Shown here piece after piece: positions 1 through 33,827 of a DNA stretch of 33,827 nt. This stretch comes from a virus. Both the position numbers and the translations under genes were made by a program. The stretch lies in the IMG/VR virus record IMGVR_UViG_3300042465_004269, positions 1 to 33,827 of that record. One strand, written 5' to 3'. The notes beneath the pieces were generated by a model. That model made no database searches and was not told the DNA's origin. It saw only the letters and a list, made by a program, of their open reading frames with translations. Numbering within the stretch: the first letter of the stretch is position 1; the number at the start of each line of letters is the position of its first letter.

Positions 1-137
1 TTTTTGTATTTAGTAAAAGTCTTTTGTTGGTAAAGCGTATCTGTCTTTACAATAACTGAACTTTTATAAGTTGGATTTGTAATTAAAAATAAAATAACTA
101 CAACCAATAAGACTGCAATTACAATATTTTTATTCAT
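1..137 (-). CDS. Spanin-like membrane-anchored protein, N-terminal fragment cut by the window edge
   Basis: This is the first 45 codons of the gene that is complete at 33093-33641. It starts MNKNIV, where the complete copy starts MIKNFV, and then has the same single hydrophobic segment (about residues 5-20). Its ATG overlaps the end of the holin-like gene at 130-309. On the circular map the reading frame would continue at about 33504 and downwards. It is not a separate truncated gene; it is the same gene seen again with two amino-acid differences. Confidence 0.8.
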   Translation of the reverse strand, partial: MNKNIVIAVLLVVVILFLITNPTYKSSVIVKTDTLYQQKTFTKYK

Positions 138-309
138 CTTTTACTTTTTTGGTTGCGTTATAGTAATAACGAATAGCCATCACACCAGATATTATAGCAA
201 TCAAACCGGCAAATAATGTGACAACCGGTTGAATTGTTGAAATACTTACAATAGCGCTTAAAACGCTTATTCCTGTGCCTATGTCGGCTTGATTGCTATG
301 CGGTGTCAT
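130..309 (-). CDS. Holin-like small membrane protein (59 aa)
   Basis: A 59-residue protein with a polar N-terminus (MTPHSNQAD), two hydrophobic stretches (about residues 13-26 and 27-46, separated by a short turn containing Q27-P28), and a charged tail KKVKDE. Small size, hydrophobic core and a basic/charged C-terminus are what phage holins show, but no specific family was recognised. Its ATG directly abuts the stop of the 46-aa gene (TAAATG), and its own stop overlaps the ATG of the next gene, so it is translationally coupled on both sides. A second copy at 33634-33813 differs by six silent changes and a terminal E to D. A holin or a membrane accessory of lysis is an inference from size and neighbours. 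Confidence 0.65.
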   Translation of the reverse strand: MTPHSNQADIGTGISVLSAIVSISTIQPVVTLFAGLIAIISGVMAIRYYYNATKKVKDE

Positions 310-450
310 TTAGTCTTTTTTTTCTTCTTTTGGCGCTTGTTCTTCTTGAATTTTCTTAAACCATTGAAGTAAAGGCACGCCATACTTTGTTGGTAATTCT
401 TGACAAAAAGCGTTTAATTCATTTAATTGTTCTTCGTTTAACGTAATCAT
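310..450 (-). CDS. Small charged protein (46 aa), unknown function
   Basis: An open frame of 46 codons starting MITLNEEQLNEL and ending in a lysine/glutamate-rich tail KEEKKD. It has no membrane segment; the first half is likely helical and there is one Trp in a PLLQWFKK stretch. It lies 5 bases after the stop of the 135-aa membrane protein and its stop abuts the next ATG, which supports it as a real gene in this packed operon. No family recognised. The C-terminal end is seen again at the right edge of the window. Confidence 0.6.
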   Translation of the reverse strand: MITLNEEQLNELNAFCQELPTKYGVPLLQWFKKIQEEQAPKEEKKD

Positions 451-455
451 AGTGT

Positions 456-863
456 TTATTTTAAAATTAATAATATTATCAAAATTAATACTTTTATCAA
501 TGCCGAAGTATATTCAGGTTTTATTTTTATAAATTCAGCTACCTTTCTAATAAATTTATCTGTATCTGCCGTTACACCTACATAAAATGCAGGTCTTTTT
601 AAAACAATAACATTACAAAGAATGTCAAACCCAAACCAAAAAGCAGTTGCAAATAAAAACATTGACCAAAAACCATAAAGCGACCAAACCAAAACATAAA
701 CTGAAATATGGTTTATTCCCTTCCAAAAATGCCACTTCTTATTTTGCTCGTATGCTTCCTGTGGTTTACTTGCGTAAAGGTCGCGTTCTTTGAATTGATG
801 CTTTTGGTATAAAACCCAACTAATTAAGTGAACTAAAAATACTATGGTTAAAAATATTGTCAT
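456..863 (-). CDS. Multi-pass membrane protein (135 aa), unknown function
   Basis: Three or four hydrophobic segments: an N-terminal one (about residues 2-19), one or two in the middle (about 50-87, very rich in W, F and Y), and a C-terminal one (about 121-134, ending LILIILLILK). A basic, Tyr/Lys-rich loop separates the first two. Its ATG shares a base with the stop of the tail-fibre gene. Its place between the fibre and the holin-like gene suggests a part in lysis or in blocking superinfection at the membrane, but nothing in the sequence proves either. Confidence 0.7.
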   Translation of the reverse strand: MTIFLTIVFLVHLISWVLYQKHQFKERDLYASKPQEAYEQNKKWHFWKGINHISVYVLVWSLYGFWSMFLFATAFWFGFDILCNVIVLKRPAFYVGVTADTDKFIRKVAEFIKIKPEYTSALIKVLILIILLILK

Positions 864-3091
864 TATTTAGTTTTTAAAAGTTTGACTTCTTCTTCTAATA
901 TTTCAATTTTTGCCATTGCTTCCTGTAAAACTTTAATTGTCGCGTGGTATAAATCCGCAGTATAAATTGATTTTAATGGTTCTTCAGTTGAAATAATTTC
1001 TTCTTGTTCACCTTCTTTTTTTGGTTTATCATTATCCCAACCGTCAATATCTACAAATTCAGGTGCAACTTTTTCAACTTGTTGTGCAATTACCCCAATA
1101 TTAAAATCTTCGTGTGTTTGGTCTTTATATTTAAACTTTACAATTTCAATATTTTTAAATTTATTCCAATAAGATTCTAAAGGTGTAATGTCTTTTTTAG
1201 TCCTTTCATCTGAAAGGTTTACATTATTTGCTTGATAATTTGAAATACCACCATTACTTCTTACATCAAATCTTTTAACACCAACATTACTATCATAAAA
1301 GTTTAAAAAATTATTTCCTGTGTTATTTGGCGTAGCAGTATAATTAATAAATAAACCATTTGGACTTGCAGATGAATTCCACATAATCATAGTATTATCA
1401 GAAACACTTGATTTTATTTCGTGATAATTACCTGTACTTGAATAATAACTTGCGTCACTACTTGCTTTAAAAAAACCACCTTCTGTAATTCTTGCCCTTT
1501 CCGCGCCTGTTGAATTACTTCCGTCACCTGTATAAAATTGCAATGTACTTCCTGTAAGTCTTAATTCTCTAATATTTTCAGTAAATACTTGATAACCTGC
1601 AATTTCAGAATGTGAAGATTGCGTTCCTTTCATTCTAATACCTCTATCTGAAGCAAATTTATGTCTCGTTATTCCGTCAGAAGCAATATTCATTCTTTCA
1701 ATATCATTTGTAAGAAATGTCAATGCTCTTGTAGCTGATTTACTTGAAAATTGAATTGAACTTGTATCATAATACCAATAAGCTATTTCAGTTCCACTTA
1801 CCTCACCACTTAAAAAATATCCCGTTGCGCCTGTTTGATTAACTATTAATTGTTTACCTGTTGTAGCTGATGCACCTATATTTATATTTCCGGCAGCATT
1901 TATACGTAATCTTTCTACTGCGGCAGACGCATTAGTAACAGGGTTTGTTAAAAATCTTATAATACCCCCTCCGTTCGTTCCGTCAGGTTGTCCATAAGAA
2001 ACAATATCTAAATATTGCGGGAATAAACCTTCTGCATTTGAATAATAAGTATTTATAATACTTTGTCTTGCGGTTGTTGGTGTATAAGTTAATAATGAAG
2101 ATTCTGAATTACTTCCACCAATAGCAAATTTGTTTGCAGGTGTTGCTATATTAATACCAACATAACCTGAACTTCTTAAAATTGTAAAAGGCGTATCAAT
2201 CAAAGAACCTGCGTCTGAATAACGTCTAATAAAAAAGTTTGCACCTGCATTTGAACCTGATTCTGTGCCTGAAACTTCTAAATTTATTCTATTGCTATTG
2301 TCAGAACGAAAACTAATACTTTTTGCAACAGAAACATTTGCGTCTAAATTTGCAATCAAAGCACTTGCGTTGCCGTCAATATGTAATTTTGTTGTTGGGT
2401 TTGCAATACCAATACCAAATTCACCTGTTTGTAAAACAGAAACTAATTCAGCACTATTTGCTTCGCTAAATATTCTAAATCTATGGTCTGACTGAACATT
2501 GCCAACTGACCATTTGTTTGTACCTGCACTTGAAAAACCTAAATAAGCATTGTTTGTTGAAGTTCCGTTTAAGCGTCCAATTATTCCTGAACCAAAAACG
2601 TCCAATGCAGTTGTTGGCGCATTTGTACCTAAACCTAATCTGTTATTAGTATCGTCCCAAAAAAAGTTTGCATTGTCTTGTAATAAAGCGCCTGAAGCAC
2701 CTATAAAACCAACTGAACCTGTCGTTAATGCAGTTGTAATTGTTAAGGTCGCAACTGAACCAACTAAATTAATAGTTCCGTCAAATCCATTTGCGTCGTT
2801 AAACACCAAAGAAGATACAATGTTTGGTGACAATTCTACATAGGCACTTGTCCCTGTATTCCAACGATACAAAATGTTTGTATCTAAGGCAATGTAAATA
2901 GTGTCAGCAACACCAACCAAAGGGAATGCCGCAAGGTTTGCGTATTCCTCAACTGTACCCGTAAATAAAGACGCCATTTGTGATAGCGTAATCTTTTTAC
3001 TTATGCCAGTTGTAGGATCACCAATGATCGTAAGATCTGATAAATCAGGTACAAGCTCTGTAGCTAATTGATTAATTTTTTTTGATTCCAT
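863..3091 (-). CDS. Tail fibre/spike with C-terminal S74 intramolecular chaperone
   Basis: 742 residues. The body is low-charge and rich in N, S, T and G, with recurring units of the type NNRLGLGTNAPTTALDV (about 150), GIGIANPTTKLHIDG and VGINIATPANKFAIGG, which are typical trimeric beta-fibre repeats ahead of S74 domains. The C-terminal about 115 residues start with SDERTKKDI, where S627 and K632 match the Ser/Lys dyad of the self-cleaving endosialidase-type chaperone (Peptidase S74). A coiled coil at about 715-742 ends the protein. In this family the chaperone drives trimer folding and then cuts itself off. The protein probably determines host recognition. It is the last large structural gene before the membrane/lysis block. 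Confidence 0.92.
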   Translation of the reverse strand: MESKKINQLATELVPDLSDLTIIGDPTTGISKKITLSQMASLFTGTVEEYANLAAFPLVGVADTIYIALDTNILYRWNTGTSAYVELSPNIVSSLVFNDANGFDGTINLVGSVATLTITTALTTGSVGFIGASGALLQDNANFFWDDTNNRLGLGTNAPTTALDVFGSGIIGRLNGTSTNNAYLGFSSAGTNKWSVGNVQSDHRFRIFSEANSAELVSVLQTGEFGIGIANPTTKLHIDGNASALIANLDANVSVAKSISFRSDNSNRINLEVSGTESGSNAGANFFIRRYSDAGSLIDTPFTILRSSGYVGINIATPANKFAIGGSNSESSLLTYTPTTARQSIINTYYSNAEGLFPQYLDIVSYGQPDGTNGGGIIRFLTNPVTNASAAVERLRINAAGNINIGASATTGKQLIVNQTGATGYFLSGEVSGTEIAYWYYDTSSIQFSSKSATRALTFLTNDIERMNIASDGITRHKFASDRGIRMKGTQSSHSEIAGYQVFTENIRELRLTGSTLQFYTGDGSNSTGAERARITEGGFFKASSDASYYSSTGNYHEIKSSVSDNTMIMWNSSASPNGLFINYTATPNNTGNNFLNFYDSNVGVKRFDVRSNGGISNYQANNVNLSDERTKKDITPLESYWNKFKNIEIVKFKYKDQTHEDFNIGVIAQQVEKVAPEFVDIDGWDNDKPKKEGEQEEIISTEEPLKSIYTADLYHATIKVLQEAMAKIEILEEEVKLLKTK

Positions 3092-3540
3092 TAATAATTA
3101 TAATTTGAAGGTACTTGACACCTATTGTTAATAAATGGCACGGTTAAAGTAGCATCTAATTTTACACCGGCTAATAAATCAGGATCGCTTTCTGTATAAA
3201 ATGTAACAGGTATGTTTTGACTTAAAGTCCAAGTTATAATAGAATAATCTTCAGGGTATCTTAACTGAGCAACAATATCACCTGCAACTTGTGTCATATC
3301 TGATAATACTTCTGTTTCGTTTGTTTCTTCCATAAGCATACGATCCATAAAATAAAAACTAAATGAATAACCTATTTCTTTAGGACCAACATTGGCGCCT
3401 GTTAACGTAAAAAACATAGCAGGATAAGTAACCTCAGCATTGCTTAAACGTTCCCATACATCACCAAAATAGACATAATCAATTTGCTCGTGGTCGTTGC
3501 CTATCTTTGTTAGTTCTTTCACTATTTGGTTTAGTGTCAT
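3091..3540 (-). CDS. Putative tail-completion or head-tail joining protein (149 aa)
   Basis: 149 residues with no membrane segment and alternating beta/alpha character. It begins MTLNQIVKELTKIG and contains the pattern YPAMFF and GYSFSFYFMDR, then a helical stretch ETEVLSDMTQVAGDIVAQLR and a beta-rich end. That layout resembles tail-terminator/completion proteins that follow connector genes, but no family was firmly recognised. Its start overlaps the preceding 42-codon frame, and its end shares a base with the ATG of the tail fibre (TAATG), which places it in the virion operon. Confidence 0.6.
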   Translation of the reverse strand: MTLNQIVKELTKIGNDHEQIDYVYFGDVWERLSNAEVTYPAMFFTLTGANVGPKEIGYSFSFYFMDRMLMEETNETEVLSDMTQVAGDIVAQLRYPEDYSIITWTLSQNIPVTFYTESDPDLLAGVKLDATLTVPFINNRCQVPSNYNY

Positions 3541-3607
3541 TCTTTTTTGCTTTTTCCAAATAAACTTTTAGTTTAGTTTGGTTTTTAATTGTTACTTGTT
3601 TACTCAT
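3479..3607 (-). CDS. Possible small basic protein (42 aa) between connector and tail-completion genes
   Basis: An open frame from an ATG two bases after the stop of the 195-aa gene. It reads MSKQVTIKNQTKLKVYLEK and ends in a basic KDRQRPRAN tail. The last 62 bases overlap the start of the 149-aa gene in another frame. The tight coupling to the upstream stop and the protein-like composition of the first 25 codons support it; the overlap and short length count against it. Alternatively this is a 69-base spacer. Confidence 0.45.
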   Translation of the reverse strand: MSKQVTIKNQTKLKVYLEKAKKNDTKPNSERTNKDRQRPRAN

Positions 3608-3609
3608 AT

Positions 3610-4197
3610 TTAGCAGCAACCTATATTGCCTTGATACCTTTCTTCAAAACTTTTTTTGCTATTTTCATCTCCACAGCATCCATTATCACCTAACCACATT
3701 GAAACTGTATAACCTTCGTTGTCTGGTTTAATCGAATCAATACCACTACCAAAATTTAAATAATTAGGGTATAAAGCGTTATTTTGTTTTAAATACTTTA
3801 TTAATCTTTGTTTATAAAATTCTGCTCTTGCTCTGTATCTATTTGCAACATCAATCATATCTTGCATCGATGGAGTCTCTTGATTTTCACCTGTTTTTCT
3901 AATTAAACCTTTGTTGTAAAATTGAAAACTAAGTCCACTTGGTAATTCAGATAAAACATAATAGATTAAACAGTCAGCGATATAATCATTTAATAAAGTA
4001 TTTTGCAAGTTTGTATAAACATTTGCATCAACTGCTGTTTGTAATTCATTATATAAAGCAGATCCTAATGCTGGTAAGATATACATATCTTGAGCAGTCT
4101 TAATTTCAGGTAATACTAATTTTTCATCTACATTTGCATGCAATCCTGTTCTGTCTTTTATATTCTGTACAGATATGAATAGTGTGTTTTTACTCAT
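3610..4197 (-). CDS. Head-tail connector-like virion protein (195 aa; DUF6712-like)
   Basis: 195 residues, mostly helical. It opens MSKNTLFISVQNIKDRTGL and contains DEKLVLPEIKTAQDMYI, PALGSALYNEL and LNDYIADCLIYYVLSELP, the pattern I associate with DUF6712-type proteins that follow portals in Bacteroidota phages and are thought to be head-tail adaptors. A second helix block at about 130-158 (MIDVANRYRARAEFYKQRL) follows. The C-terminus is odd: it carries cysteine pairs, NGCCGDE and a terminal GCC, absent from the rest of the protein. It is directly downstream of the portal, with one base between the genes. Confidence 0.65.
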   Translation of the reverse strand: MSKNTLFISVQNIKDRTGLHANVDEKLVLPEIKTAQDMYILPALGSALYNELQTAVDANVYTNLQNTLLNDYIADCLIYYVLSELPSGLSFQFYNKGLIRKTGENQETPSMQDMIDVANRYRARAEFYKQRLIKYLKQNNALYPNYLNFGSGIDSIKPDNEGYTVSMWLGDNGCCGDENSKKSFEERYQGNIGCC

Positions 4198-4198
4198 T

Positions 4199-5998
4199 TT
4201 ATTTTCTTGTTACGATGTTAGATACCCATTGATGTCTACAACTTGGTTCATGTTTTTCAGTGCCAGGTACTGTATACCAACCACCACCACGATCCCAAAC
4301 TGAATAACCAAGTCTTGCACTTATTTGCTCTATTTCAGATCTTGAATACATTTTACCAGCATCTAATAAAGCAAGACAAAATGGACGACTTGTTTTTTTG
4401 TCTGTATTATTAAAACCCGCTTTCCATTCATAAGAATATCTAATTAATAATTCTTTTGTTGTAGGTTTTATTTTAGCAACAATTTCATTTAATGGAGCAG
4501 TCAATATATGCTCAGTAATTATATTTTCATCAATACCTTTACCAATCGAATACTCACTTACTTCTAAATATCCTAAATCAACTAAATCACTAATTACATT
4601 AGCTATTGTATCTGGATTTGATTTTAAAACTTCAGCAATAACATCTACTGTTACTCTTTTATCTTTAGAAATTAGATCTAATACATTTGACTGTAATTGA
4701 CTTACATCTGCAAACATTTGAAAATCTGTATCATCTGAAAATCTTGTTTTTTGTTTCCAAACTTTATAAGATTCTTTTGATTCTCCAAATTCATGAAATA
4801 TAGTAAAATCATCATTAAAACGAGCTTTCATAGTCTCAGCGACTGGTTGATATTTAGAAACATCAATACCTGCTTTTTCTAATATCCATTCTTTAGGTGC
4901 AATTTCTTTTAAAACACTTTCACTGAATTCTATTCCAATAGCTTCTGTTGGTATAATTAACAAATCAGGATTTTCAATACCTCTATATTTAGCCAACATA
5001 TTAAACACACTTTCAAGGTGCATTTGCTTACTATTGACGTAAGTGTTTTTAAAGATTTCATATCCGTCGCGCATTTCTGATCTTGATCCTAACTTGCCTG
5101 CCTCAGCGATACCAAAAATAGACGGAGTAGTAATCTGGTGACCACTAAAGATGTTTGTTTGAATAAGTGTATCTACTCTTCCAAAATCTTCTTTAGTTAT
5201 ATCTGACGCGCCTAAATCATCAATGATTGGCTTTCTTTGACTGTCATTAACAAAAGCTAAAATAAATTTCTTACCATCACTACCACTAAATCTTTTGCTA
5301 AACCTTTGCTCAATGTTTCTTTTTTCATCATCACTTGGCTCACCATTTGGCAAAGTAATTAATTTACTTGCACTAAATCCTGTTTGTGCGTTTCCTAAAA
5401 CGTGTTTAGAAATTTCAATATCTGATTCAATGTAATTTAATGCACCAAAATAACCAGGTAAAGAATAAATACCCATATTTGGGCGATATTCTTTTATGTA
5501 TAGAATTTGAGATCCAGTAGGAAAATTAGGATTAAAAGCAGTATATACTTTTGGCTTTTCTTTATTGTCTTTCCAATCTTCTTTATACCAAAATTGTGTA
5601 TTATCTTTATTTGTTCTTATAGATGTGTAATCTGTATGCCATATCTCAGCTAATTGACCAGTTTCTGACCATATAATTTCTAAATAATATCCACCAAATA
5701 ATTCTGCGTCTAAAGATACTTTTCTTGAAAGATCATTAAGACTTTCCATTCTATTAACCTTCTGAATAAATGTCTCAGATTCAGGACTTCCTTTCCAACC
5801 ATTTGCTGTTATATAATGTACCTTGCTTTTAATAATTGCATTATGCTTAGCTGATTTATTAAATAGATCAACTAAATATACTGGGTAATCATTACGATCG
5901 CCATATTGCATATATCCTTCGCCTTTCTTTTCTTTAAATTCAGGTTGGCGCGCTTCTGCAAAAGTTAATACTCTTAAATCCATTGGTTTAAAATCCAT
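4199..5998 (-). CDS. Portal protein with C-terminal winged-helix-like and CRHxW extension
   Basis: 599 residues. The N-terminal part (about 1-400) has portal features: YGDRNDYPVYLVDLFNKSAKHNAII near 31-55, SLDAELFGGYYLEI near 95 and PSIFGIAEAGKLGSRSEMRDG near 290. Portals form the dodecameric ring through which DNA enters and to which the tail attaches. From about 430 to 480 there is a helical segment that looks like a small winged helix. The last 63 residues (from 537, SRPFCLALLDAG) end with CRHQW at 587-591, resembling the end of Mu gpF/SPP1 gp7-type minor head proteins. So it may be a natural portal plus minor-head fusion. It follows the capsid genes rather than the terminase, which is unusual. 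Confidence 0.8.
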   Translation of the reverse strand: MDFKPMDLRVLTFAEARQPEFKEKKGEGYMQYGDRNDYPVYLVDLFNKSAKHNAIIKSKVHYITANGWKGSPESETFIQKVNRMESLNDLSRKVSLDAELFGGYYLEIIWSETGQLAEIWHTDYTSIRTNKDNTQFWYKEDWKDNKEKPKVYTAFNPNFPTGSQILYIKEYRPNMGIYSLPGYFGALNYIESDIEISKHVLGNAQTGFSASKLITLPNGEPSDDEKRNIEQRFSKRFSGSDGKKFILAFVNDSQRKPIIDDLGASDITKEDFGRVDTLIQTNIFSGHQITTPSIFGIAEAGKLGSRSEMRDGYEIFKNTYVNSKQMHLESVFNMLAKYRGIENPDLLIIPTEAIGIEFSESVLKEIAPKEWILEKAGIDVSKYQPVAETMKARFNDDFTIFHEFGESKESYKVWKQKTRFSDDTDFQMFADVSQLQSNVLDLISKDKRVTVDVIAEVLKSNPDTIANVISDLVDLGYLEVSEYSIGKGIDENIITEHILTAPLNEIVAKIKPTTKELLIRYSYEWKAGFNNTDKKTSRPFCLALLDAGKMYSRSEIEQISARLGYSVWDRGGGWYTVPGTEKHEPSCRHQWVSNIVTRK

Positions 5999-6372
5999 TA
6001 TTGTCTTATTTTGTATGTGTCATTTGTTGAATATTGTGTATATGAGAACGCTTCACCTACTAATTCCATAATACCAGTTTCTAATAGATTTAAACCAGAT
6101 GGATTAGTATTTGATGTGCTTGTTTGCTCATAAACTTCATAAACATATTGACCATTTAATGAAGATCCAAAATTTGTATTAGTAGTTATACTAAACTCAT
6201 TGTATCGATCTTTATAGATACTAACATCAGTTCCATTTAATTTTACAAACTTGATCTCAGTGTTTGCACTTCTATTAGTGAAAACAAATAAATAGTTTGG
6301 ATTAGTCAATAACTGCTTTTCAGTTAATGTTAAAATGATATTCTGTGTTTGACCTTTAGTTAATCTGATCAT
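5998..6372 (-). CDS. Small beta-rich virion protein (124 aa), unknown role
   Basis: 124 residues starting MIRLTKGQTQNIILTLTEKQ, with strongly alternating beta-type sequence throughout and no membrane segment or cysteine. The length and strand pattern suggest a single Ig-like or jelly-roll fold, as in head decoration or small tail proteins, but I recognise no family. It is the first gene after the hairpin terminator at 6408-6438 and its stop overlaps the portal ATG (TAATG), so it is probably co-expressed with portal and connector. Confidence 0.6.
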   Translation of the reverse strand: MIRLTKGQTQNIILTLTEKQLLTNPNYLFVFTNRSANTEIKFVKLNGTDVSIYKDRYNEFSITTNTNFGSSLNGQYVYEVYEQTSTSNTNPSGLNLLETGIMELVGEAFSYTQYSTNDTYKIRQ

Positions 6373-6407
6373 ATAACTAAATAGCGAAACGATCTAATGT
6401 TTACAAT

Positions 6408-6438
6408 AAAAACCCCTGACCAAATTAATGACCAGGGG
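6408..6438 (-). terminator. Intrinsic terminator after the tube-like gene
   Basis: On the minus strand a 10-bp stem CCCCUGGUCA / UGGUCAGGGG (two G-U pairs) with a 6-base loop is followed at once by UUUUUA. It lies 30 bases after the stop at 6469. The stem base CCCCUGG is shared with the terminator at 15611-15641. It would separate the highly expressed capsid/tube genes from the portal genes, or attenuate transcription into them. Confidence 0.8.
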
Positions 6439-6468
6439 CAAACCTTAAACCTATGAAAAACTAAGTTA

Positions 6469-6990
6469 CTAAGCTCCAGGTGTTTCTAAAGCAGTAGCAA
6501 CAGTTGAAATTACACTTGGCGCTAACGCAGGTTCAGAACCTGTGAAAGTTAAAGTAAATCCGCTTCTGTCACCTTGTGCAGTACCTGTAGATGCTGCATT
6601 TGCAGTCATATCAATACCACGTGTTTTTCCTAAATACCAATAGATTCCGTTGCTATCTTTTGCAACTGCAACTAAAGAATTTTGTGCCAATAACAATAAT
6701 TCATTTCTTGTATTGGTCTGTAATTTGTTAAGGATAATCGTTAATTCTTGTGCATAGAATACAGTTCCGTTTGCAACGGATGCATTCATTGTTTGGTTGA
6801 ACATTGATGTATCTTTTACTAAAGCATATTTCCAAAAACGTTTTCCAACAGCTTTAGTTAAAGCGGTAATTACACCACTTGCTTCAGTTGTTGTTGTTAC
6901 GTTTGCTGCTTCAGTAAAATATACCTCAACTATTCCACCTAAACTATCGCGACAGTCTAAAGAATATCCTTGTGTAAGTGCGCACGGCAT
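6469..6990 (-). CDS. Putative major tail tube or abundant virion protein (173 aa)
   Basis: 173 residues beginning MPCALTQGYSLDCRDSLGGI, a start I know from virion proteins of Bacteroidota phages. It is beta-rich with many T, A and S residues, a central helix LTIILNKLQTNTRNELLLLAQ (about 82-102), then YWYLGKTRGIDMTANAASTGTAQGDRSGFTLTFTGSEP, which looks like a tail-tube type beta sandwich with a long loop. It follows the major capsid gene and is closed by a strong hairpin terminator, as expected for an abundant product. A head decoration protein is the alternative. Confidence 0.6.
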   Translation of the reverse strand: MPCALTQGYSLDCRDSLGGIVEVYFTEAANVTTTTEASGVITALTKAVGKRFWKYALVKDTSMFNQTMNASVANGTVFYAQELTIILNKLQTNTRNELLLLAQNSLVAVAKDSNGIYWYLGKTRGIDMTANAASTGTAQGDRSGFTLTFTGSEPALAPSVISTVATALETPGA

Positions 6991-7020
6991 ATTTTTAAAT
7001 TTTTAAATTTTATAAAATGT

Positions 7021-7038
7021 GGGGCGATTAAACCCCCC
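7021..7038 (-). terminator. Weak G-C hairpin between capsid and tube-like genes
   Basis: On the minus strand GGGG(GG)UUUAAUCGCCCC can form a 4-bp G-C stem just after the capsid stop, followed by a U-rich but interrupted stretch (ACAUUUUAU). It is too weak and lacks a clean U-run, so partial attenuation or an mRNA-end stabiliser is as likely as termination. Confidence 0.3.
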
Positions 7039-7043
7039 TAATA

Positions 7044-8006
7044 TTATGATAAGATAAATTTCACCATCTCGTCTGGGAAAGCGAAATTTACACCCATTTT
7101 AAACTCAGATACAAAACGAACTTGATCCGCTTCTTTTGCATAGAAGATTTCAAATTTTTCTTCTTCGTTTAACAAATCTGTTCCTAAGAACAAGTTGCTT
7201 AATCTTGAAGCGTAAATTTTATTTGTTCCGTTTAAACCTTGTAAAGCAACAACTTTAATAGGAGTACCTGGCAATACAAATTCGCTATCAGACTTACCAT
7301 CAAAAGAATAGTTAAACATATTAGCATTCTTTAATGCAATAGTGTAAGTTCTAAAAGTATCCATACCGCAGAAAATAGTCATATCATCATAAGCTACTAC
7401 CTTTGCATCAATAGCTTTGTAAACGCCATCAAAAATTGAAATTACGTTACTTGCTACGATACCTGTTGCAGCACTAATAGGCGCAGTTGCAATATAAGTT
7501 GCACTATTTGCAGCTACTGGTCCTGTTGCAGCACCGATTAATTTTACTAATCCGTCAAACTTGTTTAAGTTAACGTTTACTGAATCAGTATCACCTTGCC
7601 ATAAAGCAGTTTCTAATTGAGCAGCAATAGTCTTAGCTTTTTTCTCAGCAAATTCTTGCTCAAAAGGAATAGAATCATACATTGATCCTGTTGGTAATGC
7701 TTTTTGTAAATACTTAGCTTCTAAGTCTTTTGGACAAAGTGCTTCGTTTACTTTAATTTTTCCAACTGTTACTGTTCTTTGAGTAAAAGTTGTTGAACCA
7801 GATGCAGTAAATCCGCAAGATCCACCTGCTTGGAAGACTGCGTCTGTGTCCATGATATTTATGGTTTCAGAAGATTTCACTCCTACCATAACGTTGCCTG
7901 CACTCTTAATTAAAGAAGCAGTCTTTGCGCCTAATACAGAATCAGTTACCAATAAGGCTTCATTTTGTTCTGTGTAAGCGGCTAATGTTGATACGTCAAA
8001 TGCCAT
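7044..8006 (-). CDS. Major capsid protein (HK97-fold type)
   Basis: 320 residues, no signal peptide or membrane segment. It has the helix and domain pattern of HK97-type capsid proteins: an N-terminal helix, a long insertion-rich middle, a P/A-domain-like region with DMTIFCGMDTFRTYTIALKN (about 204-223) and a C-terminal EADQVRFVSEFKMGVNFAFPDEMVKF. Position decides the call: it follows a protease gene and an acidic coiled-coil scaffold gene, the usual head-maturation order. The shell is built from hundreds of copies of it. No propeptide cleavage site can be assigned by eye. Confidence 0.85.
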   Translation of the reverse strand: MAFDVSTLAAYTEQNEALLVTDSVLGAKTASLIKSAGNVMVGVKSSETINIMDTDAVFQAGGSCGFTASGSTTFTQRTVTVGKIKVNEALCPKDLEAKYLQKALPTGSMYDSIPFEQEFAEKKAKTIAAQLETALWQGDTDSVNVNLNKFDGLVKLIGAATGPVAANSATYIATAPISAATGIVASNVISIFDGVYKAIDAKVVAYDDMTIFCGMDTFRTYTIALKNANMFNYSFDGKSDSEFVLPGTPIKVVALQGLNGTNKIYASRLSNLFLGTDLLNEEEKFEIFYAKEADQVRFVSEFKMGVNFAFPDEMVKFILS

Positions 8007-8018
8007 TGTTATTTAATT

Positions 8019-8627
8019 TTAATTGTTTAATAATGCTTGTCTATATTTTTCTAATCTTGTTTCTTTCATATCCTTAGATGTTGCAAAGGATTCAAAAGAA
8101 TTAGGTTTACGAATTGGATCAGTAGCCGGAGTTTTTGAAAGTGCTTCTATTAATTCAGCTACTTGTGCAAATCCTTGCTTAACCTTAGATTCTAATTCTT
8201 CAACTTTTTTGTTTGATGCAATTTTTGCTTCTTCAAGTTGAGCTATTTTAGCTTCAAATTGTTCTTGCATTTCTTGCATTTTTTTATCTTCTTCTTTTTT
8301 AGCTTCAACTTCAGTGTCTGGTTCAGATGTAACATCTTCTGTATTAGAAGAAATTTCAACAATAATACCATTCTCGTCTAATTGAATCTGTGTACCATCC
8401 ATTAATTGATGTTCTCCAGCAGGTGCAGGAGTACCATCAGCTAAAAGTACAGTACCACCAATTTCTAAAGCTGAAATTTCAACTTTAGTACCATCCATTA
8501 AAGAATATTCAGCCATCTCAACCTTAGTTTCTTCAACCTTAGTTTCTTCAGCTTTAACTTCCTCAACAGGTGCAACATTGTCTTCAAACAATGCCTTAAT
8601 TTTTAAAATTGCTTCCTGTGCGTTCAT
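8019..8627 (-). CDS. Scaffold-like capsid assembly protein (202 aa)
   Basis: 202 residues, very acidic. Residues about 1-35 are Glu/Lys/Val-rich. Residues about 38-95 contain two similar units, LMDGTKVEISALEIGG and LMDGTQIQLDENGIIV. Residues about 105-165 form a strong coiled coil (EEDKKMQEMQEQFEAKIAQL). A basic C-terminus ends the protein, as scaffolds need to bind the capsid protein. It sits 12 bases upstream of the capsid gene and just downstream of the protease, the usual scaffold position. It is expected in proheads and removed by the protease. Confidence 0.7.
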   Translation of the reverse strand: MNAQEAILKIKALFEDNVAPVEEVKAEETKVEETKVEMAEYSLMDGTKVEISALEIGGTVLLADGTPAPAGEHQLMDGTQIQLDENGIIVEISSNTEDVTSEPDTEVEAKKEEDKKMQEMQEQFEAKIAQLEEAKIASNKKVEELESKVKQGFAQVAELIEALSKTPATDPIRKPNSFESFATSKDMKETRLEKYRQALLNN

Positions 8628-8664
8628 ACTTTTTGTTTTATATAGTTATTAAATCAAATGTTTA

Positions 8665-9258
8665 TCACTTAACTTCAGATAAAATCCTTTTAATCTCATC
8701 TACCATAGAAGCAACTTTGTTTACTTCTCTTGGTTTATAGTTAAAAAGACCTTCAACTGAAAAGCCCATAATATCACCACTTTTAACTTTTGCCCATGCT
8801 TCTTCATTATCTACAATCATAGATCCAAACCAAGATCCCCATGGAGCATCTTCAAATCCTTTCATTGGCATAATACCACGATCTTGATCTGAAATAAAAC
8901 TTTCAAATAATGTAACACCTTCAAACGTTTGTTTGCTGTTATGCATTAAGTTTACATTGCTTTGAAAACCTTTTTTAAAAAACTTTTGAGCAATTTTAAT
9001 AATAGTCTCTTTACTGAAAGCAACATAATAATCACCAAACTGGCTATCACTACGGAAGATAGGAGTATCAGCCAACATAATAGGACCAGAAATAATACGC
9101 CTGTCTTCAGAAACAATTTCAAATTTTTGACTGTTATTAAAAGCATTCCAATTTTTTTGAATTGCTGGACGATCTACTAATGCGATGTAATCAACTTGTG
9201 ATTCATCATTTACATCATCAGTAATATCCAACATGTATACTGGTAATTCTAAATTCAT
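8665..9258 (-). CDS. Prohead maturation protease (XkdF-like)
   Basis: 197 residues. It begins with a domain VDYIALVDRPAIQKNW typical of XkdF-like phage proteases. H106 in NLMHNSK and S167 in the motif GFSVEG (165-170) fit the His/Ser nucleophile pattern of this prohead protease group, and the stretch SWFGSMIVDNEEAWAKVKSGD precedes the serine as expected. It would cut the scaffold and perhaps capsid and portal N-termini during head maturation. The order protease, scaffold, capsid supports the call. Confidence 0.8.
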   Translation of the reverse strand: MNLELPVYMLDITDDVNDESQVDYIALVDRPAIQKNWNAFNNSQKFEIVSEDRRIISGPIMLADTPIFRSDSQFGDYYVAFSKETIIKIAQKFFKKGFQSNVNLMHNSKQTFEGVTLFESFISDQDRGIMPMKGFEDAPWGSWFGSMIVDNEEAWAKVKSGDIMGFSVEGLFNYKPREVNKVASMVDEIKRILSEVK

Positions 9259-9292
9259 AATATTATATAGTTTTTTTTAAATTAATTATCAT

Positions 9293-11575
9293 TTATTCAA
9301 ATCTTGCTCTGTTTTGAATTTCTTCTTGTCTACTTTGAGAATTAGTAATATCACGTTCAACAACATAAGCTCTTATTGTATTTCCATTACCACCTCCGCC
9401 ATTACCAGTTCCTCCTCCTCCTCCACCACCTAAATTAGGAGTCGCACCACCACCTAAAGATGGCATAGCACCGCCAGTTGCAGGTGCACCAGGACTTGGT
9501 ATGTCAACGAATCCAGGTTCAGCACTTCCAGCAGGTACATCAGGTGTTTTAACTGCTAAGATTGCTTTTACATTCTTTAATCCTGCAACGATAGCAGCAG
9601 CTGCAGCAACCGCACCTAATACAGGACCAACAATTGGAATTCCAGCTAAAGACTTAAATGCAGATGTTGCTGACATATAAGTATCAATTGTAACAGCAGC
9701 TATTGCAGCAGCTTTACCAGCGACAGTATGTTCACCAATTGCTTTAGCAGCATTTTTTAATGTTGAACTAATTTTTTGTGCATTTTCAGCTCTTGCAGAT
9801 GCTTCTTTTTTACCAATTTCAACTCTTGCATCAGCTAATTCTTTTTCAGTTTTAGTATATGCTACACTGTCAATTTTACCTTCTGCAAATAATTTTTTAT
9901 TTAAAGCTAATGCATCATCAACGCCTTGCTTCCTTGCTGCATATGAAAGGTTTTCATTATTTACAATAGAATCTAAACGTGCTTGTTCTTTGTCATCTGC
10001 TTCCTTTACATATTTAGCATCTATTTCTCCAAGTTCAGCACCGTGTTTTTCTTTTAATGCAGCAATAAGTACTTTTTTCTGAATTTCTGTATAATCTGCA
10101 TTCTCTAAAATCTTTTTTGTATCAGCAACTAAAGCCTCATCTAATGCCGCAACTTCTTTTTCTTTTCCTTCTTTATATTTAGCTATTCTTGCTTCTGATA
10201 ATGTTGTTTGTAATTCTTCTTCAAACTTTTTATCGTTTTCAGCACGTTTTTCTTTTATCTTATCGTCAATGTCTTTTACTTCTAATTGGTAAGCTTCTTC
10301 AGTTGCTTTTTTTAATTCGTTCTTTGTTTTTACATCAACTTTTAAAGCATCAATTTCTGCTACACGTGCATTATAATTTATCTCTGCTTGTTTCTTTGCT
10401 TTGTCATCTTCAGAAGTAATTTCAGCTAATGCTTTTTCATTCTGTAAATCAATAAGCATTTTATCAGCTGTCTTTTTATCTTCAATTGCTTGCTTATTTG
10501 CTTCATCACGTTTCTTTTTACTTTCTTCATTTGCCTTTGCTGCAGCATCAGAAGTCTTTTTATTATAATCAGCAGTTAAAACTAATTGTTCAGTTTTTAA
10601 ATCTCTAAACTGTTTATTCTCTTCTTCTGTTAATTTACCTTTTGTTTTTAAACTTTCACGTAAAGTACTTAACTCATTCTCAACTCTTTTTTGTCCTAAT
10701 TTATAAATTTCATCTTCAGAACCACCTTGTGCTTTTAAAACTTTAATTCTATTTTCAATATCTTCGTTTGCACGTTTATTAGCAACTGATAATTTATTTA
10801 AATTACGTTCTGCCTCACTTGTTACGCCAATAAAATCTGTAAATTGTTCTACTAATCCGCCTACACCTTTCGCTAATGCACCAAGTGGACTTTTCTTTAT
10901 CCAATCTGAAATTGCATCAAAGTTATTTATTACTAAACCTAAAGCAACAACCAATGCGCCAATTCCTGTTGCAACAATAGCGCCTTTTAAAACTTTAAAT
11001 CCTTGACTTGTTTCAACAGTCGCTATGCCAAATGCCTTTTGTACAAATGTAGCCGTTTTTGTTGCAGCATTATTTAATTCTTGAAATACTGTTGTACTTT
11101 TAATTACTGCACCTAATTGTCTAAATGAATCTACGCTTTCACCAACAGCCTGTAAACCTTGAGACAACGCCATTGCAGCATTTACCTTTAACAACGCTTT
11201 CTCTACATCTTTGTTTTCATTTCCAAATAAAGCCATTGCACCTTGAAGTGCACTAAATCCTCCAGCAACACCTGCTAATGAAGAAGCAACTGCCTTAAAT
11301 TTTGCATCAGGATTAAATGCGTCAGTTAATGCTTTTGCATCACCAATACGATCTTTAAGATCTGCAGCTTTTTTAGCAGCATTAACCGCTTCTTTAGATG
11401 TTGCTCCAAACTTATCAGCCATTAAACCAACCTGTGCTTGAGCCTCTTTAAGTTGTGTTCTTAAACTTTTTACAGAGGTATCTGTATCTGAAAATGCTTT
11501 ATCTAATTTTTGGACTTCAGCGGTTGCATTTGCTGCATCTGTGGTTATTTTTATACCAATTGTTTCTTCTGCCAT
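9293..11575 (-). CDS. Tail tape measure protein (760 aa)
   Basis: 760 residues and the longest gene here. It has an N-terminal Ala/Lys/Asp-rich helical region (about 1-100), a hydrophobic stretch near 190-215 (GAIVATGIGALVVALGLVI), a long charged coiled-coil middle (about 255-600), a second hydrophobic Ala/Val-rich block near 640-685 and a Gly/Pro-rich end containing several runs of glycine (about 715-740). That is the standard layout of a tape measure, which sets tail length and is ejected ahead of the DNA. The length implies a moderately long siphovirus-like tail. Its ATG shares a base with the stop of the 692-aa gene upstream. Confidence 0.9.
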   Translation of the reverse strand: MAEETIGIKITTDAANATAEVQKLDKAFSDTDTSVKSLRTQLKEAQAQVGLMADKFGATSKEAVNAAKKAADLKDRIGDAKALTDAFNPDAKFKAVASSLAGVAGGFSALQGAMALFGNENKDVEKALLKVNAAMALSQGLQAVGESVDSFRQLGAVIKSTTVFQELNNAATKTATFVQKAFGIATVETSQGFKVLKGAIVATGIGALVVALGLVINNFDAISDWIKKSPLGALAKGVGGLVEQFTDFIGVTSEAERNLNKLSVANKRANEDIENRIKVLKAQGGSEDEIYKLGQKRVENELSTLRESLKTKGKLTEEENKQFRDLKTEQLVLTADYNKKTSDAAAKANEESKKKRDEANKQAIEDKKTADKMLIDLQNEKALAEITSEDDKAKKQAEINYNARVAEIDALKVDVKTKNELKKATEEAYQLEVKDIDDKIKEKRAENDKKFEEELQTTLSEARIAKYKEGKEKEVAALDEALVADTKKILENADYTEIQKKVLIAALKEKHGAELGEIDAKYVKEADDKEQARLDSIVNNENLSYAARKQGVDDALALNKKLFAEGKIDSVAYTKTEKELADARVEIGKKEASARAENAQKISSTLKNAAKAIGEHTVAGKAAAIAAVTIDTYMSATSAFKSLAGIPIVGPVLGAVAAAAAIVAGLKNVKAILAVKTPDVPAGSAEPGFVDIPSPGAPATGGAMPSLGGGATPNLGGGGGGGTGNGGGGNGNTIRAYVVERDITNSQSRQEEIQNRARFE

Positions 11576-13653
11576 TAATTTGTGTTTATTACTTTTAATA
11601 AATTAACCATAGTTGTCCTATACGCTGTAGGATCATAAGATTCTACTTTATTCAATCTAAATAGTACACCATTGATCCATATGTACTTACTAAAATCTAA
11701 ATTATAAATATCTAATGTATTTAAATATACTCTACAACTTAATAATTTACTTTCAATATCTGTAATTTCTAAGATGTATGGTTTATGATATGTATTAAAT
11801 AAATTATTTGTAGGATAAATTGATGCAGGAAATTGCAATTCCTTTGGTGCACCAAAATTTAAATCAACAGTTGGATTAGTTGGATCATCTAAATGTCCTG
11901 CATATCCGTAAGTCGTTAAGTTAGCTAAATTACTACCTGCTCCATTAATTCCACTTTTTATATGCCAAGTATGAGCAATGCTTAATTTTTTAGCCATTAA
12001 AATACGAATTACAGAATCCATTGGATCTTCCTGTGTATTATAATTAGATAATTTATAAATAGCTGAAAAATATTTATCAAGGTGTCCGTGCGAAGTTGGT
12101 TGCGTTAATATAGTTGGCGCAAAAATTATTTGTGTTGAAGCAGTATCTTTTACAAAATCAAATTCAGAATCATATAAATAATCTCCGTATGATTGACCAT
12201 ATTTCTTTTTATAGTTTTCATTGTAATAATCTGAATCATCCGTGTATCTGTACGCATAATAACGTGCATTTAATTGAGACATTGGTTTTATAGACCAAGT
12301 AGAATTCATATCTACTTTTTGTGACCAATCTAATGAATTAGTTACTGCATCAGAATAAAAATCAATATATGGCGAAATATTTATTTGCTTTTCATTTATA
12401 TTATCTTGATATACATATAAATTAAACATTTTACATATTGATAAAAAAAAGTCTTTTTGAAATATTCCTTTTGGTAAGTTAGAATTGATTGAAACAGTAC
12501 CATTGTAAGCGACTGTTGTTAACTGTGCTGCTAATTGAGTAAATGTAAAGTTTGCACTTGATACATTAACAATATAAGTATTTGCAGTTACAGGTACGCT
12601 TAATTCAATACGAACTTCATTTGTATTTAATATTTCACTTGTAAAATTAATATTAAAAGTAAAAGGATTGTTTGCTGAAAATGTGTTTTGTGTCAATGTT
12701 TGAACTGCAACACCTCCAATATATAAAATTGCAGTAATAGATGAGGCAGCATCAGTTTGATAAATACCTGTTATTGTAGCCAATGCATTAACTGTCTTTG
12801 TGCCATCAGTATAAGTAAATATACTTTTTCCTGCATTTTCTGTAAAGTTAAGCAAAGTCGTAGAATCAAAAGACAAATTTGCATTTCTTGCTGTTGGAGT
12901 ATTACTATTTAAAATTGTTTTTGTAGCACTAATTGTGGCTAATATAAATCTGTCATTTGTACCTTGAATTCCTTGACTGTTATTTGGTATAATAAGCTTT
13001 TTAAAAAAGTCTGTATTAAAAAAGTCACAATTTAAACTGTATGTAGTATCTTCAAATATTTTTTCAATATATTCCTTAACATATAACGAAGGTCTAAAAG
13101 CTGAAACACTAAAATCGTCTTTATTACTCGAAACATTACCGTAATCGATTAATGGGTAATAATAACCTGACCCATTTATTGTATTCCAACTATTTTCAAT
13201 TGTAGTTACATTCCAAGTATGATTATACTCGCTAAAATCTAAATCTTCTAAACGCTTATTGCCTAACTCAGTAATAAAACCACCTAATTCACCAAACACC
13301 GCACATTGATATTCTGTTGTATTGTTATTAGATACTATTTCTAAAATACGAATAACACCTTTAAAAATCTGAATCTTATCAATATAAACTTCGCATTTAG
13401 CAGCTTGAGATGGAGTAAAGTTTGTATTTACATTTGGTAGATCTATATTGTGCTCATTTGACATAGTAATATCAAAAGCAAAACCTAAGATCTTATTATT
13501 TCTTGCTGTAGCAGGTATTGAAATAGTTCTACTAAATGATGTATTTTTTGATCCAAACTCTCTTACATCATCAATAGTATAAGTAAAATCTGTACCTATA
13601 TCTTTTAATAGATCTATTAATTGATCTTCAATATAAATTTCTGTGCTTATCAT
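11575..13653 (-). CDS. Tail-tip or hub-like structural protein (692 aa)
   Basis: 692 residues, Asn/Thr/Tyr-rich, no signal peptide. The N-terminus contains DVREFGSKNTSFSRTISIPAT, a pattern I associate with tail-hub proteins of Bacteroidota phages. The middle (about 235-400) is beta-sandwich-like, and KDFFLSICKMFNLYVYQDN (about 400-418) resembles the alpha/beta region of hub proteins. It lies directly upstream of the tape measure and downstream of the 404-aa virion protein, with overlapping start/stop codons on both sides. The hub assignment is an inference; a distal tail or receptor-binding component is also possible. Confidence 0.6.
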   Translation of the reverse strand: MISTEIYIEDQLIDLLKDIGTDFTYTIDDVREFGSKNTSFSRTISIPATARNNKILGFAFDITMSNEHNIDLPNVNTNFTPSQAAKCEVYIDKIQIFKGVIRILEIVSNNNTTEYQCAVFGELGGFITELGNKRLEDLDFSEYNHTWNVTTIENSWNTINGSGYYYPLIDYGNVSSNKDDFSVSAFRPSLYVKEYIEKIFEDTTYSLNCDFFNTDFFKKLIIPNNSQGIQGTNDRFILATISATKTILNSNTPTARNANLSFDSTTLLNFTENAGKSIFTYTDGTKTVNALATITGIYQTDAASSITAILYIGGVAVQTLTQNTFSANNPFTFNINFTSEILNTNEVRIELSVPVTANTYIVNVSSANFTFTQLAAQLTTVAYNGTVSINSNLPKGIFQKDFFLSICKMFNLYVYQDNINEKQINISPYIDFYSDAVTNSLDWSQKVDMNSTWSIKPMSQLNARYYAYRYTDDSDYYNENYKKKYGQSYGDYLYDSEFDFVKDTASTQIIFAPTILTQPTSHGHLDKYFSAIYKLSNYNTQEDPMDSVIRILMAKKLSIAHTWHIKSGINGAGSNLANLTTYGYAGHLDDPTNPTVDLNFGAPKELQFPASIYPTNNLFNTYHKPYILEITDIESKLLSCRVYLNTLDIYNLDFSKYIWINGVLFRLNKVESYDPTAYRTTMVNLLKVINTN

Positions 13654-14867
13654 TATCTAAATTGACTGTTTAAATATTTACCAACTTCAACTTCTAAATC
13701 AAAATTAAATAAGCCATCTGATATTTGATACTTATATTGATAATTATTATTTCTAATAGTTATTGGGAAAAATGCACCTTGAACTTCCATATAAACAATT
13801 GGAGATGCAACTAATTGTGCAAGCCATGCGTAATCTTGATCGTTAATCCAATCAGATGTTAAATTGTAATAATCAGTATGCTGAATTGCAAAATTATAAG
13901 TTGTTTCATTGTACTTGTTATAACTATCTATGTTAGTCATTTGACCATTAGATAATTGATAAGGATTACGTCTATAAGACGATCTTTGAAACTCACTCTT
14001 TCTTTTATTTACTAATCTAAATGCCATTGAATCATATCCACCAAGTCTATTTAAAAAATGTAGATTGTATTGTCTATATTTTGGATTACATACTTGTTTA
14101 AATTTTAAAACTCTTGTAACAGCAGCTCCAAGTGTAATGTAAACATTATATCCATAAGTTGATTGTGTTATAATTTCACTTCCAGCCCATGTATTAATAG
14201 CAGCAGCTTGAAAATTAAAAAAATTAAATTGCCCAGTCATTGTAATTCCACCACTTACAGCAGTTCCAACAGTTCCATTTTCATTTGTTGGTTGTACCCA
14301 TAAATTATAAGATCCTGCAGTGATTTTTAAAAATGTAATAAAGAATTGATCTCCATATTCGATTGTAATATCGTTTTGATCACGATCGCTTAACCAGTCA
14401 TCTGTATAGTTTTCAATTAATAAATTATCATAATAGTTTGACAGTACTAATGGCACTTCTCCATTCTCAGTAAATATGTCACCAAATAAAGGTGGATAAT
14501 AGTTATAAGCTGAATAAGATCCGCTTGCTAAGTTTGCAACTACTGCACCACTAACCTCTTCTCCTATTCTTACTTGATAATCAACTTTAATCTTATCATT
14601 TGATGCCATTAAAACAGTAGATCCAGATGGTTCAAAATAATTTGTCACATATGCTCTTACCATTGGTGATGCATTAAATACTCCATAAGAACCTTCAGCA
14701 CTTGGTGAAGGAAATATTTTGTTTCTACTTACTTGAGAACTATTAATGTAAACATCATACACGAATTTAAAGTTTGTTACTCCTACATTAGTAGAAGAAG
14801 CGACAAACCACAAATCATCATGCATTGATGGATAAGTAGCTGGAACACTATTTATTGTTATAGCCAT
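13653..14867 (-). CDS. Tail-associated virion protein (404 aa), possibly distal tail
   Basis: 404 residues, rich in Y, N, S and T, with beta-strand character and several aromatic clusters (SAYNYYPPLFGDIF, YRQYNLHFLNRLGGYDSMAF). No signal peptide and no catalytic motif seen. I do not recognise a named family. It overlaps the 241-aa gene by 20 bases upstream and shares a base with the 692-aa gene downstream, so it belongs to the tail operon. Composition and position suit a distal tail or baseplate protein. Confidence 0.6.
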   Translation of the reverse strand: MAITINSVPATYPSMHDDLWFVASSTNVGVTNFKFVYDVYINSSQVSRNKIFPSPSAEGSYGVFNASPMVRAYVTNYFEPSGSTVLMASNDKIKVDYQVRIGEEVSGAVVANLASGSYSAYNYYPPLFGDIFTENGEVPLVLSNYYDNLLIENYTDDWLSDRDQNDITIEYGDQFFITFLKITAGSYNLWVQPTNENGTVGTAVSGGITMTGQFNFFNFQAAAINTWAGSEIITQSTYGYNVYITLGAAVTRVLKFKQVCNPKYRQYNLHFLNRLGGYDSMAFRLVNKRKSEFQRSSYRRNPYQLSNGQMTNIDSYNKYNETTYNFAIQHTDYYNLTSDWINDQDYAWLAQLVASPIVYMEVQGAFFPITIRNNNYQYKYQISDGLFNFDLEVEVGKYLNSQFR

Positions 14868-15573
14868 TGTTTTCTATTTTATTACCTATTTGTCTAATTT
14901 GAATTTGAACATCACCACCTAAAGCTATTGCCATGCTTTCAAAAAATTCTTTATCAAATACCTTTTTAATAGCATTATCAAAATATGAAGTAGTTTTTAA
15001 ACCGTCTCTCTTAATTGCAGATGCAGTTGCATATGCTAAAGTCTTAAGTGAATCTGCTTTATTTACTACTTGTTTTAATTTTTTACTTTTTCTTTGTGTC
15101 TTACTTAGCTTTTTAGTCTGTGTTTCTGAACTTGTTTTTGCTTTACCTAACTTATACCATTGCAAAATTGATGTTGCCATCTTTTTATTTGGGTATGGTG
15201 TTTTGTATGCATATGGACTGTCAGAAGCAACTCTTTTTGGTTTTTGATTTACTCCTCCAACACCTTTTACCCCTTTGTTTACATATTTATAGTAAACAGA
15301 AGCAGGATTATCTTTATCATAACCAAGCATCATCTCGTAATCTGTACCAAACTTTGTGATCTTAGGTACAGCAAGATCTCCAATTTTACCAGATGCAATA
15401 GATCCTGATTTATCAAGATTCTTTTGCACTGTATCATTAAAAAGTTTTCCATAATAAATTAGCAATTGCTCAGCAACAGGAAATTCAGTAGGATCTATCA
15501 AGTTAAATTGATCTCCAACTGTTTTTAAAAATTGTTCTTTAAGTAACTTGGCTTGCGCTTTTGCTTCACTCAT
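14848..15573 (-). CDS. Putative tail completion/minor tail protein (241 aa)
   Basis: The ATG at 15573 (MSEAKAQAKLLKEQFLK) is chosen because a longer frame to 15657 would be read through the hairpin terminator at 15611-15641. 241 residues: an N-terminal helix, a charged basic stretch KKLSKTQRKSKKLKQ at about 155-170, and LKTLAYATASAIKRDGLKTTSYFDNAIKKVF near the end, the type of segment found in HK97 gp10-like tail completion proteins. The family call is tentative. It is the first gene after that terminator, so a promoter should lie close by or transcription reads through. Confidence 0.55.
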   Translation of the reverse strand: MSEAKAQAKLLKEQFLKTVGDQFNLIDPTEFPVAEQLLIYYGKLFNDTVQKNLDKSGSIASGKIGDLAVPKITKFGTDYEMMLGYDKDNPASVYYKYVNKGVKGVGGVNQKPKRVASDSPYAYKTPYPNKKMATSILQWYKLGKAKTSSETQTKKLSKTQRKSKKLKQVVNKADSLKTLAYATASAIKRDGLKTTSYFDNAIKKVFDKEFFESMAIALGGDVQIQIRQIGNKIENNGYNNK

Positions 15574-15610
15574 GTAATTAAATAGAAAAATAGATCTTAA
15601 ATACCAGCAT

Positions 15611-15641
15611 AAAAAAACCCCCAGTATTGAAATACCAGGGG
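15611..15641 (-). terminator. Intrinsic terminator after the tail chaperone genes
   Basis: The minus strand gives CCCCUGGUAU, a 4-base loop and AUACUGGGGG (10-bp stem with two wobble pairs), followed by seven U. It lies 28 bases after the stop at 15670. Its stem base is near-identical to the terminator at 6408-6438. Confidence 0.85.
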
Positions 15642-15669
15642 AATCGTTTACTACCAATAAACCTACAAA

Positions 15670-15942
15670 CTATCTTAATCGCTTTGCTTCTTCTCTGTCA
15701 TAAGCGTTTTTAGCTTTCATGTATGCCATTTTATTTAAAAACTCTATTGTTTTCATTTCAAAGACTTCCTCAATTCTAATATTTTCTTGTGCGGCAATAA
15801 GATAGCAGGTGTAGTGCCATCCATAGATTGACATAAAAGATTGACTATTTGTTTCGCTTCCTCCATCTTCATCCCCGCCTCCATCATCTCCTTTACCATA
15901 TAATCCTGAGAAACTTCGATCCAATTTCTGTAAACTTGATAA
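15670..15942 (-). CDS. Tail assembly chaperone T-like extension, reached by -1 frameshift
   Basis: This -1 frame is open for 91 codons from a run of nine T (minus strand) to its stop. It encodes LSSLQKLDRSF, a Gly/Asp-rich linker KGDDGGGDEDGG, and then MSIYGWHYTCYLIAAQENIRIEEVF and MKTIEFLNKMAYMKAKN, which resemble the T domain joined to tail assembly chaperones in siphophages. There is no convincing start codon ahead of the linker. The fusion product would have about 256 residues. An ATG at the ATGA overlap with the 0-frame stop could separately start a 28-residue peptide MKTIEFLNKM. Alternatively the shift reflects an error in the homopolymer. Confidence 0.65.
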   Translation of the reverse strand, partial: LSSLQKLDRSFSGLYGKGDDGGGDEDGGSETNSQSFMSIYGWHYTCYLIAAQENIRIEEVFEMKTIEFLNKMAYMKAKNAYDREEAKRLR

Positions 15943-16439
15943 AAAAAAACAAGCGAATGGTAGACATGCACATAATTTGCTTCTTGCATATCCATCGCAT
16001 ACATCTCATGCTTACTTGCATCATATATGTCATCAACCCATTTACCTAACCAATTCTTCTTTTGTGGTATAACCATTGATGCCGCAATCTTATGTAAGTT
16101 CTCTAAAGTTTTCTTAGAGAAAACCTTGCTTTCAATATATCTTGCCGCTGGCATGTATTTAATTTCATAAACACATCTGTATTTTTTACCATTTACAATA
16201 ATAAAATCAACTGGTTTGCCTTTTATTTCCTCGTTTAAAAAATCTAATTCAGATCTTAATTCTTTTAATGTTACCAGATCTAAACTATCTAATTGATGTT
16301 CTGTTAATCCTGTAATTATACACAATAGTTTTACTTCTTGATCTAACTTTGTCCAATCTTTGTTAGGATCTGTTAGAATTGGCATCATCTGTTGATATTG
16401 CCATAAAGTAAGTTTGTCCCATGTCATTCTTGTTTGCAT
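15753..16439 (-). CDS. Tail assembly chaperone G-like protein (228 aa)
   Basis: 228 residues, mainly helical. It includes MTWDKLTLWQYQQMMPIL, EVKLLCIITGLTEHQLDSLDL and a C-terminal half with ANYVHVYHSLVFFYQVYRNW. This is the layout of the G component of siphophage tail assembly chaperones, which coat the tape measure during tail assembly and are not in the virion. A T-run at codons 164-167 is a canonical slippery site, and the -1 frame beyond it is open with a glycine linker. The 0 frame continues for 60 sensible codons, so both products are probably made. It is the first gene after the tandem palindromes at 16453-16503. Confidence 0.7.
   Translation of the reverse strand: MQTRMTWDKLTLWQYQQMMPILTDPNKDWTKLDQEVKLLCIITGLTEHQLDSLDLVTLKELRSELDFLNEEIKGKPVDFIIVNGKKYRCVYEIKYMPAARYIESKVFSKKTLENLHKIAASMVIPQKKNWLGKWVDDIYDASKHEMYAMDMQEANYVHVYHSLVFFYQVYRNWIEVSQDYMVKEMMEAGMKMEEAKQIVNLLCQSMDGTTPAILLPHKKILELRKSLK
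15941..15950 (-). promoter_or_regulatory. Candidate -1 ribosomal slippery site (U9)
   Basis: The minus strand reads GTT TTT TTT TAT in the 0 frame, so T-TTT-TTT permits both tRNAs to re-pair after a one-base backward slip. It is the only canonical slippery heptamer I find in the overlap between the two frames. Slippage gives ...FF-LSSLQKLD and leads into the Gly-rich linker. Confidence 0.6.
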
Positions 16440-16452
16440 AATAATTGATTTT

Positions 16453-16503
16453 GTAAATCTATAGGTTTACTTTTTACAGTGAATAGTAAATCTATAGGTT
16501 TAC
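16453..16503. promoter_or_regulatory. Two tandem 18-bp palindromes, candidate operator of the late genes
   Basis: GTAAATCTATAGGTTTAC occurs at 16453-16470 and again, base for base, at 16486-16503. Each is an inverted repeat with a single mismatched pair, and both copies are followed on the plus strand by five or six T. The copies are 33 bp apart, close to three helical turns, so two dimers would bind the same face. They sit in the 95-base gap ahead of the tail chaperone gene, next to a winged-helix gene. They could instead be hairpins acting at RNA level. Confidence 0.6.
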
Positions 16504-16534
16504 TTTTTTATATATTTAAGTAACAGTTTTACCA

Positions 16535-16894
16535 TTATAGATACTTTTTTAAACCATTTGCTGACACCATGATTGCTTCTGCACGTTGAGTAAGACTGTC
16601 GATCTGTGATCTAATTTCTTCTCGATCGTCCGTGCAGTAGTAACCATTTGATGTTGCCATTAGGGGAAGAATACCTTCTGATCGTATAAAATTAACTATT
16701 TTTCTTAATCTAACTTCACTAAATTTGTTTTTTAATCCAAACTTATCCGCTTGCTTATTAATTGCCTCAACAATCTCAGGGGCTTTTACTGCGGTTTCTT
16801 TTCTTTTAGTGCTAAATCCTTTAATCAGGATTGGAACTAACTTGTACTCTTCGTCTGTTAATTCTCTTGTAATGTGTTCAAAATTAGTTATCAT
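16535..16894 (-). CDS. Winged-helix-like putative regulator (119 aa)
   Basis: 119 residues. The N-terminal half reads LTDEEYKLVPILIKGF, then APEIVEAINKQADKFGLKNKFSEVRLRKIVNFIRSEGILP, a helix-turn-helix with recognition helix VRLRKIVNFIRSEG, followed by a beta wing (MATSNGYYCTD) and a C-terminal helix DSLTQRAEAIMVSANGL. This type is common in phages of Bacteroidota, where its role is not defined. It lies directly upstream of the two 18-bp palindromes and the structural genes, so it is a natural candidate to bind them; that is inference. Confidence 0.6.
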   Translation of the reverse strand: MITNFEHITRELTDEEYKLVPILIKGFSTKRKETAVKAPEIVEAINKQADKFGLKNKFSEVRLRKIVNFIRSEGILPLMATSNGYYCTDDREEIRSQIDSLTQRAEAIMVSANGLKKYL

Positions 16895-16921
16895 ATTGGT
16901 AGTATTTATAGATGTAATTTA

Positions 16922-17101
16922 CTAAACATTTATCATATTCTCTTCTTTTTCTTCAACAATTTGTTTAAGTTTATTTTGCAACTGTTTAACTTCTAACTCT
17001 TTAAGAGCTAATTGCTTTTCAAGTCTTTGAATCTTCTCAATAAGTCCTTCAATTTCTAACTTGTCAAGTGTTGTTTGTTTTAGTTCGTAGTAGTTTTTCA
17101 T
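16922..17101 (-). CDS. Short coiled-coil protein (59 aa)
   Basis: An open frame of 59 codons with an ATG three bases after the stop of the 76-aa gene. From about residue 12 to 55 it is one continuous heptad-type helix (LEIEGLIEKIQRLEKQLALKE and so on) with no aromatic residues after the first few. It is probably a dimeric or trimeric coiled coil. The function is not recognisable; it may be a small adaptor or an inhibitor of a host protein. Confidence 0.65.
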   Translation of the reverse strand: MKNYYELKQTTLDKLEIEGLIEKIQRLEKQLALKELEVKQLQNKLKQIVEEKEENMINV

Positions 17102-17103
17102 AG

Positions 17104-17334
17104 TTATTTCACAGGAATTTTAGGTAAATTAATAATTTTTGCAGCATTTTCTCCCCAATAGTAATCACATTTTCCGTTCTTAACTGGTGGGTCTGCAAAA
17201 TAGGTTTGATAGTCACTTGGTTTGGCTGTAAATCTGTAGCATTGCAGTTTAAATGGGCAATCTATTCCTTTACACATTGCTATATCTGGCATAGTTTTAT
17301 TGTTTTGTTTAAAATAAGGATATTTACCTGACAT
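17104..17334 (-). CDS. Small four-cysteine protein of the nucleotide block (76 aa)
   Basis: 76 residues with MCKGIDCPFKLQCYRF at about 20-35 and a fourth cysteine in GKCDYYWGE near 54-62, so a C-x5-C-x5-C plus C set that could hold zinc or a small iron-sulphur cluster. It also has the unusual stretch FADPPVKNGKCDYYW. I have a memory of similar small proteins in Bacteroidota phages but no assigned function. Its ATG lies two bases after the stop of the dCMP-hydroxymethylase-like gene, so the two are likely co-translated and may act together. Confidence 0.65.
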   Translation of the reverse strand: MSGKYPYFKQNNKTMPDIAMCKGIDCPFKLQCYRFTAKPSDYQTYFADPPVKNGKCDYYWGENAAKIINLPKIPVK

Positions 17335-17336
17335 GG

Positions 17337-17984
17337 TTATTTCTTTAGATCATAATGTCTTTCGTATATGTGCATATTGCATACATAATGAAAATACTTT
17401 CCTACTTCAAGTTTTAATTCATTTGCAACAATAAATTGTAATTCACTAAAACAATATTGATCATTACAAAATCCAAATACAAGATCATTAGATCTCATCA
17501 TTACTTGCATACTTAAATGATTATTCCTATCTATGTAAAAATTAATAGCATATGTACAGATTGTGTCATTTTTATACTTATCTATTTCTTTACCATCATA
17601 TAGTGATATACTTGCTCTTCGTGTCAGAGGATCATTCCTAAGCATGTCTATGACTTTCTTTAGTTGATCATTTCTTTGCCATTGATAACCATAGTTAGAA
17701 TTAACATTTCCATTCTCATCCATCATTGATTTCCATATCTTTGCTTGTTCAGATATTTCTTGCGCATTAGGATTTCCTGAAAGATACCAGTCAAATTCAA
17801 GAGCAGCATAATTTCTATTCCATTTTCTCCATGGAGTCTTTATTAAATTATTAGTTGGTGACTGTAACTCGATTAATACATTATGAATAGTTTTAGTGCC
17901 ATTTCTTTCTTCTCCAATGGCCATTATTTTATCATATAGATCTTCGAATGCAAATTCTGCATTATAGTATGATTTGTTGAACAT
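17337..17984 (-). CDS. Thymidylate-synthase-fold dCMP hydroxymethylase-like enzyme
   Basis: 215 residues. The fold motifs are all present: E63 in LEFDWY, W84 in KIW, phosphate-binding R122-R123, catalytic C143 in TICTYAINFYI, MRSND at 163-167, GF at 171-172 and HIYERHY at 205-211. At the position that is Asn177 in thymidylate synthase the protein has D175 (GFCND), as T4 gp42 has Asp179 in GFRND. That Asp is the known switch from dUMP to dCMP as substrate. It should add a hydroxymethyl (or methyl) group to dCMP using methylene-tetrahydrofolate. The 23-base overlap with the dCMP deaminase gene, next to a MazG-like gene, strengthens the case. Confidence 0.82.
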   Translation of the reverse strand: MFNKSYYNAEFAFEDLYDKIMAIGEERNGTKTIHNVLIELQSPTNNLIKTPWRKWNRNYAALEFDWYLSGNPNAQEISEQAKIWKSMMDENGNVNSNYGYQWQRNDQLKKVIDMLRNDPLTRRASISLYDGKEIDKYKNDTICTYAINFYIDRNNHLSMQVMMRSNDLVFGFCNDQYCFSELQFIVANELKLEVGKYFHYVCNMHIYERHYDLKK

Positions 17985-18369
17985 AGATTTTTGATTTGTT
18001 TAGTAGGTTTAAACCATCGATATTGCGATATTCTTCTAAGTAATATACATCTTTTATTCCAGATTGTATTATAATCTTAGCACATTCAAAGCAGGGCGAC
18101 AAAGTTACATACAAAGTCGCCCCGTCTGAACTGTTAGATGATTTAGCACATTTTGCTATTGCGTTTGACTCTGCATGTAGGACGTCAGGTCTGGTAGTTC
18201 CGTCTTGTAGTTCACAGACATTGGGAAATCCGCTTATTGTTCCATTATAACCAATTGCAATGACATTGTCTCCTTTAACAATTAATGCTCCTACTTGCTT
18301 TCTTTGACAGTAAGAAGCTTTAGCTACTTCAAGAGCCAAGTTCATATAGAATAAATTTCTATTTTGCAT
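17962..18369 (-). CDS. Deoxycytidylate (dCMP) deaminase
   Basis: 135 residues. Zinc and catalytic motifs are clear: H65-A-E67 (HAESNAIAK) and P92-C93-x-x-C96 (SPCFECAK). The N-terminal part VGALIVKGDNVIAIGYNGT and the stretch SGFPNVCE are typical of the dCMP deaminase group. It converts dCMP to dUMP, feeding thymidylate synthesis and changing the C/T nucleotide balance. It overlaps the MazG-like gene by 11 bases and the dCMP-hydroxymethylase-like gene by 23, so the three are expressed together and compete for, or share out, dCMP. Confidence 0.93.
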   Translation of the reverse strand: MQNRNLFYMNLALEVAKASYCQRKQVGALIVKGDNVIAIGYNGTISGFPNVCELQDGTTRPDVLHAESNAIAKCAKSSNSSDGATLYVTLSPCFECAKIIIQSGIKDVYYLEEYRNIDGLNLLNKSKIYVQQIIL

Positions 18370-18706
18370 CTTTTATAAATGTACCATTTTGCATAGATCC
18401 AGATCTGTTTTTAATTACTGTATAAGCTGAATTGACACAGTCTTCGATCGTAATACTTCTTACACTTTGTATGTCGCCTTTACATTCTATTTTAAATCCG
18501 CTTAATTCAGTAAGATTAGTTAATACAACAACAATGTCTCCTATAGCATCAATAAATTCTGCTCTGTTGTTTTTTAAAATAGCATTAGCTAACTCTCCAC
18601 ATTCTTCTTGCAATTTAATATATTGTGTCTTGACATCGCCTTTTTCATATAGTCCTCTGTTTTCTGCCCAATGTCTTATTGGAAGAAATTCGTCTTTTAA
18701 TTCCAT
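18359..18706 (-). CDS. MazG-like nucleotide pyrophosphohydrolase (115 aa)
   Basis: 115 residues, all helical. The metal-binding signature of the all-alpha NTP-PPase family is present: E34-E35-x-x-E38 (LQEECGELA) and E50-x-x-D53 (AEFIDAIGDIVVVL), with D57 one turn on. Such enzymes cut (d)NTPs to (d)NMPs. Given the two dCMP-using enzymes directly downstream, a dCTPase role, like gp56 in T4, is the attractive reading: it would keep normal dCTP out of DNA and supply dCMP. Substrate specificity cannot be read from the sequence; general house-cleaning of nucleotides is the alternative. Confidence 0.82.
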   Translation of the reverse strand: MELKDEFLPIRHWAENRGLYEKGDVKTQYIKLQEECGELANAILKNNRAEFIDAIGDIVVVLTNLTELSGFKIECKGDIQSVRSITIEDCVNSAYTVIKNRSGSMQNGTFIKDAK

Positions 18707-18707
18707 A

Positions 18708-19460
18708 TTATTTACGTTTTAACACCCACAAAGTATTGCGAGATTGTTCTGGAAAAAATGGTGCCATAATCACACTTAACATATTACTGTCATAATAACC
18801 TTTAAGTGCTTCAAACATTTGTATTTGCCAATCATTAAGCAAATGCTTATAATGAGTAATTGAAGCAAACGTTCCAAATTTCTTTTCAATAATAAAAAAC
18901 TTTTCAATGTGTGCTTGTAACTCAAAGTGATTAAACTCATGTATTGCAACTCCTCTTCCGTCTCCAGAATCATAAGTATGATTACCTGCAGCTCCTACTT
19001 GTTCATCATGATTAGGAGTGCTTATGTAATATGTTGCATTTTCATTTCCACAGTCTCTCATGTTAGTAAGAAACGCTTCAATGTTTTGTTTGCCCACGTG
19101 CTCTGCTACTTCAAAAGAACATACTTTGTCTGCTTGATATTGCTTATAGTCTAATGTAGGTACAATTAAATCATCTGCATAAAACTCTGCCCATTCTACA
19201 GGAGCAAACTTTTCTTTTGCTAATTCAATTGTATGCTTACGTATGTCTATTCCAACATATCTTTTGCATTTAAATTTGTTTCTGTAAAATACCTCTAACA
19301 TATTGCCTTTGCCACAACCAAAATCAACGACTGTTTCGCCGATCTTAGCTTCTTTAACAATATGAGACCATCTAAGATAGTGAGCAAATTGATCTCTGTG
19401 AAATACATGTCTTTCAAATGTAGATACAGGATCTAAGTCTGTAGTGTTATATTTTTTCAT
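18708..19460 (-). CDS. Class I SAM-dependent methyltransferase (250 aa)
   Basis: 250 residues. SAM-binding motif I is VVDFGCGKGNM (44-54), with YVGIDIRKHTIELAKEKF as motif II (about 68-85) and FEVAEHV as the motif IV region (about 115-121). There is no DPPY/NPPF or PC motif, so it is not a typical adenine- or cytosine-DNA methylase; the fold looks like a small-molecule, sugar or protein methyltransferase. GNHTYDSGDG in the second half is distinctive. It starts the run of genes leading into MazG, deaminase and dCMP hydroxymethylase. It could modify a hypermodified base or a sugar, but that is speculation. Confidence 0.8.
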   Translation of the reverse strand: MKKYNTTDLDPVSTFERHVFHRDQFAHYLRWSHIVKEAKIGETVVDFGCGKGNMLEVFYRNKFKCKRYVGIDIRKHTIELAKEKFAPVEWAEFYADDLIVPTLDYKQYQADKVCSFEVAEHVGKQNIEAFLTNMRDCGNENATYYISTPNHDEQVGAAGNHTYDSGDGRGVAIHEFNHFELQAHIEKFFIIEKKFGTFASITHYKHLLNDWQIQMFEALKGYYDSNMLSVIMAPFFPEQSRNTLWVLKRK

Positions 19461-19471
19461 AGGTAGGTTTT

Positions 19472-19672
19472 TTATTGAGCTTGTTGTACTTCTTGTTGTA
19501 CAATGACTTTGCTTAATTGTTTAGAAATTAATTTGCCATTTACTTTTACTTGACAATATTCTTTATTGTCTTTTTTACTTGTAAAAATCTTAATTACTTC
19601 ACCATTTACTGTTGTCTTTGGCTTAGCAAAAGATTCAAACTGTACTTGTGTTCCGACTGTGATCTGTTCCAT
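19472..19672 (-). CDS. Small beta-barrel-like protein (66 aa), unknown
   Basis: 66 residues, strongly beta: VGTQVQFESFAKPKTTVNG, EVIKIFTSKKDNKEYCQVKV and NGKLISKQLSKVIVQ, like an SH3/KOW-type small barrel, with a Gln-rich tail. No catalytic residues. It lies 4 bases after the DUF6378-like gene. Nucleic-acid binding is possible for such folds, but no direct evidence is present. Confidence 0.6.
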   Translation of the reverse strand: MEQITVGTQVQFESFAKPKTTVNGEVIKIFTSKKDNKEYCQVKVNGKLISKQLSKVIVQQEVQQAQ

Positions 19673-19676
19673 TTTT

Positions 19677-19946
19677 TTATTGTTTTTGGTTTAAAAAATC
19701 GTTCATTGAGGACATATATGCTACTGCATCTAATAAATTATCTTCTTTGTGATTATAAGATTCACGAGATAATTTTAAAGCAATCATTGCTTTGTACATT
19801 ACAGTTGCATCTACATTTAATCCTGTCATTCCATTTAAAATATGTGCCGCGCGTTGCATACCTTCTTTAAATGGACCATATTGTCTTGCCTTTTCTTCAG
19901 TACGCTCATAGACAATTTTATGAGCATCTTTTAAAATATTGCTCAT
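19677..19946 (-). CDS. DUF6378-like phage protein, distant MazG relative (89 aa)
   Basis: 89 residues. The pattern ILKDAHKIVYERTEEKARQYGP, then AAHILNGMTG and VDATVMYKAMIALKLSRES, and finally DNLLDAVAYMSSMNDF, is that of DUF6378. This family appears in many tailed phages and resembles a half MazG helical bundle with D/E residues in the last helix. A role in nucleotide pools is plausible next to the MazG and deaminase genes. Its ATG overlaps the stop of the 49-aa membrane protein (ATGA). Confidence 0.75.
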   Translation of the reverse strand: MSNILKDAHKIVYERTEEKARQYGPFKEGMQRAAHILNGMTGLNVDATVMYKAMIALKLSRESYNHKEDNLLDAVAYMSSMNDFLNQKQ

Positions 19947-20092
19947 ATGTTTTCAATTAATGCTGTTAAAATTAATGCTGAAATAATAATAATAAAAAAC
20001 CATTTGAAATCGAGACTATCTTTTTTGTAGATCTCGTTCATCTTGTTGTAATGTTCTAATTGTTTGTCTTGTGGTGTTTTTAAACGATTCAT
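19943..20092 (-). CDS. Small C-terminally anchored membrane protein (49 aa)
   Basis: An open frame of 49 codons. The N-terminal 30 residues are polar (MNRLKTPQDKQLEHYNKMNE), and residues about 31-47 are a single hydrophobic segment starting WFFIIIISALI. The stop overlaps the ATG of the next gene as ATGA. It resembles a tail-anchored microprotein. Function unknown. It is the first gene after the 115-base gap behind the large terminase, so it heads the nucleotide block. Confidence 0.65.
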   Translation of the reverse strand: MNRLKTPQDKQLEHYNKMNEIYKKDSLDFKWFFIIIISALILTALIENI

Positions 20093-20094
20093 GG

Positions 20095-20122
20095 TAGTTT
20101 GTTTGTTTATACAGCTAATTTA
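20095..20122 (-). promoter_or_regulatory. Candidate phage promoter/leader, copy 1
   Basis: In the 115-base gap after the terminase gene the minus strand has TAAATTAGCT, then AAACAAACTA just ahead of the ATG at 20092. The same pair of words (TATATTAGCT ... AAACAAACTA) stands ahead of the gene at 30109. TANATTAG is one base away from the Bacteroidota -7 box TANNTTTG, but I find no convincing -33 TTTG at the right distance. Confidence 0.35.
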
Positions 20123-20207
20123 ATCATTTCTTGCATACCTTGCTCATTTTTACAAGCTTTTTTTAAGAAATATTAAAATAAATTATAATCTATTGAAAAT
20201 CAATTAG

Positions 20208-21371
20208 TTATATAAAACTGTACTTACCTTGTGACACATTGTCTAACAGATTAAGACATACATACCTTGTGGCATCAATAGCATGGTTTAAGAAGTCTAC
20301 AGGTACATTCTCTAACTTTCCATCCTTATTTTGCTTCCATTTAAAGTTATTTAACTCCTTTTTAAGATTGTGACTACTTTGTGTCACATTAATCTTATAT
20401 CTTTTTAAAGTATTAATTGACTGTCTAATACTATCTTGACCTTTTTTTGCAGGTTCTACCATCCAACCATATGATTGTAATTCAGCAATTGATTTTGGTT
20501 CTGCAGAGTCAGCAATAATAGTTCCACCAATATTTAATTCTCTTAATCTGTTACTAATATCAACATTTAATAATCTTTTTTCGTAAATTAATTCATCTAA
20601 AACTAATTCTCCATTTTGATTATACATTGCAATTAATGCAGTTGGATCATTTGTATATCCAAAGTCTAAACCATATCCAATAAGTTTTGCATCAAGACTT
20701 ACATTTGAAATTACATTGTAGTCTCTAAAAATAACTCCTTCTAATTTACCAGTTAATCCTCTTGCATAAACTTTCCAAAGCTCTGGATCTTCTATTGCTT
20801 CGATCTTATCATGGATTTTTTGATCTAAAAAAGTATTATGTCTATGATCTGAAATAATTAATTGTACATTATCTTTTCCTATTAGATCAGAGTGCACCCA
20901 AAATTCAGTATTTGGATTATAATCAAGATAACTTTTCTTTTTTGTTCTAAAATATAATTCATCCCATATTGGCTTAGGTATACCATTAGCCTCATTCATA
21001 AATAAATAATCACGCTTACCAGACTTGGCATCTTGCCAATCATCATAACTTTTAAATTCAAGTACAGATCCATTAAAAAAATGAAATATACGATCTGTCT
21101 TGTTATAACTACTTATGTATTGTTGTAACAATTCGCTTGAATCTACAATGTTTTCAGCATCTCTAAGAGCTCCGACTTTTAAGTTTGGTATATCCTGTCC
21201 AACAGTTGTTATAACCTGATTAGGCTCTTCTATGGCATGTAGAAATAAATTCTGCATAATAGCATAAGTTTTACCTGAAGAGGTTCCGCCTTGATTTACT
21301 ACAATGTCTAAATTTGCATCTCTATTTGCTTGAAATACATCTGTTGTGTCAAATATTTTATCTTGTAACAT
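20208..21371 (-). CDS. terL: Large terminase subunit (TerL)
   Basis: 387 residues. ATPase: Walker A GGTSSGKT (28-35) and Walker B YLFMNEAN (122-129, catalytic E127). Nuclease: D236 in GLDFGYTNDPTA, D288 in ADSAEPKSI and D366 in NHAIDATRY, the metal-binding acids of the RNase-H-like domain. It packages DNA into proheads and cuts the concatemer. Motif wording fits the PBSX/Terminase_3 group, which contains both cos and pac phages, so the packaging type cannot be fixed. The ATG overlaps the end of the small-subunit gene by 14 bases. Confidence 0.95.
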   Translation of the reverse strand: MLQDKIFDTTDVFQANRDANLDIVVNQGGTSSGKTYAIMQNLFLHAIEEPNQVITTVGQDIPNLKVGALRDAENIVDSSELLQQYISSYNKTDRIFHFFNGSVLEFKSYDDWQDAKSGKRDYLFMNEANGIPKPIWDELYFRTKKKSYLDYNPNTEFWVHSDLIGKDNVQLIISDHRHNTFLDQKIHDKIEAIEDPELWKVYARGLTGKLEGVIFRDYNVISNVSLDAKLIGYGLDFGYTNDPTALIAMYNQNGELVLDELIYEKRLLNVDISNRLRELNIGGTIIADSAEPKSIAELQSYGWMVEPAKKGQDSIRQSINTLKRYKINVTQSSHNLKKELNNFKWKQNKDGKLENVPVDFLNHAIDATRYVCLNLLDNVSQGKYSFI

Positions 21372-21771
21372 CTACATCGGTTTCTCTATTTGATAATGGT
21401 ACGGAACTTGAAGTTACAACTACTTCAATCTTTGCTTTTAATTCTCCATTAATATTTGTATCAACTGTTTCTTTTGGTTTACCAAATGATCTTGTAAGTA
21501 ATGTGTCTAATGAATATAAACTACCATTTTTCATTGACTTAAGCATTGCTTTAGATACAGTCATTTCAAGAACAGTTGCATCAGGATTAGTAGATACTTC
21601 AGTCAATTCTTTTTGTGTCATTGACATTAGTACTTGTATTGCATCATTAACCTCCGCCATTTTATATCCTTGATCTTTTAGATTAGATACATATTTACGA
21701 GGTCTACCATTAATATTTCTTTTTTCATCAAACCCTTTTTTAAAAGGTTTTAAATTTTGTTCGTTTGCCAT
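21358..21771 (-). CDS. Small terminase subunit-like protein (137 aa)
   Basis: The ATG at 21771 (MANEQNLKPFKKGFDEKR) is preferred to a longer frame that would run through the 40-aa gene upstream. The N-terminus NINGRPRKYVSNLKDQGY is the DNA-binding-type lead of TerS-like proteins; the middle is helical (VNDAIQVLMSMTQKELTEV, VLEMTVSKAMLKSMKNG) and includes SLDTLLTRSFGKPKE, a recurrent TerS motif in Bacteroidota phages. It would recognise the packaging start site and load TerL. Position directly ahead of TerL supports this. Confidence 0.8.
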   Translation of the reverse strand: MANEQNLKPFKKGFDEKRNINGRPRKYVSNLKDQGYKMAEVNDAIQVLMSMTQKELTEVSTNPDATVLEMTVSKAMLKSMKNGSLYSLDTLLTRSFGKPKETVDTNINGELKAKIEVVVTSSSVPLSNRETDVDVTR

Positions 21772-21772
21772 A

Positions 21773-21895
21773 TTATCTACCTTGACCCCTATAAGATTTT
21801 TCTTTAGGAGAATGTTTATTAAAAGATTTTTTTGCTGATCCTCTTTTTCTTTTACCAAAATTTGTTTTTCTATTGTCTGAATTAATCTTTGCCAT
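21773..21895 (-). CDS. Tiny highly basic protein (40 aa) ahead of terminase
   Basis: 40 codons, with about one third Lys/Arg: MAKINSDNRKTNFGKRKRGS, then KHSPKEKSYRGQGR at the end. It overlaps the HNH gene by 14 bases and stops one base before the ATG of the small terminase gene. I recall similar small basic proteins ending YRGQGR next to terminase genes in other Bacteroidota phages, which argues for a real conserved gene. It probably binds nucleic acid; role in packaging is inferred. Confidence 0.65.
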   Translation of the reverse strand: MAKINSDNRKTNFGKRKRGSAKKSFNKHSPKEKSYRGQGR

Positions 21896-22139
21896 TTAAA
21901 ACTTTATTGTGTTTTTCTTTTAAAAAATCGTAATGTGTTTTAGTATCACCCATGACTGTATGACAGTATCTGCATAATGCCTGCAAATTGTCTATAGTGT
22001 CACAATTTTTAGATCCTCCCATTCCTCTTGAATTTATATGATGAATGTCTACTGCTTTTTTGCCGCAAACTTCACATGGTATAAAATCTTCCATTGCATA
22101 TCCAAAATGATCTAAATAAATCTTAACGTGTTTCTTCAA
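21882..22139 (-). CDS. HNH endonuclease, packaging-associated (TTG start)
   Basis: 85 residues. Zinc ligands C22-x-x-C25 and C56-x-x-C59 frame the HNH core DIHHI (31-35), N51 and H60. The first ATG would be at codon 16, but the preceding residues (HVKIYLDHFGYAMEDFIPCEVC) match the usual N-terminus of this family, so I take the TTG at 22139 as the start; it overlaps the phosphatase gene by 17 bases. HNH enzymes next to terminase genes assist DNA cutting during packaging in several siphophages. Confidence 0.85.
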   Translation of the reverse strand: MKKHVKIYLDHFGYAMEDFIPCEVCGKKAVDIHHINSRGMGGSKNCDTIDNLQALCRYCHTVMGDTKTHYDFLKEKHNKVLNGKD

Positions 22140-22554
22140 ATTTAGTTGTTTTTACTCCAATTTCTTTTAATGAATTAATAACATCTTGATTGTTATCATT
22201 ATGTTCTTTAATACCAAGACTTTTTATCTTTTCTATTTTAGCTTTATTAGATCCAGTAGCAAAAATTCTACTTAATGGAATCCCTAATTCTAATGCTCTA
22301 CTAATCATTTCATCTTTATTATTTCGTGCTGAAATTATATAAACTGTTTTTCCAACTGCAATATCTCTTTTAGCTTTAGCAATTCCACGCACTGTTGTTA
22401 AAGTTTCATCATAATCATAACTAACTTTTTGAGCAGCATAAGCTCCAGAAGCAAGAATTGCTTGCCATACTTCTGTTGCTTTTTCTTGTGTTTCATAAAT
22501 ACATGATCCGTTTCCTATTCTATATTTTCCATTTGAGCATTTAATTACTGGCAT
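22123..22554 (-). CDS. HAD-superfamily phosphatase-like protein (143 aa)
   Basis: 143 residues. Residues 1-40 form a small domain (MPVIKCSNGKYRIGNGSCIY) that precedes many phage proteins. The HAD motifs follow: D47-x-D49-x-T51 (SYDYDETLT), S75 in VYIISARNN, and an acidic loop HNDNNQDVI around D120. It is short and lacks a cap domain. It may remove phosphate from nucleotides or sugar phosphates; the latter would suit the two glycosyltransferase genes directly upstream, one of which it overlaps by 14 bases. Confidence 0.75.
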   Translation of the reverse strand: MPVIKCSNGKYRIGNGSCIYETQEKATEVWQAILASGAYAAQKVSYDYDETLTTVRGIAKAKRDIAVGKTVYIISARNNKDEMISRALELGIPLSRIFATGSNKAKIEKIKSLGIKEHNDNNQDVINSLKEIGVKTTKFEETR

Positions 22555-23548
22555 TTCCTATTACTTTATTATAAATAGAAAATCTCTTTTTATTTACTTC
22601 ATGTAAATTATAGTGTTTATTACAATATTCATATAAATCTTGACCATAACTAATTCTTGCTGCCTCGTCATTTACCAAAAGCTTTATCCAATAATACCAA
22701 TCTTTTTGTGAATTTACTTTACAAGAAGGATAAAATCCTTTGTAAGGATCTACATTGCTAACAACAACAGGGTTTCGTTTTGCTGCGGTTTCTAATACTT
22801 TTAGATTTGATTTCATAGAATTAAACTTAGAATCAACCAAAGGAATTAAAGAAATATCTGAATCACAATAAGCTGCCATGTAATGACTTACCTCATTATA
22901 ATTGTAAATAGTAGGATTTAATTTTAATCCATTAGTAAAAGCAGCAATCATGCTATCCCAAATAGGTTTTTCTGTTTCATTATAACCAGCAATGACAGTA
23001 CGTACAGGAAAATTTACTCTTTTCATAGGACCTCTTAAAATACCAATATCTTTTCCATGCGTACCAGATCCAGACCAAAATAATCTTATTTTATCAGATT
23101 CTTTTTTAAAATCACCAAATTGTTCTTCACCATAAGGTATTGCATTTGGTAATATTTCTACATTTGAATTGTATTGTAAAATCTCTTCAGCAAGTCTTTC
23201 ATGAGTGCAAGTACATAAATCTGCAATTTTTAACCAAGAAATAATTTGATCTGTAATATTATTTAAAACATATCTTTCATATAAAATATGATAAGGATCG
23301 AGTTTCCAATAGTCATCATTATCAACAACAAGTTTAAAACCATATTTTTTTCTCCATTCAATCATTTGTTCTGGAGTAATATTTGCCAACATCCTATTCA
23401 TAACAACAATATCATAGTTGTTTTCAAAAACTTCTTCATTAATTGTATCAGTCATCAAGCAATAGTCTTTTTTCATATTGACTATTGGCATCATTATTCT
23501 ATGATATCCGACACCTGAATTCTTGGATGTTATCGCCAAAATTCGCAT
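22541..23548 (-). CDS. GT-B type glycosyltransferase (335 aa)
   Basis: The ATG at 23548 (MRILAITSKNSGVGYHR) is chosen since the Gly-rich start is the conserved N-terminus of GT-B enzymes. 335 residues: N-terminal Rossmann half with VVMNRMLANI and VVDNDDYW, then IADLCTCTHERLAEEI and the C-terminal half IRLFWSGSGTHGKD and FNSMKSNLKVLETAAKRNPVVVSN, the family-4-like donor-binding E motif. It transfers a sugar from a nucleotide donor; the acceptor is unknown. In context the acceptor could be hydroxymethylcytosine in phage DNA, a virion protein or host surface glycan. The start overlaps the GT-A gene by 50 bases. Confidence 0.82.
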   Translation of the reverse strand: MRILAITSKNSGVGYHRIMMPIVNMKKDYCLMTDTINEEVFENNYDIVVMNRMLANITPEQMIEWRKKYGFKLVVDNDDYWKLDPYHILYERYVLNNITDQIISWLKIADLCTCTHERLAEEILQYNSNVEILPNAIPYGEEQFGDFKKESDKIRLFWSGSGTHGKDIGILRGPMKRVNFPVRTVIAGYNETEKPIWDSMIAAFTNGLKLNPTIYNYNEVSHYMAAYCDSDISLIPLVDSKFNSMKSNLKVLETAAKRNPVVVSNVDPYKGFYPSCKVNSQKDWYYWIKLLVNDEAARISYGQDLYEYCNKHYNLHEVNKKRFSIYNKVIGNASN

Positions 23549-24209
23549 AGATTCTTTTTTCATTATGGTAAATAGGTTGATATTTTTCCCAAACATATTG
23601 GGCTTGCATTAAACTTTCATCTTTCATTTTTCTATATTCACTTCCATTGCCAACGTCATGACCAATATGTTCAGACTTACCAATTATATAATAATTTGTA
23701 AATCCAGCAATTGTTGCCCTTTCAGCATAATCACGATCTTGCATTCCATATGGATCATATTCTATATTGTAACCACCAATAGTATCAATAAGTTTTTTTG
23801 TAATAAAATTATTTCCAAATGGTGTATGTGTTTTATAAATACCATCAACTAATGGTGGCAATTCTTCAACGCAATGCATGCCAATTATTCCTGTATTTGG
23901 TATTTTTTTTGAATAATAAACCCAATCTGCTAACCAGTTTTGAGGCATTAAAATATCATTTGCCATAAGACAAACACCATCATAAGTTTTAGTCATCATT
24001 AATCCTTTATTTACAGCAGCGGAAATACCTCTTTTACCAAATGACGCATTGCATCCTTCCCAATTATAAAGAGTATATGGAACATGATCACTACCATTGT
24101 CAATTAAATAACAATCAGCATCATATCCACTATTATGAAAATTTTGATCAATAACTTTTTTAGTTAAATCATTTCTATTTTGTGTTAATAATATAACAGC
24201 TATTTTCAT
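23499..24209 (-). CDS. GT-A (family 2-like) glycosyltransferase (236 aa)
   Basis: 236 residues. Typical GT-A start MKIAVILLTQNRNDLTKKVI, nucleotide-binding YLIDNGSD (34-41), GISAAVNKGL (61-70), a metal-binding site MANDI (82-86, where N84-D85 stand for DXD) and the acceptor-side motif GMQDRDYAERAT near 170. There is no membrane segment. The ATG overlaps the acyltransferase stop by 4 bases (ATGA). It probably uses a nucleotide sugar; with the GT-B enzyme downstream it could build a disaccharide on one acceptor. Confidence 0.85.
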   Translation of the reverse strand: MKIAVILLTQNRNDLTKKVIDQNFHNSGYDADCYLIDNGSDHVPYTLYNWEGCNASFGKRGISAAVNKGLMMTKTYDGVCLMANDILMPQNWLADWVYYSKKIPNTGIIGMHCVEELPPLVDGIYKTHTPFGNNFITKKLIDTIGGYNIEYDPYGMQDRDYAERATIAGFTNYYIIGKSEHIGHDVGNGSEYRKMKDESLMQAQYVWEKYQPIYHNEKRIYANFGDNIQEFRCRIS

Positions 24210-24688
24210 TTTTTAATATTTTGTCCAAGTTTACGTGCAGGAACACCTGCATATTTCATTTCAAGTTCTGATTCTCCTTTAAAGAATGCACTTGCTCCTA
24301 TCATACATCCTTCTTTAATTACACTAAACTGATGTAATACTGCATTAAGTCCTATGTTTGATTTGTTTCCTATATAAGAATGACCTCCAATCTTAGCACC
24401 ACAACTAATTGTTACATTATTGCATATCCAACAATCGTGCCCTATATGTGCGTGTTTCATTATAAAGCAATTATCTGCTATAAAAGTATCATTTTCAGTT
24501 CCTGCATCTATTGTAACTAATCCTGTGATAATATTGTTATCTCCAATAATTACTTTGCCTTTTTCTTGACCCCAATATTTTTTATGTTCTGCAGGATCAC
24601 CTATAATACAATATGGACCAATATAATTATTATCTCCTAAAGTTACATTATCACCTATTATTGCTGTTGAGTGTATAAAATTAGCCAT
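24206..24688 (-). CDS. LpxA-like left-handed beta-helix acyltransferase (160 aa)
   Basis: 160 residues built of hexapeptide repeats (IIGDNVTLGDNNYIG). Residues 79-86 read HAHIGHDC, matching AHIAHDC of LpxA; H84 corresponds to its catalytic His125. Further LpxA-type wording, SNIGLNAVLHQFSVI, follows, and the end has the usual GVPARKLG. The helical C-terminal domain of LpxA is absent, so it resembles sugar O- or N-acyltransferases rather than a lipid A enzyme. It is the first of the sugar genes and overlaps the GT-A gene. It probably acetylates or acylates the sugar that the transferases add. Confidence 0.85.
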   Translation of the reverse strand: MANFIHSTAIIGDNVTLGDNNYIGPYCIIGDPAEHKKYWGQEKGKVIIGDNNIITGLVTIDAGTENDTFIADNCFIMKHAHIGHDCWICNNVTISCGAKIGGHSYIGNKSNIGLNAVLHQFSVIKEGCMIGASAFFKGESELEMKYAGVPARKLGQNIKK

Positions 24689-25019
24689 TGCGTTTTGTAT
24701 ATTTTCTTTTTGGTTTTATTAATTCAATCCCTAATCTTTGATCATTTTCAGAAGGTTTATTTTCAAATACAATGTTTACTGTTGGTTTAGGTTGCTTCTC
24801 ATACCATTTGTAAAGTCTCATAATCATTTCATATTTGCAATTTCCACACCAAACCGATAATAAAAAATTAGGATCTAAATATTTCCTATAAATATGCTCA
24901 TACATTTGTAAGTCAGGCAAATCAAGGTTTCTTATATAACCATTTTTTGCTGTTTCATAATTTACAATATTATTATCTAACCAATTACGATGTTCTTCTA
25001 TTATTTCCATAAATTCCAT
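24681..25019 (-). CDS. Hypothetical CxxC protein (112 aa)
   Basis: The start is set at 25019 (MEFMEIIEEHRNWLDNN) because the longer frame upstream lies over another gene. 112 residues, helical; LLSVWCGNCKYEMIMRLYKWYEKQ (about 55-78) carries a WCGxC pair reminiscent of, but not the same as, a thioredoxin motif. The end is basic (KPKRKYTKRNG). I have no function for it. It overlaps the acyltransferase by 8 bases and may be part of the same operon. Confidence 0.6.
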   Translation of the reverse strand: MEFMEIIEEHRNWLDNNIVNYETAKNGYIRNLDLPDLQMYEHIYRKYLDPNFLLSVWCGNCKYEMIMRLYKWYEKQPKPTVNIVFENKPSENDQRLGIELIKPKRKYTKRNG

Positions 25020-25240
25020 ATTAATTTTGAAACTATTGGCGCTAAAAATCCAGCAATAAATATTGTTGATGTAATATTTTGAATTAGTTGAGGTGCGAAA
25101 TAGTGTATTGGTGCAATCCATGCAGCCAAGCAACTTCCGCAATTAAATGGCTTGAAATTGATTTTCCATTTATGGGGAATGTTATGTATATCGTTAATAA
25201 ATAGTGATGCACATATGGCAGTTAATATTGATAAAATCAT
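25001..25240 (-). CDS. Small membrane protein (79 aa)
   Basis: 79 residues with an N-terminal hydrophobic segment (about 2-16), a central polar region NFKPFNCGSCLAAWIAP and a C-terminal hydrophobic segment (about 52-70). The NCGSC pair just before a membrane-like stretch is a pattern also seen in small phage membrane proteins of unknown function. ATGA-type overlap with the sigma-like gene upstream and a 19-base overlap with the gene downstream. Confidence 0.65.
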   Translation of the reverse strand: MILSILTAICASLFINDIHNIPHKWKINFKPFNCGSCLAAWIAPIHYFAPQLIQNITSTIFIAGFLAPIVSKLIWNLWK

Positions 25241-25737
25241 TTTTTAAGTTTTTCTTTAATTTCGGATTTGGTTTTTGATATTGTTCTTATAATTGACATA
25301 TAAGGGATTCCTGTTTTTCTACTTAATTCTTTTGCATTTTTTTTAAAATCTATTGCATAAAGTTTTAAAATTTCTTTACTATACCAATGAAGTCCTTCAA
25401 GACTTTTTTCCAACCGATCCACAAGATCATTGGGCTCATCATATAACCTATTAATTTCTTTTTGATGTTCATTAGTTCCAAATTCAACGTGATTTCTATA
25501 TTGTTTGTAAAATAAACTACGATCGGACTTAATCATATTCAACATAATTCTAACAATATAAAATTTTAATTCATTTCTTTTATATAATCCAAATAATTTT
25601 TCTTCATTCATTTCACATAAGACAACAAATACCTCAGCTTTTAAATCATATTGCAATTCTTCAGGTTGCATTTTACTAAATGCTTCATTTACTTCTTTAA
25701 GGTTCCAGTACTCAGTAATGATTTCATTTTTGACCAT
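25237..25737 (-). CDS. Sigma-70-like transcription factor (166 aa)
   Basis: 166 residues. The N-terminal half resembles sigma region 2 (ELQYDLKAEVFVVLCEM, ELKFYIVRIMLNMIKSDRS with basic/aromatic residues). The C-terminal half, LEKSLEGLHWYSKEILKLYA and NAKELSRKTGIPYMSIIRTISKTKSEI, looks like the region 4 helix-turn-helix. Sequence similarity is weak by eye, so this is a structural resemblance. If correct it could redirect host RNA polymerase to phage promoters, for example those of the structural genes. It overlaps the VRR-NUC gene by 49 bases. Confidence 0.6.
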   Translation of the reverse strand: MVKNEIITEYWNLKEVNEAFSKMQPEELQYDLKAEVFVVLCEMNEEKLFGLYKRNELKFYIVRIMLNMIKSDRSLFYKQYRNHVEFGTNEHQKEINRLYDEPNDLVDRLEKSLEGLHWYSKEILKLYAIDFKKNAKELSRKTGIPYMSIIRTISKTKSEIKEKLKK

Positions 25738-26030
25738 TCAATTAAAACAGGTTGGTTGTCCTTGTCAGTACAAATATAAGCAATCCCTCCACATAGAAAA
25801 ATATCTTCTAATCTGTCTATTTGTTCAGGACTTAGTCGATCACCTACTGTTTTAACCTCTACTCCAAGATATTGACCAGTTTTTGTATACCCTTGTAGAT
25901 CTGGCCAGCCCTTTTGAATAGTTCCTTTTCTTTTACCATAAGGAATGTTGTTTACTCTGTTTAAACGGCAACCCATGTATTCTAAATTTTTTTTAGCCCA
26001 TTTAGTTAGTTCTGATGCAGTTATATTCAT
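25689..26030 (-). CDS. VRR-NUC domain nuclease (113 aa)
   Basis: 113 residues, a stand-alone VRR-NUC (PD-(D/E)xK) domain. The core is GWPDLQGYTKTGQYLGVEVK with D44, E58 and K60 as catalytic residues, followed by LSPEQIDRLEDIFLCGGIAYIC. Such single-domain enzymes in phages cut branched DNA and may resolve junctions before packaging. Its neighbours are the replication and recombination genes, consistent with Holliday-junction or fork processing. Confidence 0.9.
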   Translation of the reverse strand: MNITASELTKWAKKNLEYMGCRLNRVNNIPYGKRKGTIQKGWPDLQGYTKTGQYLGVEVKTVGDRLSPEQIDRLEDIFLCGGIAYICTDKDNQPVLIEWSKMKSLLSTGTLKK

Positions 26031-26242
26031 TAAAAAGCTTTTATTGTACCTGATTTAATATTACTTGTCCTACTATTTGCATACTGACTAATGCATTCTT
26101 TACACTTTACTCCCCTTCCATCAACTCTTTTCTTTTGTACATAAAAATCAAACCAGTCCTTGTTTTTTAAGCATTTCGTGCATTTTTTCTTGAAATGATT
26201 CCGGTTGGTTGTAACCACTACTTCCTTCTTTAGCTTCCACAT
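26030..26242 (-). CDS. Small zinc-finger-like protein (70 aa)
   Basis: The start is taken as the ATG at 26242 (MWKLKKEVVVTTNRNHF), since the longer frame begins with a weak TTG. A pair of CxxC motifs, CTKCLKNK and VKCKEC, about 23 residues apart with DWFDFYVQKKRVDGRG between them, is a compact zinc-binding unit related to those of phage HNH-like proteins, but the HNH core itself is absent. It shares one base with the VRR-NUC gene. A DNA-binding role is plausible. Confidence 0.65.
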   Translation of the reverse strand: MWKLKKEVVVTTNRNHFKKKCTKCLKNKDWFDFYVQKKRVDGRGVKCKECISQYANSRTSNIKSGTIKAF

Positions 26243-26307
26243 ATGTATTATAATAAATTTCAAAGTCTACAGTATAACAATACTTTGTAGTCCCGTAATG
26301 TTGGTAT

Positions 26308-27057
26308 TTAACTTGATAAATTTTCAAAATATTTTACTATTGCTAATTTTTTACACTGTAATTCAATAAAATCCTCATTTTTCATTCTTTTACTAAAGTC
26401 TTTTGCTTCTAAATGACTTAATTTATTTAATCTATAAATGTTATCTTCTTGCACAATTTTAATTGTTTCTAATATTTGTTGTGCAGTAAATTTCAACAAT
26501 CCTTGCTTTAAAAGTATTCCAAAAACTTTGTCAGCGTTAAAAACCTTATTAAAATCTTGTCTTTTACTTTCCATCCAATCCTTTCTGGTGAATTCTACTA
26601 TGTCATTCTCTGACAGTTGTGGTACAGTCATAGTTTCTATTGATTTATAACTTTGGATCTTTCTAATGTCATTAGCTTTAGTCCTATATGCGTTCATGAC
26701 TTGACCTATAAACTTAGGACTGAATTTTTCATAATGTTCAACACTACAGTCTAACTTATTTTGCACAGCAAGTTTAAAAGCAAGTTTAAATTCATCAATT
26801 GTGAATTGTGGATAACTTGATCTTATAAAGTCTTCTATGATCATAAACTCTTCTGCCATAGGAGGATTTGACAGTCCAATTAATGTAAAAACATAAGCAA
26901 GACCTTGTTTTAATGTTTGCGTAGAAATAGTTTGTATTTTTTCTCCATTAAAAGCATCTACTATTTCATGATCGTGTTTAGCTATTAACCCAGCTTTTAA
27001 GACTTGCAATTCTTTGCTCTGACTTGTTGCCAGAACTTGTTGTAGATTTATTTCCAT
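26308..27057 (-). CDS. Putative replication accessory protein (249 aa)
   Basis: 249 residues, all helical and without cysteine-rich or ATPase motifs. It contains LKQGLAYVFTLIGLSNPPMAEEFMIIEDFI, then FTIDEFKLAFKLAVQNKLD and FSPKFIGQVMNAYRTKAND. A gene of this size and place, directly after an initiator-like gene, is often a helicase loader, but no such family is recognisable. The start overlaps the initiator gene by 80 bases, and the next ATG is at codon 67 or so, so the long overlap appears real. One perfect DnaA-type box lies inside it. Confidence 0.6.
   Translation of the reverse strand: MEINLQQVLATSQSKELQVLKAGLIAKHDHEIVDAFNGEKIQTISTQTLKQGLAYVFTLIGLSNPPMAEEFMIIEDFIRSSYPQFTIDEFKLAFKLAVQNKLDCSVEHYEKFSPKFIGQVMNAYRTKANDIRKIQSYKSIETMTVPQLSENDIVEFTRKDWMESKRQDFNKVFNADKVFGILLKQGLLKFTAQQILETIKIVQEDNIYRLNKLSHLEAKDFSKRMKNEDFIELQCKKLAIVKYFENLSS
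26807..26815. promoter_or_regulatory. Single DnaA-box match
   Basis: TGTGGATAA is a perfect complement of the consensus TTATCCACA. It lies about 450-650 bp from the iteron clusters, inside the putative replication accessory gene. A single 9-mer can arise by chance; it deserves mention because the phage encodes a DnaA-type DNA-binding domain. Confidence 0.3.
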
Positions 27058-27589
27058 ATCTAAGTTTATTTTTTATCCAAGTATTTACTCTTCTTTTTAC
27101 ATCAAAAAATTTTTCCATTTCATAACGCAATTTACCACTTTTTGACGGTTCTGTCCAATATTCTAAAAATTCATCATAAGAATCTTCTAAAATAGCTTTA
27201 TACTCTTTTATATTATTTATAAATATATCTTTAGTAGTTATAGTTTCAGTTTCCATATGCATAGGCATATGCTCAGCATATGCTAAGGATATGCTATCAC
27301 TTTTAACTGTTTTTGCATTAGATCTTCTACTTTCAGTAAATTTCTTGCGTCTTTCAGACTCATCAAACATTTTTTTGTTTATAAACAGACCTTCTTTTTG
27401 ATCAAATTTTTCCCAAATATCAGAGTCATATGCTTTGCATATGCTTAGCATATCCTTTTCAGTTAACTTGCCTTTTTGATGTTGAAGGCATAACAATCTA
27501 ATGTATTTACCAACTTGGTCATCTGTCATAGTAAATGTACCAGACAAAAAATCTGAAGTGTAAAATAGCACGGCTGGATCTTTAGACAT
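26978..27589 (-). CDS. Replication initiator-like protein (203 aa, DUF1376/O-like)
   Basis: 203 residues. The N-terminal 60 residues (DPAVLFYTSDFLSGTFTMTDDQVGKYIRLLCLQHQKG) match the winged-helix lead of DUF1376-like phage replication proteins. A variable middle (about 85-120) is followed by a C-terminal helical part (YDEFLEYWTEPSKSG, VNTWIKNKLRYGN). The gene itself contains two groups of 11-bp repeats, as lambda O contains its own origin. So it is the likely initiator, binding the iterons and recruiting the host replisome. Its start codon follows a structured RNA by 12 bases. Confidence 0.75.
   Translation of the reverse strand: MSKDPAVLFYTSDFLSGTFTMTDDQVGKYIRLLCLQHQKGKLTEKDMLSICKAYDSDIWEKFDQKEGLFINKKMFDESERRKKFTESRRSNAKTVKSDSISLAYAEHMPMHMETETITTKDIFINNIKEYKAILEDSYDEFLEYWTEPSKSGKLRYEMEKFFDVKRRVNTWIKNKLRYGNKSTTSSGNKSEQRIASLKSWVNS
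27254..27295. repeat. Iteron cluster 1 inside the initiator gene (4 copies)
   Basis: ATATGC begins at 27255, 27267, 27278 and 27289, spacing 12, 11 and 11 bases. The unit is (G)CATATGCTNAG; GCATATGC is itself a palindrome. The spacing is about one helical turn and not a multiple of three, so the repeats encode different residues each time, which argues for selection on DNA rather than protein. Confidence 0.75.
27427..27455. repeat. Iteron cluster 2 inside the initiator gene (3 copies)
   Basis: The same 11-bp unit recurs at 27428 and 27439, with a third degenerate copy (ATATCC) at 27450, spaced exactly 11 bases. It lies about 170 bp from cluster 1. Together the clusters are the best candidate for the phage replication origin. 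Confidence 0.7.
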
Positions 27590-27600
27590 AAATAAAAAAT

Positions 27601-27679
27601 GGGCGTCAGAATCCCAGGTAATGCGACTACCTGTTCATCCTCAGCCCAATATTGTAAACCTTGCAATGTCGCATATTGC
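27601..27679 (-). ncRNA. Structured intergenic RNA with predicted kissing loop
   Basis: In the 98-base gap between the DnaA-like and initiator genes the minus strand forms hairpin 1, GCAAU-AUGCGAC-AUUGC (27679-27663), and hairpin 2, CAGGUA-GUCGCAU-UACCUG (27633-27615). The two 7-base loops are perfect complements of each other, so they can pair. Hairpin 2 is enclosed by a longer stem ending GGGC (27647-27644) / GCCC (27604-27601), with several internal pairs, and followed by AUUUUUUAUUU just before the initiator AUG. It could be a terminator, an attenuator or a switch on initiator translation. No known RNA class was recognised. Confidence 0.65.
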
Positions 27680-27687
27680 GTTTTAAA

Positions 27688-28116
27688 TTAAAATTGACCT
27701 ACAAATATACTATATTTTTTAATCTCTTCTTCGATTTCATTCATTTTATTTTTGTACCAATCTTCAGTATCAATCATATCAGAAGCTTTTTTAACATTGT
27801 AAATGACAGTTGTATGATCTTTTACTCCAATTAATGGAGCAATTTCAATTAAAGAAAGCTTTGTATATTTTTTTAAAATATATGCCGCTGCTTTTCTTGC
27901 ATGTACATGTGTATTTTTACGATTTTTTTCTGTTATATCAATATCAAAAACATCTTGAACTAAATCTACAAGTTTATGAGCTGTTATAGTTGTATTTACA
28001 GATCCTACAGCAAATTGATCGTGAATTAAATTAGCATTCATTAATGTTTTATGCAAAATTCTTAAACTCTTCACTTGATCTTTGTAGTATTGTACTAAAT
28101 TGTTTTCTAATTGCAT
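27688..28116 (-). CDS. DnaA domain IV-like DNA-binding protein (142 aa)
   Basis: 142 residues. Residues about 70-115 are a clear DnaA domain IV: HARKAAAYILKKYTKLSLIEI, then IGVKDHTTVIYNVKK, with the DHTT signature at 100-103 that contacts the DnaA box. The AAA+ ATPase domain III is missing; the N-terminal 60 residues are an unrelated helical segment. So it can bind DnaA-box-like DNA but not assemble as an ATP-driven initiator. It may mark the phage origin or occupy host DnaA boxes. It precedes the structured RNA and the initiator-like gene. Confidence 0.85.
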   Translation of the reverse strand: MQLENNLVQYYKDQVKSLRILHKTLMNANLIHDQFAVGSVNTTITAHKLVDLVQDVFDIDITEKNRKNTHVHARKAAAYILKKYTKLSLIEIAPLIGVKDHTTVIYNVKKASDMIDTEDWYKNKMNEIEEEIKKYSIFVGQF

Positions 28117-28117
28117 G

Positions 28118-28369
28118 TTAAAATGGTAGATCGTCTGGTGTTAATGATTCAGTTTGTTTTTCAACTGTTGGTTTAGGTGCTTCTGTTGTAGTTGAGGTTT
28201 CAGGTTCCCAATTATCTTCATAGATCTTATAATCAGGTTGTGCGTTTTTTTCTTTGTACTGATTAACCCACATGTTATACCTTTGACCATTAATAGTAAA
28301 TTTAATTACTTCTTTTCCATCTTTGGTTTTGTTTTTCCAAGCACCAAATGATTCTTTTTTCTCTGCCAT
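28118..28369 (-). CDS. Small protein with SSB-like acidic tail (83 aa)
   Basis: 83 residues. Residues 1-55 form a short beta-rich domain (AWKNKTKDGKEVIKFTINGQ, RYNMWVNQYK) with many basic and aromatic residues; 56-76 is a Thr/Glu/Pro-rich linker; the end is LTPDDLPF, the acidic tip by which bacterial SSB recruits partner proteins (usually DDDIPF). It is far shorter than a normal SSB (about 150-180 residues). Single-stranded-DNA binding is inferred from the tail and from the neighbouring ERF, DnaA-like and initiator genes. Confidence 0.7.
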   Translation of the reverse strand: MAEKKESFGAWKNKTKDGKEVIKFTINGQRYNMWVNQYKEKNAQPDYKIYEDNWEPETSTTTEAPKPTVEKQTESLTPDDLPF

Positions 28370-28370
28370 T

Positions 28371-28586
28371 TTATTGTTGATTTATTGACTCTTCAGAGTC
28401 ATTGTTAAAAAATACTGCTTTAAATTCACATTGCTTTTCCCATTTTTTTAAAAAAACATTTAACTCTTTAAAAGCATCTGTTGAATACCACGCATAGTGA
28501 TATACCTTAGCTAATAACATTTGTCTTTCAAATGGTAGCAAATTTTGTATTCCATCTTCTAAGTCTTGATAAGTTTCTTGATTCAT
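28371..28586 (-). CDS. Small hypothetical protein (71 aa)
   Basis: 71 residues, acidic, with helices (ETYQDLEDGIQNLLPFERQML, KVYHYAWYSTDAFKELNVFLK) and one Cys. No family recognised. It lies one base upstream of the SSB-tail gene and overlaps the 131-aa gene by one base, so it belongs to the replication/recombination operon. Confidence 0.6.
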   Translation of the reverse strand: MNQETYQDLEDGIQNLLPFERQMLLAKVYHYAWYSTDAFKELNVFLKKWEKQCEFKAVFFNNDSEESINQQ

Positions 28587-28981
28587 TATAATGATATTTT
28601 AGCTTTCTCCCATGATAAAATAGATCTTATAGCATCAATCTGATGAACAGATGAAGCGTTTATACGATCAAATGCATTTTTTAAACGAGACCAATCTCTT
28701 GCCTTACTTTTAATCCACATATTAACTGTTGATGTTGCCATTTTTCCATCCATAATCTCATGTATTTTGTCACCAATCTCCATGTCAATAACACATTCAA
28801 TTTTATAGTCTGCTGCTGTTCTATATTCACCAGATTGAGTCATAGCAATGTTTAGAGTATCTAATCTATTAATCAGTGAATCGTGATAGTCAGGAGAATC
28901 ATTTTTAGGTAATGGTTTTTGTAAAAAATCCATCATACGTTCAGCTTTTAAAGTAAGTTCTTCTAAAGTGTATTCTCTCAT
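28586..28981 (-). CDS. Hypothetical protein of the recombination block (131 aa)
   Basis: 131 residues, helical, with MREYTLEELTLKAERMMDFL at the N-terminus and MATSTVNMWIKSKARDWSRLKNAFDRINAS in the second half. The second half could be a DNA-binding helical bundle, but I recognise no family. Its stop shares a base with the next ATG, and its ATG overlaps the ERF stop by 4 bases, so it is translated together with the annealing protein. Confidence 0.6.
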   Translation of the reverse strand: MREYTLEELTLKAERMMDFLQKPLPKNDSPDYHDSLINRLDTLNIAMTQSGEYRTAADYKIECVIDMEIGDKIHEIMDGKMATSTVNMWIKSKARDWSRLKNAFDRINASSVHQIDAIRSILSWEKAKISL

Positions 28982-29586
28982 TTTAAAGTTTTTTTAATGT
29001 CAGATTGATTATAATTTAATCCCATTGCAATTCTATCTTTATCTTCAATTTGATTTGCGATTAATACTTTAAATGCTTTATTGTATTGATCCCAAGTAGT
29101 GTATGAATCAACTAAATTTGCCATTTTAGTTTTTTTCTCTTCATCATATAAAGTGTTTTCAATCATGGTAATTAACTGTAATCTTTTTTCATCACCAATC
29201 TCGTCTTTGTGATCGTTAGTTGAATCAGCATCTTTAGTATCATCAATTGCAAACAGTCCATTTAAAGCATATTTGCGCGCGTACGAACTTGCAGATCCTG
29301 TGATCTGTGCGGAATCCATGCCTTTTTTAACTTCTTCTTCTCTTGCATAACCAGTTGTAGAAATATAATCACCGTCATCTTTATGCAAAGTTGCGGTTGC
29401 TTTTACATAGATCCTATCACCAATTAAAACCACTTCATCACTTATGGTGAGTCCACAGTTGTTTTTATGACAAATAGGTTTTGCCGCTTCAATTATATCT
29501 TCGGCAGATCTAAATTTGTAATTACCAAACTTGTTCATTTGGTTTTTAGGAACTTTAAGTTCCTTTTGGATTTGAATTAAACTCAT
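28978..29586 (-). CDS. ERF-family single-strand annealing protein (202 aa)
   Basis: 202 residues. ERF family motifs are clear: an N-terminal NKFGNYKFRSAEDIIEAAKP, a middle VKATATLHKDDGDYISTTGYAREEEVKKGM, and MDSAQITGSASSYARKYALN, followed by LFAIDDTKDAD. It anneals complementary single strands in phage recombination, useful for end repair, circularisation and concatemer formation. No phage exonuclease of the lambda Exo type is adjacent; the DEDD exonuclease at 30644-31390 could be the partner. Genes downstream include the SSB-tail protein. Confidence 0.92.
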   Translation of the reverse strand: MSLIQIQKELKVPKNQMNKFGNYKFRSAEDIIEAAKPICHKNNCGLTISDEVVLIGDRIYVKATATLHKDDGDYISTTGYAREEEVKKGMDSAQITGSASSYARKYALNGLFAIDDTKDADSTNDHKDEIGDEKRLQLITMIENTLYDEEKKTKMANLVDSYTTWDQYNKAFKVLIANQIEDKDRIAMGLNYNQSDIKKTLK

Positions 29587-29610
29587 AGATTTTTTTTGGT
29601 TTATTTTAAA

Positions 29611-29883
29611 TTAATATTCATTTTGTTTAAATGATTCTATTTCAGACTGTTTTTCATACCATTCATTAAAAGTATATTGATCATCTTCATAATCATAACC
29701 AGCAAATGGAGCAGCTTTTTTATTAATCATTTCTAAGTAAGCTTCGAATGTATACTCTTTTCCTAAATAATTAACATTTCCTCTGTTTTGTAATTGCCAA
29801 TAAATAAAATTGTCTAAATGATCAATAGTTTTTTGACCATATTTTTTGCAAAGCTCTTCGTAAGTAAATAACTCTTTTGTCAT
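29611..29883 (-). CDS. Hypothetical acidic protein (90 aa)
   Basis: 90 residues, many D, E, Y and N (AGYDYEDDQYTFNEWYEKQSE). No domain recognised. It lies 24 bases upstream of the ERF gene and 4 bases after the 73-aa gene. Acidic, DNA-mimic-like composition is worth a look, but no function can be assigned. Confidence 0.6.
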   Translation of the reverse strand: MTKELFTYEELCKKYGQKTIDHLDNFIYWQLQNRGNVNYLGKEYTFEAYLEMINKKAAPFAGYDYEDDQYTFNEWYEKQSEIESFKQNEY

Positions 29884-29887
29884 ATTT

Positions 29888-30109
29888 TTAATTTGAAGTT
29901 AAACAATCCCATGGTGTTTTCCAAAAATCACCATAAGTTAATCTGTAAAAATTTTGTAAATCTATGATGTACATATATTTTACATCATTAAGAAAAGACT
30001 TGTTTTTTAACTCTTCTAAAAGTTCTCCAACAAGTGCAGGGTAAATATCCAGATCTGATTCGATCTTAGACTTTAGATCAGGTTTTAATTTTTGTAGTAA
30101 ATTTTCCAT
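29888..30109 (-). CDS. Hypothetical protein (73 aa), first gene of the replication operon
   Basis: 73 residues, helical: LLQKLKPDLKSKIESDLDIY, VGELLEELKNKSFL, YIIDLQNFYRLTYGDFW. No family recognised. It follows an 84-base gap with a promoter-like leader, so it probably starts the early transcript; such first small genes in phages often encode host-takeover factors. Confidence 0.6.
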   Translation of the reverse strand: MENLLQKLKPDLKSKIESDLDIYPALVGELLEELKNKSFLNDVKYMYIIDLQNFYRLTYGDFWKTPWDCLTSN

Positions 30110-30115
30110 TTTTAT

Positions 30116-30136
30116 TAGTTTGTTTTAGCTAATATA
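30116..30136 (-). promoter_or_regulatory. Candidate phage promoter/leader, copy 2
   Basis: In the 84-base gap the minus strand carries TATATTAGCT and then AAACAAACTA, 8-17 bases before the ATG at 30109. The same words stand ahead of the gene at 20092. TATATTAG resembles the Bacteroidota -7 box TANNTTTG with one change; the -33 region is unclear. Confidence 0.35.
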
Positions 30137-30193
30137 CACTAATTATTGATATTTGAACACTTTTTAGACATTATTTTATAAAAAAAAGCTAAC

Positions 30194-30637
30194 TTATTGA
30201 TAATCAACATCTTTAATGAAATATAACATAGTAGATCCACCATATTGGTACTCAGGATCGTACATTTTAAAACCTCTTCTTATTAAATTATTAGCAGACG
30301 CGTAATTGTCTGGTGTTGTATATGTGATAACTGTATAACAAAAATTACGTTTTGCTGCTCTTGTTCTTACATCTATTAATCTTTTTTGTAAACCTTTGCC
30401 TCTGTATTTTTTATCAACCCATGCTCTTACAAAGATGCAAATACCTTGAGTAAATAAACAACCACAATAAGCGATAATATTTTTGCTTTTATCTAAAATA
30501 ACCCACCATTCTCTATTGCGCAAAAACTCGTTACCACATCCTTTAAAATTAGGATTGGTTTTATCTAATGTTTGTAACTCTTCATAAAGAGAATGATTAT
30601 ATATTTTTCCAAATGAAAAAACTCTTATTAGTTTCAT
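30194..30637 (-). CDS. GNAT-family acetyltransferase (147 aa)
   Basis: 147 residues with the GNAT fold: beta strand VILDKSKNIIAYCGCLF, acetyl-CoA-binding motif A VDKKYRGKGLQKRLID (about 94-109), and motif B NYASANNLIRRGFKMY (about 116-131). It transfers an acyl group, usually acetyl, from CoA to an amine. The target is unknown: a host protein, an antibiotic-like molecule, or an amino sugar. It is followed by the 84-base promoter-like gap and separated from the exonuclease by six bases. Confidence 0.85.
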   Translation of the reverse strand: MKLIRVFSFGKIYNHSLYEELQTLDKTNPNFKGCGNEFLRNREWWVILDKSKNIIAYCGCLFTQGICIFVRAWVDKKYRGKGLQKRLIDVRTRAAKRNFCYTVITYTTPDNYASANNLIRRGFKMYDPEYQYGGSTMLYFIKDVDYQ

Positions 30638-30643
30638 TTATCA

Positions 30644-31390
30644 TTATTTATCGGTTTTTGAATGATATTTACTACAAGTTTTGCACTTATATTGAATCCT
30701 TGTTAATCCAGTTGCAGTTATTACTTTATTATTTTTTATTAAATCATCTGATCCACATTCTGGACAACTACCTCTATCACCTCCAAATATAACGCCATAA
30801 TGTGTTTTTGGATCAATATGCGCGCTTAATAATTTAAAAACTTTTTCAAGTAAAACAACGTCTTTTTTGCAATACTTAATCATTGCTTCCATTGATACTT
30901 TATCCTTATTTAAAAGAATATTTTTCCAAAGACTATATTCAGTTTTAATCTTCTGTCCTAATCCTAAAAAATCCGCTATGTAATTTAATCTGTTAGAATT
31001 AAATCTAAATTTTTGACGAGCAACTTTTAAGGTATCGATCGTTGTATATTTTGGAAACATAGATATATTGTGAAATAAGCATCTTGTCCTGATCCAAGCC
31101 AAATCAAATTTATCGCCATTGTGTCCAACCATTTCATTAGAAACATTTGCAACCTCAATAAATTGCTCAAGCATTCTTTTGTCGTTTTGCTTAGCATCCC
31201 ATTGCAAAGAATAAACTTCCTTTTCGTCTTCCCATTTATAACAGATACAAATAATTGCACGTTCTTTAATTATATTTGAGTAATCTATATTTTTTTTATA
31301 ACCTGCTTCCCAAAACAATCCAATATTTGGTGAAGTTTCTATGTCAAAAAATAGTCTTCGGCGTTTGGTTTTTAGGTTTTTGTTTGTCAT
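30644..31390 (-). CDS. DEDD-type 3'-5' exonuclease with C-terminal zinc ribbon (248 aa)
   Basis: 248 residues. Exonuclease motifs: D16-x-E18 (FFDIETSP), N91 to D96 (HNGDKFD) and Y173...D177 (YCKKDV), i.e. the DEDDy group, close to the exonuclease of family B polymerases and YprB-like RNase H folds. The C-terminus adds a zinc ribbon, C209-x-x-C212 (CPECG) and C236-x-x-C239 (CKTC). No polymerase domain follows, so it is a free-standing nuclease, perhaps for end processing in ERF-mediated recombination or host DNA breakdown. It shares a base with the endolysin stop codon. Confidence 0.85.
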   Translation of the reverse strand: MTNKNLKTKRRRLFFDIETSPNIGLFWEAGYKKNIDYSNIIKERAIICICYKWEDEKEVYSLQWDAKQNDKRMLEQFIEVANVSNEMVGHNGDKFDLAWIRTRCLFHNISMFPKYTTIDTLKVARQKFRFNSNRLNYIADFLGLGQKIKTEYSLWKNILLNKDKVSMEAMIKYCKKDVVLLEKVFKLLSAHIDPKTHYGVIFGGDRGSCPECGSDDLIKNNKVITATGLTRIQYKCKTCSKYHSKTDK

Positions 31391-31854
31391 TAATAGGGTT
31401 TGTATTTTGTTTTTCCTGCTTCTTTATATGCTTTCAAAACTTGTTTCCTTTGCTTACCACTACTTTCGTAGGAAACGTGAACCCAATCAGGGTTTTGATC
31501 TGTACCAAATTCCCAAATCAATTGATCAAATTCTAAATTGTCTTTAATAAAATTAAATACCATTTTATTAGTAACTGAATGTGGCGTGCCGTCCATATCA
31601 ATATCAATAGCCTCACCTGTGCAATGCTGGCTTGTTAATGATCCACCGATACATTTATTTAATTCTACCGAACGATACCCAGAACTCAAATTTATAGGGC
31701 AACGAAAATTTAATCTAATAGGTTCAAAAACCTTTTCAGCTAATAATCTAAAGTTTGCAATATGCGCTTCTGTTGGCATATTAGATATGCCATTGCGCTT
31801 TGCTGATTCGCTTCTAATTACTTCTGATAAATCTAAATGTTCACTTAACTTCAT
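31390..31854 (-). CDS. M15-family peptidase endolysin (154 aa)
   Basis: The ATG at 31854 is used: it overlaps the TGA of the 28-aa gene as ATGA, and the longer frame begins with TTG. 154 residues. Zinc ligands in SxHxxGxAxD (H77, D84: SQHCTGEAIDID) and H126 in DWVHVSY mark a D-Ala-D-Ala or L-Ala-D-Glu peptidase of family M15. The stretch LSSGYRSVELNKCIGGS is also typical. It cuts peptide cross-links in peptidoglycan. No signal peptide is visible, so a holin would release it. Confidence 0.92.
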   Translation of the reverse strand: MKLSEHLDLSEVIRSESAKRNGISNMPTEAHIANFRLLAEKVFEPIRLNFRCPINLSSGYRSVELNKCIGGSLTSQHCTGEAIDIDMDGTPHSVTNKMVFNFIKDNLEFDQLIWEFGTDQNPDWVHVSYESSGKQRKQVLKAYKEAGKTKYKPY

Positions 31855-31937
31855 AAAATACAATTAAATAAATAAAATAATGTTGTTATATATAAAATGC
31901 CAATTATAGTTAGCACCCTTTTTTCATAATTAGTCAT
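31851..31937 (-). CDS. 28-residue transmembrane microprotein of the lysis block
   Basis: An open frame of 28 codons: MTNYEKRVLTIIGILYITTL and an aromatic/hydrophobic end FYLFNCIL. It overlaps the end of the 71-aa gene by 8 bases and its TGA overlaps the endolysin ATG (ATGA). The short charged start followed by one membrane span is typical of lysis microproteins. It could be a holin subunit, an antiholin or a leader that couples endolysin translation. Shortness keeps confidence moderate. Confidence 0.55.
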   Translation of the reverse strand: MTNYEKRVLTIIGILYITTLFYLFNCIL

Positions 31938-32145
31938 TTTTTTTAAATATCTTTTCAGCCGTTGTCAAACCTAAACAACCAAATGCTAAACTTGCAACTG
32001 CGTAAACCAATGCCTCGCTTGGCGCTTTTGATAACTCGCTAAAGCTATTATGATACATAGTAATGCATAGCGCGACTACACACATAAGACCGCAAAGACG
32101 TTTCATACTAAACCGACCATTGTCTTCTGTAAAAAATTGTTTCAT
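31930..32145 (-). CDS. Holin-like two-TM protein (71 aa)
   Basis: 71 residues with two hydrophobic segments (about 15-30, RLCGLMCVVALCITMYH; and 44-60, ALVYAVASLAFGCLGLT), a polar turn between them (SFSELSKAPSE), a charged N-terminus and the end EKIFKKND. This is a class II holin layout, and it lies directly ahead of the microprotein and the endolysin. Holin is a reasonable inference. A separate 59-aa holin-like gene is at 130-309/33634-33813, so one of them may be an antiholin. Confidence 0.7.
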   Translation of the reverse strand: MKQFFTEDNGRFSMKRLCGLMCVVALCITMYHNSFSELSKAPSEALVYAVASLAFGCLGLTTAEKIFKKND

Positions 32146-32147
32146 AA

Positions 32148-32543
32148 TTAATGTAATTGACTGAATTGTAAAATAATTATTCCAATTAATATTAGTTTAC
32201 TTGCTGAATGTAACTTTTCAATTTTTCTTTGATTAATGTTAAAAGCTTCATAAATCCTTTTATTTTCTGTATATTTCCACTTCCAATCATAGAACGAATC
32301 TTTAACCAAAGAAATTGTATTGAATAAACTGTCATATTGAATTTGTTTTATTTTTAAACTGTCTTTTGTAAAACTTAGATCTTGATTAAACTTCTTAAAA
32401 GTTTTATTAATTTGTTCACCTTGTTTTAAAGTCATTATCACAACTGTATCTTCGCCTATCTTTTTAGTAATTGGATATTGGCAAAAGCATAAATTTGCCA
32501 CCGGTATCAATAGAAACAGAATCCAACCTTGTTTTGACTTCAT
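32148..32543 (-). CDS. Secreted or membrane-anchored spanin-like protein (131 aa)
   Basis: 131 residues with an N-terminal hydrophobic segment (about 7-19, WILFLLIPVANLC), a long Lys/Asp/Ser helical periplasm-like middle (KDSLKIKQIQYDSLF, RKIEKLHSAS) and a C-terminal hydrophobic stretch LILIGIIILQF. Its first 80 bases overlap the end of the 105-aa gene in another frame, as in Rz/Rz1 pairs. It lies between that gene and the holin-like gene. A spanin role (bridging inner and outer membranes) fits but is not proven; a lipobox is not clear. Confidence 0.55.
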   Translation of the reverse strand: MKSKQGWILFLLIPVANLCFCQYPITKKIGEDTVVIMTLKQGEQINKTFKKFNQDLSFTKDSLKIKQIQYDSLFNTISLVKDSFYDWKWKYTENKRIYEAFNINQRKIEKLHSASKLILIGIIILQFSQLH

Positions 32544-32781
32544 TTAATTCAGTTTTTAAATCTTTAATTTCGCTTTTCATTGATACAATTGTTGCAACTG
32601 CTTTTGTAACTAATTCAGCTTCTTTTTTACTTGCTGCCTTTTGAACCTGTACTGACTTGTTATTTGTTTGTGCAACTTTTGACATAAGTTGTTGAAACTC
32701 ACGTTCTTCAGCAACTTCTTCGCTTGTCTTTTGCGCTGAAACTGTACACCCAAATAAGAATATAAAAAATAAATATTTCAT
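32464..32781 (-). CDS. Secreted coiled-coil protein, spanin-like (105 aa)
   Basis: 105 residues. The N-terminus is a signal sequence (MKYLFFIFLFGCTVSAQ), readable as a lipobox LFGC or as a normal cleavage site after VSA. The rest is a long helix with heptads (SEIKDLKTELNEVKTRLDS). A short exported coiled coil next to a TM/coiled-coil gene suits an outer-membrane spanin partner. The last 80 bases overlap the next gene. Confidence 0.6.
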   Translation of the reverse strand: MKYLFFIFLFGCTVSAQKTSEEVAEEREFQQLMSKVAQTNNKSVQVQKAASKKEAELVTKAVATIVSMKSEIKDLKTELNEVKTRLDSVSIDTGGKFMLLPISNY

Positions 32782-33083
32782 TATTTAATCTTTTGTATTT
32801 TACCCAATTGTTCTAAAGTTGAAAGCTTTGTTGTCGCTGAAGCCAAAGAAGAATCACAACGGCGTAGCGCGTCACTTACCAAATCAACCCTTGATTCTAA
32901 TTTTTCTATTTTACGACCTTGTCCTTCTATCTGATTGTTAAAAGTTCCACGAATATCAATATATAAAACTGAAATTCCAATAATTACCAAAAACATAGTG
33001 CCAACCACGGGGTTTTTACTAAAGTCTTTAAAGCTTATTGGAAGAGGATTTGCTGAAACGTCTAATTTTTTACTTGCTGCCAT
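32781..33083 (-). CDS. Inner-membrane coiled-coil protein, i-spanin candidate (100 aa)
   Basis: 100 residues. After a polar, basic N-terminus there is one TM segment (about 26-43, VVGTMFLVIIGISVLYI), then a periplasm-facing coiled coil (about 55-95, RKIEKLESRVDLVSDALRR and so on). Positive residues before the TM fit N-in orientation. This is the usual layout of an inner-membrane spanin, and the secreted 105-aa protein directly downstream would be the partner. Structural function is inferred. Confidence 0.6.
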   Translation of the reverse strand: MAASKKLDVSANPLPISFKDFSKNPVVGTMFLVIIGISVLYIDIRGTFNNQIEGQGRKIEKLESRVDLVSDALRRCDSSLASATTKLSTLEQLGKIQKIK

Positions 33084-33092
33084 TCTATTTGT

Positions 33093-33641
33093 TTATAATT
33101 TTAAATAGAAACCAACGCCATATTTTACAGACTGACCTGTTTTTAAATTTAAGCCAATTAGAGCCTTATTTTTGATCTTATATATTGCGCCAATACCTAC
33201 ATTGTCAATTGATTTATCCTGTCTTAGATCGCCCGTAATGCCTAAATAAAGTGCGTTCTTAACTCTTGGCGTTATAGTACGTGTTTCAATTATAATCTTT
33301 TCACTTAATTTAGCACTAAATCCACGTCCTATGATCTTGTTCTGGGTAATCGTATCTTGAATAAATACGACATTATTCGTATCTAAGCGAATCGTATCTA
33401 AATACGAATAAACACGGCTATAATCAGATACTATTTTTATTGTATCGTGTACGGGAATAAATACAGAATCGGTTTTAATGATATACGAATATATATCACT
33501 TCCCTTTTTGTATTTAGTAAAAGTCTTTTGTTGGTAAAGCGTATCTGTCTTTACAATAACTGAACTTTTATAAGTTGGATTTGTAATTAAAAATAAAATA
33601 ACTACAACCAATAAGACTGCAATTACAAAATTTTTAATCAT
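33093..33641 (-). CDS. Membrane-anchored periplasmic protein (182 aa), spanin-like
   Basis: 182 residues. An N-terminal TM anchor (FVIAVLLVVVILFLITNP) is followed by a mostly beta-type region with YKKGSDIYSY, FIPVHDTIKIV and QDTITQNKI, and a C-terminal part with alternating beta strands (ALYLGITGDLRQD, NVGIGAIYKI and a final VKYGVGFYLKL), like an outer-membrane-associating end. A single protein reaching from the inner to the outer membrane could act as a unimolecular spanin, but I cannot recognise a family. The repeat junction at 33505 falls inside its coding region. Confidence 0.6.
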   Translation of the reverse strand: MIKNFVIAVLLVVVILFLITNPTYKSSVIVKTDTLYQQKTFTKYKKGSDIYSYIIKTDSVFIPVHDTIKIVSDYSRVYSYLDTIRLDTNNVVFIQDTITQNKIIGRGFSAKLSEKIIIETRTITPRVKNALYLGITGDLRQDKSIDNVGIGAIYKIKNKALIGLNLKTGQSVKYGVGFYLKL

Positions 33642-33813
33642 CTTTTACTTTTTTAGTTGCGTTATAGTAATAGCGAATAGCCATCACACCAGATATTATA
33701 GCAATCAAACCGGCAAATAAAGTAACTACGGGTTGAATTGTTGAAATACTTACAATAGCGCTTAAAACGCTTATTCCTGTGCCTATGTCGGCTTGATTGC
33801 TATGCGGTGTCAT
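33634..33813 (-). CDS. Holin-like small membrane protein, second copy seen at the window end
   Basis: The same 59-residue protein as at 130-309, with identical residues except the last (D in place of E). Six other differences are silent third-base changes (for example CCG/CCC, GTT/GTA, GTC/GTT and ACA/ACT in a row). It is the same locus in a circular map. The TAA overlaps the ATG of the 182-aa gene. Confidence 0.65.
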   Translation of the reverse strand: MTPHSNQADIGTGISVLSAIVSISTIQPVVTLFAGLIAIISGVMAIRYYYNATKKVKDD

Positions 33814-33827
33814 TTAGTCTTTTTTTT
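33814..33827 (-). CDS. C-terminal end of the 46-aa small protein, cut by the window edge
   Basis: Only the last four codons (EKKD-stop frame) are present; the complete gene is at 310-450. It abuts the holin-like ATG as TAAATG. Confidence 0.6.

Follow-up and report, generated by a model that had tools for sequence, protein, structure and literature searches.

A covarying kissing-loop RNA, attenuator-like in layout, ahead of phage replication initiator-like genes

Described leader RNAs and the phage locus

The kissing complexes of ColE1 RNA I/RNA II and R1 CopA/CopT form between molecules, using 5–6 bp stems with fully paired 7-nt loops. In the plasmid attenuators pT181 repC and pIP501 repR, an antisense RNA drives termination before the initiator gene, with kissing in pT181 (PMC4878617, PMC4981023). 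Satellite phage P4 (CI RNA, seqA and seqC) achieves premature termination upstream of its replication genes by pairing leader segments (PMC4825925), and HK022, also a phage, has the put RNA, two hairpins with which an early transcript opens (PMC9378689).

The window, meaning the whole stretch of DNA that was analysed, is a 33,827-base record of an uncultured virus (IMGVR_UViG_3300042465_004269; ~30% G+C), with the majority of its long reading frames on the minus strand. Directly ahead of an initiator-like gene lies an element of two neighbouring hairpins whose 7-nt loops are exact reverse complements (Table 1). It has the stem and loop geometry of the ColE1 and R1 complexes; unlike these, the kiss is intramolecular and sits in a phage leader. 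Likeness to pT181 and pIP501 extends to the position (leader of a replication initiator gene), a terminator-like end ahead of that gene and loop–loop kissing as the key contact, whereas the plasmid partner is a separate antisense RNA and the phage leader holds both loops, with no antisense promoter motif and no conserved anti-terminator pairing. As in the P4 CI system, complementary leader segments lie upstream of phage replication genes; in place of a processed antisense RNA, the phage leader uses a short loop–loop kiss of two covarying hairpins within one leader. With HK022 put it has in common two hairpins at the transcript 5′ end. By analogy, the leader resembles an attenuator in its logic, and we assign it to neither the pT181/pIP501 nor the P4 systems.

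Scanned for neighbouring hairpins with stems of at least 5 bp and fully complementary 7-nt loops 17–90 nt apart, the window contains one pair, versus 0.04 in shuffled windows (both strands); none of 100 shuffles had such a pair with at least three G/C in the loop. Folded as a single sequence, the element forms both hairpins as well as the outer stem (z = −2.4). The first-pass annotation had placed the element at 27601–27679, which is correct overall and leaves out only the outermost U–A pair (27648/27600); by the same pair, its outer stem GGGC/GCCC is present and extends one step further. Its other observations hold at the window coordinates: complementary loops on neighbouring 5-bp and 6-bp hairpins, a U-rich stretch before the initiator start (U6 at 27599–27594, AUG at 27589) and a G+C content high for this genome (~42% versus ~30%).

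Table 1 Features of the kissing leader and its surroundings, in window coordinates
Feature	Position	Strand	Basis or context
Upstream gene with DnaA C-terminal domain (PF08299)	27688..28116	-	Context, outside the RNA
Promoter −7-like motif TATATTTG (TAnnTTTG, Bacteroidota type)	27702..27709	-	In DnaA_C gene end, 22 nt before hairpin 1
Whole element: hairpin 1, linker, outer stem enclosing hairpin 2, U6	27679-27594	-	
Hairpin 1, 5 bp (GCAAU/AUUGC)	27663..27679	-	Covarying stem; all 5 pairs double-changed, broad alignment
Kissing loop 1, AUGCGAC	27668..27674	-	Complementarity to loop 2 100% in both alignments (28 and 26 rows)
Single-stranded linker, 14 nt, conserved A/U motif ACAAUAUU	27649..27662	-	Near-invariant columns, alignment A1
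Terminator-like hairpin: outer stem, internal loops, inner 2-bp helix, hairpin 2	27600..27648	-	RNAalifold and pair counts
Outer stem UGGGC/GCCCA	27648-27644 with 27604-27600	-	
Inner 2-bp helix	Pairs 27639-27609 and 27638-27610	-	
Hairpin 2, 6 bp (CAGGUA/UACCUG)	27615..27633	-	Covariation; G-U pairs present
Kissing loop 2, GUCGCAU	27621..27627	-	As for loop 1
U6 tract right after outer stem	27594..27599	-	At least 93% U at positions 1–5, 78 leaders
AUG of initiator-like gene	27589-27587	-	Ten bases after outer stem
Replication initiator-like gene, 203 aa, weak DUF1376	26978..27589	-	
Iteron-like AGCATATGC repeats in initiator gene, left cluster	27260..27295	.	Putative origin
Iteron-like AGCATATGC repeats in initiator gene, right cluster	27421..27456	.	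Putative origin

Covariation of the stems and of the loop–loop helix

An IMG/VR protein search, combined with a pattern built from the internal loop, yielded ~40 contigs with the same element, positioned between the DnaA_C gene and the next start codon wherever sequence sufficed to show both. Searching with the initiator N-terminus enlarged the family to 87 distinct leader regions (IMG/VR); all element-bearing sequences come from uncultured virus contigs. The layout is common to nearly all 87, with ~16 different loop pairs complementary over at least 6 bases. Exceptions are few: L519 has only 5 complementary bases, L455 has no hairpin 1, and L586 and L587 have no leader. A scripted count gives 13 loop pairs, among them GTAGGAT/ATCCTAC, ATGGTAC/GTACCAT, GTCAGAT/ATCTGAC, GTCGGAT/ATCCGAC, GTTGCAG/CTGCAAC, GTAGCCG/CGGCTAC, GTGTCCG/CGGACAC, GGGCAAT/ATTGCCC, AGGCAG/CTGCCT and ATGCAG/CTGCAT; inspection by eye adds GAACGAC/GTCGTTC, GAGCGAC/GTCGCTC and an 8-nt pair in L529. 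The kissing helix is 7 bp long (6–8 in subtypes). In the window lineage the two loops have traded places together, compared with most relatives (ATGCGAC/GTCGCAT versus GTCGCAT/ATGCGAC).

Among 28 distinct near relatives, 644/644 pair cells hold standard pairs and 16 of 23 pairs have changed on both sides. The more demanding set of 26 diverse leaders keeps 97.9% of cells paired, with both-sided changes at 20/24 pairs; sliding the partner, as a control on this set, lowers pairing to 34–47%. Double changes affect 5/7 kissing pairs (alignments of 28 and 26 rows) and, in the hairpin 2 stem, 5/6 pairs (alignment A1) and 6/6 pairs (alignment A7). RNAalifold alone recovers the same stems, including the 2-bp inner helix (G46–C78, and C/A/G47 to G/U/C77, in alignment A7). 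The defining trait of a kissing-loop RNA, loop complementarity kept through compensatory changes, is found throughout the alignments: the kissing helix of the 26 diverse leaders is 100% paired with zero G–U, and the family holds ~16 loop pairs. The first-pass annotation had read the element as a kissing-loop RNA, a reading that a lack of compensatory changes in homologues would have undermined. Such changes are abundant, decisively so, and covariation extends to the hairpin stems, the outer stem and the kissing helix. In comparative terms, the predicted leader structure (two hairpins, kiss and outer stem) is well shown.

Loop identity has also changed repeatedly. A protein tree of 59 initiators calls for 18 or more changes of loop type, with 17 types in all and both loops changing together, and two relatives (L441 and L452) with 98% identity over their first 91 residues have different loop types. 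These repeated concerted changes are the strongest comparative evidence for a real loop–loop contact. The leader is a widespread phage RNA with covariation unusually strong for a kissing loop, and its natural set of ~16 loop pairs lets loop swaps test directly what the kiss contributes to termination or translation.

Strand asymmetry bears on the nature of the element. All G–U pairs, found in stem 2 and hairpin 1, have the coding-strand sense (22 cells across both alignments, some sequences shared), and the mirror-image A–C pairs are nearly absent from the same stems, an exception being the frequently unpaired outermost position of hairpin 1. Because G–U pairs are confined to the coding-strand sense, the element appears to act as RNA. 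Double-strand DNA binding sites or single-stranded origin hairpins would find some favour in the nearby iterons and replication genes, and in the two 7-mers being one site in opposite orientations. We regard this reading as hardly plausible: stems and outer stem covary, a promoter motif precedes the element and a start codon follows it, and the 7-mers themselves vary freely from one relative to the next. In every case they form the loops of covarying hairpins, which likewise disfavours the protein-binding DNA sites that had been raised as an alternative at first.

Terminator-like end and regulatory readings

Ahead of hairpin 1, TAnnTT[TC]G is found in 73/78 distinct leaders versus 4.5% of shuffles. 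One subtype set has it 2–6 nt from hairpin 1; in the other set the gap is 11–22 nt and the motif overlaps the upstream gene end. Given the strand sense of the G–U pairs and this promoter motif, the element is most likely the entire 5′ leader of a transcript. An early transcript that opens with two hairpins recalls HK022 put (PMC9378689), and the leader could by that token bind RNA polymerase and render it termination-resistant for the early operon. We consider this very unlikely, as the U-tract and the fixed distance to the AUG would have no role. Put is not known to require or show loop–loop pairing, or to have a terminator-like U-tract before a start codon.

Near its 3′ end the leader has at least 93% U at each of the five positions that follow the outer stem, and 65/78 leaders place the AUG 9–11 nt beyond that stem. 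In 75/83 leaders a GC-containing stem plus U5 lies no more than 16 nt from a start codon, versus 1/251 other starts in the same contigs; the leader-less relatives L008–L010 and L586–L587 also lack the U-tract. Positions −16 to −1 of the leaders are without the A-rich signature of other genes (A frequency in leaders versus other starts: 17% versus 59% at −3, 37% versus 68% at −11 and 7% versus 63% at −10). By default the RNA folds with the outer stem closed, at a mean probability of 0.94.

Stem and U-tract lie at the start codon and are absent where the leader is absent, which makes an attenuator the best single reading. Comparison gives good support to the layout: a promoter motif, then hairpin 1, its loop paired with the apical loop of the longer hairpin, in which a GC-rich outer stem runs straight into U5–7, with the start codon ~10 nt past the stem. 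The second hairpin and U-tract would serve as an intrinsic transcription terminator just before the start codon, and the kiss in the nascent RNA may decide or tune whether polymerase stops or reads on into the initiator operon. This balance would set the amount of initiator made. We give a probability of roughly 0.5 to the element being a cis-acting, structured, attenuator-like 5′ leader of a phage replication operon. Through such a leader, RNA tertiary structure would be tied to how phage DNA replication is controlled, here in uncultured phages apparently of Bacteroidota hosts.

Several observations fit attenuation less well. A conserved anti-terminator helix, sought across the leaders, was not found; in truncated leaders the terminator 5′ arm is paired with a mean probability of 0.47, with no common partner identified. 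The U-tract is weakened in a small number of leaders (L518, L521, L530 and L021). A consensus terminator scan gave no match at the leader, because the hairpin is long and interrupted and the scan allows loops of only 3–8 nt. The fixed 10–11 nt spacing from stem to start would fit translational control as well, the main rival, in which the kissing structure would mask or present the start region, folding would govern 30S access and the U-rich spacer would be the ribosome landing site. The narrow spacing speaks for it, as does a start codon position that is unchanged when the first gene is exchanged. Its spacer, however, is U5–7 rather than the A-rich sequence preceding other genes of the same contigs, and U directly after a GC stem is a terminator signature; we hold translational control to be possible, and tentatively so. 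A Shine–Dalgarno sequence or small open reading frame (GGAGGATG) marked by the element was considered separately and dropped, neither spacing nor reading frame being conserved.

Since the loops are reverse complements, each leader could also pair with any other of its type, and the leader might act as its own antisense RNA, a copy-number or immunity device working in trans. Terminated leader RNAs of ~100 nt would rise with phage copy number, kiss sibling nascent leaders on other phage genomes and drive their termination, stopping initiator synthesis, with the loop sequence as specificity code, as in plasmid incompatibility or P4 CI RNA. Consistent with such a code, variation is greatest at the loop centre, the loop ends being conserved, and codes differ between phages with 96–98% identical initiator N-termini. 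An intramolecular kiss should nevertheless outcompete pairing in trans, and the spacing kept across leaders (hairpin 17–22 nt per arm, linker 11–18 nt) is what closing a ring in cis would call for. A search for TAnnTTTG on the opposite strand, covering consensus promoters up to +150 from the initiator start, found it in 0/58 (8% of shuffles). We judge action in trans unlikely, and the copy-number-like switch suggested by the first-pass annotation is, as a switch between molecules, unsupported so far, given the missing antisense motif and a conserved spacing that fits a one-molecule kiss. If it were true, the fast-changing loop pair would be an identity code for which co-infecting phages regulate each other.

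First genes, distribution and surroundings

The protein downstream of the leader was initially called an initiator, which agrees with our comparisons. Its alternative N-terminal form in relatives is Lin1244_N, matching named-phage proteins annotated ‘replication initiation protein’. From these annotated relatives and the iteron-like AGCATATGC repeats inside it, we class the gene at 26978–27589 as replication-initiator-like. The two clusters of palindromic repeats are probably the phage origin, a putative assignment.

The leader is not tied to one protein. It precedes differing initiator N-termini (KDPA type and Lin1244_N types), and in L591 (also L307) a DNA methylase gene (PF01555; 572–2189) lies between leader and initiator, its start codon directly after the U-tract. 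An HNH endonuclease-like gene occupies this place in L461 (1679–2008) and L479 (1667–2008), inserted exactly where the start codon lies, and may represent a homing or cassette insertion. As the first gene varies (initiator, DNA methylase or HNH), the leader would serve the operon rather than one protein, and exclusive binding of the leader by the product of the first gene is unlikely. The original description as a leader of the initiator gene stands in that the element sits ahead of the initiator, and is refined to a leader of an operon with a variable first gene.

Rfam 15 gives no family at gathering threshold for the window and nine loci of other subtypes (best sub-threshold match 14 bits, cut-off 155), in keeping with the early remark that no nameable riboswitch or ribozyme matches. 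No description of the leader was found in the open-access literature, subscription papers and preprints lying outside the scope of the search. There was no element match by blastn against named phages, nor any match by tblastn of the initiator against plasmids, and a pattern search of genome contigs gave chance matches without hairpins. A scan with GGGCTGAGGATGAA was set aside as too unspecific. Covariance models R1 and R2 detected no convincing copy in ~390 genomes each, a set drawn from the phylum and the class to which two Bacteroidota genomes belong and containing no positive control; R1 gave two borderline matches at E 0.05–0.07. In the upstream sequence inspected, relatives from phages of Porphyromonas, Enterococcus and Riemerella and from two faecal contigs have no obvious kissing leader, and R2 does not match them. 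Subtypes L449, L499, L514, L521, L529 and L012 share the blueprint and are not recognised by R2, so single descent of all subtypes is not proven.

Other gene starts in the fetched contigs are A-rich at −16 to −10 and −3, in Bacteroidota start-codon style. These A-rich start regions support a Bacteroidota host; judged only by promoter and start-codon style, the element-bearing phages probably infect Bacteroidota.

In the initiators of the window and of L014, L021 and L011 the N-terminal domain is exchangeable (DUF1376-like or Lin1244_N), the C-terminal part FFDVKRRVNTWIKNKLRYGN is conserved and the leader ahead is the same. In the close relatives L008–L010 (3001 and upstream), initiators that are 64–65% identical have no leader and directly follow the DnaA_C gene. 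The gene cluster of the window also encodes an ERF-superfamily recombination protein (PF04404) at 28978–29586.
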